A program made the position numbers and the translations under genes. From assembly GCA_016196035.1 (NCBI GenBank), contig JACPYM010000117.1, positions 124,001-188,000 on the forward strand: a stretch of 64,000 nt of DNA, written 5' to 3'. Source of the stretch: Acidobacteriota bacterium (GTDB taxonomy: Bacteria; Acidobacteriota; Blastocatellia; RBC074). Below are positions 1 to 64,000 of this stretch, in pieces (the stretch's first letter is position 1; the number at the start of each line of letters is the position of its first letter). Under the pieces are notes generated by a model. It made no database searches. It had not been told where the DNA came from and saw only the letters and a program-made list of their open reading frames with translations.

Positions 1-1
1 T

Positions 2-247
<246 letters not shown>

Positions 248-265
248 ACCAATGGCTGACAGCCA

Positions 266-315
266 AAACACGAAACGCGCGGGAAGCTGTGAGACCTCCC
301 GCGCGTTTCGTGTTT
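266..315. terminator. Bidirectional hairpin terminator between convergent genes
   Basis: A perfect 19-bp inverted repeat (266-284 with 297-315) encloses a 12-nt loop. It lies 18 bp after the kinase stop and 17 bp before the stop of the convergent FG-GAP gene. The outer ends of the stem are A-rich on the left and T-rich on the right, so it can work in both directions. Confidence 0.8.
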
Positions 316-332
316 AGGTTTTGCCTTCAGGT

Positions 333-3300
333 TTAACGTCTCACGCCATATACCACGCGCACCTCACCGGCATCAGCACGCCCGCCGTTGACGCTGGCAG
401 AACGCGGGATGCCCAACACCAGATCAGGCACGTCCGCCCCATTCAGATTGCCAAACGCCAAGCCTCCAGCGCCCAAGCGGTCGCCCGCATTGGCGCCATA
501 AATCGTCAAATCCGCCGCTTTGCTCGCCAGGTCATACGTGCTTGGCAATGAAGCGCGCGTACCCAAAATGAGGTAGGCCGCGCCTGATGGATCGCGCTTG
601 TCGCTGATGAGATCGGCACCCGGTGCGCCGATTACCAAGTCGGCAATGCCATCTCCATTGAAATCTCCGACAGCCAGATTGGTACCGAGCGCATCGGCAA
701 AGGCGTCGCCGGTGCGCCCGACGCCATAAATCACGGTGTTTTTCGCCTGCACCCCAGCGGCGCCGTAAAAGATAAAAACTTCGCCGGCATTTTGACGCGC
801 GTTGTTCTGTCCATCGCCGTTGGGCGCGCTCATAATCAAATCGGCATACCCGTCGCCATTGATGTCGCCCAGCGCGACCGCCGCGCCAAAGTTGTCGTTA
901 TCGCTGGTGCCTGACAGGAAGAAGGCGACATTCGGCACCGTCGCGGTTTTCGTGCCCGTCAGGCCGGCATTCCCTAAGACCAGATAAGCAAAACCAGCCG
1001 CGCGGGCAAAAGCGCCATTCGAAAATGGAGCGCCCGTGGCGAAATCGTCGTAATCATCGCCATTGAAATTGCCGACCGCCAGCGCACTGCCAAGCTGCCC
1101 GCTGCCCAGCAAAGTATCGCCCAGCAGCGTGTAGGTGGCTGCGGTTCTCGCCAGATCAAGCTCTTTGCTGAGCGCCGCGCCACCGGCAAACAGATAAACA
1201 GCCCCCGCATCCGTGGCAATCAGATCAGCCGCCAGGTCGGATTTCACATCCACACCGGGCGCGCCTATCAACAAATCCAGCGGGCCGGTTTTGCTGCGCA
1301 GATGCCCGGCGGCAACACTCGCACCTAATCTGTCACCGGCCTTGAGGCCATTCACCGTCAACCCCGCGATGCGTGTGATGATGGCAGCCTTGTTGGCATC
1401 CAAACCATCCGGCGGGAAAGGCCCAAACAGCGCGTAGACTTTGCCACAATCGCGCCGGTCAGTCGTATCCGCCAGCGGGGCACCCACGATCAAATCGGGT
1501 TTCCCATCACCGCTGATGTCGCCAATCGCCAAGCTCGCGCCGAAGGAATCATAAGAACGCTCGCCATACAGCGTGACATCCGGTTTCTGCTGCGCCAGAT
1601 CAAGCGTACCGCCCAGGCTCGCTTTGCCAAAAAAGACATAGACAGCGCCTGTATCGCGGCCCACGTCCTGCGTGCCGTTGTTGGCGAAAGGCGCGCCGAT
1701 GACGAGATCCGCAATGCCGTCGCCATTCAAATCGCCCGTTGCCACACTCGTGCCCGTGGCATCGCCCGCATCCAAAACATTGCGCGGCACCGGGCCATGC
1801 GCGCCGTAAATCGTGAGATCGCCCGGCTCCTTGCTCAGTTCACGTTGCGCGTCAAAGACCGTGATGCGCACATCCTTGCTTTCACTACTGCCATTGGTGA
1901 TGGCCCGGAAAGTGACGGTGTAACCGCCTGCTTGCGTATAGCCGGGCGTCCATTTGAATTGCCAGATGCCCGCGCTGGTCGCCGTCAGCGCCGCCCCCTC
2001 GGGCAAGTTGCTGGCCGTTACAGTGCTACCGGCTTGTCCTCCGGGAACGGCGACATCAAAGAGCAGCGATTGACCTTCGTTGACGGTTTGTGGGCCGGGC
2101 ACCGACAACGTCGGCACGTCCAGGATCGTGATCTTAACCTCTTTCGTGTCGCTCAAGGGCGGCGTGCCATTGTCGGCAACTTTGAAGGTGACGGTGTAAT
2201 TCCCCGCCTGTGTGAAGCTGGGCGTCCATTTGAATTGCGCGCTGGTTGGCGTAGTCGCAGACAAAGTCGCGCTGGCGGGCAAATTCGTTCCCGTGATCGT
2301 CAGCGTTTGCCCCTGATCTACATCCGTGGCGGTCAAGTTGATCACCAGCGGTTGCCCTTCATTGCTCGTGACCGCCGCAGGCGCGCTTAGCACGGGCGCG
2401 TCGTTCACCGGTTTGACCGTAATGACCACGGCCGCCGCCGCGCTATTCACGCTGCCGTCATTGACCACAAAGGTGAAGATGTCCGAACCATTGAAATTCG
2501 CATTCGGAATGTAAGTCAGATTTGGCGCGGTGCCGCTCAGCCCGCCATTCAACGGCGGCGTGAAAATCCTGTAAGTCAGCGGATTATTATCCGGATCAGT
2601 GCCGGTCAATTTGATCGTCAACGGCGTGTCTTCATCGGTCACCAAATCCAGACTATTGGCCGTGGGCGGACGGTTTTGATCTACTACGGAAACCGTCAGG
2701 TTATGTACGGCGGTGCCTCCCTGTTTATCATCAGCCGTGATCGTCAACGAGAAGGACCCACGCGCGGGCGGCGTCAATCGCAAAAGATAAGCATTGGCGT
2801 TAACGATTGTGCCGGTCCCTTGCACCTTGATCAACGAAGCCCAACTCGCGCCCATCACCGTCGCCGAAATTTGCTGCCCGGGATCGGGATCGGAAATCAC
2901 CAAGCCAATGTCGGAGGTCTGCGTCACCGGAATCTCGACCTTTGGCGGGGCCAGAATCACCGGCGCACGATTGACAGACTCGCTGGGCAGGTAAGTCGGC
3001 TCGACTTTTGTAATGCTGCCAACCTCGACCTTGGCATCGGAACTTTGCGCCCGTGCCACGCGCCCGCTGGGCAATCTGTAAGTGACATCCACGGTGATGT
3101 TTTCGCCTGCGGTGGCCGGAACATTGGGCAGGATATAACTGCCATTGCCATCGGTTTCGGCTTCCTGACCACGCGCCTTGACGTTGGCCTTGCTAACCGG
3201 GTCAGCATGATTGCCAACGATTTGGCCACTCGCATTTACGCAGCACAAAACCTGTCCTTGCACCGTCGTCGAAGCGTTGGGAGACGGTCTCGCCGAAGCT

Positions 3301-5333
3301 TGCGCCGCAAAATAGATATTCGCTTCCTTGACATCACCTGACCCGGTTTCGAGATACTTGCCGTCGGATGAGATCGTAATCTTAGCCCCTTCAACTTCCG
3401 CAAAGCGGCCGATACTACCGCTACTGTCATAACGGTAAAGCTTCAGGCTCGCTCCCACAGCACGGCCATCATTCGGGAAAACCAGTTTCGCGCCCTCCGG
3501 AATTTTGGTATCAAACGGCGTGATCTGCACGATGCTCGTGCTGTACACCCCCGTCGGCAGATCCACGGGCGTCCGGCCATTCTGCACCGGGGTCAAGTAA
3601 ATCTTCCCGCTACCGCTGCCATCGGGAAAGACGGGTTTGGCGTTTGCGGCGACTTGCAGACTGAAATTGCCGGTTTGGATATTCGTGGTGGGCGGCTGTG
3701 GTGTAGGTTGTTGTTGTTGCGCCGAACTCGCCACCCGCAAATTGCTTCCGCCCGCAGTTGCCGCTGAACCAGAACCAATGGTGCTGCTCGACCCGGTGGC
3801 TTGTTGCAAGGCAATCGCACTCGCAAATTTGTTATCACGATTGGCCGAAGCGACGATCTTCATTGTCAGCTTCGGATAGGGCGGTTGCGTGGGAATCAAA
3901 TCACCATCAATAAAAACGGAATGCGCCGTGGCCGGCACATCCGCCAGCACAAACGTACCTTCGGCGGAAGTCGTAGTAGAAGCGCCATTCGAGAGGCGAA
4001 CATTGACACCCACCAACGGTTGGCGATTGGTATTTTCGATGATTCCACTGATCGAAGTGACAATGGGTACGACGCTAGTACTGACGCCTTCACCATTGGG
4101 CGTGGCAACTTTGACTGTGCCGGTCTCGACGCCAAAAGGTACCACCACTTCCAACCTGGTAGGTGTGGCAGTCATAACTTGGGCTTCGGTGGCGCCAGGG
4201 CCGATATAAACTTTATTGGCGGTTTTATCCGAAGAAAATCCTGAGCCAGTGATAATAAGACTCTTTCCAGCCACAGCTTGACCACCAATTCCATCTTGTG
4301 GGGTCAGGCTCATGATCTGCGGCGTGGTAGGTCCGGTGCCATTACCGGCAATCTCAATCTCAACTAAGTTCGAGGAACCGAAGCCAGTTGCTGAAACAGA
4401 AACGCTAATTACACCTCTGCCCAAGAGAGTACGGGGGACTTTGACATTAAGTTGATCAACACCGACTAGGCCCCCTTGAGCACCGGCAAAGTCTGGGGGA
4501 ATCTGTTCTCCGCCAATTAACACACTGATATTTTCTCTTGCTGGCGGATCAAAATAACGTAGCCCAGTCATGTAAAGGATGAGATAGACTTGGTCAGTTG
4601 TCGGCCCTAAATCTATTGGCTTAGTTATAAAGCGACCAGACCCCGTATTAAACTGAGCTGTCGTCTCAAAGGATTGGGTTCCATTGCTTCTTGCCCGCAA
4701 AAACACCGCTGCGGCTGCCCCGCGCCCATTGCCATTTGCTGAGAAAATGCCAGGTGTTACCTGCACAACTTGGATGGTTCCGTTTGAAACGGTGCCATCT
4801 CCGGAACGGATCACGACATTCGCTGTCCCGTAAAGGGTCGTCGAAGGAATCGCATAATTAACTTGGCCCGCCGACACAAAAAACAAACCCGCTCGCACTC
4901 CATTTACTTCCACTGTCGTTCCCCCGAGTTGCGTGGGCAACGGTGTTGTAGTTGCCGAAGCATTCTGTGTGGCAAGACCCGCTCCAAAAGAAGCCACAAT
5001 CGAATCAGGTGCCGCTCCGGCTTCAAAACTTGCCGCCGACACCGTCGCTACGGCATTCGCGTTAATATCAACCGCCAGCCTGCCAGGTAGAGCGGCTGTT
5101 GCGGCCAGGTTGCGCACCGCTTGAACGAAAGTCTTTTTTGTCTCACGAAACTGTTGGCTGAGCGGCTTAGGCCAAGAGGCTGGCGCGGCAAGGCTCAAAC
5201 CGAAAGCACTAATGGCGAGCGACAACGCGACGAAACCCAAAGTAATTATTTTTGAGGCGTGACGCGCTTGACGATTCAGCACGGCGGCACGGAGCTGTCG
5301 AACTAAAACTGATGCAAAGCGCGCGATACGCAT
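333..5333 (-). CDS. Giant secreted FG-GAP / TIGR03437 / Ig-like repeat protein
   Basis: This is a 1666-residue exported protein. The ATG at 5333 is preferred over one 24 bp upstream because a GGGAGG ribosome-binding site sits just before it. A hydrophobic segment at about residues 30-50 ends in AAPA and looks like a signal peptide. The order of domains is a TIGR03437-type domain (about 95-330), an IPT/TIG domain (335-425), a carboxypeptidase-regulatory-like domain (425-490), a second such domain (690-770), three Ig/cadherin-like domains (880-1165) and seven FG-GAP repeats to the C-terminus. The FG-GAP repeats contain Ca-binding-like GDxNGDG motifs followed by LVIGAP, as in integrin-type beta-propellers. 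No C-terminal sorting signal is visible. The role is probably surface adhesion or ligand binding, which is an inference. TIGR03437 domains are characteristic of Acidobacteriota. Confidence 0.88.
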   Translation of the reverse strand: MRIARFASVLVRQLRAAVLNRQARHASKIITLGFVALSLAISAFGLSLAAPASWPKPLSQQFRETKKTFVQAVRNLAATAALPGRLAVDINANAVATVSAASFEAGAAPDSIVASFGAGLATQNASATTTPLPTQLGGTTVEVNGVRAGLFFVSAGQVNYAIPSTTLYGTANVVIRSGDGTVSNGTIQVVQVTPGIFSANGNGRGAAAAVFLRARSNGTQSFETTAQFNTGSGRFITKPIDLGPTTDQVYLILYMTGLRYFDPPARENISVLIGGEQIPPDFAGAQGGLVGVDQLNVKVPRTLLGRGVISVSVSATGFGSSNLVEIEIAGNGTGPTTPQIMSLTPQDGIGGQAVAGKSLIITGSGFSSDKTANKVYIGPGATEAQVMTATPTRLEVVVPFGVETGTVKVATPNGEGVSTSVVPIVTSISGIIENTNRQPLVGVNVRLSNGASTTTSAEGTFVLADVPATAHSVFIDGDLIPTQPPYPKLTMKIVASANRDNKFASAIALQQATGSSSTIGSGSAATAGGSNLRVASSAQQQQPTPQPPTTNIQTGNFSLQVAANAKPVFPDGSGSGKIYLTPVQNGRTPVDLPTGVYSTSIVQITPFDTKIPEGAKLVFPNDGRAVGASLKLYRYDSSGSIGRFAEVEGAKITISSDGKYLETGSGDVKEANIYFAAQASARPSPNASTTVQGQVLCCVNASGQIVGNHADPVSKANVKARGQEAETDGNGSYILPNVPATAGENITVDVTYRLPSGRVARAQSSDAKVEVGSITKVEPTYLPSESVNRAPVILAPPKVEIPVTQTSDIGLVISDPDPGQQISATVMGASWASLIKVQGTGTIVNANAYLLRLTPPARGSFSLTITADDKQGGTAVHNLTVSVVDQNRPPTANSLDLVTDEDTPLTIKLTGTDPDNNPLTYRIFTPPLNGGLSGTAPNLTYIPNANFNGSDIFTFVVNDGSVNSAAAAVVITVKPVNDAPVLSAPAAVTSNEGQPLVINLTATDVDQGQTLTITGTNLPASATLSATTPTSAQFKWTPSFTQAGNYTVTFKVADNGTPPLSDTKEVKITILDVPTLSVPGPQTVNEGQSLLFDVAVPGGQAGSTVTASNLPEGAALTATSAGIWQFKWTPGYTQAGGYTVTFRAITNGSSESKDVRITVFDAQRELSKEPGDLTIYGAHGPVPRNVLDAGDATGTSVATGDLNGDGIADLVIGAPFANNGTQDVGRDTGAVYVFFGKASLGGTLDLAQQKPDVTLYGERSYDSFGASLAIGDISGDGKPDLIVGAPLADTTDRRDCGKVYALFGPFPPDGLDANKAAIITRIAGLTVNGLKAGDRLGASVAAGHLRSKTGPLDLLIGAPGVDVKSDLAADLIATDAGAVYLFAGGAALSKELDLARTAATYTLLGDTLLGSGQLGSALAVGNFNGDDYDDFATGAPFSNGAFARAAGFAYLVLGNAGLTGTKTATVPNVAFFLSGTSDNDNFGAAVALGDINGDGYADLIMSAPNGDGQNNARQNAGEVFIFYGAAGVQAKNTVIYGVGRTGDAFADALGTNLAVGDFNGDGIADLVIGAPGADLISDKRDPSGAAYLILGTRASLPSTYDLASKAADLTIYGANAGDRLGAGGLAFGNLNGADVPDLVLGIPRSASVNGGRADAGEVRVVYGVRR

Positions 5334-5667
5334 AGGGACCTCCCAACAACGATTCATAAATGCCTATGGATAAATGGAAAGGAACGACGAGCTGCGGATT
5401 GTGCTCTCTGACTTGCGCCAACGGGGGAAAACCGATGTAACCAACAAGCGTGTTTTGCGTTGGGTGGCAACGCTGGGCAACAACACAAAGCGGTCAGTAT
5501 TCGGGGAAACAAGGCTTCCGCCAAATCAACCTTACCCTTCACCTTATTGAATTACAAAAGCGGGGTACCGGCTGTCCGGTGCGAGCCAGAGAGTATCGCG
5601 GAGCGGCTCTTCGATGCAACTAATAAGCGTTGGGTTGGCAAGTCTTAAGAAATGTGATTGCGGATGG
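5334..5667. other. Intergenic region upstream of the FG-GAP gene
   Basis: This stretch contains no credible gene. It must carry the promoter of the minus-strand FG-GAP gene, but I see no convincing -35/-10 pair. Small open frames here lack ribosome-binding sites and recognisable motifs. Confidence 0.5.
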
Positions 5668-5701
5668 GAAAAAATTTGGGGCTAGCCAGTGGGCTAACCC
5701 C
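5668..5701 (-). terminator. Intrinsic terminator of the DUF1800-DUF1501 operon
   Basis: A 10-position stem with one mismatch (5678-5687 with 5692-5701) closes a 4-nt loop. On the minus strand it is followed by AAATTTTTT. It lies about 50 bp after the DUF1501 stop codon, in the right orientation to end that operon. Confidence 0.8.
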
Positions 5702-5751
5702 TTCAATGAATCTTTTAGCTAGCGGATGAACATTGTTTCAACGCATCAGGC

Positions 5752-7014
5752 TCAACTCTTCAGCAAGCCCTTGAAGTTGGCCGGATTGACTTGATAGCTC
5801 GGGAAAATCGTATTCAGGCTGGTCGCCCCCAGATGTGACTTGGCGACCTCTGCAAAGACATCGCGAAAATCTGTTGTCACCGCCAAATCGCGGCCTTCAT
5901 ACAATTGCTCGGTCTTCAAACCCGGCCACTTGCCATAGACTTTACCGCCTTTGACATTGCCGCCTAGCATAAACATCGCACTGGCGTGACCGTGATCAGT
6001 GCCGCGATTGCCGTTTTCTTTGGCCGTGCGCCCGAATTCGGTCATCGTCAGAATGACGATTTCATCGGCGCGGTCTTTGAGATCAGCATAAAGCGCCGCG
6101 ATGCCCTGCCCGAATTCGGTCAAACGCCCGGCCAATTGGCCCTGCGCCGACCCCTCGTTCACATGCGTATCCCAACCACCAATGTCGGCAAAGGCGACTT
6201 CCAATCCGATATCCGATTTGATGAGTTGGGCAAGTTGTTTCAAGCGGTCGCCGTAAGGGCCGCGTGGATAGTTCACGCCCGCCGCCGGCTGATATTGATT
6301 GGGGTTGACCTGCTTCAGCAACTTGACGGCCTCGAAGGTTTCGTGCCCGGTACCACGCAAAGCCTCGCTGGCGGCTTGTGCATACATCGCCTCGAATCCA
6401 CCCTGCACAGCCTTGGCGTCACCGTTTCCAGTGCGAATGCCAAAGTCGTTCAGGTTGTTGATAGCAAGGGCGGGTGCTTTGCCTTGCATCATGCGCGGCA
6501 TATTCGCGCCCATTGCCACGGCCCGGAAGGGCGTCGCCTTCGCATCAGCTTTGCTTTGCAAGTAGCGGTTGAGCCAGCCATCGGTCGTACTCTTCACGCC
6601 AGGGGTCGCGGACTCCATGTAATCCTGCGCATCGAAATGTGAGCGCGTAATGTCGGGCGAACCGACCGCGTGGACGATGGCCAATTGTCCGGCGTCATAA
6701 ATGGGCTTGAATGACGCCAGTGCCGGGTGCAGGCCAAAATGCCCATCCAAATCAAGCGCCGCGTTCGGCTCGCCAACTTTGGGACGCGGAATGGCGATGG
6801 TTGGACGCAGGTCGTAATACTCCTGCTCGGCGTAGGGAACAACGACATTCAATCCATCCATCGCGCCACGTTGAAAAAGGGCGATCAGAATTTTGCGTTT
6901 TCCTTTCGTCCCCGTTTGCGCCAACGTGCGCGTCAAGAACGAAGGGGAATTCACCGCCACGCTAAAGCTCGCCATCGCGACGCCGCTACTTTTCAGGAAA
7001 AATCTTCTGTTCAT
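5752..7014 (-). CDS. DUF1501 domain protein with Tat signal
   Basis: This 420-residue protein begins with a twin-arginine signal (NRRFFLKSS, then a hydrophobic stretch ending near LAQ), so it is probably exported folded. The body matches DUF1501, an alkaline-phosphatase/sulfatase-superfamily fold: GAMDGLNVVVPY near the N-terminus, DITRSHFDAQDYMES, a central DIGGWDTHVNEGS and a C-terminal TMTEFGRTAKENGNRGTDHGH motif that may bind metal. An AAGGAGAG site precedes the ATG. It lies 33 bp after the DUF1800 gene, and the two families are almost always paired in Planctomycetes, Acidobacteria and Proteobacteria. The biochemical function of the pair is not established. The terminator at 5668-5701 ends the operon. 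Confidence 0.93.
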   Translation of the reverse strand: MNRRFFLKSSGVAMASFSVAVNSPSFLTRTLAQTGTKGKRKILIALFQRGAMDGLNVVVPYAEQEYYDLRPTIAIPRPKVGEPNAALDLDGHFGLHPALASFKPIYDAGQLAIVHAVGSPDITRSHFDAQDYMESATPGVKSTTDGWLNRYLQSKADAKATPFRAVAMGANMPRMMQGKAPALAINNLNDFGIRTGNGDAKAVQGGFEAMYAQAASEALRGTGHETFEAVKLLKQVNPNQYQPAAGVNYPRGPYGDRLKQLAQLIKSDIGLEVAFADIGGWDTHVNEGSAQGQLAGRLTEFGQGIAALYADLKDRADEIVILTMTEFGRTAKENGNRGTDHGHASAMFMLGGNVKGGKVYGKWPGLKTEQLYEGRDLAVTTDFRDVFAEVAKSHLGATSLNTIFPSYQVNPANFKGLLKS

Positions 7015-7047
7015 TGCTTTGCTCTCCTTTCGTCCAGTTTGACCAAG

Positions 7048-8937
7048 CTATTGTCGTTGAAACTCCGGCGAACCCAAAAGTAAGCCGACGATTTTCGCGG
7101 CGTCTGTTGCCGGTTCCGCTGCGGCTGAACGATTGTTCATCGCCACTTGGGTTTCGCTCAAGCTCTTGTCAATCGTCGCCCGCGTTTGCGCTGAGACTTC
7201 CCCACGTAAGAGCACCTTCGCGTAATAATCAACCAACTGCGCTTGCGAGTTCAGCGGCGCACTCGGTGCCAGCTTGCTCAGGTCAACCCGCGTGCCGACG
7301 ATGCGATTGGCGCTCAAGGCCAGCGCGAAGTTCATACGCTCAAGCAACGCACCTGTATTCACCCACTGCTCCGACGTGTCGGGGTAACCAGTCGGCGGTT
7401 GCATCAAAAACAGCCCTTCACCCATTTGCGCCAGCCAGCGATGGAATTGCGGGTTGCCGTTGGTTTCGGCCCCCAAAGCGCGGACAGCGCTGACAGTCAT
7501 TTCAAACGGCGTCTTGATCTTCGTGCGGTAAACCTCTGGCGACCAGAATCCGGGAGCGCTGAACATGGTCTTCAAGACCTCGCGGATGTCGCCTTCGGTT
7601 TTCTGAAAGGTCTGCGCCATTTTGTTCACCAGCGCCGGTGGCGGGTTGTCGGCCACGAACTTGCGCGCCAGTTTGGTCGAGATGAACTTGGCCGTCGAAG
7701 GCTGCGTTGCCAGTATGTGAATTACAGCGTAGCCATCCTGCACACCACCACCCGCCGGAATCTTTTTGCCCAAGACCGTTTTCTCACCATCGTCGTGCAT
7801 GAATTTGCTGAAAAAGAACTCTGCTCCAGCCCGCGGAGTGCGCAGCGTCCAGCCGGTAAAACAGCGCGCCACTTCCTGCACGTCCTTTTGCGTGTAGCCG
7901 CCATCCACACCCAATGTATGCAATTCCATGATTTCGCGCGCGTAATTTTCGTTGATGCCGCGCGGCATGCGTTTGGGCTGTGGCTTAACTTGGGGATTTT
8001 GCTGGTTCTGTGCATTGCGTTGTGTCATCACTTCGCGCATTTGTTTTAGACGCTGCCGGTCAATTTTGGTCAAATCCCCATCGCTCCGCATTTGACGTAA
8101 TTCGTTGCGGTTGTTAAAGGCAGGCATTTTCATATTCGGAGACGCGCTCTGCCAATTGTCCAGATACCAAAGCATCGCCGGGCTTTCCGCTGTCGCCTTA
8201 AGCAGGTCTTCAAATTTGCCGAACACGCGCGGGCGAATCGTGTCGCGTTCATAGGCAGTCGTCAGTACGCGGTCGGCCCCCTTCTGCATATAAACATTGA
8301 AGTGATTGAACCAGAAATCAGTCATGACTTCCTGCAATTGCCGCTCGCTGTACACCGCGCGTTGGATCTTGGCCGCCTGCGTTTCGGCGATCAGTTGCTG
8401 GCCGGGCTTATAACCGGCTTCCGCCAATACGCGCCTGGCCTCACGCCGGCGCGCATTGCCATCTTTAGCCTGTTCATTTGCCTTATCGGGCGTCATCTGG
8501 TCGGCGTTCGCTTGCCCACCTTTCATATCGGCAATGTCCAAGCCACGTGCTTTTAAGGTGGCTGCCAATACTTGTTGCGGGGGGTAGTACGTCTGCGCCA
8601 ATTCACTATTGCTCAAGCGCTGGCTTTCGATGTTTTTGAGCTTCTGTTCCAAGGCTTGATCGTCAAGGCGTTCGGGATTCAATTGCGCATCCAGATATTT
8701 CTGCCAGCCCATTTTCAGCACGCGTTCGACTTCGCCGGGGCGTGGGCCAAAGCTGGCGCGATCCAGCAGGTGCAACACTTTTTGCTCCACTGTCAGAGCT
8801 TTGGCATTTACATTGACGGGTTTGTCTTTACCCCTTTGCTTCATCTCCTGGGCAAGCCCGAACGATGGGCCACAGGCCAGCAATCCAATCAGCAAATAGG
8901 CGCCATATCTTCTTAGCTCTCTGGTTCCTTTCGGCAT
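7048..8937 (-). CDS. DUF1800 domain protein (secreted)
   Basis: The ATG at 8937 is chosen because GGAGAG lies just upstream, giving 629 residues; another ATG 33 bp upstream lacks such a site. An N-terminal hydrophobic segment (about residues 10-30, ending GLAQ) is a signal peptide. The family core is clear: LLDRASFGPRPGEVERV near residue 65, a central NENYAREIMELHTLGVDGGY followed by VARCFTGWTL, and a C-terminal MQPPTGYPDTSEQWVNTG segment. Between them is a charged Gln/Lys-rich linker. DUF1800 proteins are found with DUF1501 proteins, as here (33 bp downstream), and are probably exported together. Their activity is unknown. Reduced spacing and shared direction support a two-gene operon. Confidence 0.93.
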   Translation of the reverse strand: MPKGTRELRRYGAYLLIGLLACGPSFGLAQEMKQRGKDKPVNVNAKALTVEQKVLHLLDRASFGPRPGEVERVLKMGWQKYLDAQLNPERLDDQALEQKLKNIESQRLSNSELAQTYYPPQQVLAATLKARGLDIADMKGGQANADQMTPDKANEQAKDGNARRREARRVLAEAGYKPGQQLIAETQAAKIQRAVYSERQLQEVMTDFWFNHFNVYMQKGADRVLTTAYERDTIRPRVFGKFEDLLKATAESPAMLWYLDNWQSASPNMKMPAFNNRNELRQMRSDGDLTKIDRQRLKQMREVMTQRNAQNQQNPQVKPQPKRMPRGINENYAREIMELHTLGVDGGYTQKDVQEVARCFTGWTLRTPRAGAEFFFSKFMHDDGEKTVLGKKIPAGGGVQDGYAVIHILATQPSTAKFISTKLARKFVADNPPPALVNKMAQTFQKTEGDIREVLKTMFSAPGFWSPEVYRTKIKTPFEMTVSAVRALGAETNGNPQFHRWLAQMGEGLFLMQPPTGYPDTSEQWVNTGALLERMNFALALSANRIVGTRVDLSKLAPSAPLNSQAQLVDYYAKVLLRGEVSAQTRATIDKSLSETQVAMNNRSAAAEPATDAAKIVGLLLGSPEFQRQ

Positions 8938-9480
8938 AATTCTCTCCATAGTTTCAAAGGTAGACGGCAAAGATACCGCTACTTACCCTGATATACGATT
9001 TAATGCGAATGACGAACGGTTAGAGATCAGTGGTGTTGGTTTGGTCGGGAAAGATTCTAGCGCGGCAGGTTGAAAAGCTGGCAAGTAAAACAATGGCATT
9101 AATGTAAGAACGGCTGCCTAAACTCGTAAGGCCTCCCCCAAGAACCATACGAACTAAGACAGCCGTTCTAACTCGTCTACGGCATCAGTGCTAGCAATCC
9201 AGCCAGCGCCTTGATGTTCCCCAACATCATCCGTAGTAAGAGCATTACGTAAACTGAAGCATTGCTTGTCGGGCAGCTATATTGCAACGACCATACCACT
9301 CATCAAATCCCTGAAGACATTTCTACTTTTGACTTCTAAACTATTGTTTTCACAAGAGTAATTTTCCAACTTGAAGATGTTTCTAAATCGGCTCAGGAAC
9401 TTTCGCAGAAGACAGTTGCAACAAAACACTACAATTAAACTCAACGTCTGCATTTTTTCTGTCCACTTGGCATTACAACG
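8938..9480. other. Intergenic region, no gene seen
   Basis: This 543-bp gap separates the nth operon from the DUF1800 operon, both on the minus strand. It is more AT-rich toward 9300-9470. Apart from the imperfect inverted repeat at 9104-9172 I see no gene, RNA or convincing promoter. It should contain the promoter of the DUF1800 operon. Confidence 0.5.
9104..9172. repeat. Imperfect 24-bp inverted repeat
   Basis: The arms 9104-9127 and 9149-9172 match at 19 of 24 positions, with an AGAACGGCTG core, and enclose 21 nt. It may be a terminator-like structure downstream of nth or a small interspersed element. There is no T-tract on either strand close to the stem. Confidence 0.45.
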
Positions 9481-10179
9481 TTAAAGAACCGCTTGTCCAA
9501 AACGGCAATGTTCGATCAGGCAGCATTGCTTGCATTGCGGATTACGCGCATGACAAATGCGCCGTCCGTGCAAAATCATATTGATGTGTAACGCATAGTG
9601 CTTACAGTCTGGTACCCATTGTTCCATCCGTCTGTGCCCCTGTGTATCACTGCCCTTTTCGGGAATCAGTCCTAACCGCCGGGCAATGCGAAAAATATGC
9701 GTATCCATAGGGAAAACCGGCTGTTTGCAGGCAAAAAGCAAAACACATGCGGCGGTTTTTGGCCCTACCCCCGGCAAGCTTGTCAAAAAGTCTCTGGCTT
9801 CTTCGATAGGTGCGGTGTGTAAAAATGACAGACTCAGTTTTCCGACGCGCGTTTTAACTTCATTCAGGAGATTTTTGATCACCACGGATTTGACCTGCGC
9901 CAATCCGCCCAGTTTGATGGCGGCTTCGATCTTTTCCGGGCGGGCGCGCCGCACGGCCTCCCAATCTTTGAAGCAGGCTTTCAAATTCGCGAAGGTGCGC
10001 TGGCTATTTTGGTTGGTGGTAGCTTGGGAAAGGATCGTCCCAATGAGTTCATCAAGCGGATCATCGGTGCCGTCGTTGCGGGGAAAGCCATAAACGGCTT
10101 CCAGGTTTTGCGTGACGTATTTGAGTTGCTGGCGTTTCTCAGCAAGCTCCGCCGGTTCAACCGCGATCTGCACTTTCAT
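9481..10179 (-). CDS. nth: Endonuclease III (HhH-GPD DNA glycosylase/AP lyase)
   Basis: The protein removes oxidised pyrimidines and cleaves at the resulting abasic site in base excision repair. The helix-hairpin-helix LPGVGPKTAACVLLF contains the expected catalytic lysine, and MDTHIFRIARRLG contains the catalytic aspartate. A C-terminal iron-sulphur loop is present as C-x6-C-x2-C-x5-C (from CHARNPQC to HC). The start is uncertain: the ATG at 10179 gives 232 residues, while a TTG at 10257 gives 258 and would overlap the zinc-ribbon gene by 23 bp. Neither has a clear ribosome-binding site, so coupling to the upstream gene is likely. It is the last gene of a tlpA-like, zinc-ribbon, nth run. Confidence 0.92.
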   Translation of the reverse strand: MKVQIAVEPAELAEKRQQLKYVTQNLEAVYGFPRNDGTDDPLDELIGTILSQATTNQNSQRTFANLKACFKDWEAVRRARPEKIEAAIKLGGLAQVKSVVIKNLLNEVKTRVGKLSLSFLHTAPIEEARDFLTSLPGVGPKTAACVLLFACKQPVFPMDTHIFRIARRLGLIPEKGSDTQGHRRMEQWVPDCKHYALHINMILHGRRICHARNPQCKQCCLIEHCRFGQAVL

Positions 10180-10234
10180 TTCGATCAGTGTTTGGGTGGT
10201 CTGCGCGCCGCCAGGCAAATGTTTCGGAGATGCC

Positions 10235-10876
10235 TTACTTCGACGCCCAATAAGCAAAGACCAGCAATATCACCAGGGCCAGCAAAACGATGGGCACGGC
10301 CCGCGCCAGCCGCCGATGCTGTTGATTATGTTCAGGTGGCGCGGAGGGCATGAACCATTGGGTGAAAAATGGTTTTCCCGTCACGCCGCGTTGTAATTCC
10401 AGGGTGGAAAGATCAACCGCCGGAGGCGTCTCAGACAGCGTGTCTTCTTCGACCTGGGTTACCGCATAAGAAATGACGCCATAGCTTTGTTTTGGCGAAT
10501 CATCAGGCACAGTTTCATTTGCCGACTGTGCCCCTAGTCGTGCCGAAACATTGGTGATCGCGCCGGGTGGAGTGCCCATGAAATCAGTTCCCTTTTCAAG
10601 GGCAGCTTCAGCTTCACCAGCAGTAGATTTGGCAGGAGGCTGACGTTCAGTTCCGCGTTGAGCAATTTGGTCGGTGCGGGGTTTGGGCGTCAATTCCGGT
10701 GTCGTCGGCCCTAAACTCGCTTCTTGTTCGGCGGTTTGTCCCGGTTTTAATTCATGCGTAGCCGCTTTTTGGGTGGCTAACAGTGCGCTGCCAAACCGTT
10801 CTTGCACCGGCTTGCCACACTGATTGCAGAAATGAGCCGTGGAGCGAAGTTTTGCGCCACAAATTTGACAGAACAT
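10235..10876 (-). CDS. Zinc-ribbon protein with C-terminal membrane anchor
   Basis: The 213-residue product starts with a zinc ribbon (MFCQICGAKL, then HFCNQCGKPV: two CxxC pairs about 13 residues apart). A long, low-complexity polar linker rich in Glu, Thr and Pro follows (about residues 35-170). The protein ends with one hydrophobic helix, VPIVLLALVILLVFAYW, and a short tail, so it should be tail-anchored with the ribbon in the cytoplasm. Such proteins are common in Acidobacteria and their function is unknown. It starts 15 bp after the TlpA-like gene and runs into nth, so the three are probably co-transcribed. Confidence 0.8.
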   Translation of the reverse strand: MFCQICGAKLRSTAHFCNQCGKPVQERFGSALLATQKAATHELKPGQTAEQEASLGPTTPELTPKPRTDQIAQRGTERQPPAKSTAGEAEAALEKGTDFMGTPPGAITNVSARLGAQSANETVPDDSPKQSYGVISYAVTQVEEDTLSETPPAVDLSTLELQRGVTGKPFFTQWFMPSAPPEHNQQHRRLARAVPIVLLALVILLVFAYWASK

Positions 10877-10891
10877 GGTGGGGAGACTCGC

Positions 10892-12199
10892 TTACTTCTC
10901 TTCGATAAGTTTGGCGATGCGTTGCGCCAGTTTGCGGTAATTGCCACCGCCACGTTGCACTTCGCGCACATTGCCACGCCGGTCAATCAGGATCGTCGTG
11001 GGCAAGCCGGTGACGCCATATCGTTCGTCGTTGGTGACATCATCCATTTTGCCGACGGCGCAAGAATACGACAATTGATGCTTGCGTTTGAATGCCAGCA
11101 AGGCTTGCCATTCCTGCTCGCGATTCAAATCGTCTTTCTCATCCGAACGTCCATAAAAGCGCGTCACACCGACAATCTCAAAGCCCCTGCCGGCATATTT
11201 CGTTTGCCATTCGCGAAAGTGCGGAAAGGCCGCGACGCAGGGAGCGCACCACAGCGCCCAAAAATCTACCAGCACAACCTTGCCGCGCAACTCGTTAAGC
11301 TTGACGGGCTGCCCATCCAGCCAGCGCGGCGCCAGCACCTCGGGCACAGGCTTGCCAATCAGCCGCGCGCTGGTGAGTTCGGCTTGATAAGCGTCGCGCC
11401 ATTGCGATTGCGGATCGAAATCCGTTTTGAGCACTTGCTGATGAAACTCGCCCGCCTCTTTTTGTTTGCCCGCCTGTTCCAGCAACGCCACGATCAGCGC
11501 GGCCAAATTCGGACGCAACGGATCAACCACTTCGCGCCAGCGCGGGTTCATGGCTTGCGGGCTTTTCGTGAAGTCATAGGCCTCGCGCGCAAACTGCAAG
11601 CTCAACTCCACCTGTCCGCGTTCGCGCAAAGCCACGGCCAAGTCCTTCTGCAAACTCAGGCGCAGCGGCATCTCTTCATTGAAGCTGCCTGGAAAATCCA
11701 GCTTGGTTTCACTCAGGGTTTTGAGTGCCTCGGCAAGTTGATCGGTCTCCAGCAGCGCGCGTAACAAACCAATCCGTGCCTTGGCAAGGGTGTTTAGATT
11801 GCGCAGGTCTTTCAGGTACAGGCGATATGCTTCAACGGCGGGAGCATATTGTTCGCCCATCTCATACAGGCGAATCAACGCCAGCAACTCCTCGCCCTTC
11901 CAGTCCGCTGCTTTGAAGGGAGCCACGCGTTGCACCGCCATTTGCCGCAGCGCTGTTTTAATAGCCTCGAGTTGATCGGGCGCTTGCGCTTTCTCTTGTT
12001 CCGCATTGCGCAAAACTTCAGTCATCTGTTTGCGCTGCTGATTGACCACCTGGTTCAACGCATCAGAAGGCTTCTTATCCCTCTGCGCCACCTGTGCCGC
12101 TTGCCCCGCTTGCCCCCACTCCACAACAAACACCTCGCCCACCAGCAGCAAGCACGCCGTCAATCCAATCAGCCAGGCAAAGGGAAACTTTGTTTTCAT
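10892..12199 (-). CDS. TlpA/ResA-like thioredoxin with N-terminal helical-repeat region
   Basis: The ATG at 12199 (435 residues) places a signal-anchor (FAWLIGLTACLLLVGEVFVV) directly at the N-terminus; the in-frame extension upstream has no hydrophobic start. Residues 60-270 are alpha-helical and TPR-like. The last 150 residues form a thioredoxin fold with the redox motif WCAPC near residue 317 and the cis-proline segment GLPTTILIDRRG. The inferred role is thiol reduction or cytochrome c maturation-like chemistry outside the inner membrane. It heads a run with a zinc-ribbon protein and nth. The combination of a TPR-like half with TlpA is typical of Acidobacteria and Bacteroidetes; the partner is unknown. 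Confidence 0.88.
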   Translation of the reverse strand: MKTKFPFAWLIGLTACLLLVGEVFVVEWGQAGQAAQVAQRDKKPSDALNQVVNQQRKQMTEVLRNAEQEKAQAPDQLEAIKTALRQMAVQRVAPFKAADWKGEELLALIRLYEMGEQYAPAVEAYRLYLKDLRNLNTLAKARIGLLRALLETDQLAEALKTLSETKLDFPGSFNEEMPLRLSLQKDLAVALRERGQVELSLQFAREAYDFTKSPQAMNPRWREVVDPLRPNLAALIVALLEQAGKQKEAGEFHQQVLKTDFDPQSQWRDAYQAELTSARLIGKPVPEVLAPRWLDGQPVKLNELRGKVVLVDFWALWCAPCVAAFPHFREWQTKYAGRGFEIVGVTRFYGRSDEKDDLNREQEWQALLAFKRKHQLSYSCAVGKMDDVTNDERYGVTGLPTTILIDRRGNVREVQRGGGNYRKLAQRIAKLIEEK

Positions 12200-12373
12200 A
12201 GGTACTCGAAATACGCGATGGTTTATGTTGCTCACGATGCCGCGCATTTTATGCGCACCTGCAAAGCGTCACAAGCCATGCAACTCTAATCTGGCCGCTG
12301 GCTGGACAATCCTGGAACGATGTTGTACAAACGCCGCCTAGCTCCCACCATCCGTGCAAAGGACGCTGCACTA

Positions 12374-13084
12374 ATGAAATTCGGCGTAGTCATCTTTCCC
12401 GGATCGAATTGCGATCACGACGCCTATCACGTCATCAGCAAGGTCATCGGCCAACCCGTAGATTTCATCTGGCACAAAGACACCGACGTAACCTCGTTTG
12501 ACGCGATCATTTTGCCCGGCGGCTTCTCTTACGGCGATTACCTGCGCACGGGCGCCATCGCGCGTTTCTCGCCCGTGATGAATTCGATCAAGGAATTCGC
12601 CAGCGGCGGCGGCCTGGTCATCGGCATCTGTAACGGCTTTCAAATCCTGTGTGAAGCCGGCCTGCTGCCCGGTGCGTTGTTACGCAATCGCAGCCTGAAA
12701 TACATCTGCGAGCACGTCAATCTGCGCGTCGAACAGGTCAATACGCCCTTCACCACTGATTGCAGCGCCGGCCAAATCCTGAGCGTGCCGATTGCGCACG
12801 GCGAAGGCAATTACTTTTGCGATCCGGCCACGCTGGCCGAACTTGAAGGCGAGGGCCGCGTGATCTTTCGATATTGCGACGCCACCGGCAATATCACTGA
12901 CGCCGCCAATCCGAACGGTTCACTCAACGGCATCGCTGGCATCTGCAACCGCGAACGCAATGTGCTGGGCATGATGCCGCACCCTGAACGCGCGGCGGAA
13001 AGCGCCCTGGGCAGCAACGATGGGCGCGTCATCTTCCGTTCGATGGCCGACAGCTTGCGCGAAATGCTGAAGCAACACGCTTAA
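12374..13084 (+). CDS. purQ: Phosphoribosylformylglycinamidine synthase, glutaminase subunit
   Basis: PurQ releases ammonia from glutamine for the PurL synthetase in step four of purine synthesis. The ATG at 12374 gives 236 residues, matching family length, and starts with the family motif [21 protein letters not shown] lies about 10 nt upstream. The nucleophile is the cysteine of GICNGFQ near residue 86. The catalytic His and Glu lie in MMPHPERA near residue 202. It is followed after 65 bp by purL in the same direction. A purS gene, expected with this small-PurL system, is not in the window. Confidence 0.97.
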
Positions 13085-13119
13085 GCCAAAAGCGCGCGAA
13101 TGATTAAAGACACGCGCGT

Positions 13120-13148
13120 AATCTCAAATCTCCAATTTCAAATTCATC
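13120..13148. repeat. Heptamer array directly before purL
   Basis: About four 7-bp units of the form AATCTCA/AATCTCC/AATTTCA/AATTCAT run right up to the purL start codon. They occupy the position where a ribosome-binding site would normally be. The same unit is found inside the purL coding region at 14381-14410. Confidence 0.75.
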
Positions 13149-13149
13149 C

Positions 13150-15510
13150 ATGCCTGAATTCAAAGTCACACCGGAACTCCTCGATCAGCACAACATCACA
13201 CCTGAAGAGTACGACCGTATCAAACAACTGATGGGCCGCGAGCCTTCCTTCACCGAACTAGGCATCTTCTCAGTGATGTGGTCGGAGCATTGCTCGTACA
13301 AATCCTCGCGCGTGCATTTGAAACGCCTGCCGGTCGAAGGCGAAGCCCTCGTGCAAGGCCCCGGCGAAAACGCGGGCATCGTGGACATCGGCGATGGCTG
13401 GTGCGCCGCCTTCAAGATCGAATCGCACAATCACCCTTCCTTCATCGAGCCGTACCAAGGCGCGGCCACGGGCGTCGGCGGTATCCTGCGCGACATTTTC
13501 ACGATGGGCGCGCGGCCTGTCGCGGCGCTCAACAGTTTGCGCTTCGGCCCGATCCGCGATGCCGAAATTAATGAATCGCGCGAACAGACTTCGGCAACGA
13601 GCATCGCGCGCAATCGCCGCATCGTGGCAGGCGTCGTCAAAGGCATCGGCGATTACGGCAATGCCTTTGGCGTGCCGACCATCGGCGGCGAAGTCTATTT
13701 TGCCGACTGCTATTCGCTCAATCCGCTGGTCAACGCCTTTGCGCTCGGCCTGGTGCGCCGCGAGCAAATCTTTTACGGCAAGGCCGAAGGCGTCGGCAAC
13801 GCGGTCATTTATGTCGGCGCGAAGACGGGCCGCGACGGCATTCACGGCGCCACGATGGCCTCGGCGGAATTTGACGAGAGCGCGCTGGAAAAACGTCCCA
13901 CCGTGCAAGTCGGCGACCCCTTTGCCGAAAAGCTGTTGCTGGAAGCCTGTCTGGAAGCGATGCGTGCCGGGGCCATCGTTGGCATTCAGGACATGGGGGC
14001 TGCCGGGCTGACTTCGTCCTCGTGCGAAATGGGCGCGCGCGCGGGCAATGGCGTCGAGTTGAATCTCGACCATCTGCCACAGCGCGAAATGAACATGACG
14101 GCTTATGAAATGATGCTGTCCGAATCGCAGGAACGCATGCTCATCGTGGCCAATCGCGGTCACGATAACCAGGTGGCGGACATCTTTCGTAAATGGGATC
14201 TGGACGTAGCCATCATTGGCAAAGTGATCGCCGAGCCGCGCCTGCGCATCTGGCACAAAGGCGAACTGGTCGCCGACATTCCCAACCAAGCCCTGACTGA
14301 CGAAGCGCCGCGTTACCAACGCCCAATGGCTGCGCCGGTTTCTGCGCCGGTTGCCGATGTCACGCCGCAACTGGTCGCCCATCTCAAATCTCAAATCTCG
14401 AATCTCAAGTCCGAACCGGCTGCCTTGACTAACATCTTGCACCGCCTGCTCGCGTCGCCCAACCTTGCGTCAAAACAATGGGTCTACCGCCAATACGATC
14501 ACATGGTGCGCACCAACACGGTGGTGCTGCCGGGTTCCGACGCGGCGGTGATTCGCGTCAAAGAAACGCGCCGCAGCCTGGCGATGTCGCTGGATGGCAA
14601 TGGGCGTTATTGCCAGTTGAATCCACGCGAAGGCGCGAAACTGGCCGTGGCCGAAGCCGCGCGCAACGTTGTGTGCAGCGGCGCAAAACCAATCGCCATC
14701 ACCAACTGCCTGAATTTCGCCAGCCCGCAACGCCCCGAAGTGATGTGGTCATTCAGCGAAACGATTGACGGCATCGGCGAAGCCTGTCGCGCGTTCAACA
14801 TCCCCGTGACCGGCGGCAACGTCAGTTTTTATAACGAAACCGAAGGGCGCGGCATCTATCCCACACCCGTCATCGGCATGCTCGGCGTCATCGAAGAAGC
14901 CAAACACGCCACCACGCAATGGTTCAAAGCGGCGGGCGATGTGATCCTGCTGCTCGGCGAAACCGGCAACGACCTGGGCGCCAGCGAAACTCTCGCCGTT
15001 CTAACCGGCGAAGCGGTTGGCGCTGTCCCGCAACTTGATCTGGCGCTGGAAACCGCCGTCCAACAAGTCTGTTTGCAAGCCATTCAAACCGGATTGGTCG
15101 CCTCGGCGCACGATTGCTCGGATGGCGGGTTGGCTGTGGCGCTGGCTGAAAGCTGTTTCTCGCATTACCGCGCCACCGCGCTCGGCGCACAGCTTGATCT
15201 GAGCGAACATTTTCAAGCGAGCGGGTTGCAAAGCCTGCCCGCCAGCCTTGCTCAAAAGCTGGCGCTGCTGTTCGCCGAATCGCCCGCGCGAATTGTGTTG
15301 AGCGTGAGGGCAGAGAATGTGGCCGCAGTGCAGGAACGCGCAACGCAAGCAAAAGTGCCCTGCGCCGTTATTGGGCAAGTCGGCGGTGAACGCCTGAACA
15401 TCGTTTGTGCGGGTGAAACGCTGATAGACGCAGCGGTGGCTGAACTAGAAACGGCCTGGAATGAGGCGTTGCCGCAAAGCTTGGATCGTCCGTTGCAGGC
15501 GGCGGCTTGA
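13150..15510 (+). CDS. purL: Phosphoribosylformylglycinamidine synthase, synthetase subunit
   Basis: PurL uses ATP and ammonia from PurQ to convert FGAR to FGAM. The 786 residues fit the small bacterial PurL that works with PurQ and PurS. Clear family motifs are [13 protein letters not shown] near residue 43, [24 protein letters not shown] near 90, and the second half [19 protein letters not shown] and [15 protein letters not shown]. There is no Shine-Dalgarno sequence before the ATG, because a heptamer array fills that position; the reading frame and conserved N-terminus support this start. Residues about 411-422 ([12 protein letters not shown]) are encoded by a second heptamer array at 14381-14410, located in a variable inter-domain linker. 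The stop lies 7 bp from the convergent DUF3108 gene. Confidence 0.97.
14381..14410. repeat. Heptamer array inside purL
   Basis: Four 7-bp units (ATCTCAA, ATCTCAA, ATCTCGA, ATCTCAA) lie inside the purL coding region and encode a KSQISNLKS-type peptide in the linker between the two halves. The array keeps the frame. It is the same unit as the array just upstream of the gene. Confidence 0.8.
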
Positions 15511-15517
15511 ATGGGCG

Positions 15518-16522
15518 TTATTTCGTTATCGGCTCCAACTCTTCCTTGCTCGGTTCGACAATCGAACAGTTGTTTTTGAAATTGAGCAGCCGCGCGCTCG
15601 CCGTACCCGCCGAAGTTTTGGCCACGAGCTTGACGGGGATGTGGCTCTTGTCCGCTGTCAGCCACATCGTCATTTCGCCCTGCCTTGAGAACAATTGGCC
15701 GGGGCCGAACAGCTTCGGCTCGATGCGGATCGTATTGAGCTTGCCGCAATCGGTGCCGAGTTTCTCTTTCTTGCCCACCACGATTTCGAATACGTAATTG
15801 ACGCCGTCATCGCTGACCGGGAAGCGCAGCAATTCGTTTTCTTTCAGTTTCTGCAAGCGCACAAAATACAAAGCAGAGATGAGATCAAGCATGCCTTCAG
15901 GTCGTGGCAAAGGCTTACGCTTCACTTCAGCTTGCGGTTTGGTCAGGTCGGTGAATTGGTAATTCACCGCAGCCGGTTCGCGTTCAAACAGCGCCACCTG
16001 CGACTGATTTTTTTTCCCCTCCTTGATCTCGTGCCAATGCAAGCGCGCGCTGAAATCCTGGCGGTCAACCAGCGTTTCGTACCGGTTCAGCACATCAATG
16101 CCGAAAAGGGCGGTCAGGATGCCCTTGGAAACCGCGCTAGCCCGCAGCCGGAAATAACGCTCTTGCGGGTTGGGTTGAAAGGCGAAATCGAGCCGCTTGA
16201 AAAACTCCTCTTCGGTGGCGGGGAGGCCCGGCGGTTCGGCTTCGCCCACGTATTCAAACGTCACCTCGCCGACTTTGGCGGCAATGGGAAAGCGCGTGAA
16301 TTTGACTTCGTAAACCAGCTTCTCGCCCGCTTTGAACGGCAAGGATTTGAACTCGCGCTGCAACTGCGCCAGCGGCAACGCGGATGTCGGCGTGGGCGTG
16401 GGTTTGGCTCGCGCCGCTGCGGTACCAGTCACGACCGGGCCGGCTTGCGCGCGCACAAACGCCAGATAGCACGCGCTACACAACAGCCAAACCAAACTTG
16501 CGGTCACCACAACTCGTCTCAT
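15518..16522 (-). CDS. DUF3108 domain protein (secreted)
   Basis: This 334-residue protein begins with a hydrophobic signal (VVVTASLVWLLCSACYLAFVRAQA) and then a Pro/Thr linker. The rest fits DUF3108, with FKAGEKLVYEVKFTRFPIAAKVGEV near residue 64, the RYFRLRASAVSKGILTALFGI region and a C-terminal MTMWLTADKSHIPVKLVAK motif. The family is periplasmic or envelope associated, and its function is not established. Its ATG directly abuts the stop codon of the ICMT-like gene (TGA then ATG), so translation is probably coupled within the gmhB, GT9, ICMT, DUF3108 run. Confidence 0.87.
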   Translation of the reverse strand: MRRVVVTASLVWLLCSACYLAFVRAQAGPVVTGTAAARAKPTPTPTSALPLAQLQREFKSLPFKAGEKLVYEVKFTRFPIAAKVGEVTFEYVGEAEPPGLPATEEEFFKRLDFAFQPNPQERYFRLRASAVSKGILTALFGIDVLNRYETLVDRQDFSARLHWHEIKEGKKNQSQVALFEREPAAVNYQFTDLTKPQAEVKRKPLPRPEGMLDLISALYFVRLQKLKENELLRFPVSDDGVNYVFEIVVGKKEKLGTDCGKLNTIRIEPKLFGPGQLFSRQGEMTMWLTADKSHIPVKLVAKTSAGTASARLLNFKNNCSIVEPSKEELEPITK

Positions 16523-17104
16523 TCAACCTCGCCAAGCCAGTTTCAACCCCAGCTTCAATGCCAGGAGGCAAAGCACCACGGCCACGCCGAACAGCGCGCG
16601 ATATTCGCGATGATGCAGATACTGCTGCCAATCAAACGTGCGCCGCTGTTCGCTGGCATACGGCGTCAAGCGCGGCACGAACAACGGCACCGCCGCCGCC
16701 CATTGCGTATAGGCCGCGCCAAACAGCCGTGTCATGTGTTCGGCCTCGGCTTGCATCACCGGCCAGTAAATCAGCATAAAGAACACCAACAGCCACAAGC
16801 CCAGCCACCACACGCCGCCGCTCACCGCGCAACCGAGCGCCATCACGAAGCTGCCGAAATAGAGCGGATTGCGCGTATGCGCGTATGGCCCGCTCACCGC
16901 TAGTTCAGCATTCTTGCGCAAATGCCCTGACGCCCAGGCGCGCAGCCCCGCGCCCAGCAACGCCAGCGGCGCGCCCCACGCCAACGAACGCCACGACGGT
17001 TGCGACGCCAATACAAACAGCACCGCCGTCGCAAAGCCCAACGGCACGCGCAACCGTTGCAGCCGCGCGCGCCAGGTAAAACTGTTTTCTGTTTCTACTT
17101 TCAT
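16523..17104 (-). CDS. ICMT/PEMT-like integral membrane methyltransferase
   Basis: The 193-residue product has about four membrane segments and the hallmark [20 protein letters not shown] of the isoprenylcysteine carboxyl methyltransferase / phospholipid methyltransferase superfamily, followed by a conserved [15 protein letters not shown] tail that completes the SAM pocket. The substrate in bacteria is usually unknown; a lipid or membrane-linked product is likely. The ATG at 17104 overlaps the GT9 stop codon by one base (TGATG), indicating translational coupling, and its own stop abuts the DUF3108 start. A GTG three bases upstream is possible. Confidence 0.85.
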
Positions 17105-18174
17105 CACTTGAACGAAACCACTGGCATTTCTTTATTCCGCAATCCGCAATCTGCAATCCGCAAGCGTTTTTCAATGCCCTGCCAGACCATTTCCACCGGC
17201 AGCTTCATGCACGAAATGTGACTGCATTGGCGGCGGTAACAATCGGTGCGGCAATCCAAATCGAAGCGCTCGACCACGACATCCTCCGCTGCGAACGGTC
17301 CGTTGCGCCGCGCCGAAGTCGGCCCGAACAGCGCTACAATCGGCGCGCTGGCCGCCGCCGCCAAATGCATCGGCCCGGTATCGCCGCCGACAAAAAGTTT
17401 TGCTTGCAGTGCCAGCGCGACAAATTCTTTCAAATTGGTATTCAGCAATTCCGCCGCGCCGCTGCGGGATTGCTCAACCACTGCGCGCGCCAGTGCCTCT
17501 TCGCCCGGGCCGTAAGTCACGAACGAACGCAGCCCGTGAACTTGCCACAAACGGTCGGCAATTTCGGCAAAGCCTGCTGTGCTCCAGAGCTTCGTCACCC
17601 AACCGCCACCGGGGTTAAGAATGGCGAACGACCCGCGCGCCGCATACTGTGCGGCAAACTGCCGGTCTTCTTCATTCAAGGCAAGCGGGAAGACATAAGG
17701 CTTGGCGATTTCGCAGCCGAGGTGCGCGGCGAGTTGCAGATTCTTTTCAATGATGTGCCCGCGATCATCCACGGCAACCTGTTCGGTGTAACACGCCGCG
17801 CTGGCCTTTTCACGCAAGGCTTCGGTCGCAAAACCGACGCGGCGCAGGGCGCGCGAAAATTTAACGATGCCAGCCGATTTCAGCAGCCCTTGAAAATCCA
17901 ACGCCACATCAAAGGCGGATTCGTGCAGCCGTTGCACGGCTCGATAAGACGCCCGCCACGTGGCGGGATGCCAGAGCCGTTTGCGCCAGCCGCGCAGATC
18001 CAATTCGATCAAGTCATCCAGATACGGCGTATCGGCCAAGAGCTTCGCCGCCCCGCCGCGTTCGACCGCCCAGGCGATATAGGCCTGCGGCCATGTGCGT
18101 CGCAGCGCCGCCAACGCGGGCAGCGTGTGCACGACATCGCCGATGGCGCCAAGTCTGACAATCAAAATGCGCAT
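17104..18174 (-). CDS. Glycosyltransferase family 9 (heptosyltransferase-like)
   Basis: The protein resembles ADP-heptose:LPS heptosyltransferases. It opens with [21 protein letters not shown], has the central [15 protein letters not shown] and the sugar-nucleotide site [26 protein letters not shown] cysteine cluster near the end ([15 protein letters not shown]) is common in this family. The last 25 residues contain [13 protein letters not shown], which is encoded by the heptamer array at 17134-17163 and is not part of the family fold. The start overlaps the 3' end of gmhB by 13 bp. With gmhB it points to heptose addition to an LPS core; whether it acts as heptosyltransferase I or II cannot be told. 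Confidence 0.92.
17134..17163. repeat. Heptamer array at the 3' end of the GT9 gene
   Basis: About four units of the AATCCGC/AATCTGC type lie within the last codons of the GT9 gene and encode its RIADCGLRN tail. The facing copy with opposite orientation lies at 18184-18227, at the other end of the same gene. Confidence 0.8.
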
Positions 18175-18848
18175 GGTTCGATAGCGGATGATTCGATTGC
18201 GGATTGCGGATTGCGGATCGCGGATTCAAGGCAAGCGCTCGCTGTACTCAAAATGAACTGCACGGCTTCGAGCAGATTTGCGGCGACGAATTCCGGCTGG
18301 CGCGGCCATTGCGCGCGCTGCGCATACTCTTCACGGCCATAGCCTGTCAGCACGAGCACGCCTTGCGCGCCCGCGCTGTGCCCCATTTCCACATCGCGGT
18401 ACCGGTCGCCAATGACGAAGCTGCGCGCGACATCAATCCCAAAATCTGCGGCTGCCTGCTTGATCAATCCCGGTTTGGGCTTCCGGCAATCGCACTCGAT
18501 GCGATATTGCCGCAAGGCTTCACTTACTTCGACATGCTCAAACGGCAGATGTGGGCAAACATAAAAAGCATCCAGACGCGCGCCAGCCGGTTGCAAGCGG
18601 CGCTGCATTTCGGCGTGCGCCTCGCCGATAAACGATTCGGGGAAGAGACCGCGCGCCACGCCCGATTGATTGGTCAGCACCAGCGCCAACCAATCAGCTT
18701 CATTGATCAAGCGCACGGCTTCGACCGCGCCCGCACAGAAGCGCAAATCGGCCAGTGAGCGCAGATAACCCATCTCTTCATTCAGCGTGCCATCACGATC
18801 CAGGAAGATCGCGCGGCGCGGTTCAAGTTGGGTTTTAGCGTCTTTCAT
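18162..18848 (-). CDS. gmhB: D-glycero-D-manno-heptose-1,7-bisphosphate 7-phosphatase (HAD-IIIA)
   Basis: This HAD phosphatase makes heptose-1-phosphate for ADP-heptose and hence LPS core. The nucleophile motif is [13 protein letters not shown], the second motif [11 protein letters not shown], and the third CRKPKPG with [10 protein letters not shown]. Zinc-loop residues of the GmhB type are present (CPHLPFEHV and ECDC). The catalytic core fits 185-190 residues, but this product has 228. Its tail [14 protein letters not shown] is translated from the heptamer array at 18184-18227. The gene overlaps the GT9 start by 13 bp. It heads the four-gene minus-strand run. Confidence 0.92.
18184..18227. 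repeat. Heptamer array spanning the end of gmhB
   Basis: About six 7-bp units, GATTGCG with variants, overlap the 3' end of gmhB and sit just before the GT9 start. They encode the terminal peptide of GmhB. The orientation is opposite to the array at 17134-17163. Confidence 0.8.
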
Positions 18849-18953
18849 GAGCGATTTGCGAAGCGGCGAGGATAGGACGTGCGGCGTGTCGAGGCAAGCG
18901 GCGGTTAATCCGCGCTGACAGGCGGCGCTTGAGTTTGCTATCTTTGCTGGTAA

Positions 18954-20468
18954 ATGGGGGCCAAACCGTCGAGTCCAAATTTTACCACCCGCCGATTACG
19001 CCACAGCCAGACGCTGCTGGGCCAGGCATTGTTGGTCTTGCTGCTGCTGTTCGCACTGGCCACGTCCGCCTGCTTGAAAGCGACCAAACCGACGCTGCCT
19101 AAAGTCTTCCCCGCGCCGCAACAACTCGCGCCCAAAAACAAACCGCCGCTCATCATCATCCCCGGCATTCTGGGCACCGAACTGGTCAACCAAAAGACGC
19201 AACAACGCCTCTGGCCGGAGTTGTTCCCGGCTGACCGCGACGCATTGTTGCTGCCGATTGCGTCGGCCAACTTGCGCGAGAACCGTGACGACATTGCGGC
19301 AACGCGCGTGATCGAGCAGGCCGACCTGGGCAAGTTGGTTCCGCAAATCGGCGTGTATGCCGGCTTGCTGCAAGCTTTGGAAAATTACGCCGGATACAAA
19401 CGCGGCGACATTGATAACCCGGCCAACGACGGCGGCCGCGATACGTTTTACCTGTTTGCCTACGATTGGCGGCGCGACAACGTCGAAGCGGCGCAATTGC
19501 TGGCCGAAAAGCTCGCCAAGCTGAAAGCCAAACTGAATCAGCCGGAACTGCGCTTCGATGTGATTGCGCATTCGATGGGCGGGTTGATCGCGCGCTATTA
19601 CGCGATGTATGGCGGGCGCGATGTGCTGAGCGACCCGATGTCCGAACCCGATTGGGCCGGGCTGCAACACATCAACCGGCTGATTTTGATCGGCACGCCC
19701 AACGCGGGTTCCTTCGACGCCTTTCGCTCGTTACTCCAAGGCTATTCCGTCACCGAAGCCAATCACACGCGCGTGGCGCTCTTTCGCGGCTTGCACCAGC
19801 GGATGATCTTCACGGTACCGTCAGTCTACCAACTGTTGCCGCGCAACACCGGCGCGCGTTTTTTCAACGAGAAGCTGGAACGCTTGCCGCTCGATCTTTA
19901 CGACGCCGAGATCTGGCGGCAACAGCACTGGTCGGCGGCGTTCGACCCGGTAATTCAAACCCGCGAGCGCAAAGACTTCGCGAAGAAGCGGGGTTTGGCA
20001 GCCGGGGAGTTAGCAGCGAAAGAATTGGCCGAGCGGCGCGCGCTGTTTATGGCCGCCGCGCTGGCGCGGGCCCGCGCTTTTCAACACGCGCTGGACGCAC
20101 ACAATACGAACTCCGTCAATTTGCCGCTCTATCTGATCGGCGGCGATTGCGAACCGACCATCGCCGGAGCGTTTTTGATCCAGGAAAACGGCGTGCCCAT
20201 AACGCTATTCTGGCCCAACAAAGCGCTCGGCAATCGCCAGCAACGCCGTCGCGCCATAGACCTCATCTTCTTGCCCGGCGATGGGCGCGTCACGCGGCAA
20301 AGCCTGCTCGGCCTGACGCTGGAACCGGAAGCGAGTGAGCCGTTCTTGCGGGCGATGAAAGCGACGCCGCAACAAACGCTATTCAATTGCGACGTACACG
20401 GCGACCTGCCGCTCAATCTGATTATTCAAAACAATCTGCTGACGTTGTTGCTGGGGAATCAGTACTGA
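18954..20468 (+). CDS. LCAT/lipase-like alpha/beta hydrolase, predicted lipoprotein
   Basis: The 504-residue protein has a hydrophobic N-terminus (ALLVLLLLFALATSAC) ending in a lipobox cysteine near residue 40, so it is probably an exported lipoprotein. The hydrolase domain resembles lecithin:cholesterol acyltransferases: PLIIIPGILGTELVNQ, DTFYLFAYDWRRDN and the nucleophile elbow VIAHSMGGLIARYYA with the catalytic serine near residue 207. Acid and histidine candidates are in LIGGDCEPTI and FNCDVHGDLPLN. The likely activity is hydrolysis or acyl transfer on lipids. The ATG at 18954 follows a short intergenic gap shared with the divergent gmhB operon. A heptamer array follows the stop codon. 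Confidence 0.86.
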   Translation: MGAKPSSPNFTTRRLRHSQTLLGQALLVLLLLFALATSACLKATKPTLPKVFPAPQQLAPKNKPPLIIIPGILGTELVNQKTQQRLWPELFPADRDALLLPIASANLRENRDDIAATRVIEQADLGKLVPQIGVYAGLLQALENYAGYKRGDIDNPANDGGRDTFYLFAYDWRRDNVEAAQLLAEKLAKLKAKLNQPELRFDVIAHSMGGLIARYYAMYGGRDVLSDPMSEPDWAGLQHINRLILIGTPNAGSFDAFRSLLQGYSVTEANHTRVALFRGLHQRMIFTVPSVYQLLPRNTGARFFNEKLERLPLDLYDAEIWRQQHWSAAFDPVIQTRERKDFAKKRGLAAGELAAKELAERRALFMAAALARARAFQHALDAHNTNSVNLPLYLIGGDCEPTIAGAFLIQENGVPITLFWPNKALGNRQQRRRAIDLIFLPGDGRVTRQSLLGLTLEPEASEPFLRAMKATPQQTLFNCDVHGDLPLNLIIQNNLLTLLLGNQY

Positions 20469-20471
20469 GGG

Positions 20472-20548
20472 GAGTAGTCAGTAGGTTATGATTTAACCGA
20501 CTACTGACTACCGACTACTGACTACTGACTACCGACTACTGACTACTC
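20472..20548. repeat. Heptamer arrays GACTACT/GACTACC, inverted pair
   Basis: A short AGTAGTCAGTAG arm faces about seven tandem units of GACTACT or GACTACC. The arrays lie between the stops of two convergent genes and can fold into a hairpin, perhaps serving as a terminator. Confidence 0.85.
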
Positions 20549-20549
20549 T

Positions 20550-21599
20550 TTAAGGTTTGATTGGCCCCGGCAGCTCATCCGTAATTTTGATGTCGGTCTC
20601 GAACTTGCGATAGAACTTGAAGGTGAGCAGGTTGCGGAAGTATTTGCGCTCGCGGCGGTCGGCGATGATGAACTCGGCGCGGATCGGCAGCAGAAATTCG
20701 CTGTCCAGGCCGCGCAGCTTCACAGTGTCATAATCCACCGAGCTTTCTGAATTGGTCACCGGATAATTCGCGGGCATGGCGTCCACGGCTGTGTCCAAGC
20801 GCAAGACCAGCTTTTTCTCGGCGTCAATCCAAACGGTGCCGCTGTAACCCGCCACGATTTGGGGGTAGCCTTCGGCCTTGACCGTCAGCTTGGAAGTCGG
20901 TTGTGGGACGGTGAAATCGTATAGCAGGGTAGGACGCGTGCCGAGCCTTTCTTTGCCTGCCGCTTTGAACATCGCCTTGGTCTCGGTGTCGAACAGCGAG
21001 GCCAGCATCGAGGCGAAATCGCCGGTCGAATAAGCGCCGCCTGCTTGTTCGAGCGACTTCGTTGGCGGGCGGCCAATACTATTCATGGGTTTGTATTTCT
21101 CACCGTTCTTGCGGCTGTAGGTTAATTCATAAGTCAGCTTGTCGGCGCGATCCCAGGCGCCGCGCGCCTCAAAATCGAAATAACGCTCGACATCCTGCTG
21201 GCAGATGAAATCCGGCAGGTCTTCCAGATAATCGCGCACGTTGCGGCGCGTCTCTTCCAAAAACGGATCGGGCGTTTCGCGCAGGATGGTGAGCTTGCTG
21301 TTGGCGTTGGCGTTCAACCGTTCAGCCACCCGTTTGATAGTGTTGATCAGATGTTGATGCGCCCCGTTGGCGCGTAGGCGGCTGACGGCTTCGGGCGTGG
21401 GGTCAAAGGCGAGGCCGACGCGTTCGACCAGCAACGCCAAATTGGCTTCGGTCAGGTCGCGCCCAACCTGCTGGCGTAATAGCGTATTCATCATCTGCAA
21501 CGTCAATGGCTCGGTCGGTAAGGTGGAAGCCCGTTGTGCCCAGGTGGGCAACGCCAATACGTATAGAAAAAGGACAAGCAAACTGATTCGGTGTTTCAT
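20550..21599 (-). CDS. Secreted protein of unknown function
   Basis: The ATG at 21599 is preferred because GAGGT stands 5-6 nt upstream; it gives 349 residues and a clean signal peptide ([18 protein letters not shown]). After a helical N-terminal third with [13 protein letters not shown], the body is beta-rich, with [26 protein letters not shown] and a later [19 protein letters not shown] region. The latter resembles the LolA/LolB-type fold seen in many acidobacterial outer-membrane lipoprotein-sorting-like proteins, but I cannot assign it firmly. It is divergently placed from rpsO and convergent with the lipase. No function is proposed. Confidence 0.75.
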
Positions 21600-21671
21600 A
21601 AGTACCTCGCAGTGAGTGAACGCCGCCGCCACGTGCAACGCGCAAGGATTGTGCGTTATCCGCCCAGGTTT

Positions 21672-21736
21672 TTCCAGCCGCGCGCTGGTTGAGGGCTTTG
21701 CGCGGCTGGAATCCCGGCTTTACAGCGACAAAGCCC
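21672..21736 (+). promoter_or_regulatory. Structured rpsO leader, possible pseudoknot
   Basis: A perfect 12-bp stem (21672-21683 with 21700-21711) has a 16-nt loop. Eight bases beginning in that loop (21693-21700) are complementary to 21729-21736. The two helices therefore have H-type pseudoknot geometry. The element lies about 85 nt before the rpsO start. S15 is known to repress its own mRNA through leader structures, including a pseudoknot in E. coli, so autoregulation is plausible here but not shown. Confidence 0.45.
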
Positions 21737-21820
21737 GTGTGCTACTTTCCGCGCTTCAATTTCAAAGGAAAATCGTAATTAGACAGTTACACATAGATTT
21801 GGAGGCAAATAGAAATTGCT

Positions 21821-22090
21821 ATGTCGTTAGCAAAAGAAGTCAAGGTAGACATCGTCACGCAATACAAGACCCACGAGAGCGACACGGGTTCGCCTGAAGT
21901 GCAGGTCGCGCTGCTGACCAAGCGCATCGTTGAGTTGCAAGATCATTTCCGCACCCACGCCAAAGACCACCATTCACGCCGTGGCTTGTTGAAGCTGGTG
22001 CAACAGCGCCGCAGCTTGTTGGATTATCTGAAGCGGTGCGACATCACGCGTTACCACGATCTGATCACACGGCTTGGATTGCGCAAATAA
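21821..22090 (+). CDS. rpsO: 30S ribosomal protein S15
   Basis: The 89-residue product matches S15 along its full length: [28 protein letters not shown] near the N-terminus, [19 protein letters not shown] in the 16S-binding centre and [12 protein letters not shown] at the end. S15 is a primary binder of the 16S central domain. A GGAGG lies about 17 nt before the ATG, which is longer than optimal, and the upstream leader is strongly structured. It is followed by a hairpin terminator and then pnp, the classic rpsO-pnp order. Confidence 0.98.
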
Positions 22091-22104
22091 GATTTTGAAT
22101 TGTT

Positions 22105-22143
22105 GCGGTGCCTGGGGCCTGAACGGCCCCAGACGCCGCTTTC
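22105..22143 (+). terminator. rpsO terminator
   Basis: An 8-bp CTGGGGCC stem (22112-22119 with 22125-22132) has a 5-nt loop and a partly paired outer GCGG/CCGC extension. A short TTTCGTTG tract follows. It lies right after the rpsO stop. Confidence 0.65.
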
Positions 22144-22536
22144 GTTGTGTGCCGAACGTGACGGCGTTCCTTATCTCTTGCGCACCTTGCAGAAAGCTCA
22201 GGCGAAGCTGTTTAAGCCCAGTTGCTCAAGCAACATCAACTGCCCGCCCTATTCCGCACATGCGAGCAGCCTGAGCCGGTGCAGCCAGTGATCATCCCAG
22301 CGCCATCATCACGCAGGCCGCTTTCGAGCAGCGCCAACGTGAACTCAACTTTCACCAGTACCAAGTTACTTAACCAAGCCAATGTTATAGCCGTCGGCAT
22401 TGCCGGGCGCGTGTTTTGCGCCCGGTTGCGCCACGGCTTTTGTCGTTTCAAGTCGCAGTTCACCGTTCACAGTTGCCAGGCCCATTGACTGCCGACTGCC
22501 GCACTGCTGACTGTTGTTGAAGAGGAGATATACAAA
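22140..22536 (+). other. rpsO-pnp intergenic region
   Basis: This region holds the 5' leader of pnp. An 8-bp stem CCGGGCGC (22403-22410 with 22418-22425) with a 7-nt loop lies 110 nt before pnp; in other bacteria such leader hairpins are RNase III targets for pnp autocontrol, which is only an analogy here. A heptamer array (22457-22515) and a strong GAGGAG ribosome-binding site follow. I see no gene. Confidence 0.5.
22457..22515. repeat. Heptamer arrays upstream of pnp
   Basis: Three units of GTTCACC/GTTCACA/GTTGCCA are followed, after a short spacer, by degenerate GACTGCC units. They end about 20 nt before the pnp start codon. Confidence 0.6.
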
Positions 22537-24807
22537 ATGTTTTTGAAGCAAGCGATCAATTTGGGCGGTCACGAAATCACCATCGAGACGGGCCGCATCG
22601 CCAAACAGGCCGATGGTGCCGTGCTCATCAGCCAAGGCGAAACCGTCGTGCTGGTCACCGCCGTTTCGGCCCGCAAGGCCAAAGAAGGCCAAAGCTGGTT
22701 CCCGCTGACCGTGGATTATCGCGAATACGGTTACGCCGCCGGGCGTATCCCGGGCGGCTATTTCAAACGCGAAGGCCGTCCGACCGAGCGCGAAATCCTG
22801 ATCTCGCGCATGACTGACCGCCCGGTGCGCCCGCTCTTCCCAGAAGGTTACCAAAACGAAACCCAGATCATCTCGATGGTGATCTCGGCGGACGATCAAA
22901 ACGATCCCGATGTCTTGGCGATCACCGGTGCGTCCGCCGCGCTCTATCTGTCGGACATTCCGTTTCACACGCCGGTCGCGGGCGTGCGTGTCGCGCTGGT
23001 CGAAGGCAAATACATCGTCAATCCGACCTACGAGGAAAATCGCGGCTCGTTAATCAACCTGATCGTCGTGGGCAGCGAAGAGGCCATCGTCATGGTCGAA
23101 GCCGGCGCCAAGGAAGTCAGCGAGGAAGTCATGGTCGAAGCCCTCATGTTCGGCCACAACGAAATCAAGAAGCTGTGTCAATTGCAACGCGCGATGTTTG
23201 AGACGCTCGGCATCAAGAAACGCGCATACACCACGCCTGCCGTCAACGAAGAGTTGCTAGGCCAGATTGCCGCCAAGTACACCGATGGGCTGCGCGACGC
23301 GCTGGACGTGACCAAGCACGGCAAGATCGAAAGCTACGCCAAGATTGACGAACTGCACGCCGCCTGCGAAGCCGACTTCCCCGAAGATCAACCGGCGCTG
23401 CGCAAGGAGGCGGGCAAGCTCTTCGACCGTTTGAAAGAGCGCATCTTCCGCGACGACATTTTGAATAATCGCCGCCGTCCCGATGGCCGCCGCTTTTCAG
23501 AGATTCGCCCGATCAGCATCGAGGCCGGTTGGATTCCGCGCACGCATGGTTCGGCGCTCTTCACGCGCGGCGAAACCCAGGCCATCGTCACCACGACGCT
23601 CGGCACTTCGCAGGACGTGCAGTACCTCGACAACATCGAGTTCGGCGAGATCAAGCGCCGCTTCATTTTGAACTACAACTTCCCGCCCTTCTCGGTTGGC
23701 GAAACGGGCCGCACCGGCAGCCCCGGCCGTCGCGAAATCGGCCACGGCGCGCTGGCGCATCGCGCGCTGAGCGCCGTGATGCCGGACGAGACCGAGTGGC
23801 CGTACATCGTGCGCGTCGTGTCGGACATTACCGAATCGAACGGCTCGTCTTCGATGGCGACGGTCTGCGGCGGCGCGCTGGCGATGATGGATGCGGGCGT
23901 CCCGCTCAAAGCGCCGGTCGCGGGTGTGGCGATGGGTCTGGTGATGGAAGGCATGAAGTACGCCGTGCTCTCTGACATCGCGGGCGCCGAAGATCATTAC
24001 GGCGACATGGATTTCAAGGTCGCGGGCACGCGCGCCGGGATCACCGCCTTGCAGATGGACATCAAGATCACCGGCCTCAATCCGGCGATCCTTTCGGAAG
24101 CGCTGGAGCAGGCCAGGAAAGGCCGCTTCCACATCCTCGACAAGATGGATGAAGTGCTGCCCGCCGCGCGGCCCGAAATCAGCAAGTATGCGCCGCGCAT
24201 CATCACGATCATGATTCCGACCGACAAGATTCGTGACCTGATCGGCCCCGGCGGCAAGATCATTCGCGGCATCGTCGAACAGACCGGCGCGAAGATTGAC
24301 GTCGAAGACAGTGGCCGCGTCAGCATCGCCACTTCCAACGGCGAAGCGGGCGCGCGCGCCTTGCAAATGGTCAAGGACATCACCGCCGAAGCCGAACCGG
24401 GTCAGTCGTACCTGGGCACGGTCACGCGCATCGTGGATTTTGGCGCTTTCATCGAAATCTTCCCCGGCACCGAGGGCTTGTTGCACGTCAGTGAAATCGC
24501 GCCTTACCGCGTGCACGATGTGCGCGACGAACTGACCGAAGGCCAGCAAATCCTGGTCAAGTGTCTCAACGTCGAAGGCAACAAGATTCGCCTAAGCCGC
24601 AAGGCTCTGCTCGCTGGTGAAGGCGGCGAAGAAGGCGGTGGCAATAGCGAAGACGAGGTGGATGACGGCGGCGGTTATCAACAACGCGAACGTCAGGAGC
24701 GCGGCGGCGACCGTGGCGGACGCGGTGGCGGCGGTGGTCGTCCGGGTGGCGGCGGTCGTCCGGGTGGCGGCGGTCGTCCGGGTGGCGGTGGTCGTGGCCG
24801 TCGGTAA
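22537..24807 (+). CDS. pnp: Polyribonucleotide nucleotidyltransferase (PNPase)
   Basis: PNPase degrades RNA phosphorolytically from the 3' end and can add tails. The 756 residues contain RNase PH domain 1 (about 1-220, with GGYFKREGRPTEREILISRM), the all-alpha linker, RNase PH domain 2 (310-550, with FPPFSVGETGRTGSPGRREI and the metal-binding DHYGDMDFKVAG), a KH domain (555-615, RDLIGPGGKIIRGI) and an S1 domain (620-690, GTVTRIVDFGAFIEI). A Glu/Gly then Gly/Arg-rich tail follows, ending in repeated RPGGGG units. A near-ideal GAGGAG ribosome-binding site precedes the ATG. A strong terminator follows, so it is transcribed with rpsO or from its own promoter. Confidence 0.98.
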   Translation: MFLKQAINLGGHEITIETGRIAKQADGAVLISQGETVVLVTAVSARKAKEGQSWFPLTVDYREYGYAAGRIPGGYFKREGRPTEREILISRMTDRPVRPLFPEGYQNETQIISMVISADDQNDPDVLAITGASAALYLSDIPFHTPVAGVRVALVEGKYIVNPTYEENRGSLINLIVVGSEEAIVMVEAGAKEVSEEVMVEALMFGHNEIKKLCQLQRAMFETLGIKKRAYTTPAVNEELLGQIAAKYTDGLRDALDVTKHGKIESYAKIDELHAACEADFPEDQPALRKEAGKLFDRLKERIFRDDILNNRRRPDGRRFSEIRPISIEAGWIPRTHGSALFTRGETQAIVTTTLGTSQDVQYLDNIEFGEIKRRFILNYNFPPFSVGETGRTGSPGRREIGHGALAHRALSAVMPDETEWPYIVRVVSDITESNGSSSMATVCGGALAMMDAGVPLKAPVAGVAMGLVMEGMKYAVLSDIAGAEDHYGDMDFKVAGTRAGITALQMDIKITGLNPAILSEALEQARKGRFHILDKMDEVLPAARPEISKYAPRIITIMIPTDKIRDLIGPGGKIIRGIVEQTGAKIDVEDSGRVSIATSNGEAGARALQMVKDITAEAEPGQSYLGTVTRIVDFGAFIEIFPGTEGLLHVSEIAPYRVHDVRDELTEGQQILVKCLNVEGNKIRLSRKALLAGEGGEEGGGNSEDEVDDGGGYQQRERQERGGDRGGRGGGGGRPGGGGRPGGGGRPGGGGRGRR

Positions 24808-24834
24808 ACACGTCCCACATTGTTTTCAACTTCG

Positions 24835-24870
24835 GCGGAGCGCATCGCATTGCGCTCCGCTTTTCTTTTT
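24835..24870 (+). terminator. Intrinsic terminator of pnp
   Basis: A 10-bp perfect stem, 24835-24844 with 24851-24860, has a 6-nt loop. It is followed directly by TTTTCTTTTT. It lies 28 bp after the pnp stop. Confidence 0.92.
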
Positions 24871-25130
24871 GTCGAAGCCTAGATCAGTTTGCAATTGTAA
24901 TGTACGGGGGCGCGGTACTGACCGGGTGCGCACCTTTTCCCGTACACCGCTCTGCCATCCGATCTAATTGCCGATGACCCTGAAAAAATTCAGTTCAAGC
25001 AAAGGTGCGCCTAACGACAAAGGCATGGGGGTTCAGCCTTCAGGCTGCTGCGCGCGCAACGCACGCCAGACAAGCTAAAGCTTGAACTCCATGCTTTTCT
25101 CTCCCGCTTGCACCACTACCTTCAACAGCC
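24871..25130. other. Intergenic region between pnp and the GNAT gene
   Basis: Two convergent genes end here. Apart from the palindromic element at 25023-25094, I see no gene, RNA or promoter. Confidence 0.5.
25023..25094. repeat. Palindromic dispersed element, copy 1
   Basis: The left end (GCATGGGGGTTCAGCCTTCA) and the right end (AAAGCTTGAACTCCATGC) are inverted relatives of each other. A second copy, with the same ends and a different core, lies at 36846-36927. The length is about 72 bp here and 82 bp there. Confidence 0.7.
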
Positions 25131-25631
25131 CTACGGTTTTTCCTGCCGCACCATGAACGTGTGGCGGCCCAACAACGCTGGCAGCCAGCGGGCCGGTGGT
25201 TGAGCGAATACGCTTTTGATTTTCGGCCACATAACCCTGAGCGGAATGCGCCAGCGCCACATCGGCACAAAACCGAAGCGCGCAAAATAGCCCGGCTTCA
25301 TCGTGCCGAGCCAGACTTTGGCGATGCTGCACTGAGTTGCTTTTTGCAAACCTGCCTGCACCAGTTGCTCACCGATACGCCGCCCTTGTCTTTCCGGCAA
25401 GACCGCGACCGAATGCAGTTCAGCCGATTGATCGGGATAACAATGCAAAGCCGCGCAACCGACGACACCGGCAGAGCGCATTACAGCAACCAAGTACTCA
25501 GGTAGTTGTACGGTGATCTCGGCGGCTGAGCGTTGAAACAAAGATGGATCGGCCAGATTGGCGCGCAGCACAGCCAGGATGGCTTCGACATCGGCAGGAA
25601 CTGCGGCTCTGACAAGTACCTCTTCGGACAT
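25131..25631 (-). CDS. GNAT-family N-acetyltransferase
   Basis: The 166-residue protein resembles the acetyltransferase half of N-acetylglutamate synthase (ArgA-like). It shows VRAAVPADVEAILAVLRANL at the start, CAALHCYPDQSAELHSVAVLPE in the beta-4/beta-5 core and the acetyl-CoA pyrophosphate loop ERQGRRIGEQLV. A GMKPGYFARFGF-like segment (TMKPGYFARFGFVP) is also ArgA-like. The substrate may be glutamate, giving N-acetylglutamate for arginine synthesis, which would fit with carA 280 bp upstream. The C-terminus is more basic and aromatic than usual. The ATG at 25631 is preferred over a TTG two codons earlier. Confidence 0.82.
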   Translation of the reverse strand: MSEEVLVRAAVPADVEAILAVLRANLADPSLFQRSAAEITVQLPEYLVAVMRSAGVVGCAALHCYPDQSAELHSVAVLPERQGRRIGEQLVQAGLQKATQCSIAKVWLGTMKPGYFARFGFVPMWRWRIPLRVMWPKIKSVFAQPPARWLPALLGRHTFMVRQEKP

Positions 25632-25678
25632 CTGCAAACATTGGGCGAAATCGAACTCGTCACCTGCACGACAAAGTT

Positions 25679-25790
25679 TTCGACAGGATTGACCGGATTT
25701 TTTTGGATGACCAGGATCAGGCCGGATTGCTGTTTTATCCTGTCAATCCAGCCAACATCCTGTTCATCCTGTCTCAAAGTTCCGTGGATT
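25679..25790. repeat. Degenerate GACAGGATT/AATCCTGTC inverted arrays
   Basis: The left side contains GACAGGATTGACCGGAT and related words. The right side contains ATCCTGTCAATCC, ACATCCTGTTCATCCTGTC and similar. They face each other and could form a long imperfect hairpin downstream of carA. The right part is included in the 124-bp tandem duplication. Confidence 0.55.
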
Positions 25791-26008
25791 GGGCTATGCC
25801 TGAACCTGAACCATCTCTTGCAACTGTGCGCGGCGCGCGCGCATGTTGGCGATGAACTCGTGAAAGAGATACGCCGCATCGTGCTGTTCATCCTGTCTCA
25901 AAGTTCCGTGGATTGGGCTATGCCTGAACCTGAACCATCTCTTGCAACTGTGCGCGGCGCGCGCGCATGTTGGCGATGAACTCGTGAAAGAGATACGCCG
26001 CATCGTGC
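25761..26008. repeat. 124-bp tandem duplication covering the end of carA
   Basis: Bases 25761-25884 are repeated as 25885-26008, apparently without any mismatch. The second copy (plus-strand order) contains the true last 30 codons and stop of carA plus about 33 bp downstream. The first copy is a non-coding duplicate in another frame, because 124 is not a multiple of three. Confidence 0.93.
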
Positions 26009-27120
26009 GGGCCGGGGCCTGCTTCAGGGTGGTATTGCACCGAAAAGACGGGCAAGCGGCGATGGCGCAAGCCTTCCAGACAGCCGTCGTTGAGATTGAA
26101 ATGCGTCAACTCGATTTCATTCTGGTCGAGGCTCGCGGGGTCTACTGCAAAGCCGTGGTTGTGCGAAGTGATTTCGATGCGCTTGGTGCGTTCGTTGCGC
26201 ACAGGTTGATTGCCGCCGCGATGTCCGAATTTGAGTTTGTAGGTCTGTCCGCCGAAAGCGCGCGCCAAAATCTGATGGCCCAGGCAAATGCCGAAGACCG
26301 GCGCGGCATTCGTCAACTGGCGCACGTTCGCCACAATGTGCGGCAACGCCGCCGGGTCGCCAGGGCCGTTGGAAAGAAAGATGCCATCGGGCGCGAGCGC
26401 CAGCACATCATCCGCCGAAGTGCTGGCCGGAACCACCGTCACCTCGCAACCCAGCGCCGCCAGATAACGCAGGATGTAGTACTTGATGCCGAAATCAAAA
26501 GCGACCACACGAAACGGCGTTTCGCCCGGCTGCAAGGCCACACCCAGCGTCTCACGAAACTCGCCGAGCGCGTCGTAAGTTTGCACATCCTTTATCGAAG
26601 ACCATGCATAACTGTCGCCACAGGTGACCTGGTCAACCAGGTTGCGGCCCAGCATCGCGGGCGCGTTTTGGGCTTTCTTGACGACGCTCTGTTCGTCGTT
26701 GTCGAGCGCCGAGAGGCAGGCGCGCATCGCGCCCTTTTCGCGGATGTGGCGCACCAGGGCGCGCGTGTCCACTTCGGAAATGCCGACGATGCCGTGCTGT
26801 TTCAGGTATTCATCCAGCGATTGCGTTGCGCGCCAATTGGAGGTGACCTCTGAAGCTTCGCGCACGACGAAGCCTTCGACAAAGGGACGGCGCGATTCCA
26901 CGTCTTCGTTGTTCACGCCGTAATTGCCGATCAGCGGATAGGTCATCGTCACAATCTGTCCGGCATAGGATGGATCGGTCAGAATTTCCTGGTAGCCTGA
27001 CATCGCCGTGTTGAAGACGATTTCGCCTGTACGCTCAGTCGCCGCGCCCCACGCCCGCCCCCGAAACACGCGGCCATCTTCCAACGCCAGAATCGCTGTT
27101 TTGTATTTATCGCTCGCCAT
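25918..27120 (-). CDS. carA: Carbamoyl-phosphate synthase small subunit
   Basis: CarA provides ammonia from glutamine to CarB for carbamoyl phosphate, used in arginine and pyrimidine synthesis. The 400 residues match the family length. The N-terminal domain has [13 protein letters not shown] and [20 protein letters not shown]. The class I glutaminase domain has the nucleophile cysteine in [11 protein letters not shown] near residue 273 and the His-Glu pair in [12 protein letters not shown] weak AGG lies before the ATG, and an AGGAG stands further upstream. The end of the gene lies in a 124-bp tandem duplication but the carA copy is intact. carB is not adjacent. It follows the Yip1-TPR gene by 37 bp. 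Confidence 0.97.
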
Positions 27121-27139
27121 CGTTGCCTGTTGTTTCTCC

Positions 27140-27160
27140 TGAAATTGAGATTTGAATTTA
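27140..27160. repeat. Short heptamer array upstream of carA
   Basis: About three units of an AATCTCA-like heptamer (minus strand: AAATTCA, AATCTCA, ATTTCAG) lie between the Yip1-TPR stop and carA. The unit is the same as that at purL. Confidence 0.5.
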
Positions 27161-28411
27161 ATGCTGCCGCTCCCGCAGAAAATCCTGCGCCTGCTGCAAC
27201 CAGCGCCGTTCCGTCCGGTATTTATAGGCAGGCGCCGTGCGCACCGTCTCGATGCACGTTTGCATTTCGGCGGCGGCCTCGTCGTCGCGCCCCAATTGCG
27301 CCAGCGTCAGCCCGCGCCAGTAATGTGCCTCGGCGTCGGTCGTCCGTTGCGCCAAAAATTTGTCGAGCATCGCCAAGGTGTCAGGATATTGTTTGGCCGC
27401 GTAATAGACCAACCCCGTCTCGCGCCAGATTTCATACTGGCTATGATTCGGCGCCTGCCGCACGACTTTTTCAAAATGTTCAATCGCCTCGTTCAACCTA
27501 CCCTGCTCGCGCGCGATGCGTCCGAGCTGATAATGCGCATCAATCTCTTGCGGGTCAATCGCGCTGGCGCGCTGAAAGGCTTGCACAGCCTGTTCATATT
27601 CGCCGCGTTGCTGGTAAAGCAACCCCAGATTGTAATGCGCCGACGCATCCGCCGGATTGAGTGTCGCCGCTTCCAGATTTTGCCGGAAGGAACGCCGCGC
27701 ATTGCGCGCCGAGAGCAAATCGCCGATTTGGTCGCGCAGAAAATAGACCAGCAATAGCAATAAGAACGGCGAAGCGAATAGGAAAGCCACTGCCTGCATC
27801 AACACGAGCAGCCCAAATAGCGAAAGAAACGAGAGCAGTGTCACGACCGCCGACTTGGCCCAATTGATGCGAAAGATCACCCCCAGCGCCAACGTCATCA
27901 ACGCCGCAAAAATCGGCAGCGGGATCACCAGTAACAAGACGAAATAGCCCACCACGGCTTCGCTGTTGAGCCAGGCGCTCTGCCAACTGATGACCGCCGC
28001 CGGCAACAGCGTTACCAGTAAGGCCGCCGCCAACGCCGCCAACGCGCACGAAGCGACGGCCGCATACTCTTCGCGCAAAACCAGCGCAAAGCTGGCGCGC
28101 CGTTCAAAGAGATTCGCCAGCAGAATCGCGAACGGCACATACAGCACCGCGACAAAGAGCAAGAGCAAGGCGGCATTCAACGCCGCACTTTGTACATTCC
28201 CAATCCAGAATTGCGGCGTGCGCGTCACCGGCGCCGCAAACAAACGCCCACCTTGCGCATAACCTTCCAGCACGGCGGCGGCCAGGGCATAGAAAAATGT
28301 CGCCAGCCACGCGCCCAAAGCTGCCAAACCGAAGGGCGCGCGGTCGCGCAAGCCTTTGAGCGCCGTCACAGGTTGCCACAAGAGGCCGGTTACCAAATTC
28401 AAATCACGCAT
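27158..28411 (-). CDS. Yip1-like membrane protein with C-terminal TPR repeats
   Basis: The first 240 residues hold about five membrane helices and start with an [23 protein letters not shown] helix, as in bacterial Yip1-domain proteins. Residues 260-400 are cytoplasmic or periplasmic TPR repeats ([59 protein letters not shown]). The function is unknown; the TPR part suggests a scaffold for a protein complex at the membrane. It lies between lepB (82 bp upstream, separated by a terminator-like hairpin) and carA (37 bp downstream). The link to either pathway may be only positional. Confidence 0.78.
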
Positions 28412-28429
28412 TGGCTTTTGGATAAAGCA

Positions 28430-28460
28430 AAGCGCGGAAAGCCGCCTGGCCTCCGCGCTT
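28430..28460 (-). terminator. Hairpin terminator after lepB
   Basis: A 9-bp perfect stem AAGCGCGGA (28430-28438 with 28452-28460) has a 13-nt loop. On the minus strand it is followed by a T-rich TTGCTTTATC tract. It lies about 33 bp after the lepB stop, so read-through into the next gene is at most partial. Confidence 0.7.
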
Positions 28461-28492
28461 CAATTACATTCATTGCATTCGCATCAGGCTAC

Positions 28493-29140
28493 TCAATCAA
28501 GCTTGCCGAGTCGCTCTGTCGGCATAAAGGGGTAGTAGCGGAAGATCGCTTTGCCATAAATGTATTTCTCCGGCACCAGTCCCCAATAGCGGCTGTCGCT
28601 GCTGTTGCGCCGGTTGTCGCCCATCACGAAGTAATGATGCTCTTTCACCCGCGTCGGCCCGGTCGTGTCTTGCGACAGATATTCGGGGTCGAGGTAATCT
28701 TCGTTCATTTGCACGCCGTTGATATAAAGCTTGCCGTTCTCGACATTGACCTCTTCGCCGGGCAAGCCGACCACGCGCTTGATGTAAGATTTCGAGGGGT
28801 CTTCAGGATAGAGCAGCACGACGATGTCGCCGCGTTTGATCGGCTCGCGGTCGCCCAGCCATTCGCGCAGCGGATAAATGAATTTGTTGACGAAGATGCG
28901 ATCCTGATCGTGCAAGCGCGGCATCATGCTCTGGCCCTCGACACGCACCGGTTGCACCACAAAGACCACGATCAAAACTGCAATCACACCAGCGAAGAAA
29001 ATATCGCGCAACAGCGACTTCGCCTCGTACCACAAGCCGCCCTGGTCATACCCGCCATTGCGCCACGCGCCCAGGTCGTCAATCACACGAATATCGCCAT
29101 CGTCCTCGGGCGCAATGCCCGGATACTTCTCTTTCTTCAT
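28493..29140 (-). CDS. lepB: Signal peptidase I
   Basis: This protease removes signal peptides outside the inner membrane. The 215 residues show a cytoplasmic N-terminus, one membrane helix at about 47-65 ([18 protein letters not shown]), and then the catalytic domain. The serine is in [10 protein letters not shown] near residue 70, and the lysine is in [14 protein letters not shown] near residue 118. The later box [15 protein letters not shown] is also complete. GAGGTGA precedes the ATG with good spacing. It begins the lepB, Yip1-TPR, carA run. Confidence 0.97.
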
Positions 29141-29290
29141 AGTAGGAAATCACCTCGAACGTTCAGTCTGAACCACTAGGCGTTGCTAGCGCGTCCAAAC
29201 GCGGCAAAAGATATTATGCGCACTTGGGCTTGTCAACGCAGCGTTTTGACGTGTTTTCACGCCGACAGGATTGCATCAGGGCCACGCGGC

Positions 29291-29572
29291 TCAATACGAA
29301 ACCTTGCCTTGCAAAGTTGTGTCAATCTCAGCTTGTTTCCCCGTGCCGAATAGGAAGGCTTGCATGTTATCCAAGAGGAACGTCTGGTGATCAGGATTGA
29401 TCGTGCTCAACCCATAATGATTGATGAGTTGATTTTGCGATGCCAGCCACGCCTTCCAGCATGCCTGGCAAATTTCAGCGTGAATCTTTTTGCCCAAAGC
29501 GCTGCCAAAGGGCGCTTTTTCGAGGGCGGGCAGCTTTTGTTTGCAACGCGCGCACGTGATGATTTCTGCCAT
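29291..29572 (-). CDS. YggX-like Fe(II)-trafficking family protein with two CxxC pairs
   Basis: The ATG at 29572 is selected by an AAGGAGAAGG site; it gives 93 residues, near the usual 90. The core ALGKKIHAEICQACWKAWLASQNQLINHYGL, followed by HQTFLLDNMQAFLFG, follows the pattern of YggX (LGKRIYENVSKEAWAAW, LINEYRL and FFFG). Unlike E. coli YggX, which has one conserved cysteine, this protein has CARC at 7-10 and CQAC at 35-38, which could form a zinc or iron ribbon. YggX proteins are linked to iron handling and protection from oxidative damage. A role in iron is inferred. The gene stands alone, 150 bp upstream of lepB on the same strand-side, beside the IS1 remnant. Confidence 0.82.
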   Translation of the reverse strand: MAEIITCARCKQKLPALEKAPFGSALGKKIHAEICQACWKAWLASQNQLINHYGLSTINPDHQTFLLDNMQAFLFGTGKQAEIDTTLQGKVSY

Positions 29573-29684
29573 ACGAAAACCTTCTCCTTGTCTGCGGAAG
29601 ATAATGAAAATTGGTGTCATTCCGTGAGAAAGGGCATCTTAGCACAGGCCGCGCCGCTGCCGCAGCGCCCTATTGACAATCCCG

Positions 29685-30500
29685 GGTAGTGGGGCAAGGG
29701 GGTGGGATAGTGGATAATCTGATGTGATGATCACTATCACCCTTAAATGCCATCACTGCGGCAGTGAAGAGCTTGTGCGTGATGGACGCACGCGCAATGG
29801 AAAACAACGTTACTGGTGTCGCGCTTGTCAGCGTAGCAGTCGTGATACGCCACGACCTGGCGGCTACAGTAAGCTGAACAAGACCAAATTCTCAAAGCCT
29901 ACGAGGAACGCAGTTCTTTGCGTGGTTTGGAACGAGTTTTTGGTGTCTCACGCAAAACGGTCAGTGTTTGGCTCAAAAAAAGGGGGCCGCACTCCCACCT
30001 TTGAGCGAAACTCTGATTGAGCCGGATCAGACACTGGGCAGCGAGCTGGAACTCGATGAACTGTGGTCATTCGTGCTCAAAAAAAAGCCGTAAACGCTGG
30101 GTCTGGGTGGCACTGTGCCGTCAGACGCGGCAAATCGTCGCCTTTGCGATTGGCAATCGCAGTGCAGCGACTTGCCGAAAGCTTTGGCAGCAGATACCGC
30201 CAGTTTACCGACAAGCGCATTGTTACACCGATTTCTGGTAGGCTTATCAAAAAGTCGTCCCGACAGCACAACACACACCTGGTGGCAAGGAGAGCGGACT
30301 AACTGCTCACGTCGAGCGCTGGAACAACACGCTGCGCCAACGGCTTGCTCGGTTTGTCAGAAAAACGTTGTCGTTCTCAAAGTCAGATCGCATGCACAAG
30401 ATTTGTCTGCGATCGTTTATTCACTACTACAATCTATCAGTGGGCAAACTTGATGGTTGGAAAATGGAAGCTGTATATCCCACCCCATTACCCCACTACC
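29685..30500 (+). mobile_element. Degenerate IS1-family insertion sequence
   Basis: The element is 816 bp, close to IS1. Terminal inverted repeats of 25 bp (29685-29709 and 30476-30500) match at 23 positions and begin GGTAGTGGGG. Both orfs are broken. No 8-9 bp target duplication is visible: the left flank reads CAATCCCG and the right flank TCCAACTT. This suggests an adjacent deletion or rearrangement after insertion. The right end abuts an ABC permease remnant. Confidence 0.9.
29724..30004 (+). pseudogene. IS1-family InsA, frameshifted
   Basis: The N-terminal part starts at a GTG or the next ATG and reads CHHCGSEELVRDG, followed by GKQRYWCRACQ, which is the zinc-finger of IS1 InsA. At about 29871-29873 one base is missing; in the other frame the sequence continues as AEQDQILKAYEERSSLRGLERVFGV and SRKTVSVWLKKRGP, the helix-turn-helix region, and stops at 30004. 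With a single base restored the frame would be whole, so decay is recent or slow. Confidence 0.85.
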
Positions 30501-30511
30501 TCCAACTTTAA
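29980..30511 (+). pseudogene. IS1-family InsB transposase, frameshifted and with a nonsense codon
   Basis: The reading frame would be entered from InsA by a shift at an A7 tract near 29974-29980, like the programmed frameshift of IS1. It reads LELDELWSFV (first catalytic Asp), then needs a second shift at an A8 tract near 30079-30086, continues KRWVWVALCRQTRQIVAFAIG to YTDFW (second Asp), meets TAG at 30239-30241, and continues to [20 protein letters not shown] (catalytic Glu region). The element cannot make an active transposase. Confidence 0.87.
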
Positions 30512-30711
30512 TTGGTCTGGCAATCGGTCTTACGCTAGCTTTTATACTGGCTCGCTTAATGGAGAGCCTACTTTATGAAGTTACCAGCTATGACGCCCTA
30601 TCAGTCATTTCGTCTGTAGTTCGGCTCGCATCTGTCGCACTGTTGGCCTGTTTTTTCCCGGCACGGCGAGCGATGAAGATATCTCCAGTGTCTGCACTCA
30701 AAAATGAGTAG
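30502..30711 (+). pseudogene. ABC permease (FtsX/MacB-like, ADOP type) C-terminal remnant
   Basis: Seventy codons remain. They encode [37 protein letters not shown] and LLACFFPARRAMKISPVSAL, then KNE and stop. This is the final membrane helix and the PARRA-P-ALR-E tail of the MacB/ADOP permeases abundant in Acidobacteria. The rest of the gene (usually about 730 more residues) is absent on both sides of the IS1 element. The open frame extends upstream into the IS but that part is not permease. It is a deletion scar and not a functional gene. Confidence 0.85.
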
Positions 30712-30747
30712 GGATGGGAAAGTGGCCCTGTTGCGGAGTCGGCTCAG

Positions 30748-32283
30748 TTACCGATCCAATCGCTTGCTTCTATCTTCCACCTTCGGCGCAATCTCGCCTG
30801 CCGCCACAATCGCATTGGCCAGCACAGTCGAATCAATCTGCGCCGATTGCGGATCAATCAGCGTTTTCGCGCCCTTCAGCATTGCGTAACCGTCGCCGCC
30901 ATCCGCCACAAAAGAAGTGCAGGCTAATGTGTAGGTTTTCTTCTCATCCAGCGGCTGGCCGTTGACCGTGACTTTGACCACGCGCGAACCGGCAGGCTTA
31001 CGACCATCGAAATCGAATTCCACGCCGGACACGTGCGGGAAGCGGCCGCTCTCGCTTTCTTCGACGACTTGGCTGACGCCGTTTTCCAGTGCGGCGCGCA
31101 AGATAGCGCCGGTCACTTCCAGCTTCACCACCGGATTTTCAAACGGCAGAATCGCCAGTGTATCGCGTTTGCTCAAGGCCCCTGCCGCGAAGATTTTGTT
31201 GACGCGCACCGAACCGCCGTTGAGCAAGCCTACGTCCGCGCCCGTCGCCTGTTTGAAAGCATCGGCGATGAAATTGCCGAGGTTGGTTTCCTTGGTGCGA
31301 TTGGCCAGCGTCGTCGCATCGAGTTCGACCGAAGTGCGCCCCACTGGCTTATCCAGTTCCGCCGAAACTTTGTCTTCGTATTCCTTGATGGTTGCCGCCA
31401 CTGCCGGATCATCTGGCGTCGTGCTGGTCACAGGCAGGCCCGCCCAATCCATGCTGAGGAGCTTGCCCGAACGCGCGTCTACGTTCAGGTCAATGCGGCC
31501 CAGCAAGCGCGCGTCCTGCCCCCATTTGAAAATCGGCGTGCGTCCGGCCAGTGATTGCAGCAATTCATGTTCGTGGCCGCCGATGATGACGTCGGCCAGT
31601 CCGGTGGCGGCCAGCCGCTTGTCTTCGCTCATCGTCAAATGCGTGACGGCGATGATGAGCTTGGCTCCTTGCGCGCGCATACGTTTGACCAGCACGCGCG
31701 CCGTCAGCAGCGGATCAACAAACCGGATGCTATTGCCGGGCTTCGAACTCGTCGCCGTATCGGTTGTCAGCAAGCCGAACAAGCCGACTTTAACGCCGCC
31801 GATGTTGCGAAGGACAAAGCGCGGCATGCCGTTGAACGGTTGATTGGTGCGCCGGTCAATCACGTTGGAGCCGAGCCAGCCGAACTTCGATTCCTTCATC
31901 CGCGCGCTCAAGAGGTCAGGGCCGAAATCGAATTCGTGATTGCCAAGACAGGCGTAATCCAAGCCCAGCGCATTCCACGCCGCGATCATCTGTTGCCCTT
32001 TGAAAATCGTCGAAGCGACCGACGGCGAAATCGTGTCACCCGCCAATAAAAACAAGGTATTCGGCGCTTCGGCCAAAATCTTTTTGCGCAAGGTAGCGAT
32101 GCGCGCCAGCCCCGCGCTCTTGCCGCCATCCAGCGCGGCGGTTTGGTAAACGTCGTTGAGTTGCAACAGCGTAATGCGCGTGACCGACTGCGATTTGGCT
32201 TGCGCAAACGTGGCAGTGCTGAAGCAGGCGCAAAGCAAGAGAGCGCCAAACAGCAAACGAGAGAAAGACGTGCGGGAAAACAT
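30748..32283 (-). CDS. Periplasmic 5'-nucleotidase / UshA-family metallophosphatase
   Basis: The 511-residue protein has a signal peptide ([20 protein letters not shown]). The metallophosphatase domain has [16 protein letters not shown] (the family DxH is replaced by DVY here), [24 protein letters not shown] and the GGHEHELLQ motif. The C-terminal 5'-nucleotidase domain (about 325-500) has [31 protein letters not shown] and [14 protein letters not shown], which bind the nucleotide base. It probably hydrolyses nucleotides or sugar phosphates outside the cell membrane. The usual first motif, DxHG, reads NDVYQ, so one metal ligand may differ. Its 3' end faces the ADOP remnant. Confidence 0.92.
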
Positions 32284-32330
32284 TTAGGGAAACCTCCGAA
32301 ACCGTTAAATTGTGTTTTGAAAAGTACGTC

Positions 32331-32404
32331 CTGATTCCAGCATCCTGACTCCCGACTCCCTTAAAGGAAAACAGACGTCAGGAATGAGGAATCAGGAGCC
32401 AGCG
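32331..32404. repeat. Heptamer inverted pair GACTCCC / GGAATCA
   Basis: Units GATTCCA, GCATCCT, GACTCCC, GACTCCC face units GGAATGA, GGAATCA, GGAGCCA. The two sides match imperfectly as inverted repeats and could form a hairpin downstream of cca. Confidence 0.7.
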
Positions 32405-32462
32405 AATCGTACCGGATTGTCTTGCTGCTAACGATACAAAGCCTTGCCTGTCTCAAGCTGAG

Positions 32463-33869
32463 CTAACCACCTTGCGCCACCATCTTCTGCGCGGCCTCAC
32501 GCGCTTCCGCCAACGTCCGCACCGCGCCATCCAATTGCAATTCATAAACGGTATGCGTGATTTCACCAATGCGTTTGCCCGGCTCTAAACCCAATTCAAG
32601 CACGTGGCGGCCCAGCAAGAGCGGCGCGGGCGCGCGCTCTGCAATGCCCAACGCAAGCACGCGATTGTGAAACCACTCTTCGGCCACTGGTTGAGGTTCG
32701 CCCTCACGGCCCAGGCAATCGGCGCGCGCGACGCGGTAAAGCAACTCCGGTTCGACCTGCAACGCGAGGCGGCGAAACATGCCGTCGGTGACGGTCGCGC
32801 GCACTTTGTTCCAGCGGTACGGGATGTCGTGCAACCGCGCCAACGCCACGGCCTGTTTGCGCACGTCGTAACCATCAAAGGTGAACACTTTCAGCCGTTC
32901 GAGAAAGCGTTCAGCCAACAGCGCGCCCGCCGCTTCGTGGCCGGCAGCTTTGACGGTGTCGCCTTCAACTTTTGTCGTCACAGGCTTGCCGAAATCGTGA
33001 CAGAGCGCGCCCAGCATCACGGCCAATTGCTTCGGGCGCGGCAGGTCGTCAATCAGCTTGCGCGCTTCGTCGAGCACCATGCCGTTGTGCGTGAACACAT
33101 CGCCTTCGGGATGCGTGCGCGGGTTTTGCGGACAATCAATCAATGCGTGCACTTCGGGCCAAAGCTTTTCGGTGATAGCCAACTCGCACGCCGCCCACCA
33201 GCCGACGGAAGGCCGCCGCGCCGCCAGCAACCATTTCTCGACTTCGGCCCAAATGCGTTCGGCGGGCAAATCTGACAGATCAATCGAACGGCACAGCGCG
33301 ACCGTCGCAGGTTCGATGGTGAATTCAAAGCGCGCGGCGAATTGCATGGCACGCAGCACGCGCAGGCTGTCTTCGACAAACGTGCTCGGATCAACCACAC
33401 GAATCAGGCGCGCTTGCAAATCGGCGCGGCCCCCGTGCGGGTCAATGATCTCATCGGTCAACGGGTCATACAGCAGCGCATTGATCGTGAAATCGCGCCG
33501 CCGCGCCGCTTCGGCAAACGTCATGAACGGATCGCCCGTCACCTCGAAGCCGCGATGCCCGCGCCCGACCTTCGATTCGCGGCGCGGCAGACTGACATCC
33601 ACCACGAAGCTCTGCCCCGCCTCACGCACCTTGAGTTTGTACACCGTGAAGGCCTCGCCCACCGCATCCACCCGGCCCAGCGTCCTGAGCAGCGCTTTCA
33701 ACCGCGTCGCTTCCAGCCCGTAACACTCAATGTCGTAATCGGTGCCCTGGTCATCGGTCGTCTGCCCGCCGCTGCGCACGAATTCGCGCACCCAGCCGCC
33801 GACGAGCAAGGCGCGCCCCCCTGCTACGTTCACTGTCTGACAGATTTTTATAACGGCGGGAGAAATCAT
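32463..33869 (-). CDS. cca: CCA-adding enzyme / tRNA nucleotidyltransferase with HD domain
   Basis: The enzyme adds or repairs the 3' CCA of tRNA. The class II nucleotidyltransferase head shows [14 protein letters not shown] and [10 protein letters not shown] (catalytic acidic pair), then [26 protein letters not shown] and the template motif [18 protein letters not shown]-terminal HD domain (residues about 270-390) has [14 protein letters not shown] and [13 protein letters not shown], similar to CCA enzymes with phosphatase/phosphodiesterase activity. At 468 residues it is in the normal range. The first nucleotide-binding motif has GGWVRE where GGxVRD is more common. The gene is monocistronic, between repeats. 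Confidence 0.93.
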
Positions 33870-33915
33870 CGGCGCGGATTATGGCGTGTTTGCGCTAGAA
33901 TTTCACTCGACTTGT

Positions 33916-34107
33916 GATGCAGTACCGGGAGCGGTAGCGACTGAGTGATTTCGCCTGTGTGTTTATCGGAATGACCCGGTCGCTTGTATGTTCGACAAGC
34001 TGCCAGCTTGTCGAAGTCTCCGCTGGCAGCTAATTGGTTTAACGGCCAGGCCTCGACAAGCTGGCAGCTTGTCGAACAACCGGGTCGCTACCTCCCGGTA
34101 CTGCATC
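33916..34107. repeat. 192-bp nested palindromic element
   Basis: Terminal inverted repeats of 24-26 bp (33916-33941 and 34084-34107) begin GATGCAGTACCGGGA. Inside are two near-identical palindromes, 33991-34015 and 34053-34075, each of the form TCGACAAGCTGxCAGCTTGTCGA. The whole can fold as a cruciform with side hairpins. It ends 33 bp before the small gene at 34140. It is MITE-like in form; no coding capacity is seen. Confidence 0.8.
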
Positions 34108-34139
34108 GTTCGTCATCACGAAAAAGGAGAAGGAAACCT

Positions 34140-34403
34140 ATGAAGCTTTGGCAAAAAATTATGGTGAATGGCGGCGCGCGCGTCGCCCGCAAGGTCGGCA
34201 AATCCATGCCCCTGGTCGGCACGGCGGTCGTAATCGGCTTGATGGGCTACGAAATCAAAAAGAAGGGCTTGGTGAAAGGCGTTGTCAACACGGCGCTCGA
34301 CGCGACGCCCGTGCTTGGCACGGCGAAGAACGTCATTGAACTTTTCACGGGGGATTGGCTGGCGGATAAAGATAAGGTCAGGGAGGAAAAGCGGGAAGGC
34401 TGA
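34140..34403 (+). CDS. Small membrane-associated protein of unknown function
   Basis: The start at 34140 is fixed by an AAGGAGAAGG site 6-7 nt upstream. The longer open frame would run through the palindromic element and is rejected. The 87-residue product has an amphipathic basic N-terminus (MKLWQKIMVNGGARVARKVGK), a hydrophobic segment SMPLVGTAVVIGLMGYEI and a second weak one (TALDATPVLGTAKNVIELF), then a very charged tail KDKVREEKREG. It may be peripherally attached to the membrane. I recognise no family. Confidence 0.65.
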   Translation: MKLWQKIMVNGGARVARKVGKSMPLVGTAVVIGLMGYEIKKKGLVKGVVNTALDATPVLGTAKNVIELFTGDWLADKDKVREEKREG

Positions 34404-34574
34404 AGTCTTCGGTACGCCCGACAAACTCGTTCCAAGAATCGGCAACAATCAGGTAAACGACATAATTGCAGGGAGTATCAGCATACATAACAACGTGTTC
34501 TACAGGCACGGGCTGTAGCTTACAACGCTCATTGGTCGCACTGCACTAAAATGAATGTTCGGCAAAAACTGACC

Positions 34575-35267
34575 CTACCTATCTGGAATGACCTTCAGAT
34601 TCGACAAGTAACCTCCCTGCCCAGGCCCTACCCATAGGCCAACACCTCCGCCCTTCCGATTGCTCAGTTCCTCAACCACTAGGCTTGGCTCCTTGGCATC
34701 GTTGACGTAAACACTCACCTTCGACTTTTGAATGACAATCTTGGCGTGGAACCAAGTATCACCATCTGGAGCAGGGACAATAGGCTTCTCGTATTGATCG
34801 GGTTTGTCTTTGCGAAGGTCAAACCAATGGTATTTCGGGTGAGAGATATACTGGACTGCATGCGACTTCCGCACCGGATCTTCGGCGCGAAAGTTGAAAG
34901 GACGGAAGTAAACTGCATCGTGAGTCGTATCATCAACGACACGAAAGGCGACACCCAGGAAGTTACTTTGAGGCGGGTTACTTTGTCCGAGAGCGTCAAA
35001 CTCAATGACTCCGTCCGTAAACTTGATGCCAGTCAGGGCGACCACCCATTCGTCTTTCTCTGAAAATTCCTTTTTCGTTGGTTGGATTTTCAGCGCGGGT
35101 TTCCCTTTGACGTTTTCTACCCACTTGAGGCTGACTTCAGCCGTAACCTTCGCCGCCTTCTCTTCCGCGAGCGCCTTCAAATCAGGTGTGATGGTTTTCT
35201 GCTGTGCAATCGCCGACCCAGCGAAGACCGAGAGCACAATGAGCCTCAGTAGCATGTATCGCATCAT
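34575..35267 (-). CDS. Secreted DUF1080/LamG-like protein
   Basis: The 230-residue product has a signal peptide (LLRLIVLSVFAGSAIAQ). The body resembles the concanavalin/LamG-like jelly roll of DUF1080 or laminin-G-like proteins: FTDGVIEFDALGQSNPPQ, FLGVAFRVVDDTTHDAVYFRP, the WFDLRKDKPDQYEKP segment, WFHAKIVIQKSKVSVYVND and GGVGLWVGPGQGGYLSNL near the end. Many DUF1080 proteins bind or cleave carbohydrates; no catalytic site can be named here. AAAGGT precedes the ATG. The codons are somewhat more AT-rich than neighbours, which might indicate transfer. Confidence 0.78.
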   Translation of the reverse strand: MMRYMLLRLIVLSVFAGSAIAQQKTITPDLKALAEEKAAKVTAEVSLKWVENVKGKPALKIQPTKKEFSEKDEWVVALTGIKFTDGVIEFDALGQSNPPQSNFLGVAFRVVDDTTHDAVYFRPFNFRAEDPVRKSHAVQYISHPKYHWFDLRKDKPDQYEKPIVPAPDGDTWFHAKIVIQKSKVSVYVNDAKEPSLVVEELSNRKGGGVGLWVGPGQGGYLSNLKVIPDR

Positions 35268-35372
35268 AATTGACCTTTCTGTAGAAGGCTGACCCGCAGA
35301 TCACACCATGTCCGTTCTGAGGGACATTCGCGTATATGTCATCTGAGCAACGACCCGCCACCGAACATGAGG

Positions 35373-36800
35373 TTATTGTCCTTCGCAAACACGCGCCGTC
35401 TGCAACAATCTCGACTCATCAAACGGCTTCCCAACCAACTGCAAACCAATCGGCAAACCTTCGCTCGAACTCCCACACGGCACGCTGATACCCGGCAGGC
35501 CCACCAGATTGAGCGTCACCGTGTAAATGTCGCCCAGGTACATCGCCAGCGGATCATCCGACTTTTCGCCGATCTTAAAGGGCGGCGTCGGCGCGGTCGG
35601 CGTGGCAATTACGTCGCAGTGTTCAAAAGCCCGCTCGAAATCTTGCACCAGCATCGTGCGCACGCGCTGGGCTTTTTCGTAATAGGCGTCGTAATAACCT
35701 GACGACAACGCGAAGGTACCGAGCATGATGCGGCGTTTGACTTCGGCGCCGAAGCCCAGGTCGCGCGTCTTGCGATACAGCTCGGCCAGCGTGCGCGCTT
35801 CTTCGGCGCGGAAGCCGTAGCGCACGCCATCGTAACGCGCCAGATTCGACGAAGCCTCCGCCGTAGCGATGATGTAATAGGCAGCAATCGCATACTGGGT
35901 GTGCGGCAAATGCACTTCGACAAGCTGCGCGCCTTGCGCTTCCAGTTGTTTGAGCGCGGCTTCGACGCTGGCTTTGACTTCGGGGTGCAAGCCTTCGCCA
36001 AAGCATTCGGGCGGGACGCCGATGCGCAAGCCCTGCACACCGGCATTCAAATGCGCTGTGTAATCGGGCACGTCCACGTTTGCCGAGGTCGCGTCGTAAC
36101 GGTCGCGTCCGGCGATGACTTGCAACACGCGCGCGGCGTCTTTGACCGTGTGCGCGAAGGGGCCGATTTGATCAAGCGAGGAGGCAAAGGCCACCAGGCC
36201 GTAGCGCGACACGCGGCCATAGGTTGGTTTCAACCCGACTACGCCACAGAACGAGGCTGGTTGGCGAATCGAGCCGCCCGTGTCGGAGCCGAGGGAAACG
36301 GGCACGCAATCCGCCGCGACGGCGATGGCGGAACCGCCGGAACTGCCGCCGGGCACGTAGTCGGGATTGTGCGGGTTGCGCGCGGGGCCAAAGGCGGAGT
36401 TTTCATTCGAGCCGCCCATCGCAAATTCGTCGAGGTTGGTTTTGGCGACGATGATCGCGCCGGCGGCTTCGAGTTTGGCGACGGCGGTGGCGGTGTACGG
36501 CGGCGCGTAATCGCCGAGGATGCGCGAACCGGCGGTCGTGCGCAGTCCGGTCGTGCACATGTTGTCTTTGATGGCAACGGGAATGCCGGCCAGCGGCTGC
36601 GTTTGCAGTTGTGTTTGAATCTCTGCGTCGAGCGCGTGGGCGCGTTCGAGCGCGGCCTTGCGGTTGATCGTCAGAAAGGCGTTGAGGCGCGGATTGGCCG
36701 CTTCGATGCGGTCGAGCGCCGCGCTGACAACGTCGCTCGGTTTGGCCTCACCGGTGGCGTAGAGCCTGTGAATGGCTTCGATGGTGCGGGTTTCGTTCAA
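35373..36800 (-). CDS. gatA: Asp-tRNA(Asn)/Glu-tRNA(Gln) amidotransferase subunit A
   Basis: GatA supplies ammonia from glutamine to convert mischarged Glu-tRNA(Gln) or Asp-tRNA(Asn). The amidase signature is intact: catalytic lysine in [15 protein letters not shown], cis-serine and nucleophile in [11 protein letters not shown] and [18 protein letters not shown]. Family motifs continue through [19 protein letters not shown] and [10 protein letters not shown]. The 475 residues end in [12 protein letters not shown], about ten residues short of many homologues but past the core. It is separated from gatC by a DUF4440 gene, in the same direction. gatB is not in the window. Confidence 0.97.
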
Positions 36801-36845
36801 ACTGGTGACTCCGACTGCGAAGGAAAGGCGCAGCAGGAAACAAAA

Positions 36846-36927
36846 GTATGGAGTTCGGCCTTTAGGCTGCTTTCGCTCGCCGCCCCGCCACTAGCGGGAC
36901 TGACAAGCTAACGCTTGAACTCCATGC
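36846..36927. repeat. Palindromic dispersed element, copy 2
   Basis: This copy has the same ends as the element at 25023-25094: ATGGAGTTCGGCCTTTAGGC at the left and CAAGCTAACGCTTGAACTCC at the right. The core between them differs. It lies upstream of gatA. Confidence 0.7.
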
Positions 36928-37017
36928 TCTCGTTATTCGGTTGCATCACGGCGTGCGAAAAAGACGAAGTTGGTTGCTGCCCGGTCTTCGTGTTCTTCGT
37001 GGTTGGCTTTTATCGCA

Positions 37018-37045
37018 GCGAGGCGTCTAAGAAACAACGCCTCGC
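37018..37045 (-). terminator. Hairpin after the DUF4440 gene
   Basis: An 8-bp GCGAGGCG stem (37018-37025 with 37038-37045) has a 12-nt loop and lies 17 bp after the stop of the DUF4440 gene. No clear T-tract follows, so termination strength is doubtful. Confidence 0.4.
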
Positions 37046-37061
37046 CCGCAGGCAGTTCGCC

Positions 37062-37496
37062 TTAGCCCTCGGCGCGATTCTCGACGCGATATTTTTCCGG
37101 CACTTCTTCCAGATCGGTCGTGTGCGCAAGGGCCAACATCCAGCGTCCATGCCGCAACACGAAAACATCGGTGAAGCTGACGGCGGTGATTTCTTCGGCG
37201 CCCTCGTTGTCGCGCGTCTTGCTGAGTTGGATGCCGGTCACGATGGCGGTGTCGGCAAAGACGTTGACGCGCAACTCTTCGCCCCAGAGCGCCACGTATT
37301 TGACCGGAATCGCGGCAATCAATTTGAGGAAATCTTCTTTGTTGACCGGGTCTTCGCCAGGACTGCGGTAGGAAAAATGGTCATAGAGCAAGCGGCCGAG
37401 CGCCGTGATGTTTTTGCTTTTGATCGCCTCGAAGATTTCGACTTCCAGGCGGCGCAGTTCTTGTGGAGTGGTATTGATATTCGAAAATCTGTTCAC
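37062..37496 (-). CDS. NTF2/SnoaL-like DUF4440 protein
   Basis: The 144-residue protein fits the small alpha+beta cone fold of DUF4440/SnoaL-like proteins: an N-terminal helix RRLEVEIFEAIKSKNITALGRLLYDHF, a middle NKEDFLKLIAAIPVKY and the beta-sheet end TDVFVLRHGRWMLALAHTTDL with the common W near the end. There is no signal peptide. Such proteins bind small ligands or act as isomerases, but the substrate cannot be inferred. It lies between gatC (110 bp upstream) and gatA (261 bp downstream), which may be an insertion into an older gatCA pair. Confidence 0.8.
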   Translation of the reverse strand: MNRFSNINTTPQELRRLEVEIFEAIKSKNITALGRLLYDHFSYRSPGEDPVNKEDFLKLIAAIPVKYVALWGEELRVNVFADTAIVTGIQLSKTRDNEGAEEITAVSFTDVFVLRHGRWMLALAHTTDLEEVPEKYRVENRAEG

Positions 37497-37606
37497 GTTG
37501 CATCCTTACTGGTTAACGCCGCGCCGCCTCTTTCAGCGGTTGCCAGCGATTGCTGGACGGCGAGTTGTCATTATCAAGCTGGCTGTTTGGCGGATGGGGT
37601 GAAAAC

Positions 37607-37909
37607 TCACCCGCCAATCACGCGCGGTACGAGGAAGTGCCCTTCATCGTGTTCCGGCGCTTGTTCCAGTGCCTTCGCGGTGCCGAGGCTCGGCTCGACA
37701 CGGTCAGCGCGTGCGGCAAATGACGCTTGTAATTCGCCCGCGCTGCGCTGTTGCCACGGTTTTACGGCTGAAGTGTCGAGCGCATTGAGCTGGTCAATGT
37801 ACTCGACGATGGCGGAAAGCTGCGTGGCAAACGTTTCAGTCTCTTCCGCCGTCAATTCCAAATTGGACAATTGAGCGATCTTTTCAACTTCGGGTTTCGT
37901 GATCGGCAT
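37607..37909 (-). CDS. gatC: Asp-tRNA(Asn)/Glu-tRNA(Gln) amidotransferase subunit C
   Basis: GatC is the small stabilising subunit that wraps GatA and GatB. The 100 residues match the family: [19 protein letters not shown] at the start, the [20 protein letters not shown] helix and the C-terminal [18 protein letters not shown], which is the diagnostic end. It lies upstream of DUF4440 and gatA. Between it and the DUF721 gene is a heptamer hairpin. Confidence 0.95.
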
Positions 37910-37917
37910 TCAGCAGC

Positions 37918-37988
37918 AGTGGTCAGTGATCAGTGGTCAGTGGTCAGCAAAACAGTTGACCACTGACCACTGACCACTGACCACTATC
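37918..37988. repeat. Heptamer inverted pair GTGGTCA / GACCACT
   Basis: About four units of GTGGTCA on the left face about four units of GACCACT on the right across a 9-nt spacer. The two arms are nearly perfectly complementary for almost 28 bp. It lies between the DUF721 stop and the gatC start, so it might act as a terminator or attenuator. Confidence 0.88.
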
Positions 37989-38433
37989 CTCCAGTTCGTT
38001 CCAAATACTTCGCGGCGGCGCGCAAAAACTGAGCGCGCAATGCTTCATCCTTGATCTGTTCGGCGGCGCTGCGCAGTTCTTCCGTCAGTTCCGCCGTGTG
38101 TTGAAATTCAAAGCCCTGCTCATCGGGCTGGCGTGTGTCGAGCACATGATGCGGGTCAACGCGAAACTCGATAAACGTCACGAACGGCGCGCCCAGCAAC
38201 GAATTGAGCCGGAAGAGGAATTCGCCCGCGACGGCTTCCATCTGCTTTTTCCAGGTCAAATCCTGCACGGCAATGACCAACTGCTTTTGATACAGCCGAA
38301 ACGGCACACAGGAACGCGCCAGCGATTTTCCGGCAATCGTGCGCCACGCGGTGAACACTGCCTGCTCGCGCACCTCTTCGTTGTCGCCCGACAGGCGGAT
38401 CATCGTGGGCAGCAGTTTGAGCAAGCTATTCAT
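37984..38433 (-). CDS. DUF721 / DciA-like protein
   Basis: The product from the ATG at 38433 has 149 residues. DUF721 contains DciA, the replicative helicase loader of many bacteria that lack DnaC. Family features are an N-terminal helical stretch ([18 protein letters not shown]) and the KH-like core [20 protein letters not shown], then [19 protein letters not shown]. The C-terminal part is charged. No Shine-Dalgarno sequence precedes the ATG because a GATTGCG heptamer array fills that position. A TTG 36 bp upstream would add a peptide from the array and is rejected. Confidence 0.82.
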
Positions 38434-38471
38434 ATTGCGGATTGCGGATTGCGGATTGCGGATTGGCAATC
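38434..38471. repeat. Heptamer array at the start of the DUF721 gene
   Basis: About five units of ATTGCGG stand directly before the DUF721 ATG, in the position of its ribosome-binding site, and run to within 10 bp of the stop codon of the upstream cytochrome gene. Confidence 0.85.
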
Positions 38472-38479
38472 CGTCCGCA

Positions 38480-40102
38480 TCATTTTTTCTTAGCGCGTGT
38501 TTTGTTGCTCACTTGCGCCAATGGAGCGACCTTCAAAGTACCGTGCCCAACGACAGGCCAGTATTTCGCAAAGACGAAATCGGGACTGTTGTCGCGGTCG
38601 TGACAAGCCACGCAACTGGCCGGGGCCGCTGGAGTCGGATACTTCCCTTTTACCGGATTGGCAGCGTGTTCCGCGCCGGGGCCGTGGCACGAGTCGCATT
38701 GCACATTGGCGAATTTGGGCGTCGCCTTGATGTTGATGAAACCCTGCTGTTGATAGCCGACCGAATGACAGCCGATACAGGCCGCATCGAACGGACGCTG
38801 GCGCTTTTCCAATCCGGCGAAGGCCTGCGCGTGGCGCGTGGTTTGCCATTGTTTGTATTCGGCCATGTGACACTGGCTGCAGGTTTCGGCGGTCACATAC
38901 GGAGACTTAGGCTCGCCGTCTTTGGCAATCCGAGCGGCGACTTTTTCGGCTTCCGCTTCGGCCATTTTGGTTTGCAGGTCGCCGATTTCCCGCCGGGCCT
39001 GCTTGGTCATCCGGGCCATTTGCGGGTCGTCCGGGATCACCTCATCCAACGCGACATAACGGTTGGTGAAGCGCTCAATGACGCCTTCTTGATCGGCGTA
39101 AAAGCGCAATTCGCCCAAGTGCTTGGTCTCTTTGGTCGCATAAACGATCAACGTGTTGTTGATTTGCAGCGGATCGAGCGTGACGCCGGAGCCGTCAGAA
39201 TTGATAATGAGATCGAGGTCAGGATTCTGCTGCGCCAGTTTGGTGGCCGTGCCGCGTTTCAGATAGCCCACGATGACGGTGACATCGGCCTTGTCATAAA
39301 CCTCGGCCAGCGCCGCTTTGGCCGCCGCCAGCGGGTCGTGAATGACGAAGCCGCTCGCTTCGACCTGCCCTTTGAACTCGTCCGGCGGCAGATCGCTCAA
39401 ACCGATGAAAGCAATGCGCAACGGCAACGGCAGGCGTTTGCCAGTGACGGTTTTGATCACATAAGGCGAAGCGTTTTCGCGCGTGCCGTCGGTCACTTTG
39501 ATGTTGGCGGAAACCAGGGCCGAACGCTCCGGTTTGAGTTTGGCGTCGGGCAACAACAGGCCGCCCGCATAAGGCAAATCGCGGTACGAAAGATTGACGA
39601 TTTCCAGCTCCATCAAATCGTGGGCGCGCACGATCCAATCGTTCATCAACCGTGCATCGGGCCGCAATTCGTCGCTGCCTTCCTGCTTCTCGTCGGCAAA
39701 GAGCCGCCCGACATCGGCCATCACAATGGCAGCGTCCGGCGAACGTTTGCGAAAGGCGCGGATGTAACCCATCCGCCGCGCCACGCCGCCCAAAGGGTGA
39801 ATCGGGCAGCCACACACTTCGAGATTGCCGTGGATGTCCGCCGAATAGAACAGCACCATTGCATAGCCATCGTCTTTGTCGAGCCGTTGGCGCAGCGTGC
39901 CCAGCGGCGCTGCCTTTTTGGCCAGCCCTTCGCGCTCCTGCCGATCTTTGGCTTGTTTGTCTTTGGGCAAATTGCTTTTGGCAGGCGCGTTTTTTTGCGC
40001 AACCGCACGCGCCAATTCGCCCAGTCCACTGGTGGCGGCCAAGGCCCACAAGGTGAACAGTCCGATGATGACTAAAAAGACTCCGCGTTTACGATTCGAC
40101 AT
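38480..40102 (-). CDS. Metallophosphatase/5'-nucleotidase-like domain fused to a tetraheme cytochrome c
   Basis: The 540-residue protein starts with a signal-anchor ([20 protein letters not shown]). Residues about 75-350 form a UshA/SoxB-like metallophosphatase region with [26 protein letters not shown] and a following [12 protein letters not shown]. The last 160 residues carry four CxxCH heme motifs (CSQCH near 407, CIGCH 441, CDSCH 467, CVACH 497) of the cytochrome c554 type. It is exported and probably takes part in periplasmic electron transfer; how the phosphatase half is used is not known. The ATG at 40102 is chosen because the signal sequence begins there. It lies back to back with maf. 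Confidence 0.87.
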
Positions 40103-40178
40103 AATGTAAGGCGCTGTGCTGGAATAAATCCGGCAGTCACGAGCCGCTAGTGTAGACAAAAAGGATAGGAGCGACAAG

Positions 40179-40763
40179 TTGAGCACTTCCCAATTAGTTT
40201 TGGCTTCGGCCTCGCCGCGCCGCGCCGAATTGTTGCGCGCCGCCGGTATCGAATTTTCGGTGCGCGTCGCCGACCTCGACGAGACCCAAATGCCGGGCGA
40301 AAACCCGCCTGCTTACGTGCTGCGCCTGGCGCGCGCAAAGGCGCTGGCCGTAGCGCAGCCCGGTGAACTCGTGCTGGGCGCTGACACCACCGTGGTCGTC
40401 GGCAATGAAAGCGCGGGCAAGCCACTGGATGCCGCTGACGCTCGCCGCATGTTACGGCTGCTGAGCGGCGCCTGGCACGAAGTGCTGACGGGTGTGGCGC
40501 TGGTCAAAGATGCGCAAGTTTGCGCTGAACTCGCCGTCACGCGCGTCAAGTTCGCGCCGTTAAGCGCCGCCGAAATTGACTGGTACATCGCCACGCACGA
40601 ACCATTCGACAAAGCTGGCGCGTATGGCATTCAAGGCTACGCCTCACGTTTCGTCGAACAGATTGAGGGTAGTTACGCCAACGTCGTCGGGCTGCCGGTG
40701 CAGACGGTCTATCGCCTGTTGCGCCAGTTGAAGACGGATTGCGGATTGCGGATTGCGGATTGA
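40179..40763 (+). CDS. maf: Maf-like nucleoside triphosphate pyrophosphatase
   Basis: Maf proteins hydrolyse dTTP, UTP and modified nucleotides to their monophosphates. Motifs are [20 protein letters not shown] at the start, [32 protein letters not shown] and [20 protein letters not shown] at the end of the core. The start is a TTG at 40179, supported by GGATAGGAG upstream and by the conserved N-terminal motif. The last 12 residues ([11 protein letters not shown]) are encoded by a heptamer array and are extra to the family. The gene is divergent from the cytochrome. Confidence 0.94.
40733..40763. repeat. Heptamer array at the end of maf
   Basis: About four GATTGCG units overlap the last codons of maf and encode its terminal peptide. 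The facing array of opposite orientation is at 40847-40886. Confidence 0.85.
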
Positions 40764-40846
40764 AGGAAAGCTACCAGATGCGGCAAGTGGCAAGGGCGAT
40801 AATCACGAAAAAGCGGATCACAGATTGCCCTCCTACGCAGCGGCGA

Positions 40847-40886
40847 CAATCCGCAATCCGCAATCCGCAATCCGCAATCTGCAATC
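40847..40886. repeat. Heptamer array at the end of ribA
   Basis: Five AATCCGC units and one AATCTGC unit end at the ribA stop codon. With 40733-40763 they make a widely spaced inverted pair between two convergent genes. Confidence 0.85.
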
Positions 40887-41520
40887 AAAAAATGCCATTG
40901 AGTTGCAGCAGGTGACCCATCTTCTCTTTTTTTGTCAGCAGGTATTTGACCGACGTTGCATGCGGTTTGATCTCGACCGGCACGCGCTCGACCACATCCA
41001 GCCCGGCCTCGCGCAAGGCTTTGACCTTCTCAGGATTGTTCGACATCACGCGCACCTGGCCCGCGCCCAGCAATTTGATGATCTCGGCGCATTGATCGTA
41101 TTTGCGCGCGTCCACATCCAGCCCCAATTGCACGTTGGCTTCGATGGTATCGGCGCCCTGATCCTGCAAGGCATAGGCGCGAATCTTGTTGATGATGCCG
41201 ATGCCGCGCCCTTCCTGCTGCTGATACACGATGATGCCTGCGCCTTCGGCCTGCACCATTTCCATCGCGCATTGCAATTGCGCGCCGCAATCGCATTTGA
41301 GCGAGTGAAAAACATCGCCGGTCAGGCATTGCGAATGAATGCGCACCAGCGTCGGTGTTTTGGGATTGATTTCGCCTTTGACAAGCGCGACGAACTCTTC
41401 ATCGCTGGTGGTACTGCGGAAGCCCACAATGCGGAAGGGGCCGAATTCGGTGGGCAGTTTTGCCTCGGCTTCCTTGGTCACTGTGAACCCAACTGTTGCT
41501 CGGTTCTGCTCTTCTCTCAC
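40885..41520 (-). CDS. ribA: GTP cyclohydrolase II
   Basis: RibA opens GTP to start riboflavin synthesis. The zinc site is seen as [20 protein letters not shown], and the GTP-binding region as [21 protein letters not shown]. The C-terminus [13 protein letters not shown] is typical of family members. I choose the GTG at 41520, since AAGGAGG stands 7 nt upstream. This gives 211 residues, the usual size of stand-alone GTP cyclohydrolase II; the open frame extends 78 bp further to a TTG without support. There is no fused RibB. Confidence 0.95.
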
Positions 41521-41849
41521 TAAAACCCTCCTTCTAGGTTTGTACCGATGTTGCGTAGGTTCGAGAGCCACTATAAGTGTGGCCTCAGAGCGGGTCAAGG
41601 TCTTGTTTCGCGGGCCTGGCCCACCCGGATGCAGGGCGCGGCAGTTCCCGCGCAGACAGCCATTTACGCTGGCCCAGGCCGCCCTTTTCTGGCTGAAAGC
41701 ACCCCGCCAGTGTCAAGGACACGGCGGTTCAAGCGCCGCGCCAAAAATGTCTTCGTCTGATGTACAGCCCGGCCTTTTACCTGCTATCTTGGCCCGCCAC
41801 GAAATTGTTTTGAACCCGCGCGCATTAACACGGCTTACACCAGTAACTC
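41521..41849. other. Intergenic region between ribA and the GT-C-like gene
   Basis: This 329-bp gap lies between divergent genes and should hold both promoters. I see no clear promoter hexamers, RNA motif or conserved repeat, and open frames here have no recognisable content. Confidence 0.45.
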
Positions 41850-43754
41850 ATGGGAAATCTCTTCGCTGTCTTGCTCACAATTGGCGCCATCAGCTTTGGC
41901 TCGCTGCTCACCTACCGTGTCATTCCACAAACCACCCTCCCGACCCGCGTTTGTATTGGTTCCGTGGTAGGGCTGGCGGCGCTCGCTTGGCTGGGCTTTC
42001 TTTCGGCGCTGGCGTTGGGGCTGACGACGCTGGCGATTGGGGTCACGGCTGCCGTGCTCGTCTGCGGCTTGCTGGCCTTGGCGTTGTCGGTCAACCAGGC
42101 GAATTTACAGGCGGACTGGCGTTCGAGCGGGCGCAATCAGGGCGAGGTGCTTTATTACAGCGTCTGGGCGGCGCTGCTGATCATGCTCTTCAGCCGCGTC
42201 GTGATGTTCCAGCCCGACGGATTGCATACCGCGCCCGCCAACAATTACGGCGACCTGCCGTTTCATTTCGGCGTGATCACTTCGTTTGCGTATGGCGAAA
42301 ACCTGCCGCCGGAAAACCCGATCTTTGCGGGCATGCGCTTCACTTATCCCTTCCTGATAGATTTCCTGACGGCCTTTTTCATCAAACTGGGCGCGGATTG
42401 GCGTGTGGCCTTTTTTGTCGAGAACCTGCCGCTGAGCCTGGCGCTGGTCGGCTTGCTGAATTTCCTGACCTACCGGTTGACGGGCAACCGGCTGGCCGCG
42501 CGCTTGACGCCGTTGATTTTTCTTTTCAATGGCGGGCTGGGCTTTTTGAATTTCTTTCAGGATTTAGGCCGAGCGACGGATGGGTGGTGGCAGTTCCTGA
42601 CGCATCTGCCGCACACCTACACGATGAATGCTGAGTTGGAATTGCCCGGCGGCAAATATCCGTTGCGCTGGGGCAATGTGTTTACAACCTTGCTGATCCC
42701 GCAACGTTCGATGCTCTTCGGTTTGCCATTTGTAGCGCTCATCATCACGCTGTGGTGGATGGCTTGGGGCGAGGGCGAACTGGAAGCCCAGGTGCGCAAA
42801 CGCTACCTGTTTGCCGCGGGCGTGCTGGCCGGCGCCTTGCCGATGTTGCACGCGCATGGTTTTTTCGCCGTAATGATCGCCAGTGCCTTGATGGCGGTTT
42901 TCTTTTTCTCGCTGGAGTGGGCCGCCTTTTTCCTGCCGGTTGCCCTGCTCGCCGCGCCGCAAGCGTGGTGGTTGAGCGGCACCCAAGTCAAAAACTCGCT
43001 TTTCAAACTGCATCTCTGGTGGGAAGCAGGCGACTCTTCGCCCTTTATTTTCTGGGTCGTCAATGCGGGCGTCTTTCTCTCGCTGTTTTTGCTGGCCATG
43101 TTCAGCAGCAAGCTTTCGACCGTGCGCCAACGCCGTTTCAGCCTGCCTTTCGTCATCTGGTTCGTCCTGCCCAATGTCGTGCTGCTGGCGCCCTGGGCCT
43201 GGGACAACATCAAAGTCTTGGTGTATTGGTCGCTCGCCTCAGCGCCCTTTGTCGCCTACGCGCTTTCGCATCTTTTCAGCCAACGCGCCGTTTTTGCGCG
43301 CCTGCTGGCGACAATGATGCTGGCCTGTCTGATTTTCTCCGGGGCGCTTGATGTCGGGCGCGCGTTGTCGCCAGCGGAAAACACCGCGCTCTTTAGCCAA
43401 GCCGACCTCGCAGTCGCTGAAGCGATTCGCGCCAGCACACCGCCGCGCGCCCGCGTCTTGCACGCGCCGATTCACAATTCCGCCGTCGCGCTGACGGGCC
43501 GCCAGTCGCTGATGGGGTATCCCGGCCATCTGTGGACGCACGGCATTGATTACGGCACGCGCGAAACCGAAGTGCAGTTGATTTATCGCGGCGGCCCCAC
43601 CGCCGTGGATTTGCTGGCCAAGCACAACATTGATTTCGTCGTCATCGGCCCCGTCGAACGCAACCAGTTGAACGCCGATGAAAAGTATTTTGCCGACAAT
43701 TACCGCAAGATTATTGATCAACCGGAGTATCGGGTTTATCAAATCAGGAAGTGA
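41850..43754 (+). CDS. Polytopic membrane protein, possible GT-C glycosyltransferase
   Basis: The 634-residue product has about 12-14 membrane helices spread over residues 1-510 and a soluble C-terminal domain (about 520-634). An N-terminal extracytoplasmic loop carries HTAPANNYGDLPFHFG, followed by FAGMRFTYPFLIDFLTA, resembling the acidic/aromatic first loop of GT-C enzymes or DUF2298-like proteins. The C-terminal part (ASTPPRARVLHAPIHNSAVALTGRQSLMGYPGHL) resembles the tail found in several predicted mannosyl or arabinosyl transferases. The role is probably transfer of a sugar from a polyprenyl donor; this is not proved. It ends in front of the palindromic repeat cluster upstream of priA. 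Confidence 0.72.
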   Translation: MGNLFAVLLTIGAISFGSLLTYRVIPQTTLPTRVCIGSVVGLAALAWLGFLSALALGLTTLAIGVTAAVLVCGLLALALSVNQANLQADWRSSGRNQGEVLYYSVWAALLIMLFSRVVMFQPDGLHTAPANNYGDLPFHFGVITSFAYGENLPPENPIFAGMRFTYPFLIDFLTAFFIKLGADWRVAFFVENLPLSLALVGLLNFLTYRLTGNRLAARLTPLIFLFNGGLGFLNFFQDLGRATDGWWQFLTHLPHTYTMNAELELPGGKYPLRWGNVFTTLLIPQRSMLFGLPFVALIITLWWMAWGEGELEAQVRKRYLFAAGVLAGALPMLHAHGFFAVMIASALMAVFFFSLEWAAFFLPVALLAAPQAWWLSGTQVKNSLFKLHLWWEAGDSSPFIFWVVNAGVFLSLFLLAMFSSKLSTVRQRRFSLPFVIWFVLPNVVLLAPWAWDNIKVLVYWSLASAPFVAYALSHLFSQRAVFARLLATMMLACLIFSGALDVGRALSPAENTALFSQADLAVAEAIRASTPPRARVLHAPIHNSAVALTGRQSLMGYPGHLWTHGIDYGTRETEVQLIYRGGPTAVDLLAKHNIDFVVIGPVERNQLNADEKYFADNYRKIIDQPEYRVYQIRK

Positions 43755-43768
43755 TTTCCACATCTCCG

Positions 43769-43943
43769 CCCCAACGGGGCAGAATAAGGTAGCCAGGGGG
43801 CAACGCCCCTGGTGAAATGGCCGATATACCTAAGCCCTGAAAGGGCGTCGTAGCCACGGTTATTTCGCCCTTTCAGGGCTTCACTAATTTTGCCGCGCTC
43901 CCAGGGCGTTGCCCTGGGCTACCGCATTTCGCCCCGTTGGGGC
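43769..43943. repeat. REP-like palindromic module cluster upstream of priA
   Basis: Nested palindromes form a symmetrical cluster: GCCCCAACGGGGC at the left end and CGCCCCGTTGGGGC at the right, CCAGGGGGCAACGCCCCTGG and CCCAGGGCGTTGCCCTGGG next inside, and AGCCCTGAAAGGGCG facing CGCCCTTTCAGGGCT in the centre. Each can form its own hairpin. The right end stops 14 bp before the priA start. The same modules occur at 47783-48074, beside the RAYT gene. Confidence 0.9.
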
Positions 43944-43957
43944 TATGGGCCAGCGCA

Positions 43958-46426
<2,469 letters not shown>

Positions 46427-46495
46427 TTCCAACAACTGAAATACAGCACACCGCCTACAGTTCGTAGCAAACATCTACCGACGGAAGGAGTGCCT

Positions 46496-47782
46496 ATGAG
46501 CAAGATTTCAACAGAGCATTTTTTCCCAATCTCTGTTTACTTTCGCAAAAAGAAAGAGGAGTTGAAAAAGGTATTTTCTGAACAGGGTGGTAAAGCCACC
46601 TTTGAGTCAGGGAAGAAATGGACTGGGGCCAGCAAGCTGCTCGAGCAGGCAAAAGCGACAGGTCAAAAATTGCCTATCCTTTTCAGTGCTGCTGATGGCT
46701 ACAACGATCTGATTTACTGGGCAGTTCTTGAAAGCATATCGGTTCAGCCAGATGCCAAAGGTAAATTCCCCACGACTCTCAAAATTGTTGATCTGACCCC
46801 TCTACCCGAAGATATTCCATTAAATTCTCTACGCAAGGTTGGTACTGATCAGCATTTTTCTGATGACATGCTTTCAGGCTATTGCTTTTGCCAAACTCCG
46901 GCGTTTCTTCAGCACCAAATTCACTATTGGGTGATCAAAGGAAGGCCAAGCGATAATGACTTCGAGAGCTGGCTAATACCGGGCACAGAAGACACTTGGC
47001 GTACAAGTAGGCCACCGCAATCTTGGTCTCCTGGCGACCGTCTTTTTTTCTGGATGTCATCCCCGGCTCGCTGTGTTGTTGGGCTAGGCGTTCTAAAAGG
47101 GTTGCACAAGAAGAAGGACAAATCCGGAAATAACTTATTCGATGTTGAGTATCTAACCTATCCACTTGCGAATCGTCCCTTTATTGATGATCTTCGGCTG
47201 AATGCTAAACTCTTTGACGCTTCATTCCTCAAATCTGGTCCAGCATGGACTGTTTACTCGCTGACGGAAGAACAAGGGAAAGAGCTTTACCAGATTGTTG
47301 TCGGTCAAAACCCGGAAATTAATCTTGGATGGAATACCCGTACACCTTTGATTCAGCGAGCCAGAGAGTTTGAAGCGGTAGATTTAGCAGAGCCTCCGGC
47401 TCGTGTGATCACCACAACCAGCCGCGTCATTCGAGATACTGTTAAAGCAAGGCAAATGAAATTGAAATACGGCTATGGCTGTCAGGTCTGCCGCTTGAAG
47501 ATTGAGTTTGGGCCGGGCCGATTCTATGTGGAAGCTCACCATGTACGTCCGCTAGGTGGTAACCATAAAGGATGCGATACAGAAGATAACTTGATGATTT
47601 TATGCCCTACCCATCACGCGATGTTTGATCTGGGCATTCCATATTTCGTTTCACCAAATCGAATTCGCATATACAACCAAGAGTACGATCTGCTATGCAA
47701 CCACAAGCTTTCAGATGACAATGTCAGCTATCACAATGAGTTTCTTTATAACGGTGTTTTGAATAGTAGCCGCCCGAATTGA
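46496..47782 (+). CDS. EVE-HNH endonuclease, predicted modification-dependent restriction enzyme
   Basis: The ATG at 46496 has GGAAGGAG 5 nt upstream, giving 428 residues. The middle region (about 141-265) is an EVE domain: HYWVIKGRPSDNDFESWLIP, WSPGDRLFFWMSSPARCVVG. EVE belongs to the PUA-like fold and reads modified bases. The C-terminal HNH nuclease (325-375) shows CQVCRLKIEFG, VEAHHVRPLGGNHKG, DNLMILCPTHHAMFD, with both CxxC pairs and the active histidines. Residues 1-120 form a further domain I cannot place. EVE-HNH enzymes such as VcaM4I cut DNA with modified cytosine, so a Type IV-like defence role is inferred. Codons are visibly more AT-rich than in priA, and there is no methyltransferase alongside. 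Confidence 0.88.
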   Translation: MSKISTEHFFPISVYFRKKKEELKKVFSEQGGKATFESGKKWTGASKLLEQAKATGQKLPILFSAADGYNDLIYWAVLESISVQPDAKGKFPTTLKIVDLTPLPEDIPLNSLRKVGTDQHFSDDMLSGYCFCQTPAFLQHQIHYWVIKGRPSDNDFESWLIPGTEDTWRTSRPPQSWSPGDRLFFWMSSPARCVVGLGVLKGLHKKKDKSGNNLFDVEYLTYPLANRPFIDDLRLNAKLFDASFLKSGPAWTVYSLTEEQGKELYQIVVGQNPEINLGWNTRTPLIQRAREFEAVDLAEPPARVITTTSRVIRDTVKARQMKLKYGYGCQVCRLKIEFGPGRFYVEAHHVRPLGGNHKGCDTEDNLMILCPTHHAMFDLGIPYFVSPNRIRIYNQEYDLLCNHKLSDDNVSYHNEFLYNGVLNSSRPN

Positions 47783-48074
47783 AGCCCCAACGGGGCGCAA
47801 TAAAACTGCCTGGGCCGCCAAATCATTCTGACCATTTCGCCCTTTCAGGGCTTGTCACTCGTTGCCAATGCGTCCAGGGGCGACGCTCCGCTCTGCCCCT
47901 GGCTATCGTATTGCCGCCCCGTTGGGGCTCGTGGAGAGCTTCCCTTTCTACAAAAAATGCTGCCACATGATTCAGGTTATTTCGCCCTCTCAGGGCTTGT
48001 CACTCTTTGCCGATGCAGCCAGGGGCGGCGCGTTGCTCTGCCCCTGGCTATCGTATGACCGCCCCGTTGGGGCT
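47783..48074. repeat. REP-like palindromic module cluster between EVE-HNH and RAYT
   Basis: The cluster contains GCCCCAACGGGGC, CGCCCTTTCAGGGCT, a CCAGGGGCGACGCTCC-CTGCCCCTGG hairpin, CGCCCCGTTGGGGC, CGCCCTCTCAGGGCT, a second CCAGGGGCGGC-CTGCCCCTGG hairpin and a final CGCCCCGTTGGGGC. The modules are those of 43769-43943, here partly tandem. They are REP-like in shape and lie directly upstream of a REP-associated transposase. Confidence 0.9.
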
Positions 48075-48115
48075 TATGGGGAATTGTTCTTCCCATTCAA
48101 AAAAGGAGGTCGCTC

Positions 48116-48568
48116 ATGCCGCAATCGCTTTCCTCAATCCTGATCCATCTGGTTTTCAGCACCAAACACCGCGAACCTTGGTTGACGCCGGAGATCGAAA
48201 CGGAACTGCATCCGTATCTGGCGACCGTGTTCAAAGGCTGTGATTCGCCTGCCTTGATCATTAACGGCGACCGCGATCACATCCACGCGCTTTTCACGCT
48301 CGCGCGCACGTGGACGGTTGCCGACGTGGTCGAAGAGGTAAAGAAACGCTCGTCGAAATGGATAAAAACGACGGATGCCGGGCTGAAACAGTTCCAATGG
48401 CAGGTGGGCTACGGTGCTTTTTCGGTTAGCCAATCACAGGTCGAACAGGTCAGGCGCTACATTGCCAATCAAAAGGCACACCATCGGCAACAGCCGTTTC
48501 AAGACGAATACCGGGCGTTGTTGCAAAAATACGGGATCGAATTTGACGAGAAATACGTTTGGGATTGA
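48116..48568 (+). CDS. REP-associated tyrosine transposase (RAYT / IS200-like Y1 transposase)
   Basis: The 150-residue protein matches the Y1_Tnp family: SSILIHLVFSTKHREPWL at the start, then ALIINGDRDHIHALFTLART with the HUH motif (H55 and H57), and the helix VEQVRRYIANQKAHHRQQPF with the catalytic tyrosine near residue 115. AAAGGAGGTCG gives a strong ribosome-binding site. HUH Y1 enzymes of this kind nick single-stranded hairpins. The immediate upstream cluster of palindromic modules, and its relative at 43769, make it likely that this is a domesticated transposase that mobilises REP-like hairpins. No classical IS200/605 left and right ends are seen. The reading frame is intact. Confidence 0.9.
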   Translation: MPQSLSSILIHLVFSTKHREPWLTPEIETELHPYLATVFKGCDSPALIINGDRDHIHALFTLARTWTVADVVEEVKKRSSKWIKTTDAGLKQFQWQVGYGAFSVSQSQVEQVRRYIANQKAHHRQQPFQDEYRALLQKYGIEFDEKYVWD

Positions 48569-48619
48569 GGGCTAATTGCGTGGCATTCGGGCCTATGCGA
48601 TGGTTGAGCCGCGTTCCTT

Positions 48620-49180
48620 ATGAAAACCAAACTCAAAAAACTGCTGGCCGCCCCTTTCCTGCTGCTGGCCGCCCTCATCGTCCTGCTCGAAGATTGGTTG
48701 TGGGACGACCTGTTGCTTCTGGCGGTGTGGCTGGGGCGTTTGCCGGTGTTGCGGCAGCTCGAAGCGTTGATTGCCGCGTTGCCGCCCTATGGCGCGTTGA
48801 CCGTGTTCGCGGCGCCTTCGTTGTTGTTGGTGCCGGTCAAGCTGATTGGGTTGTGGTTTCTGGCGCATGGGCATGCGGGGATGGGCGTATTGACGGCGCT
48901 CGCCGCCAAAATTATTGGTACGGCGCTGGTGGCGCGGATTTACGCGTTGACGGAAAAGAAATTGTTGCAGATTGCCTGGTTCGCCCGCTGGCACGAACGG
49001 TTCGTCCTCTTCAAAGCGCGCGTGTATGCAGTGATAAAAGCGAGCCAGGTTTACCAGGTTGTCCATCAACAAAAGCTGCGGCTGAAAACCTGGTTGCGAA
49101 CGCGGGGGCGTTCCTTTCTGCGCCAGCGCTGGGAAGCGGCGGTGCGGCTGTCACGCCGCTGGCGCAGGATCAAGCCATAA
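48620..49180 (+). CDS. Membrane protein of unknown function
   Basis: The 186-residue protein has two or three hydrophobic helices (LAAPFLLLAALIVLLED, YGALTVFAAPSLLLVPVKLIGL, GMGVLTALAAKIIGTALVARIY) followed by a very basic C-terminal half (KLLQIAWFARWHERFVLFKARV, ending RRWRRIKP). Small proteins with this layout are widespread in Proteobacteria and elsewhere and have no assigned role. It starts 51 bp after the RAYT gene, and the start has no good ribosome-binding site. Neighbouring genes give no hint about function. Confidence 0.7.
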   Translation: MKTKLKKLLAAPFLLLAALIVLLEDWLWDDLLLLAVWLGRLPVLRQLEALIAALPPYGALTVFAAPSLLLVPVKLIGLWFLAHGHAGMGVLTALAAKIIGTALVARIYALTEKKLLQIAWFARWHERFVLFKARVYAVIKASQVYQVVHQQKLRLKTWLRTRGRSFLRQRWEAAVRLSRRWRRIKP

Positions 49181-49423
49181 TTCTCACCACTGCATCTTTT
49201 GGGTCTAACGAATGCCAGGCATTTATGAAATCAATGCGCTCGATGACCAAGGTAAACGAATGCAAAAAATACAAAAGGAGTCAAGAAAGCAAAAGAGGCC
49301 GGGCTTGCCCTTTTTGCTCTTCTTGCACGTTTTGCTGTTCACAGGTTCCATCCCCCAGCTTGCCGGGTTACCAAAAGCACTTCGACATCAAGGGGGCAAG
49401 CGACTCTCGACATTCCGGCCAAC

Positions 49424-52400
49424 TCACTTGAATCCGGCCTGACGCAACAACGCCGCATACCGCGCATCGTCGCGCAACCCATCCAGCAGCGGGTCAACCG
49501 CGATAAAATTGAAACTATTCGTGCGGGCCGCCTCGGCCTTGGCGAGCCAGGTGAAGGCTTGCTCGCGGTCGCCCAACAACGCGTAATCCAGGGCAATTTC
49601 GTAGGTGAGGTAATCTCCCGCGCGCCGCAATTCCGCCGGGGCGAGCGCGCGTTGCAAGGTGGCGCGCGCTTCGGCTTGGCGCTGCCCGCTGGCTTGCACC
49701 TGGGCGAGAATGGCGGGCCATTCGACGGTCGCGTTGCTGAAACTGCGTTCGCGCTGATAGGCGGCGAGCGCGTCGTCATATTTGCCCTGGGCTTGATAAA
49801 TCCAGCGTTGCACGCGGTGCGCGGCGACGAGTCCGGCATCGAGTTCGAGCGCGCGGCGCGTCCAATCGAGCGCCGCGTCATATTGGCGCGCGTAATACCA
49901 AACCACGGCGGCGGCGGTTTTGATGATGGCCGAACGCGGGTCAAGCCCTTCGGCAAAACGAATCTGTTCTTGCGCTTCGGCAAAACGGCCCTGCGCCGTC
50001 AGCATCAGCGCCAGCCAGTGATGCGCGGTCGGATAGCTGGGATTCAAGGCGATGGCGCGCCGCAATTCGCGTTCGGCCCCGGCGCGGTCGCGGTCGCACC
50101 AGAAGAGCACGTAAGCCAGCGAGGCGTGCGGCTCGGCCAATTGATCATCCAGCGCCAGCGCGCGTTGGGCGTTTGTGCGCGCGCGTTCGCAACTTTCGCG
50201 CGGCGGCAACGCGCCGTACCAATGCAGCAGCGCGTAACTATCGGCCAGCCCGGCGTAGGCCAGCGCGAACTTGTCGTCCTTTTGCAGCGCGCGTTCGAAC
50301 TGGCTGATGGCCTCGCGCAAGGCGGGCACCGCGCGTTTGGCGAAATGGTAGCGCCCGACCAGATACAACTGATAAGCCTCGCGGTCGGTGGTGTAGCGTT
50401 TGTTGAGTTGCAACAGTTCCTTGCCGCTGACCTCGAATTTCATTTCGCCCAGCACGCGTTCGCTCAGGATGGATTGCGCGCGCGCGATTTCGGCGTCGGG
50501 CAGTGTGAATTGCGCCGCCCACAACTGGCGATTGGCACTGGCACTGAACATTTGCGCGTCCAGCACGATCTGGCCGCCCGCGCGGCGCAACATGCCGCTG
50601 ACGACGTATTCGACCTGCTGTTCGCGCGCAACTTGCGCGGGCGCTGGCTCACTCGGCGCGCTGCGTTGGGGTGGGCGCACGGTCAATTGTTTGATCTGGC
50701 TGAGCTGACGTATGAGCGCGTCGGCCAGCCCCACGCCCAGCGACTCGTCCGCGCCCTGGCTGCGAAAGGGCAGCACAGCGATGGTATTGGCGGATTTGGA
50801 CAGCTTGACGATTTTGACCGTGGTCGTGGATTTCAAATAGAAAAAGGCGGCCACGCCAAGCACGATGAGCACGGCGGCGAGCAGCCACCTGGGTACGCGA
50901 GCATCCTTGCTCGCGGCTTTGGCAGCCACGCCCTTCGGCATCAATGGGTCTACCGCCGAGACCGCAGGCAAGGATGCCTGCGTACCCAGGCTTTCCGCCA
51001 CCGTCTCTGCCTCTTCCGCATTCACCTGAAACGGATGCAGCCGCGCCAGCAATTCACCGAAGCGCGGGTCTGACCGCAAAGCGTCGAGTTGCGGATCAAC
51101 CTGCATTTCCAGCGCCCACGATTCGCGGCGTTCGCAAGACAGGCGCAAACAATCAAAGGCCGCCTCGTATTCGCCCAGCGCCGTGTGCAGGCGCGCGAAA
51201 AAGTAATGCGGCACGTAACGCTGCTGGGCAATGGCGCGCAATTCATTGAGCACCACCTGCGCTTCGCTGCGTTTGCCAGAAACGGCCAAGACGTGCGCCA
51301 GCACCCATAACGACAGCGGCGCGCGATTGGTCAAGGCGGCGGCTTGGCGCGCGGCGGCAAGCGCTTCGTCGGGCCGACCAACGCGCGGATAGAGCCAGCC
51401 TTGCGCCTGAAAGGCCAGGTAATAGTTCGGCTCTAATTCGAGCGCGCGTTGGTTGTACCGGTACGCCTCGCGATGCTGGCGCGCGTTGTGCAGGATGAAG
51501 GCCATCATCGTGTGCAAGGCGGGTGATTGCGGATCAATGCGCAAGGCGCGCCGCATTTCGTTGATAGCGTCGGTGTGCTGGCCTTGCGAACTATAAAAAT
51601 GGGCGAGCCATTCGTGCGCCTGCGCGTAGTTGTCATTCAACTCGATGGCGCGCTGCATCAGCCGCTGGCTCGCGGCGTAGTCCCAGTCATACGAGCGAAT
51701 CGCCAGCGCCAGCGAGACATGGGCTTCGGCCAGTTTAGAGTCGAGTTCGATGGCGCGCTGGGCGGCCTGCTTGGCCGCTTGAAAGCATTCTTCGGGCGGC
51801 AGCACGGCGGTGATGCCCATGAAATTGAAATAGTCGGCCACGCCGCTGTAGGCCGCCGCGAATTCCGGATCAATCGCCAGCGCTTCGTAAAAACTGGTGA
51901 GCGCGCGCGCCAGACCTTCGTCGGTGTAAGTGTGCCAGTAATAACGCCCGCGCAGATAGGCTTCATACGCTTCGGGTTTGTCGGTGCCGCGTTTGGCGAT
52001 TTGCGCGCGCTCTTCGCCGGAAAGATTGCGGGCGATTTCGTGCGCAACCTGTTCGGCCAATGAATCCTGCAAGGACAATAGGTCGGCACAACATTCATCG
52101 AATTGCGCGGCCCATTGCGGCGCGGCGCTGGCGACTTCGATCAATTGCACGGTGACGCGGATGCGGTCGCCGGTTTGCAAAAAGCGTCCGTCCAGCACGT
52201 GTGTGACATTCAAGTCGCGGCCCGCGCTGACAGCATCGTGCTCAGGACTGGCATAGCGCACCACCGAAGCCGTGGGGCGCACGAGCAGGCTGCGCAGATT
52301 GCTCAAGCGGGTGATCAGCGCGTCAGCCAGCCCGACACCCAGGAAGTTTTGCGTCGCGCCCGGTTCGTGCTGCAACGCTTTGAGCGGCAGGATGGCAATC

Positions 52401-53692
52401 GAATGGCGGTGGTGTATGCCAGGGACGGTTTGTTCAACGCCGCTGACGGTGACCGGTGGCGCGGCGACAGGCAGCCCCTGCAACCAGTGTTGGATGTCGG
52501 TGGCGAATTCAGCGACGGTGGCATAACGCTGCGCCGAGGTTTTGCTGAGCGCCTTGAGCACGATGGCGTCCAACCCGCTGGCCAGCGTGGCGCTCAGCGT
52601 TTCGGGCGTGGTGGCGCGTTGGCGGCTGACCAGTTCGGGTGTCAGCGTGACCGTTTGGCCGAAAGTCGGCGAATAAATTTCTTCGGTCTGTTTGATCACG
52701 GTGCTGGGGCGCGTGGGCGTCTCTTCGATAATCAGGCGTGCGACTTCGTGCAACAGTTTGTGGCGCAACTGATAGGGCCGCCGCCCCGTCAGCAATTCAT
52801 AAAGCAGCACACCCAGGCTGTATTGATCGCTGGCCGCCGTGACCGCTTCGCCGCGCATCTGTTCGGGGCTGGCGTATTCGGGCGTCATCATTTGCATGCC
52901 CGTGACGGTGTGTTCGCCGGTGTCGAGCAAGGGAGTGGATTTGAGGATGCGCGCGATGCCGAAATCCAGCAGCTTGGCCATGCCCCCTTCCCCCTCCGCC
53001 AAAGGCGTGACCAGGATGTTGCCGGGTTTGATGTCGCGGTGGATGACTTGCTGTTGATGCGCGTATTCGATGGCATTGCAAACCTGCACAAACAACTTCA
53101 ACCGTTCAGTCAGCGGCAACTGACGCTCGTCGCAAAAACGGGTTAGCGGCTGGCCTTCGATGTATTCCATCACCAGATAGGGCACGCCATCTTCGGTCGT
53201 GCCGCCGTCCAGCAGGCGGGCGATGTTGGGATGATCGAAACTGGCGAGGATTTGGCGTTCGCGGCGAAAGCGGCGCAGCACGATTTCGCTATCCACGCCG
53301 CGCCGCACCAGTTTAATCGCCACCTGTTTGCGAAACTCGTTGTCGGCGCGCCAGGCCAAATAGACTTCGCCCATGCCGCCGCGCCCCAGTTCGCGCTCGA
53401 TGCGATAAGCGCCGACCTGCCGTCCGATCATCTCTCTTGTCTGGGAGTGTGAGACAGGCTGATCCGTCAGCGTGCTGGCCTTGTCCAGCAATTTCGTGGC
53501 TTGCGAAACCAGGGGCGGGGCTTCGATGAAATCACCCGCGGCGGCATCGGAGCGCAACAGGCGCTCCAACGTCTCGCGCAACTCGGCATCCGCGCCACAC
53601 ACGCTGTCCAGAAAGGCTGCCCGCGCGGCCTCGGGCATATCCAGCGCCGCATTGAATAACTCTTCGATTTGGGACCAGCGTTCGGGAGTCAT
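49424..53692 (-). CDS. Ser/Thr protein kinase with two TolB-like/TPR modules
   Basis: The 1422-residue protein starts with the TPERWSQIEELFNAALDMP leader common in acidobacterial kinases. The kinase domain (about 92-370) has YRIERELGRGGMGEVYLA, VIHRDIKPGNILV, LLDFGIARI and a PEYASPEQMRGE activation segment. Then come a TolB/FlgO-like domain (429-560), TPR repeats (570-890), a single membrane helix (934-952), a second TolB/FlgO-like domain (970-1080) and more TPR repeats (1090-1400). The two modules are alike and suggest internal duplication. The linker (about 901-935) is encoded by an interspersed 97-bp palindromic element. It follows the ECF sigma gene, so the pair probably forms a signalling unit. 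Confidence 0.93.
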   Translation of the reverse strand: MTPERWSQIEELFNAALDMPEAARAAFLDSVCGADAELRETLERLLRSDAAAGDFIEAPPLVSQATKLLDKASTLTDQPVSHSQTREMIGRQVGAYRIERELGRGGMGEVYLAWRADNEFRKQVAIKLVRRGVDSEIVLRRFRRERQILASFDHPNIARLLDGGTTEDGVPYLVMEYIEGQPLTRFCDERQLPLTERLKLFVQVCNAIEYAHQQQVIHRDIKPGNILVTPLAEGEGGMAKLLDFGIARILKSTPLLDTGEHTVTGMQMMTPEYASPEQMRGEAVTAASDQYSLGVLLYELLTGRRPYQLRHKLLHEVARLIIEETPTRPSTVIKQTEEIYSPTFGQTVTLTPELVSRQRATTPETLSATLASGLDAIVLKALSKTSAQRYATVAEFATDIQHWLQGLPVAAPPVTVSGVEQTVPGIHHRHSIAILPLKALQHEPGATQNFLGVGLADALITRLSNLRSLLVRPTASVVRYASPEHDAVSAGRDLNVTHVLDGRFLQTGDRIRVTVQLIEVASAAPQWAAQFDECCADLLSLQDSLAEQVAHEIARNLSGEERAQIAKRGTDKPEAYEAYLRGRYYWHTYTDEGLARALTSFYEALAIDPEFAAAYSGVADYFNFMGITAVLPPEECFQAAKQAAQRAIELDSKLAEAHVSLALAIRSYDWDYAASQRLMQRAIELNDNYAQAHEWLAHFYSSQGQHTDAINEMRRALRIDPQSPALHTMMAFILHNARQHREAYRYNQRALELEPNYYLAFQAQGWLYPRVGRPDEALAAARQAAALTNRAPLSLWVLAHVLAVSGKRSEAQVVLNELRAIAQQRYVPHYFFARLHTALGEYEAAFDCLRLSCERRESWALEMQVDPQLDALRSDPRFGELLARLHPFQVNAEEAETVAESLGTQASLPAVSAVDPLMPKGVAAKAASKDARVPRWLLAAVLIVLGVAAFFYLKSTTTVKIVKLSKSANTIAVLPFRSQGADESLGVGLADALIRQLSQIKQLTVRPPQRSAPSEPAPAQVAREQQVEYVVSGMLRRAGGQIVLDAQMFSASANRQLWAAQFTLPDAEIARAQSILSERVLGEMKFEVSGKELLQLNKRYTTDREAYQLYLVGRYHFAKRAVPALREAISQFERALQKDDKFALAYAGLADSYALLHWYGALPPRESCERARTNAQRALALDDQLAEPHASLAYVLFWCDRDRAGAERELRRAIALNPSYPTAHHWLALMLTAQGRFAEAQEQIRFAEGLDPRSAIIKTAAAVVWYYARQYDAALDWTRRALELDAGLVAAHRVQRWIYQAQGKYDDALAAYQRERSFSNATVEWPAILAQVQASGQRQAEARATLQRALAPAELRRAGDYLTYEIALDYALLGDREQAFTWLAKAEAARTNSFNFIAVDPLLDGLRDDARYAALLRQAGFK
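50891..50987. repeat. 97-bp palindromic element inside the kinase gene
   Basis: Terminal inverted repeats of 26 bp (50891-50916 and 50962-50987) match at 22 positions; the left one starts GGGTACGCGAGCATCCTTGC. The element is translated as part of the linker before the membrane helix (GTQASLPA and KDARVPRW are its ends). The reading frame remains open. It looks like a MITE-type or REP-like insertion accepted in a tolerant linker. Confidence 0.85.
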
Positions 53693-53696
53693 TGAA

Positions 53697-53768
53697 ATCA
53701 GTGGTCAGTGGTCGGTGGTCAGTGGTCAGTCCGTTCGTGCCGACTACCGACTACCGACTACCGGCTGC
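53697..53768. repeat. Heptamer arrays between the sigma and kinase genes
   Basis: GTGGTCA/GTGGTCG units (about four) face GACTACC units (about four). The two sides are related but not perfectly complementary. They fill nearly all of the gap between the sigma factor gene and the kinase gene. Confidence 0.85.
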
Positions 53769-54321
53769 TCATTTCGTTATGTAACCAAGCCTTGGCCAAA
53801 CGCCATTGGCGGATGACGGTGGCGGTGCCAATGCCCAAGACTTCGGCAGTCTCTTCAATGGAAAGACCGCCGAAATAGCGCAACTCGACGATGCGGCTTT
53901 TTTGCGGATCGAAATCCGCCAGCGCGGTCAGCGCATCATCGAGCGCAATCAATTCGCGGTGGCGTTCGTCGGCAACGGTCAGGTTTTCATCGAGGGAGAG
54001 TTGGGTTTCGCCGCTGCCACGTTTGCCGGCCTGGCGTGTGCGAGCGTGGTCAATCAGGATGCGGCGCATGGCGTGGGCGGCGATGCCATAAAAATGCGCG
54101 CGATTCTGCCAATAGACTTGTTGTTGATTGACCAGCTTCAGATAGGCTTCATGCACCAGCGCCGTCGCCTGCAAGGTGTGCCCGGCGCGCTCGCGTTTCA
54201 GATAGCGTTCGGCAATCAGCCGCAATTCGCCGTAAACCAGCGGCAACAATTGCTCGAACGCCGTTTGATCGCCCTGACCCCAGGCCAGCAGCAGTTGTGT
54301 TACGTCGGCGGCAGTATTCAT
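53758..54321 (-). CDS. ECF sigma factor (TIGR02999 / Sig-70_X6 type)
   Basis: The 187-residue protein resembles the ECF group typical of Acidobacteria and Planctomycetes. The sigma-2 region has TQLLLAWGQGDQTAFEQLLP and AGHTLQATALVHEAYLKLVN, then HFYGIAAHAMRRILIDHART. The sigma-4 region has DPQKSRIVELRYFGGLSIEET, EVLGIGTATVIRQWRLAKAWL. No anti-sigma gene is adjacent; the large kinase lies 65 bp downstream. It may therefore be controlled through phosphorylation, as in other ECF sigma/kinase pairs; this is inferred. The ATG at 54321 fits better than a TTG two codons upstream. Confidence 0.93.
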   Translation of the reverse strand: MNTAADVTQLLLAWGQGDQTAFEQLLPLVYGELRLIAERYLKRERAGHTLQATALVHEAYLKLVNQQQVYWQNRAHFYGIAAHAMRRILIDHARTRQAGKRGSGETQLSLDENLTVADERHRELIALDDALTALADFDPQKSRIVELRYFGGLSIEETAEVLGIGTATVIRQWRLAKAWLHNEMSSR

Positions 54322-54722
54322 AACCAAACACTCTGGGAGCCTCTTTCAGCCAGGAAAGGATATGCGGTGCCAGCAGGACGGTCAATCGGCGGATTCCGCC
54401 GCGTGCAGTTGCGGTTGAAAGGACTCACGCAAGACACGAACAAGTTCGCCGCAGAGGCACCGGGGCACAGCGCTTTTTCACCGTGTTGGCAACGTTCTCC
54501 GTCTTGCTCCGTGCCTCCGTGCCTCTGTGGCAAAGCTTTGCGTAAGTCCTGATCTGTAAAACAGGCTCAACCCACAAGCAAGCAAACGACGTTGTGGCAA
54601 TGGCAACCGCGCTATTCTTATAGGCGCGCAAAAAAATTATCCGGTGGCTGATTCAAAACGGCAGCGGTTTCCGCATTAAGGGGTGGCAGGCAAGGTCAGC
54701 AGCAGTTTTCAAGGGGGATTTC
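54322..54722. other. Intergenic region between ECF sigma and MerR genes
   Basis: These divergent genes share a 401-bp gap. It contains the palindromic element at 54419-54550 and otherwise no gene or obvious promoter. Part of it (54630-54720) is likely the MerR gene promoter. Confidence 0.45.
54419..54550. repeat. About 130-bp palindromic element
   Basis: The left end (AGGACTCACGCAAG, then GCCGCAGAGGCAC) and the right end (GTGCCTCTGTGGC, then TTTGCGTAAGTCCT) form long, imperfect terminal inverted repeats; the inner part, 54448-54468 with 54511-54531, matches at 17 of 21 positions. It is MITE-like, without coding capacity. Confidence 0.72.
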
Positions 54723-55100
54723 ATGCGCATCGGGGCAGTTGCCGCACAGGCCGGGGTCAACGCGCAAACGATTCGCTTTTATGAACGGCGCGGCTTGTTG
54801 CGCAAACCGCAACGGCTGGCGTCGGGTTACCGCGACTATCCGGCAGAGACGATTCGCATCGTCCGGCTGATCAAACAGCTTCAGGAACTCGGCTTCACGT
54901 TGACCGAGATCGAAGCCTTGCTGCGCTTGCAGGCCGCGCGGAAGCTGGCCTTACCGGAGTTACAAGCCCAACTGGCCGCCAAGCTGCAAACGGTCGAAGC
55001 GCAAATTCTGAGCTTACATGGCCTGCGCGACAGGCTGCGCGAGTTAAGCTTGAAACTCGAAGCAGGCGAGTCAGCGGCGGGCAATATGTTTTGCGTTTGA
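54723..55100 (+). CDS. MerR-family transcriptional regulator
   Basis: The 125-residue protein starts with the MerR winged helix-turn-helix MRIGAVAAQAGVNAQTIRFY, followed by ERRGLLRKPQRLASGYRDYP and a long dimerisation helix (about 75-118). It ends with MFCV, a single cysteine. The metal-binding cysteines of MerR, CueR or ZntR (near residues 79-130) are absent, so the inducer is not a classic heavy metal. An AAGGGGG sequence precedes the ATG. No target gene is evident; the neighbours downstream are small unknown proteins, one of which could be its target. Confidence 0.9.
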   Translation: MRIGAVAAQAGVNAQTIRFYERRGLLRKPQRLASGYRDYPAETIRIVRLIKQLQELGFTLTEIEALLRLQAARKLALPELQAQLAAKLQTVEAQILSLHGLRDRLRELSLKLEAGESAAGNMFCV

Positions 55101-55182
55101 TTCAATCCACCGCGCGTTTGCGCGTTGAGAAACAGCAGACTAGATCGGTTTTCACATCAGTGTCTGGGAAAAGCCGCGCAGC

Positions 55183-55278
55183 GGGACGGTACCGCGCGCG
55201 TGAGCAAGCGGCGCCTGGGCGGTTCAGCCAACGGCGCAAGCTTGAGGCGCCGCTTGCTCACGCGCGCGGTACCGTCCC
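55183..55278. repeat. Perfect 34-bp inverted repeat
   Basis: Bases 55183-55216 are exactly complementary to 55245-55278, with a 28-nt loop. Each arm begins GGGACGGTACCGCGCGCGTG on its own strand. There is no T-tract. It lies 63 bp before the start of the secreted protein gene at 55341. Confidence 0.92.
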
Positions 55279-55340
55279 GGCATAACGCGCTCCCGTAAAC
55301 ACAATTGCAAACCGATCTAATTCGACACGAGGAGGAATAG

Positions 55341-55802
55341 ATGAAACAAAGAACGCTCAACTCAAACTGGTTTCACCCGCTCATGCTTAGCGTGCTCATG
55401 CTGCTGAGCGGATTCACCAGTGCGGCGCAGCAGGGCAAGTTGGCGGATCAGCGCGCCGCCTTGGCCGGCAATTGGACAGGGGCATCCATTTGCGTCAACA
55501 AAGAGAAATTTCCCGCCTGTCACGATGAACAGGTGATTTACCGCATCGCGCCCACAAGCGGCAGCGCCGACAAAGTCAACCTCACGATGGACAAACTCGT
55601 TGACGGGAAACCGGAATTCATGGGCGAAATGGAATGCACCTACGACAGCCAGCACGGCACGCTGGTCAGCGAATACACCTACCGCAACAACCACCTCCGT
55701 TGGGAGTTCACGGTCAAAGAAAACACGCTGACCGGCACGCTCGCCGCACTGCCTGACAAAACACTGGTGCGCCAAATCAAGGTCAGAAAGGAGGCGCAAT
55801 AA
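55341..55802 (+). CDS. Small secreted protein of unknown function
   Basis: The 153-residue protein has a signal peptide (WFHPLMLSVLMLLSGFTSAAQ). The mature part is short and beta-rich, with LAGNWTGASICVNKEKFPAC, then VIYRIAPTSGSADKVNLTMD and a C-terminal HLRWEFTVKENTLTGTLA. This looks like lipocalin-type strands. Two cysteines (near 50 and 58) may form a disulfide, with another near residue 96. GAGGAGG precedes the ATG. The stop overlaps the next start (TAATG), so it is coupled to the small membrane gene. I recognise no family. Confidence 0.72.
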   Translation: MKQRTLNSNWFHPLMLSVLMLLSGFTSAAQQGKLADQRAALAGNWTGASICVNKEKFPACHDEQVIYRIAPTSGSADKVNLTMDKLVDGKPEFMGEMECTYDSQHGTLVSEYTYRNNHLRWEFTVKENTLTGTLAALPDKTLVRQIKVRKEAQ

Positions 55803-56086
55803 TGCGTGAGGAGGCGATGAAGACTGCGCTAAAACCGATTAACTCATCCGGCGTCTTGGCCGCTGCCGTGCTCTGGCTTTTGTTGGCGCTGGGTTTTGGG
55901 TTGGCGGGCCTGCCGCGCTACCTGACACCGCCGTTGCCACAAGTGATGATCTTTGGGCTGACGGCGACGCTGTTGCTGCTGTTTTGCCTGCTGCTGACGT
56001 TTTTGGTGCCGATCATCATCGCCAGCCACATCGTGATTTTTGTGCGGCTGTGGCGCAGTAAGGGCGCTGGGTACGCGACGGTTTGA
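55802..56086 (+). CDS. Small two-helix membrane protein
   Basis: The 94-residue product starts one base inside the previous stop codon (TAATG), indicating coupling. It has two strongly hydrophobic helices (SGVLAAAVLWLLLALGFGLA and MIFGLTATLLLLFCLLLTFL, continuing to IIIASHIVIFV), then a basic C-terminus. An inner ATG at codon 6 is an alternative start. It is probably a partner of the preceding secreted protein in the envelope, but the function is unknown. It is followed by a convergent gene. Confidence 0.65.
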   Translation: MREEAMKTALKPINSSGVLAAAVLWLLLALGFGLAGLPRYLTPPLPQVMIFGLTATLLLLFCLLLTFLVPIIIASHIVIFVRLWRSKGAGYATV

Positions 56087-56177
56087 GGCAACCCGATAAA
56101 CACCGAATGAAACCAGGAAAATGCACCCCAGCCCGCGCGGCCCGGGATGAACCACAAACCGTGCTGACGCATGGCTG

Positions 56178-56981
56178 TTAGGGCGTCGGGTCTCGAGTCC
56201 AATCGAGTAACGATACTCCGATAAGGTACGGCGGTATAAAAGTTACCGCAGGCGGCAAGTGGACGAATATGCTGGTGACAGCCATCAACAGCGCAAGCCC
56301 GATAATGCCCATGCTCGCGCCTCTGCTCATCAGCGCGCTCTTCTGTGCGGCCACCGCAAACAGAATCGTACTCAAGTGGGCGCTGAACCTGTGAACCAGC
56401 CCCGCCGAAAAAAGGAATGCTGAAACGAATGCCCACCACACCGGCGCTGTTCCCACACGGGCTTCCTGTTCGTAGCGCAGCGTAGCCAGGAGCGGATAGG
56501 CCAGGAAGAGCAGCGTGAATACAACCGTCGAGATGATGCTGCTGGCGAATCCGAGCGAGGCGGGTACGGACTGACAAGCGTCGCGGAGCCGCGCGGCGAG
56601 AATCGCTAGGCCGCCAAAGCAGAGCAACGCGCCGCAGACGAGGGCAGCGTAGCGAAAGCGCTGATCCGTGAGGGTAGTCAACCACGCTTGCCCTTGTGGA
56701 GGAGCATCCATATTGAGGGCGAGTGAGGTGACCACCCAGTTGCCGATGAGGAGGGCTGCGGCTGCTCGCGGAGCGGTCACGCGGCTTGCCCGCGTGCCAG
56801 AGCCATTGTCTGATCCACGGGCGAGCATCCACGCGGCGACGCTAATCAAGCCTGCCTGTATTGCGCCTGCGAGCAAGTATGCTGGGAGTTTCCCCGGCTG
56901 ATAGGCCGCGCCCAGGAACGGCAGCGGTATGATCCAAAGAAAGAGGTGGCTAACTCGTCGCACGAATGAGTGGGGCTTCAT
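56178..56981 (-). CDS. Polytopic membrane protein of unknown function
   Basis: From the ATG at 56981 (AAAGGAA upstream) the product has 267 residues and about seven membrane helices (for example LFLWIIPLPFLGAAYQPG, ALLIGNWVVTSLALNMD, RYAALVCGALLCFGGLAILA, STVVFTLLFLAYPLLATL). No catalytic motif is evident. It lies 76 bp after the ABC ATPase gene in the same direction, where a permease is expected, but it lacks the features of an ABC-2 permease that I know. It could still be the membrane partner of that ATPase, which is a hypothesis. Confidence 0.65.
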   Translation of the reverse strand: MKPHSFVRRVSHLFLWIIPLPFLGAAYQPGKLPAYLLAGAIQAGLISVAAWMLARGSDNGSGTRASRVTAPRAAAALLIGNWVVTSLALNMDAPPQGQAWLTTLTDQRFRYAALVCGALLCFGGLAILAARLRDACQSVPASLGFASSIISTVVFTLLFLAYPLLATLRYEQEARVGTAPVWWAFVSAFLFSAGLVHRFSAHLSTILFAVAAQKSALMSRGASMGIIGLALLMAVTSIFVHLPPAVTFIPPYLIGVSLLDWTRDPTP

Positions 56982-57057
56982 TTCGGGTTCCTTTCTACTG
57001 TGGCGTTCGTTGAGGCGGCCAAACCAGCGGCGGGAGCGGAGCCAGCCCAGTAAACCG

Positions 57058-57984
57058 TCAGGCCGCCGCGCCCGCCTGTTCGTTGGCGCGCCCAACACTC
57101 TCAATAAAAATTTCGTTTAACGTCGGCGCGACCAATTCAAAGCGCGTCAATCGCGCATTCGCATTGACCAAATCTTTGAGCAAAGCCTGTGGATCAGCGC
57201 CGTCGTGCAGCGCGACTTCCAAATGATGGCGTTGTGGTGTGACGGCTTTGACCAGCGGGTTGTCCGTCAGCAGGCCATCCAAATTCTCGCCATCCACAGC
57301 CAATGAACGCCAGCCGAAGCTGCGTTTGACCTCGCGCAAGGGGCCGCTCAGCACTTTGCGACCGCGATTGATCAGGCAGATTTCGTCGCAAAGCTCTTCG
57401 GCCTGCTCCATCAGGTGGGTCGAGAAGATAATGGTTTTGTTGCGCTGTCTCATTTCCTGGACGATCTCTTTGAGCAGGTTCGCATTGATCGGATCGAGAC
57501 CGGTGAAGGGTTCGTCGAGGATCACCAAGTCGGGATCGTGCAGGATGGTCGAGACGAATTGGACTTTTTGCTGCATGCCTTTTGACAACTCTTCCCAACG
57601 TTTGGCTTTCCATTCGCTCAGGCCCACGCGCTCCATCCATTCATCCACGCGGCGTTTGGCAGCGGCGTGTTTGAGGCCTTTCAATTCGGCGAAAAAGAGC
57701 AGTTGCTCGCCGATCTTCATCTTTTTGTACAGGCCGCGATCTTCGGGCAGGTAACCGACACGCTCTTGCAGCTTCTCGTTCATCGGTTCGCCGAAGAGGC
57801 GGATTTCGCCGCTGTCGGGGATGGTGATGTTGACGATCATGCGGATCGAAGTGGATTTGCCCGCGCCGTTCGGCCCCAACAGGCCGAAGATGCTGCCGGC
57901 GTGGACTTCCAGCGAAAGGTCTTGCACGGCAGTAAAATCGCCATAGCTTTTGCTGATGTGTTTAACAGAGATGGTGTTCGACAT
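57058..57984 (-). CDS. ABC transporter ATP-binding protein (NatA-like, DUF4162)
   Basis: The 308-residue protein from the ATG at 57984 has Walker A GLLGPNGAGKSTSIR, the Q-loop region YLPEDRGLYKKMKI, a signature ELSKGMQQKVQFV and Walker B LVILDEPFTGLDP, then the H-loop STHLMEQ. The PEDRGLY pattern and the C-terminal extension with VAPTLNEIFIESVG mark the DUF4162 group, usually paired with an ABC-2 permease such as NatB. No such permease is present beside it. Either the nearby seven-helix protein (56178-56981) serves or the partner is elsewhere. The substrate is unknown. Confidence 0.92.
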   Translation of the reverse strand: MSNTISVKHISKSYGDFTAVQDLSLEVHAGSIFGLLGPNGAGKSTSIRMIVNITIPDSGEIRLFGEPMNEKLQERVGYLPEDRGLYKKMKIGEQLLFFAELKGLKHAAAKRRVDEWMERVGLSEWKAKRWEELSKGMQQKVQFVSTILHDPDLVILDEPFTGLDPINANLLKEIVQEMRQRNKTIIFSTHLMEQAEELCDEICLINRGRKVLSGPLREVKRSFGWRSLAVDGENLDGLLTDNPLVKAVTPQRHHLEVALHDGADPQALLKDLVNANARLTRFELVAPTLNEIFIESVGRANEQAGAAA

Positions 57985-58650
57985 AAGCAGATGTAACGAA
58001 TTGCCGTGGCTGCTCACACGTGATTGCCAGGTGTGCTGTGGCGGCGGGTGAAATCAGACAGGGCGAGTTTGGGAAACGCTGCGGCCAGCCTCTTTGACCA
58101 AAATGCATTTGGGCTAAATTTTGAAGGCACTGCGATTGATGTTTGCGGGATGCGCGTGACGCTGGCTTGTTCGGGCTTAGCGATACTGGCACGCACCGGC
58201 CAAACAAGCGGGCGTATCCTACTATTCAGGCGCAGGGGCGGCAAGCGCTTATTGGCGGAAGTGTACGAACGGTGACGTCCGCTCAAATTGCGAACGGGCA
58301 GCTTCGCCAGGAAATGACTCGACGCTTTGGCGGCTCGTCGTTTATACTCCCCGCTCCCACAATGACCCGCAACAGCAGACCTGAACCGGCGGCGGGCGAC
58401 CGAACCGGAAACTGCTCTTGCGGACCTTGATGCGACCTTGATACGACCCTGATACGAAAATGCTGTTTGGAACTTTCTGCCCCAAAGATTCCAACCCCCT
58501 CATTAGTCCCTTTTTCGAGCAACAGGCAGAAGCCACGTCGTCTGTGTGCAAGTACACCGGCATATATTGGCGAACAGCACGCGGCAGCGCTTTGTTTCTG
58601 CCTGCGACTAAATCCACGGTTCTCTCTTTGGGGAAAGGCAAAGAATAACG
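57985..58650. other. Leader and control region of the exopolysaccharide operon
   Basis: This 666-bp gap separates the ABC gene from the divergent polysaccharide operon. It has a possible -10 hexamer TATACT at 58343-58348 and, further down, three 11-bp direct repeats (58423-58455). I see no gene: the small open frames here lack ribosome-binding sites. The long untranslated leader (about 300 nt from the possible -10) would allow regulation by RNA, but no known riboswitch was recognised. Confidence 0.45.
58423..58455. promoter_or_regulatory. Three 11-bp direct repeats upstream of the exopolysaccharide operon
   Basis: The units GACCTTGATGC, GACCTTGATAC and GACCCTGATAC follow each other without a gap, at one helical turn each. 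They lie about 195 bp before the first gene and about 80 bp past the possible TATACT. Binding by a regulator is a possibility only. Confidence 0.4.
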
Positions 58651-60246
58651 ATGGCTAGTTTCCGAATCCGCACCCCTGCCGAATATCTGCTGATGTTGTG
58701 GCGCAGGCGGTATTACATCCTAGTGCCGTTGCTGATTGTCAGCGGCGCGTTGTGTTACGCGATCTATAAGCTGCCGAATGTTTATGAATCGTCTTCGTTC
58801 ATCATCGTTGACCCGCCGAAGGTGTCATCCACTTACGTGCAACCGGTCAACACGCTGGACGCCACGGCGCGGTTGAGCGCGCTGCAAAAACTGGTCACCA
58901 GCCGCACGGAGTTACAACGGCTGATCGAACGTTTTGATTTGTATCCCGAGCAGCGCAAACAAAACATGCCGGTCGAGACGCTGGTCGAGCGTATGGTCAA
59001 GCAGGTTGATTTGAAGACGCAATCAGCGGCGGCGGGCGTTTATGCGTTCACCGTTTCCTTCCGCCATGCCGTGCCGGAAAAAGCGCGTGACGTAACGGCG
59101 GAACTCACCACGCGCATCATCAACGCTAATTCCGACAGCGAACTGCAAAAGGTTTATGCGACGGTGGATCAGATCGAAGAGCGCGTCAAAGACGTGCGCG
59201 TGCAACTCGAAAAGATCGAGACCGAGCGCGCGCGTTACTTCGTGCAAAACCCCGACGCCAGCCCGAATCAGGAACAAAGCCTGGTCGGCCAGTTGAACAG
59301 CCTGGGCACGGTGCGCCAATCCGAACAGACTTCGATTGACGCGCTGCGCAGCCAGATCAGTCTGAATGAACAACTGCTCGGCACGCTCAAAACGCAATCC
59401 GAGGTCGAACCCGAAACGCCCATCGCCACCGGCCAAACCGAAGGCCAATTGCGCACGCGCCGCGCCGAACTCGAAGGCCGCTTGCGCAAGCTGCTGACCG
59501 AGTTCACCGAGAAAGCGCCCGAAGTGAAGGCCGTGCGCGCCGAGATCGAAAGCTTGAACGCCGAGTTCGACGACCTGAAAAAAACCGACGATCAAAGCAA
59601 ACAAGTCAAACGCGCCGCCCGCGCCAACAATCCGCAGGTCGCGCAGCTTGAACTCCGGCTGGCCGCCGACCGCCGCGATTTGAAATTGAAAGAAGACGAG
59701 CTTGGCCGCATCAATGCGCGCTACAGCGAATTGCAATCCCGTTTGAACAAGACGCCGCTGCTGGGCGTCGAGGCGTTGAAGATTGATCGCGATTACATGA
59801 CTTTGCGCAAACGCTACGATGACTTGCTGGCGCAGCAGGACAACGCGCGCTTCAGCGCCAAGGTCATCAACGATTTCAGCGGCGAAACTTTCCGGCTGAT
59901 TGATCCGGCCAGTTTGCCCGAACAACCCGTCTCGCCGCAGCGCCGCATTCTCTATCCGCTGGCACTGTTGCTGGGTTTGGCAATTGGACTGCTGGCAGCG
60001 GGCGTCTCGTTGGCGCGCGAACTGGTCACGATCCGCGATGCGCGCGATGTGCAGCATTACGCGGGCTTGCCGCTGCTGGTGGCGGTGCCAGAACTCGTCA
60101 CCGAAAACGAACGCCGCCTGATGCCGCTGGTCACGGCGGCCAAAATCATTGGCGCAATGTTGTTGATCCTGGTCTCGTGGCCGGTGCTCTATCAACTCAT
60201 CAAATTTTCACGCTTGCTGGATTTATTCACGCAATCGTCATACTGA
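58651..60246 (+). CDS. Wzz-like polysaccharide chain-length protein (XrtA-locus type)
   Basis: The 531-residue protein has a membrane helix at about 20-42 (YYILVPLLIVSGALCYAIY), a large periplasmic part (about 43-440) made mainly of coiled-coil, including RRAELEGRLRKLLTEFTEKA, and C-terminal helices (ILYPLALLLGLAIGLLAAGV and AKIIGAMLLILVSWPVLYQL). The conserved DPASLPEQPVSPQR proline-rich motif comes before the second helix. These are the features of Wzz/GumC co-polymerases, in particular the group encoded beside XrtA/EpsH exopolysaccharide genes. It sets the length of the polymer and interacts with the downstream kinase. It lacks the fused kinase domain of Wzc. Confidence 0.9.
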   Translation: MASFRIRTPAEYLLMLWRRRYYILVPLLIVSGALCYAIYKLPNVYESSSFIIVDPPKVSSTYVQPVNTLDATARLSALQKLVTSRTELQRLIERFDLYPEQRKQNMPVETLVERMVKQVDLKTQSAAAGVYAFTVSFRHAVPEKARDVTAELTTRIINANSDSELQKVYATVDQIEERVKDVRVQLEKIETERARYFVQNPDASPNQEQSLVGQLNSLGTVRQSEQTSIDALRSQISLNEQLLGTLKTQSEVEPETPIATGQTEGQLRTRRAELEGRLRKLLTEFTEKAPEVKAVRAEIESLNAEFDDLKKTDDQSKQVKRAARANNPQVAQLELRLAADRRDLKLKEDELGRINARYSELQSRLNKTPLLGVEALKIDRDYMTLRKRYDDLLAQQDNARFSAKVINDFSGETFRLIDPASLPEQPVSPQRRILYPLALLLGLAIGLLAAGVSLARELVTIRDARDVQHYAGLPLLVAVPELVTENERRLMPLVTAAKIIGAMLLILVSWPVLYQLIKFSRLLDLFTQSSY

Positions 60247-60325
60247 ATCAGTAGTCAGTAGTCGGTAGTCAGTAGTTTGTTTCTCTACCGACTACCGACT
60301 ACCGACTACCGATTACTGACTACTT
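60247..60325. repeat. Heptamer inverted pair GTAGTCA / GACTACC
   Basis: About four AGTAGTCA-type units face five GACTACC-type units across a short TTTGTTTCTC spacer. The pair fills the gap between the Wzz-like and ATPase genes, ends just before the ATPase start, and would form a long hairpin in the operon mRNA. Confidence 0.9.
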
Positions 60326-60339
60326 TCCCTCACAACGTT

Positions 60340-61437
60340 ATGTACCTCCAGTTTTACGGCTTACAAGACATTCCGTTCAGTCTGACGCCCGACCCGCGCT
60401 TCCTCTACTTTACGGCGAGCCACCGCGAAGTGATGGCGAATCTGCATTACGGCATTCAACACGGCAAAGGCTTGATCGTCGTGACCGGCGAAGTCGGCAC
60501 GGGCAAAACGACGATGCTGCGCGCGATGCTCTCGCGGCTGGATCGCAGCGTGTTGACGGCGAACATCTTCAATCCGGGCCTGACGGTATCTGAGTTTTAC
60601 GAACATCTGGCCGCCGATTTCGAGTTGGGCGCTTACACGTCGAAATCCGATTTGCTGATGAAGCTGGGCCGCATGCTGATGATGCGCCATTCGCGCGGGC
60701 TGCGCACGGTGGTGATTCTGGACGAAGCGCACGGGCTGAGCCGCGAGTTGCTGGAAGAGGTGCGCTTGCTGCTCAACTTTGAAACCTACACCGAAAAACA
60801 ATTGCAGATCATCCTGGTCGGCCAGCCGGAATTGCGCGCGGCGCTCAATCGCCCTGAGTTGCGCCAGTTGAAACAACGCATCAGTTTGCGCTGCGAAATC
60901 AAACCGCTGAAGGCCGATGAAGTCTCGGCGTATATCCGCACGCGCTTGAAAGTCGCGGGCGCAACGCGGCTGGATTTATTTACGGCCAATGCCATCGCCT
61001 TAATTTATCGCGCCTCCGAAGGCATCCCGCGCCTGATAAACAACATCTGTGACAACGCTTTACTCAATGGCTTTGCGACGAATGCTCGATTGATCTCCTC
61101 ACAAATCATCGCCGAAGTCGCCGAATCCCTGGATTTATTACAACCGATGATCGAAGACGATCCGCGCGAGGTCTTGGCGGGTTCCTTGCCCGCCATGCCG
61201 ATTATGCGCGAAGAGATCGAAGAAGGCTGGCTCGAAGAAGCCAAACCCCGCAACAACCGCCGACGCCGTGAACGCGGCGAGAAAGGTGAGAAGGGCGAGA
61301 GCGCCCAACTTTACGCAATCAATGGCAAGACTGAAGAACTGACGGAAGCCCCCTCGGTAGTAACAGCCGGCGCGGTGCGCGAAGAGCCTGGCAAGGCCCT
61401 CGCCGCCGCCCGCGATGAGAACGCCAAAGCAAGTTAA
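60340..61437 (+). CDS. ExeA-like AAA ATPase of the polysaccharide locus
   Basis: The ATG at 60340 gives 365 residues starting MYLQFYGLQDIPFSLTPDPRFLYF, the hallmark of ExeA/GspA-type ATPases and of the XrtA-associated ATPase. Walker A is GEVGTGKTTMLRAML near residue 50 and Walker B VVILDEAHGLSRELLEEVRL near 124; a sensor EGIPRLINNICDNALL follows. The final 100 residues are polar and poorly conserved. A longer frame starting at 60277 would add a peptide encoded by the heptamer array and is rejected. It probably drives assembly of the export machinery together with the BY-kinase, but its exact role is unknown. Confidence 0.9.
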   Translation: MYLQFYGLQDIPFSLTPDPRFLYFTASHREVMANLHYGIQHGKGLIVVTGEVGTGKTTMLRAMLSRLDRSVLTANIFNPGLTVSEFYEHLAADFELGAYTSKSDLLMKLGRMLMMRHSRGLRTVVILDEAHGLSRELLEEVRLLLNFETYTEKQLQIILVGQPELRAALNRPELRQLKQRISLRCEIKPLKADEVSAYIRTRLKVAGATRLDLFTANAIALIYRASEGIPRLINNICDNALLNGFATNARLISSQIIAEVAESLDLLQPMIEDDPREVLAGSLPAMPIMREEIEEGWLEEAKPRNNRRRRERGEKGEKGESAQLYAINGKTEELTEAPSVVTAGAVREEPGKALAAARDENAKAS

Positions 61438-61522
61438 AAGTAGTTCAAAACATAACGGTTGCCCCCAAACAACCACGCTTTGAGTCTGGTGCCCCTGGCT
61501 TTGTGCGTTGGAACTTCAGAAT

Positions 61523-62716
61523 ATGGCACGAGTCTTTGACGCGCTCCGGCGCGAGCAGAAACGCAAGAAACGCGTCGGCGAACACGACCCACTCGCCCGC
61601 GCCATCCTGAGCGAACCGGAGAGCGAGCAGGAAGCAGAAGTTGGCGGCTTTGACCTCGACGCCCCCATCGGCACACCCGCAGGCCCGCGTTCAAACGAGG
61701 GGATGCTGTTGCCGGGGATAGGGCGGGCGCAAGTCGAAACCGCTCCGTTATCGCAGACGGCGACGATTACAACACCTGCGGCAGCCGCGCCCGTGAACAC
61801 GTCCACACCTGTCACGGCACCTGTTACGCCCACCGTAACTGCCGCCAACACGGCTGCGCCACCGGTTGAACCCGCTGGGACACGTATTTCTTCCCAAGCC
61901 TTCCAGCCGCCGCAAACCAAAGAACCGCCGCGCGTTTCACCGGCGCAGGTGCGCCCCGCGCAAGTGCATCCGCGTTTGATGATGTTGCATGAACCGCATG
62001 CGACAGGCTGTGAGCAATACCGCACCTTGCGCACGGAACTCTTTCATGCGGCGGAGCGCGAACTAACGCAAATCATCGTCGTCACCAGTTCCATCGCGGG
62101 CGAAGGCAAAACGGCAACGACGCTGAATCTGGCGCTGGCAATTGCGCAATCACCCAACCGCCGCGTGTTGGTAATTGACGGCGATTTGCGGCACCCCAGT
62201 GTCGCACCGTATCTCGACCTGAAACCTTTCGCGGGGTTCGCCGAGGTATTGCAGGATAAAGCGGACCTCTTTGACGCCATCTCGCGGCTCAGCGAGCACG
62301 ATCTGTACCTGCTGCCCGTCAAACGCGAAACCAAAACGCCCACCGAATTGTTATCCAGCCCGCGCTTTCAAGCGGCGCTCGGCGAGTTGCGCCAATACTT
62401 CGATTTCATCCTGATTGATTCCCCTCCTGTCAAACCCTTCGCCGACGCGCGGCTGTTGGCCAATCACGCCGACGCCACGCTTTTCATCGTGCGCGCCGGC
62501 TTTGCGGCCTACGAAACGGTGGAAGAAGCCGTGCACGCGCTCGCCGATTTTCGCGTACTCGGGGTCGTGCTCAACGGCGCGACCGATGTGCCCGAACTGG
62601 GCAACTACGAAGACTATCAAGTTCAAACTGGCCGCAGCGAACCCACCAATTTACTCTGGTCAACGTTCGGCCCGCGTGTGCGCGAGAGCTGGCTCGGTCG
62701 TAGGTTGAAACTCTAG
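61523..62716 (+). CDS. BY-kinase (CpsD/CapB-like tyrosine autokinase)
   Basis: The start at 61523 gives MARVFDALRREQKRKKRVGE, the usual opening of XrtA-locus tyrosine kinases; length is 397. Residues 55-150 are a Pro/Thr/Ala-rich linker. The kinase has Walker A VVTSSIAGEGKTATTLNLAL near residue 190, Walker A' RRVLVIDGDLRHPSV and Walker B FDFILIDSPPVKPFAD. Tyrosines close to the end (NYEDYQVQ) may be phosphorylated, but a full tyrosine cluster is absent. The membrane activator is expected to be the Wzz-like protein two genes upstream. It controls polymer length and export. Confidence 0.92.
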   Translation: MARVFDALRREQKRKKRVGEHDPLARAILSEPESEQEAEVGGFDLDAPIGTPAGPRSNEGMLLPGIGRAQVETAPLSQTATITTPAAAAPVNTSTPVTAPVTPTVTAANTAAPPVEPAGTRISSQAFQPPQTKEPPRVSPAQVRPAQVHPRLMMLHEPHATGCEQYRTLRTELFHAAERELTQIIVVTSSIAGEGKTATTLNLALAIAQSPNRRVLVIDGDLRHPSVAPYLDLKPFAGFAEVLQDKADLFDAISRLSEHDLYLLPVKRETKTPTELLSSPRFQAALGELRQYFDFILIDSPPVKPFADARLLANHADATLFIVRAGFAAYETVEEAVHALADFRVLGVVLNGATDVPELGNYEDYQVQTGRSEPTNLLWSTFGPRVRESWLGRRLKL

Positions 62717-62823
62717 CGGATTGCGGATTGCGGATTGCAGATTGCAGATTGGTTAATGCGGCTCAGCCTTTATTCAATCTACAACCAAAAAATCCGCAAT
62801 CCGCAATCCGCAATCCGCAATCA
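62715..62823. repeat. Heptamer inverted pair GATTGCG / AATCCGC
   Basis: Five GATTGCG-type units (62715-62752) and about five AATCCGC units (62790-62823) face each other across 37 nt. The first unit overlaps the BY-kinase stop and the last ends at the start codon of the sugar transferase, leaving no normal ribosome-binding site. Confidence 0.9.
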
Positions 62824-62824
62824 A

Positions 62825-64000
62825 ATGTTTCGCAAAGGCATCTGGTTCAAAACAGTCTTGCTCGTGTTGGGCGAAGCGGGGATCATCCTCTCTGTCGTGC
62901 TGCTCAGCCTTTATCTGCGCTTTGCGGGCAGGCTCGACATCATCCTGTTTGAGCAACGCGGGCTGTTAAAGATCGTCTTTACCACGCTGATCTGCCAATT
63001 CATCTTTTACCTCTTCGACCTGTATGATGTGGCGGCGGTGCGCTCGAAACGCGAATTGCTGACCAGCCTGTTTCAGGCGGCGGGCATGACCATCGTCGTG
63101 CTCGGCCTGGTCTTCTTCCTGCGCCCGACGCTCTTGCTGGGCTATCTGCAAGTGGTCGAGGGCGGCGCGCAAGTCCGTTACGGCGATGGTTTACCGATCA
63201 TGGCCATGCTGCTGGCGCTCTCGCTGATGATGTTCTGGCGCATGGGCATTCACTGGTTGATGCGGCACCCGCGGCTGGGCGAACGCATTTTGATTGTCGG
63301 CACCGATACGCTCGCCAAAGATGTGGCGCGCGAAGCCATGTTGCGGCGCGACCTGGGCTACAAAGTCGTCGGCTTTATTTCCGAAGACCCAGCCCTGGTC
63401 GGCCAGAGCATTCTCAATCCCAAAGTGCTGGGCGTGACGACCGAGTTGGCCGAATTGGTCAAACGCGAAAAGATTGACCGCGTCGTCGTCGCCCTGCCCG
63501 ACCGGCGCGGCCACATGCCGGTGGATCAGTTATTGAAACTGCGCCTGCAAGGGCACGCGGCCATCGAAGAAGGCACCGCGCTGTTTGAACGCCTGACCGG
63601 CAAGATCAGCATCGAGATGCTGCGGCCCAGTTGGCTGATTTTTTCGAGCAACGCCAAACGCGGGCGCTTTTGGCAGGCCGTGCGGCGCGGGTTCAATGTC
63701 ACGCTGGCCTTGTTGGGAATGGTGCTGTCGTTCCCCATCGCGCTGCTCACGGCCCTGGCGATCAAGCTGGATTCGCGCGGCCCAATCTTTTACACACAAG
63801 AGCGCGTCGGCAAGAATGGCGACCCCTTCACGATCATCAAGTTCCGCTCCATGACCACCGATGCCGAAAAAGACGGCCCGCAATGGTCGGGCGCAGGCGA
63901 TGCCCGCATCACCCGCGTGGGCCGCTTCATTCGCGCCACACGCATTGACGAACTGCCGCAATTCATCAACGTGTTGCGCGGCGAGATGAGCTTCGTCGGG
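62825..64000 (+). CDS. Polyprenyl-phosphate sugar-1-phosphate transferase (EpsB_2/WbaP-like), 3' truncated
   Basis: The frame is open from the ATG at 62825 to the window edge, so 392 residues are visible. Four membrane helices (about 7-135) form the N-terminal module, followed by a Rossmann-like CoA-binding-type domain (RILIVGTDTLAKDVAREAM, VVVALPDRRGHMPVDQLL). The catalytic transferase region begins at about 280 with a further helix (NVTLALLGMVLSFPIALLTA), then RGPIFYTQERVGKNGDPFTI, IKFRSMTTDAEKDG and GRFIRATRIDELPQFINVL. The last motif's DELPQ is the family signature. It transfers the first sugar phosphate to undecaprenyl phosphate, starting the polymer. Only about the last 60-80 residues are missing. 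Confidence 0.95.
   Translation, partial: MFRKGIWFKTVLLVLGEAGIILSVVLLSLYLRFAGRLDIILFEQRGLLKIVFTTLICQFIFYLFDLYDVAAVRSKRELLTSLFQAAGMTIVVLGLVFFLRPTLLLGYLQVVEGGAQVRYGDGLPIMAMLLALSLMMFWRMGIHWLMRHPRLGERILIVGTDTLAKDVAREAMLRRDLGYKVVGFISEDPALVGQSILNPKVLGVTTELAELVKREKIDRVVVALPDRRGHMPVDQLLKLRLQGHAAIEEGTALFERLTGKISIEMLRPSWLIFSSNAKRGRFWQAVRRGFNVTLALLGMVLSFPIALLTALAIKLDSRGPIFYTQERVGKNGDPFTIIKFRSMTTDAEKDGPQWSGAGDARITRVGRFIRATRIDELPQFINVLRGEMSFVG

Follow-up and report, generated by a model that had tools for sequence, protein, structure and literature searches.

A predicted modification-dependent nuclease with a PUA-like module ahead of its EVE and HNH domains, next to priA in an acidobacterial genome

Beside priA in an acidobacterial genome lies a gene whose product we consider, with somewhat better than even confidence, to be a stand-alone Type IV (modification-dependent) restriction nuclease, with an EVE domain as reader, a TagI-type HNH domain as nuclease and an N-terminal module as second reader. 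The parts of this reading carry different weights: the protein probably cuts DNA in a modification-dependent manner, and the chances that its N-terminal module acts as a second reader seem to us about even. In mechanistic terms, the EVE domain would flip a modified base (a modified cytosine being the likeliest) out of the helix, and the C-terminal HNH domain, presumably dimeric like its relatives, would then cut nearby. The N-terminal module would contact that DNA too, either as a second reader, recognising another modification or a sequence context, or as an affinity module, such that cleavage would need two contacts. An anti-phage role may be supposed.

EVE-HNH enzymes and dual recognition domains in front of an HNH nuclease are already known; a tandem PUA-type architecture is uncommon. 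Reader domains determine the targets of Type IV enzymes and make useful tools for the mapping of DNA modification, and an unnamed PUA-type family of about 135 residues, found alone and with three kinds of effector, is a candidate new modified-base sensor. A tandem-reader nuclease, if that is what we have here, would show how such enzymes tighten their specificity.

Table 1. Features of the nuclease gene and its surroundings, with positions in the window (the whole stretch of DNA analysed, 64,000 nucleotides)
Feature	Position	Strand	Remark
Upstream REP cluster	43768..43943	.	ahead of priA
priA	43937..46426	+	5' neighbour
Shine-Dalgarno AAGGAG (GGAAGGAG)	46485..46490	+	5 bases ahead of ATG 46496; from sequence
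Whole gene, predicted PUA-like + EVE + HNH modification-dependent nuclease	46496..47782	+	428 aa
N-terminal module, unnamed family, predicted PUA-superfamily (YTH/EVE/ASCH-like) fold	46496..46906	+	residues 1-137
EVE domain	46925..47287	+	residues 144-264
Linker from EVE to nuclease	47288..47371	+	residues 265-292; by position; low-confidence model
TagI-type HNH region	47372..47752	+	residues 293-419; HNH_2 core 329-380; H349, N365, H373/H374, D378
Downstream REP cluster	47784..48082	.	includes two 124-base copies, 83% alike
Y1 (IS200/RAYT-like) transposase	48116..48568	+	single-domain; adjoins downstream REP cluster

The nuclease and its EVE reader

The C-terminal region matches Pfam HNH_2 (E 1.1e-7) and, in the PDB, the sequence of TagI (6ghs; E 9e-14 over residues 293-419), and its catalytic H349, N365, H373/H374 and D378 are invariant across ten aligned sequences, as expected of the complete HNH nuclease, histidines kept, of the original prediction. 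EVE and HNH are both present, as proposed there; by sequence, the nuclease half is of the TagI (SRA-HNH) type, and the PDB sequence search with the protein did not bring up VcaM4I. Since plasmid and viral contigs carry this HNH type behind SRA domains, we regard it as a nuclease that habitually comes with PUA-superfamily readers; it also follows other unidentified N-termini, one of them with a faint EVE match. In three IMG/VR viral contigs (L058:2548-3387, L060:2446-3381 and L061:2446-3396), a TagI-type HNH is fused to short N-terminal domains of PUA/EVE-like appearance, the faint EVE match in one of them having an E of 0.18, and these may be viral EVE-HNH enzymes.

The EVE domain is confirmed at the level of sequence comparison, on its similarity to an EVE-McrB protein and on a profile alignment with canonical EVE proteins. 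In the first of these, residues 116-271 are similar pairwise (E 1e-9) to a protein whose own EVE is certain (1.4e-13); in the second, hhalign against nine canonical EVE proteins taken from related genomes gives 80% (E 1.5e-5) in a colinear alignment of 121 columns. The prediction of an EVE in front of the HNH thus holds, although the Pfam EVE match, which covers the whole profile, scores 16.3 bits (E 0.0098), below the 23-bit cut-off, and reaches E 0.0011 with the domain alone. An AlphaFold model of residues 130-428 has a pLDDT of about 50 in the EVE part, and is of low confidence because it was built without EVE relatives as input. A Pfam search up to E 10 gave no SAD_SRA match in the protein.

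The N-terminal module and its predicted fold

The extra residues that had been noticed ahead of the EVE, about 137 of them, form a conserved domain that has no sequence match in Pfam, PHROGs or the PDB. Modelled by AlphaFold from five sequences, it is a compact domain (pLDDT 85, pTM 0.79), and the fold search proposed for these residues returned YTH, EVE and ASCH domains as top matches. By VIA-align, where even queries without a clear relative commonly reach a best Z of 7-8, the YTH domain of YTHDC2 gives a Z of 9.1 (116 residues, 3.7 Å) and the EVE proteins 1zce and 2eve give 8.6 and 8.3; by Foldseek, YTH is found at E 3e-4 and ASCH with a TM-score of 0.53, SRA being lower, and the top TM-scores are modest (0.41-0.53). 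We nevertheless give weight to these results because the match list consists almost wholly of PUA-superfamily domains and spans residues 3-142, and the model indicates that the module very probably has a PUA-superfamily fold, a five-stranded mixed beta-sheet pseudobarrel. Since the YTH and EVE Z values differ by less than 1, and are in effect tied, we claim the superfamily and not a family. A separate domain with this predicted fold agrees with the earlier suggestion of a possible second reader.

A second EVE arisen by internal duplication was considered and rejected, hhalign giving 2.9% against the protein's own EVE; against canonical EVE it gives 0.4%. With YTH domains, the module shares the predicted fold over residues 9-142, at an identity of only about 9%, and Pfam YTH finds no match at E up to 10. 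By eye, the order 'W..., helix, I.F.A..., L.Y.A.L' presumably resembles that of YTH, and the invariant W42 lies just ahead of a helix, a place that we take to correspond to the YTH cage, but the expected loop holds no conserved second cage aromatic. Archaeal YTH-McrB reads 6mA.

The YTH matches also bear on the idea that modified RNA is the substrate of the enzyme, or that it is an abortive-infection nuclease that chooses its targets loosely. YTH domains that bind m6A-RNA head the fold matches, which is in its favour, but elsewhere this HNH type accompanies SRA domains, which sense DNA, and the EVE of the EVE-HNH enzyme VcaM4I binds DNA (PMC7897488), so that we consider this very improbable.

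An independent module with several partners

Within the phylum, tblastn picked up the N-terminal region in three other genomes, there lacking both EVE and HNH, and further members were added by profiles and pattern scans. Some are standalone proteins of about 135 residues, at L007/L028 in the same family and at L029 (135 residues) and L038 in Desulfobacterota-like genomes. The Desulfobacterota-like copies have no clear defence neighbours save, in one genome, a nucleotidyltransferase (toxin-antitoxin-like) gene, a point against our preferred reading. Others are fused, either to a domain of the DUF488-N3 'active' clade (L003/L020; E 5.6e-37) or, at L005/L030 and L027/L031, to a domain of about 200 residues with a conserved E...D...EVK motif, a domain that also occurs free-standing in many bacteria, plasmids included. 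Judged by that motif, the latter domain is likely to be a PD-(D/E)XK-type nuclease; it weakly matches a PADLOC Type II methyl-directed nuclease (E 0.004). This E...D...EVK family (L101-L109, with plasmid matches H13-H26) is itself widespread and annotated merely as hypothetical.

Because the N-terminal module is found on its own as well as joined to two other partners, a PD-(D/E)XK-type nuclease and DUF488-N3, it is an independent unit. In two Candidatus Aminicenantes contigs, the fusion with the PD-(D/E)XK-type domain adjoins restriction-modification genes, as would be expected of a specificity module: in L021 the neighbours are TdeIII, AIPR and a methyltransferase, and in L031 a different methyltransferase and a 407-residue open reading frame. 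L021/L030 and L031 are closely related and keep the fusion gene while the adjacent restriction-modification genes differ, as if modules had been swapped around it. The 407-residue frame (L031:2101-3324) lies between the N6/N4 methyltransferase and the fusion gene, is unmatched in Pfam at E 0.001 and is a candidate restriction partner.

Searches with the full window protein of phages, of plasmids and, through a pattern scan, of GTDB contigs turned up neither close relatives nor its three-part order, these scans being samples, and a module-profile search of about 400 genomes of the phylum, likewise a sample and not proof of absence, did not find the order. For the N-terminal module itself, the pattern scan of GTDB contigs gave four loci only, and scans of viral contigs found no relatives.

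Reader, passive module or enzyme?

Among seven members of the module family, the invariant residues include Y15, W42, F63, Y74, Y129, C132, T134 and P135. The window copy is the most divergent member, and because some ten positions conserved in its relatives are changed, its ligand pocket could be gone. This loss of conserved residues favours an ordinary EVE-HNH Type IV enzyme, in which the EVE alone decides and the module does not sense, serving instead in dimerisation, autoinhibition or general DNA affinity. There are also precedents: the PUA-like domain of HhiV4I (PUA-wH-HNH) is apparently not the modification sensor (PMC11037411), so that sensing cannot be taken for granted in a second PUA-type domain, and in VcaM4I the EVE and the linker helix restrain the nuclease (PMC7897488), an autoinhibition compatible with a non-sensing role. 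Against it, the occurrence of the module alone and with unrelated effectors favours ligand binding, and W42, F63, Y74 and Y129 are still invariant, so that we consider a non-sensing module possible, if doubtful.

The module family might, alternatively, consist of ASCH/YqfB-like enzymes, whose task would be to remove a modified base or nucleotide or to edit it. This would fit the Foldseek matches to ASCH proteins, the polar T16, H19 and E67 conserved in the relatives, and the DUF488-N3 'active' clade as one fusion partner, but the window module has F16, K19 and D67, so that activity would be lost here, and the partners include nucleases, with which a reader makes more sense; we regard an enzyme as improbable. 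At the bolder end, the family could be a new Pfam-less PUA-superfamily reader, plugged into HNH, PD-(D/E)XK and DUF488-N3 effectors and sensing a base modification beyond the reach of SRA, EVE and YTH, the two readers then forming a two-key lock that cuts only doubly marked DNA; this we would call a long shot.

Our preferred reading, a modification-dependent nuclease with two readers, can be set beside the known systems. VcaM4I, whose EVE flips 5mC or 5hmC into a pocket, likewise carries EVE, linker and C-terminal HNH in one chain, with no NTPase and no methyltransferase (PMC7897488). The window protein differs in its PUA-like domain of about 137 residues, which means that the EVE is not N-terminal, and in its HNH, which keeps the histidines but is TagI-like and shows no match to VcaM4I at the sequence level. 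TagI dimerises, and its nuclease domains together make up the site that binds DNA; with it and other SRA-HNH enzymes (PDB 6ghs; PMC6212794) the window protein shares a homologous HNH region, the reader being an EVE and an unnamed PUA-like domain in place of SRA. Two recognition domains stacked ahead of an HNH are also seen in ScoMcrA (SBD-SRA-HNH; PMC7461809) and in HhiV4I (PMC11037411), but the pairs in those enzymes differ in fold, whereas both domains of the window pair are predicted to be of the PUA superfamily.

The gene and its place in the genome

The gene is real, its open reading frame running from an ATG at 46496 to a stop at 47782 (428 codons), and it is single-copy in the 9.6 Mb genome; a sigma-70-like promoter was looked for at the gene and not found. 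At 45.4% GC (GC3 0.44), against 61% (GC3 0.78) for priA and 57.6% for the window, it is more AT-rich than priA, as had been stated, and has the lowest GC of the 1287-base segments tested over the 64 kb. It also stands without a methyltransferase, as originally described, PADLOC having found none in the ten neighbouring open reading frames scanned (38.3-58.0 kb).

Among ten same-family genomes (priA flanks L043-L053), the nuclease gene is absent 3' of priA wherever the flank is readable. In its stead we find GmrSD_N in G506 (E 2e-34), a Type IIG-like restriction-methylase in G275 and a toxin-antitoxin-like DUF433-DUF5615 pair in G504, with a DUF1016/YhcG nuclease one gene beyond the slot in G502. 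Read from translations, G503 has a start related to the G504 pair and then the contig end, G501 has dapF, G499, G500 and G235 have a sugar-isomerase-like gene, and G505 has nothing recognisable. Because the contents of the slot vary and include defence genes, defence genes in this family seem to land on the 3' side of priA, which is possibly a hot spot for them. Together, the foreign GC content and the variable slot support horizontal acquisition of the nuclease gene, in agreement with the earlier proposal.

The repeats on which that proposal also drew are a different matter. Two REP-like clusters do exist, but they enclose priA as well as the nuclease gene, and the 16-base REP core has 119 exact copies genome-wide, against 0 for a reversed control. 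The argument from the repeats is weak because they are genome-wide, enclose priA and, in one cluster, adjoin an IS200-like transposase; as the bracket of a mobile cassette we reject them, given their genome-wide spread and priA lying inside. The REP family and the Y1 transposase beside one of its clusters make up a RAYT-like pair in an acidobacterial genome. Further along, on the minus strand at 49424-53692, the window encodes a Ser/Thr kinase of 1422 residues that contains TPRs; an 'IAILPL/IAVLPF...LADALI' region, each time with TPRs after it, occurs twice in this protein.
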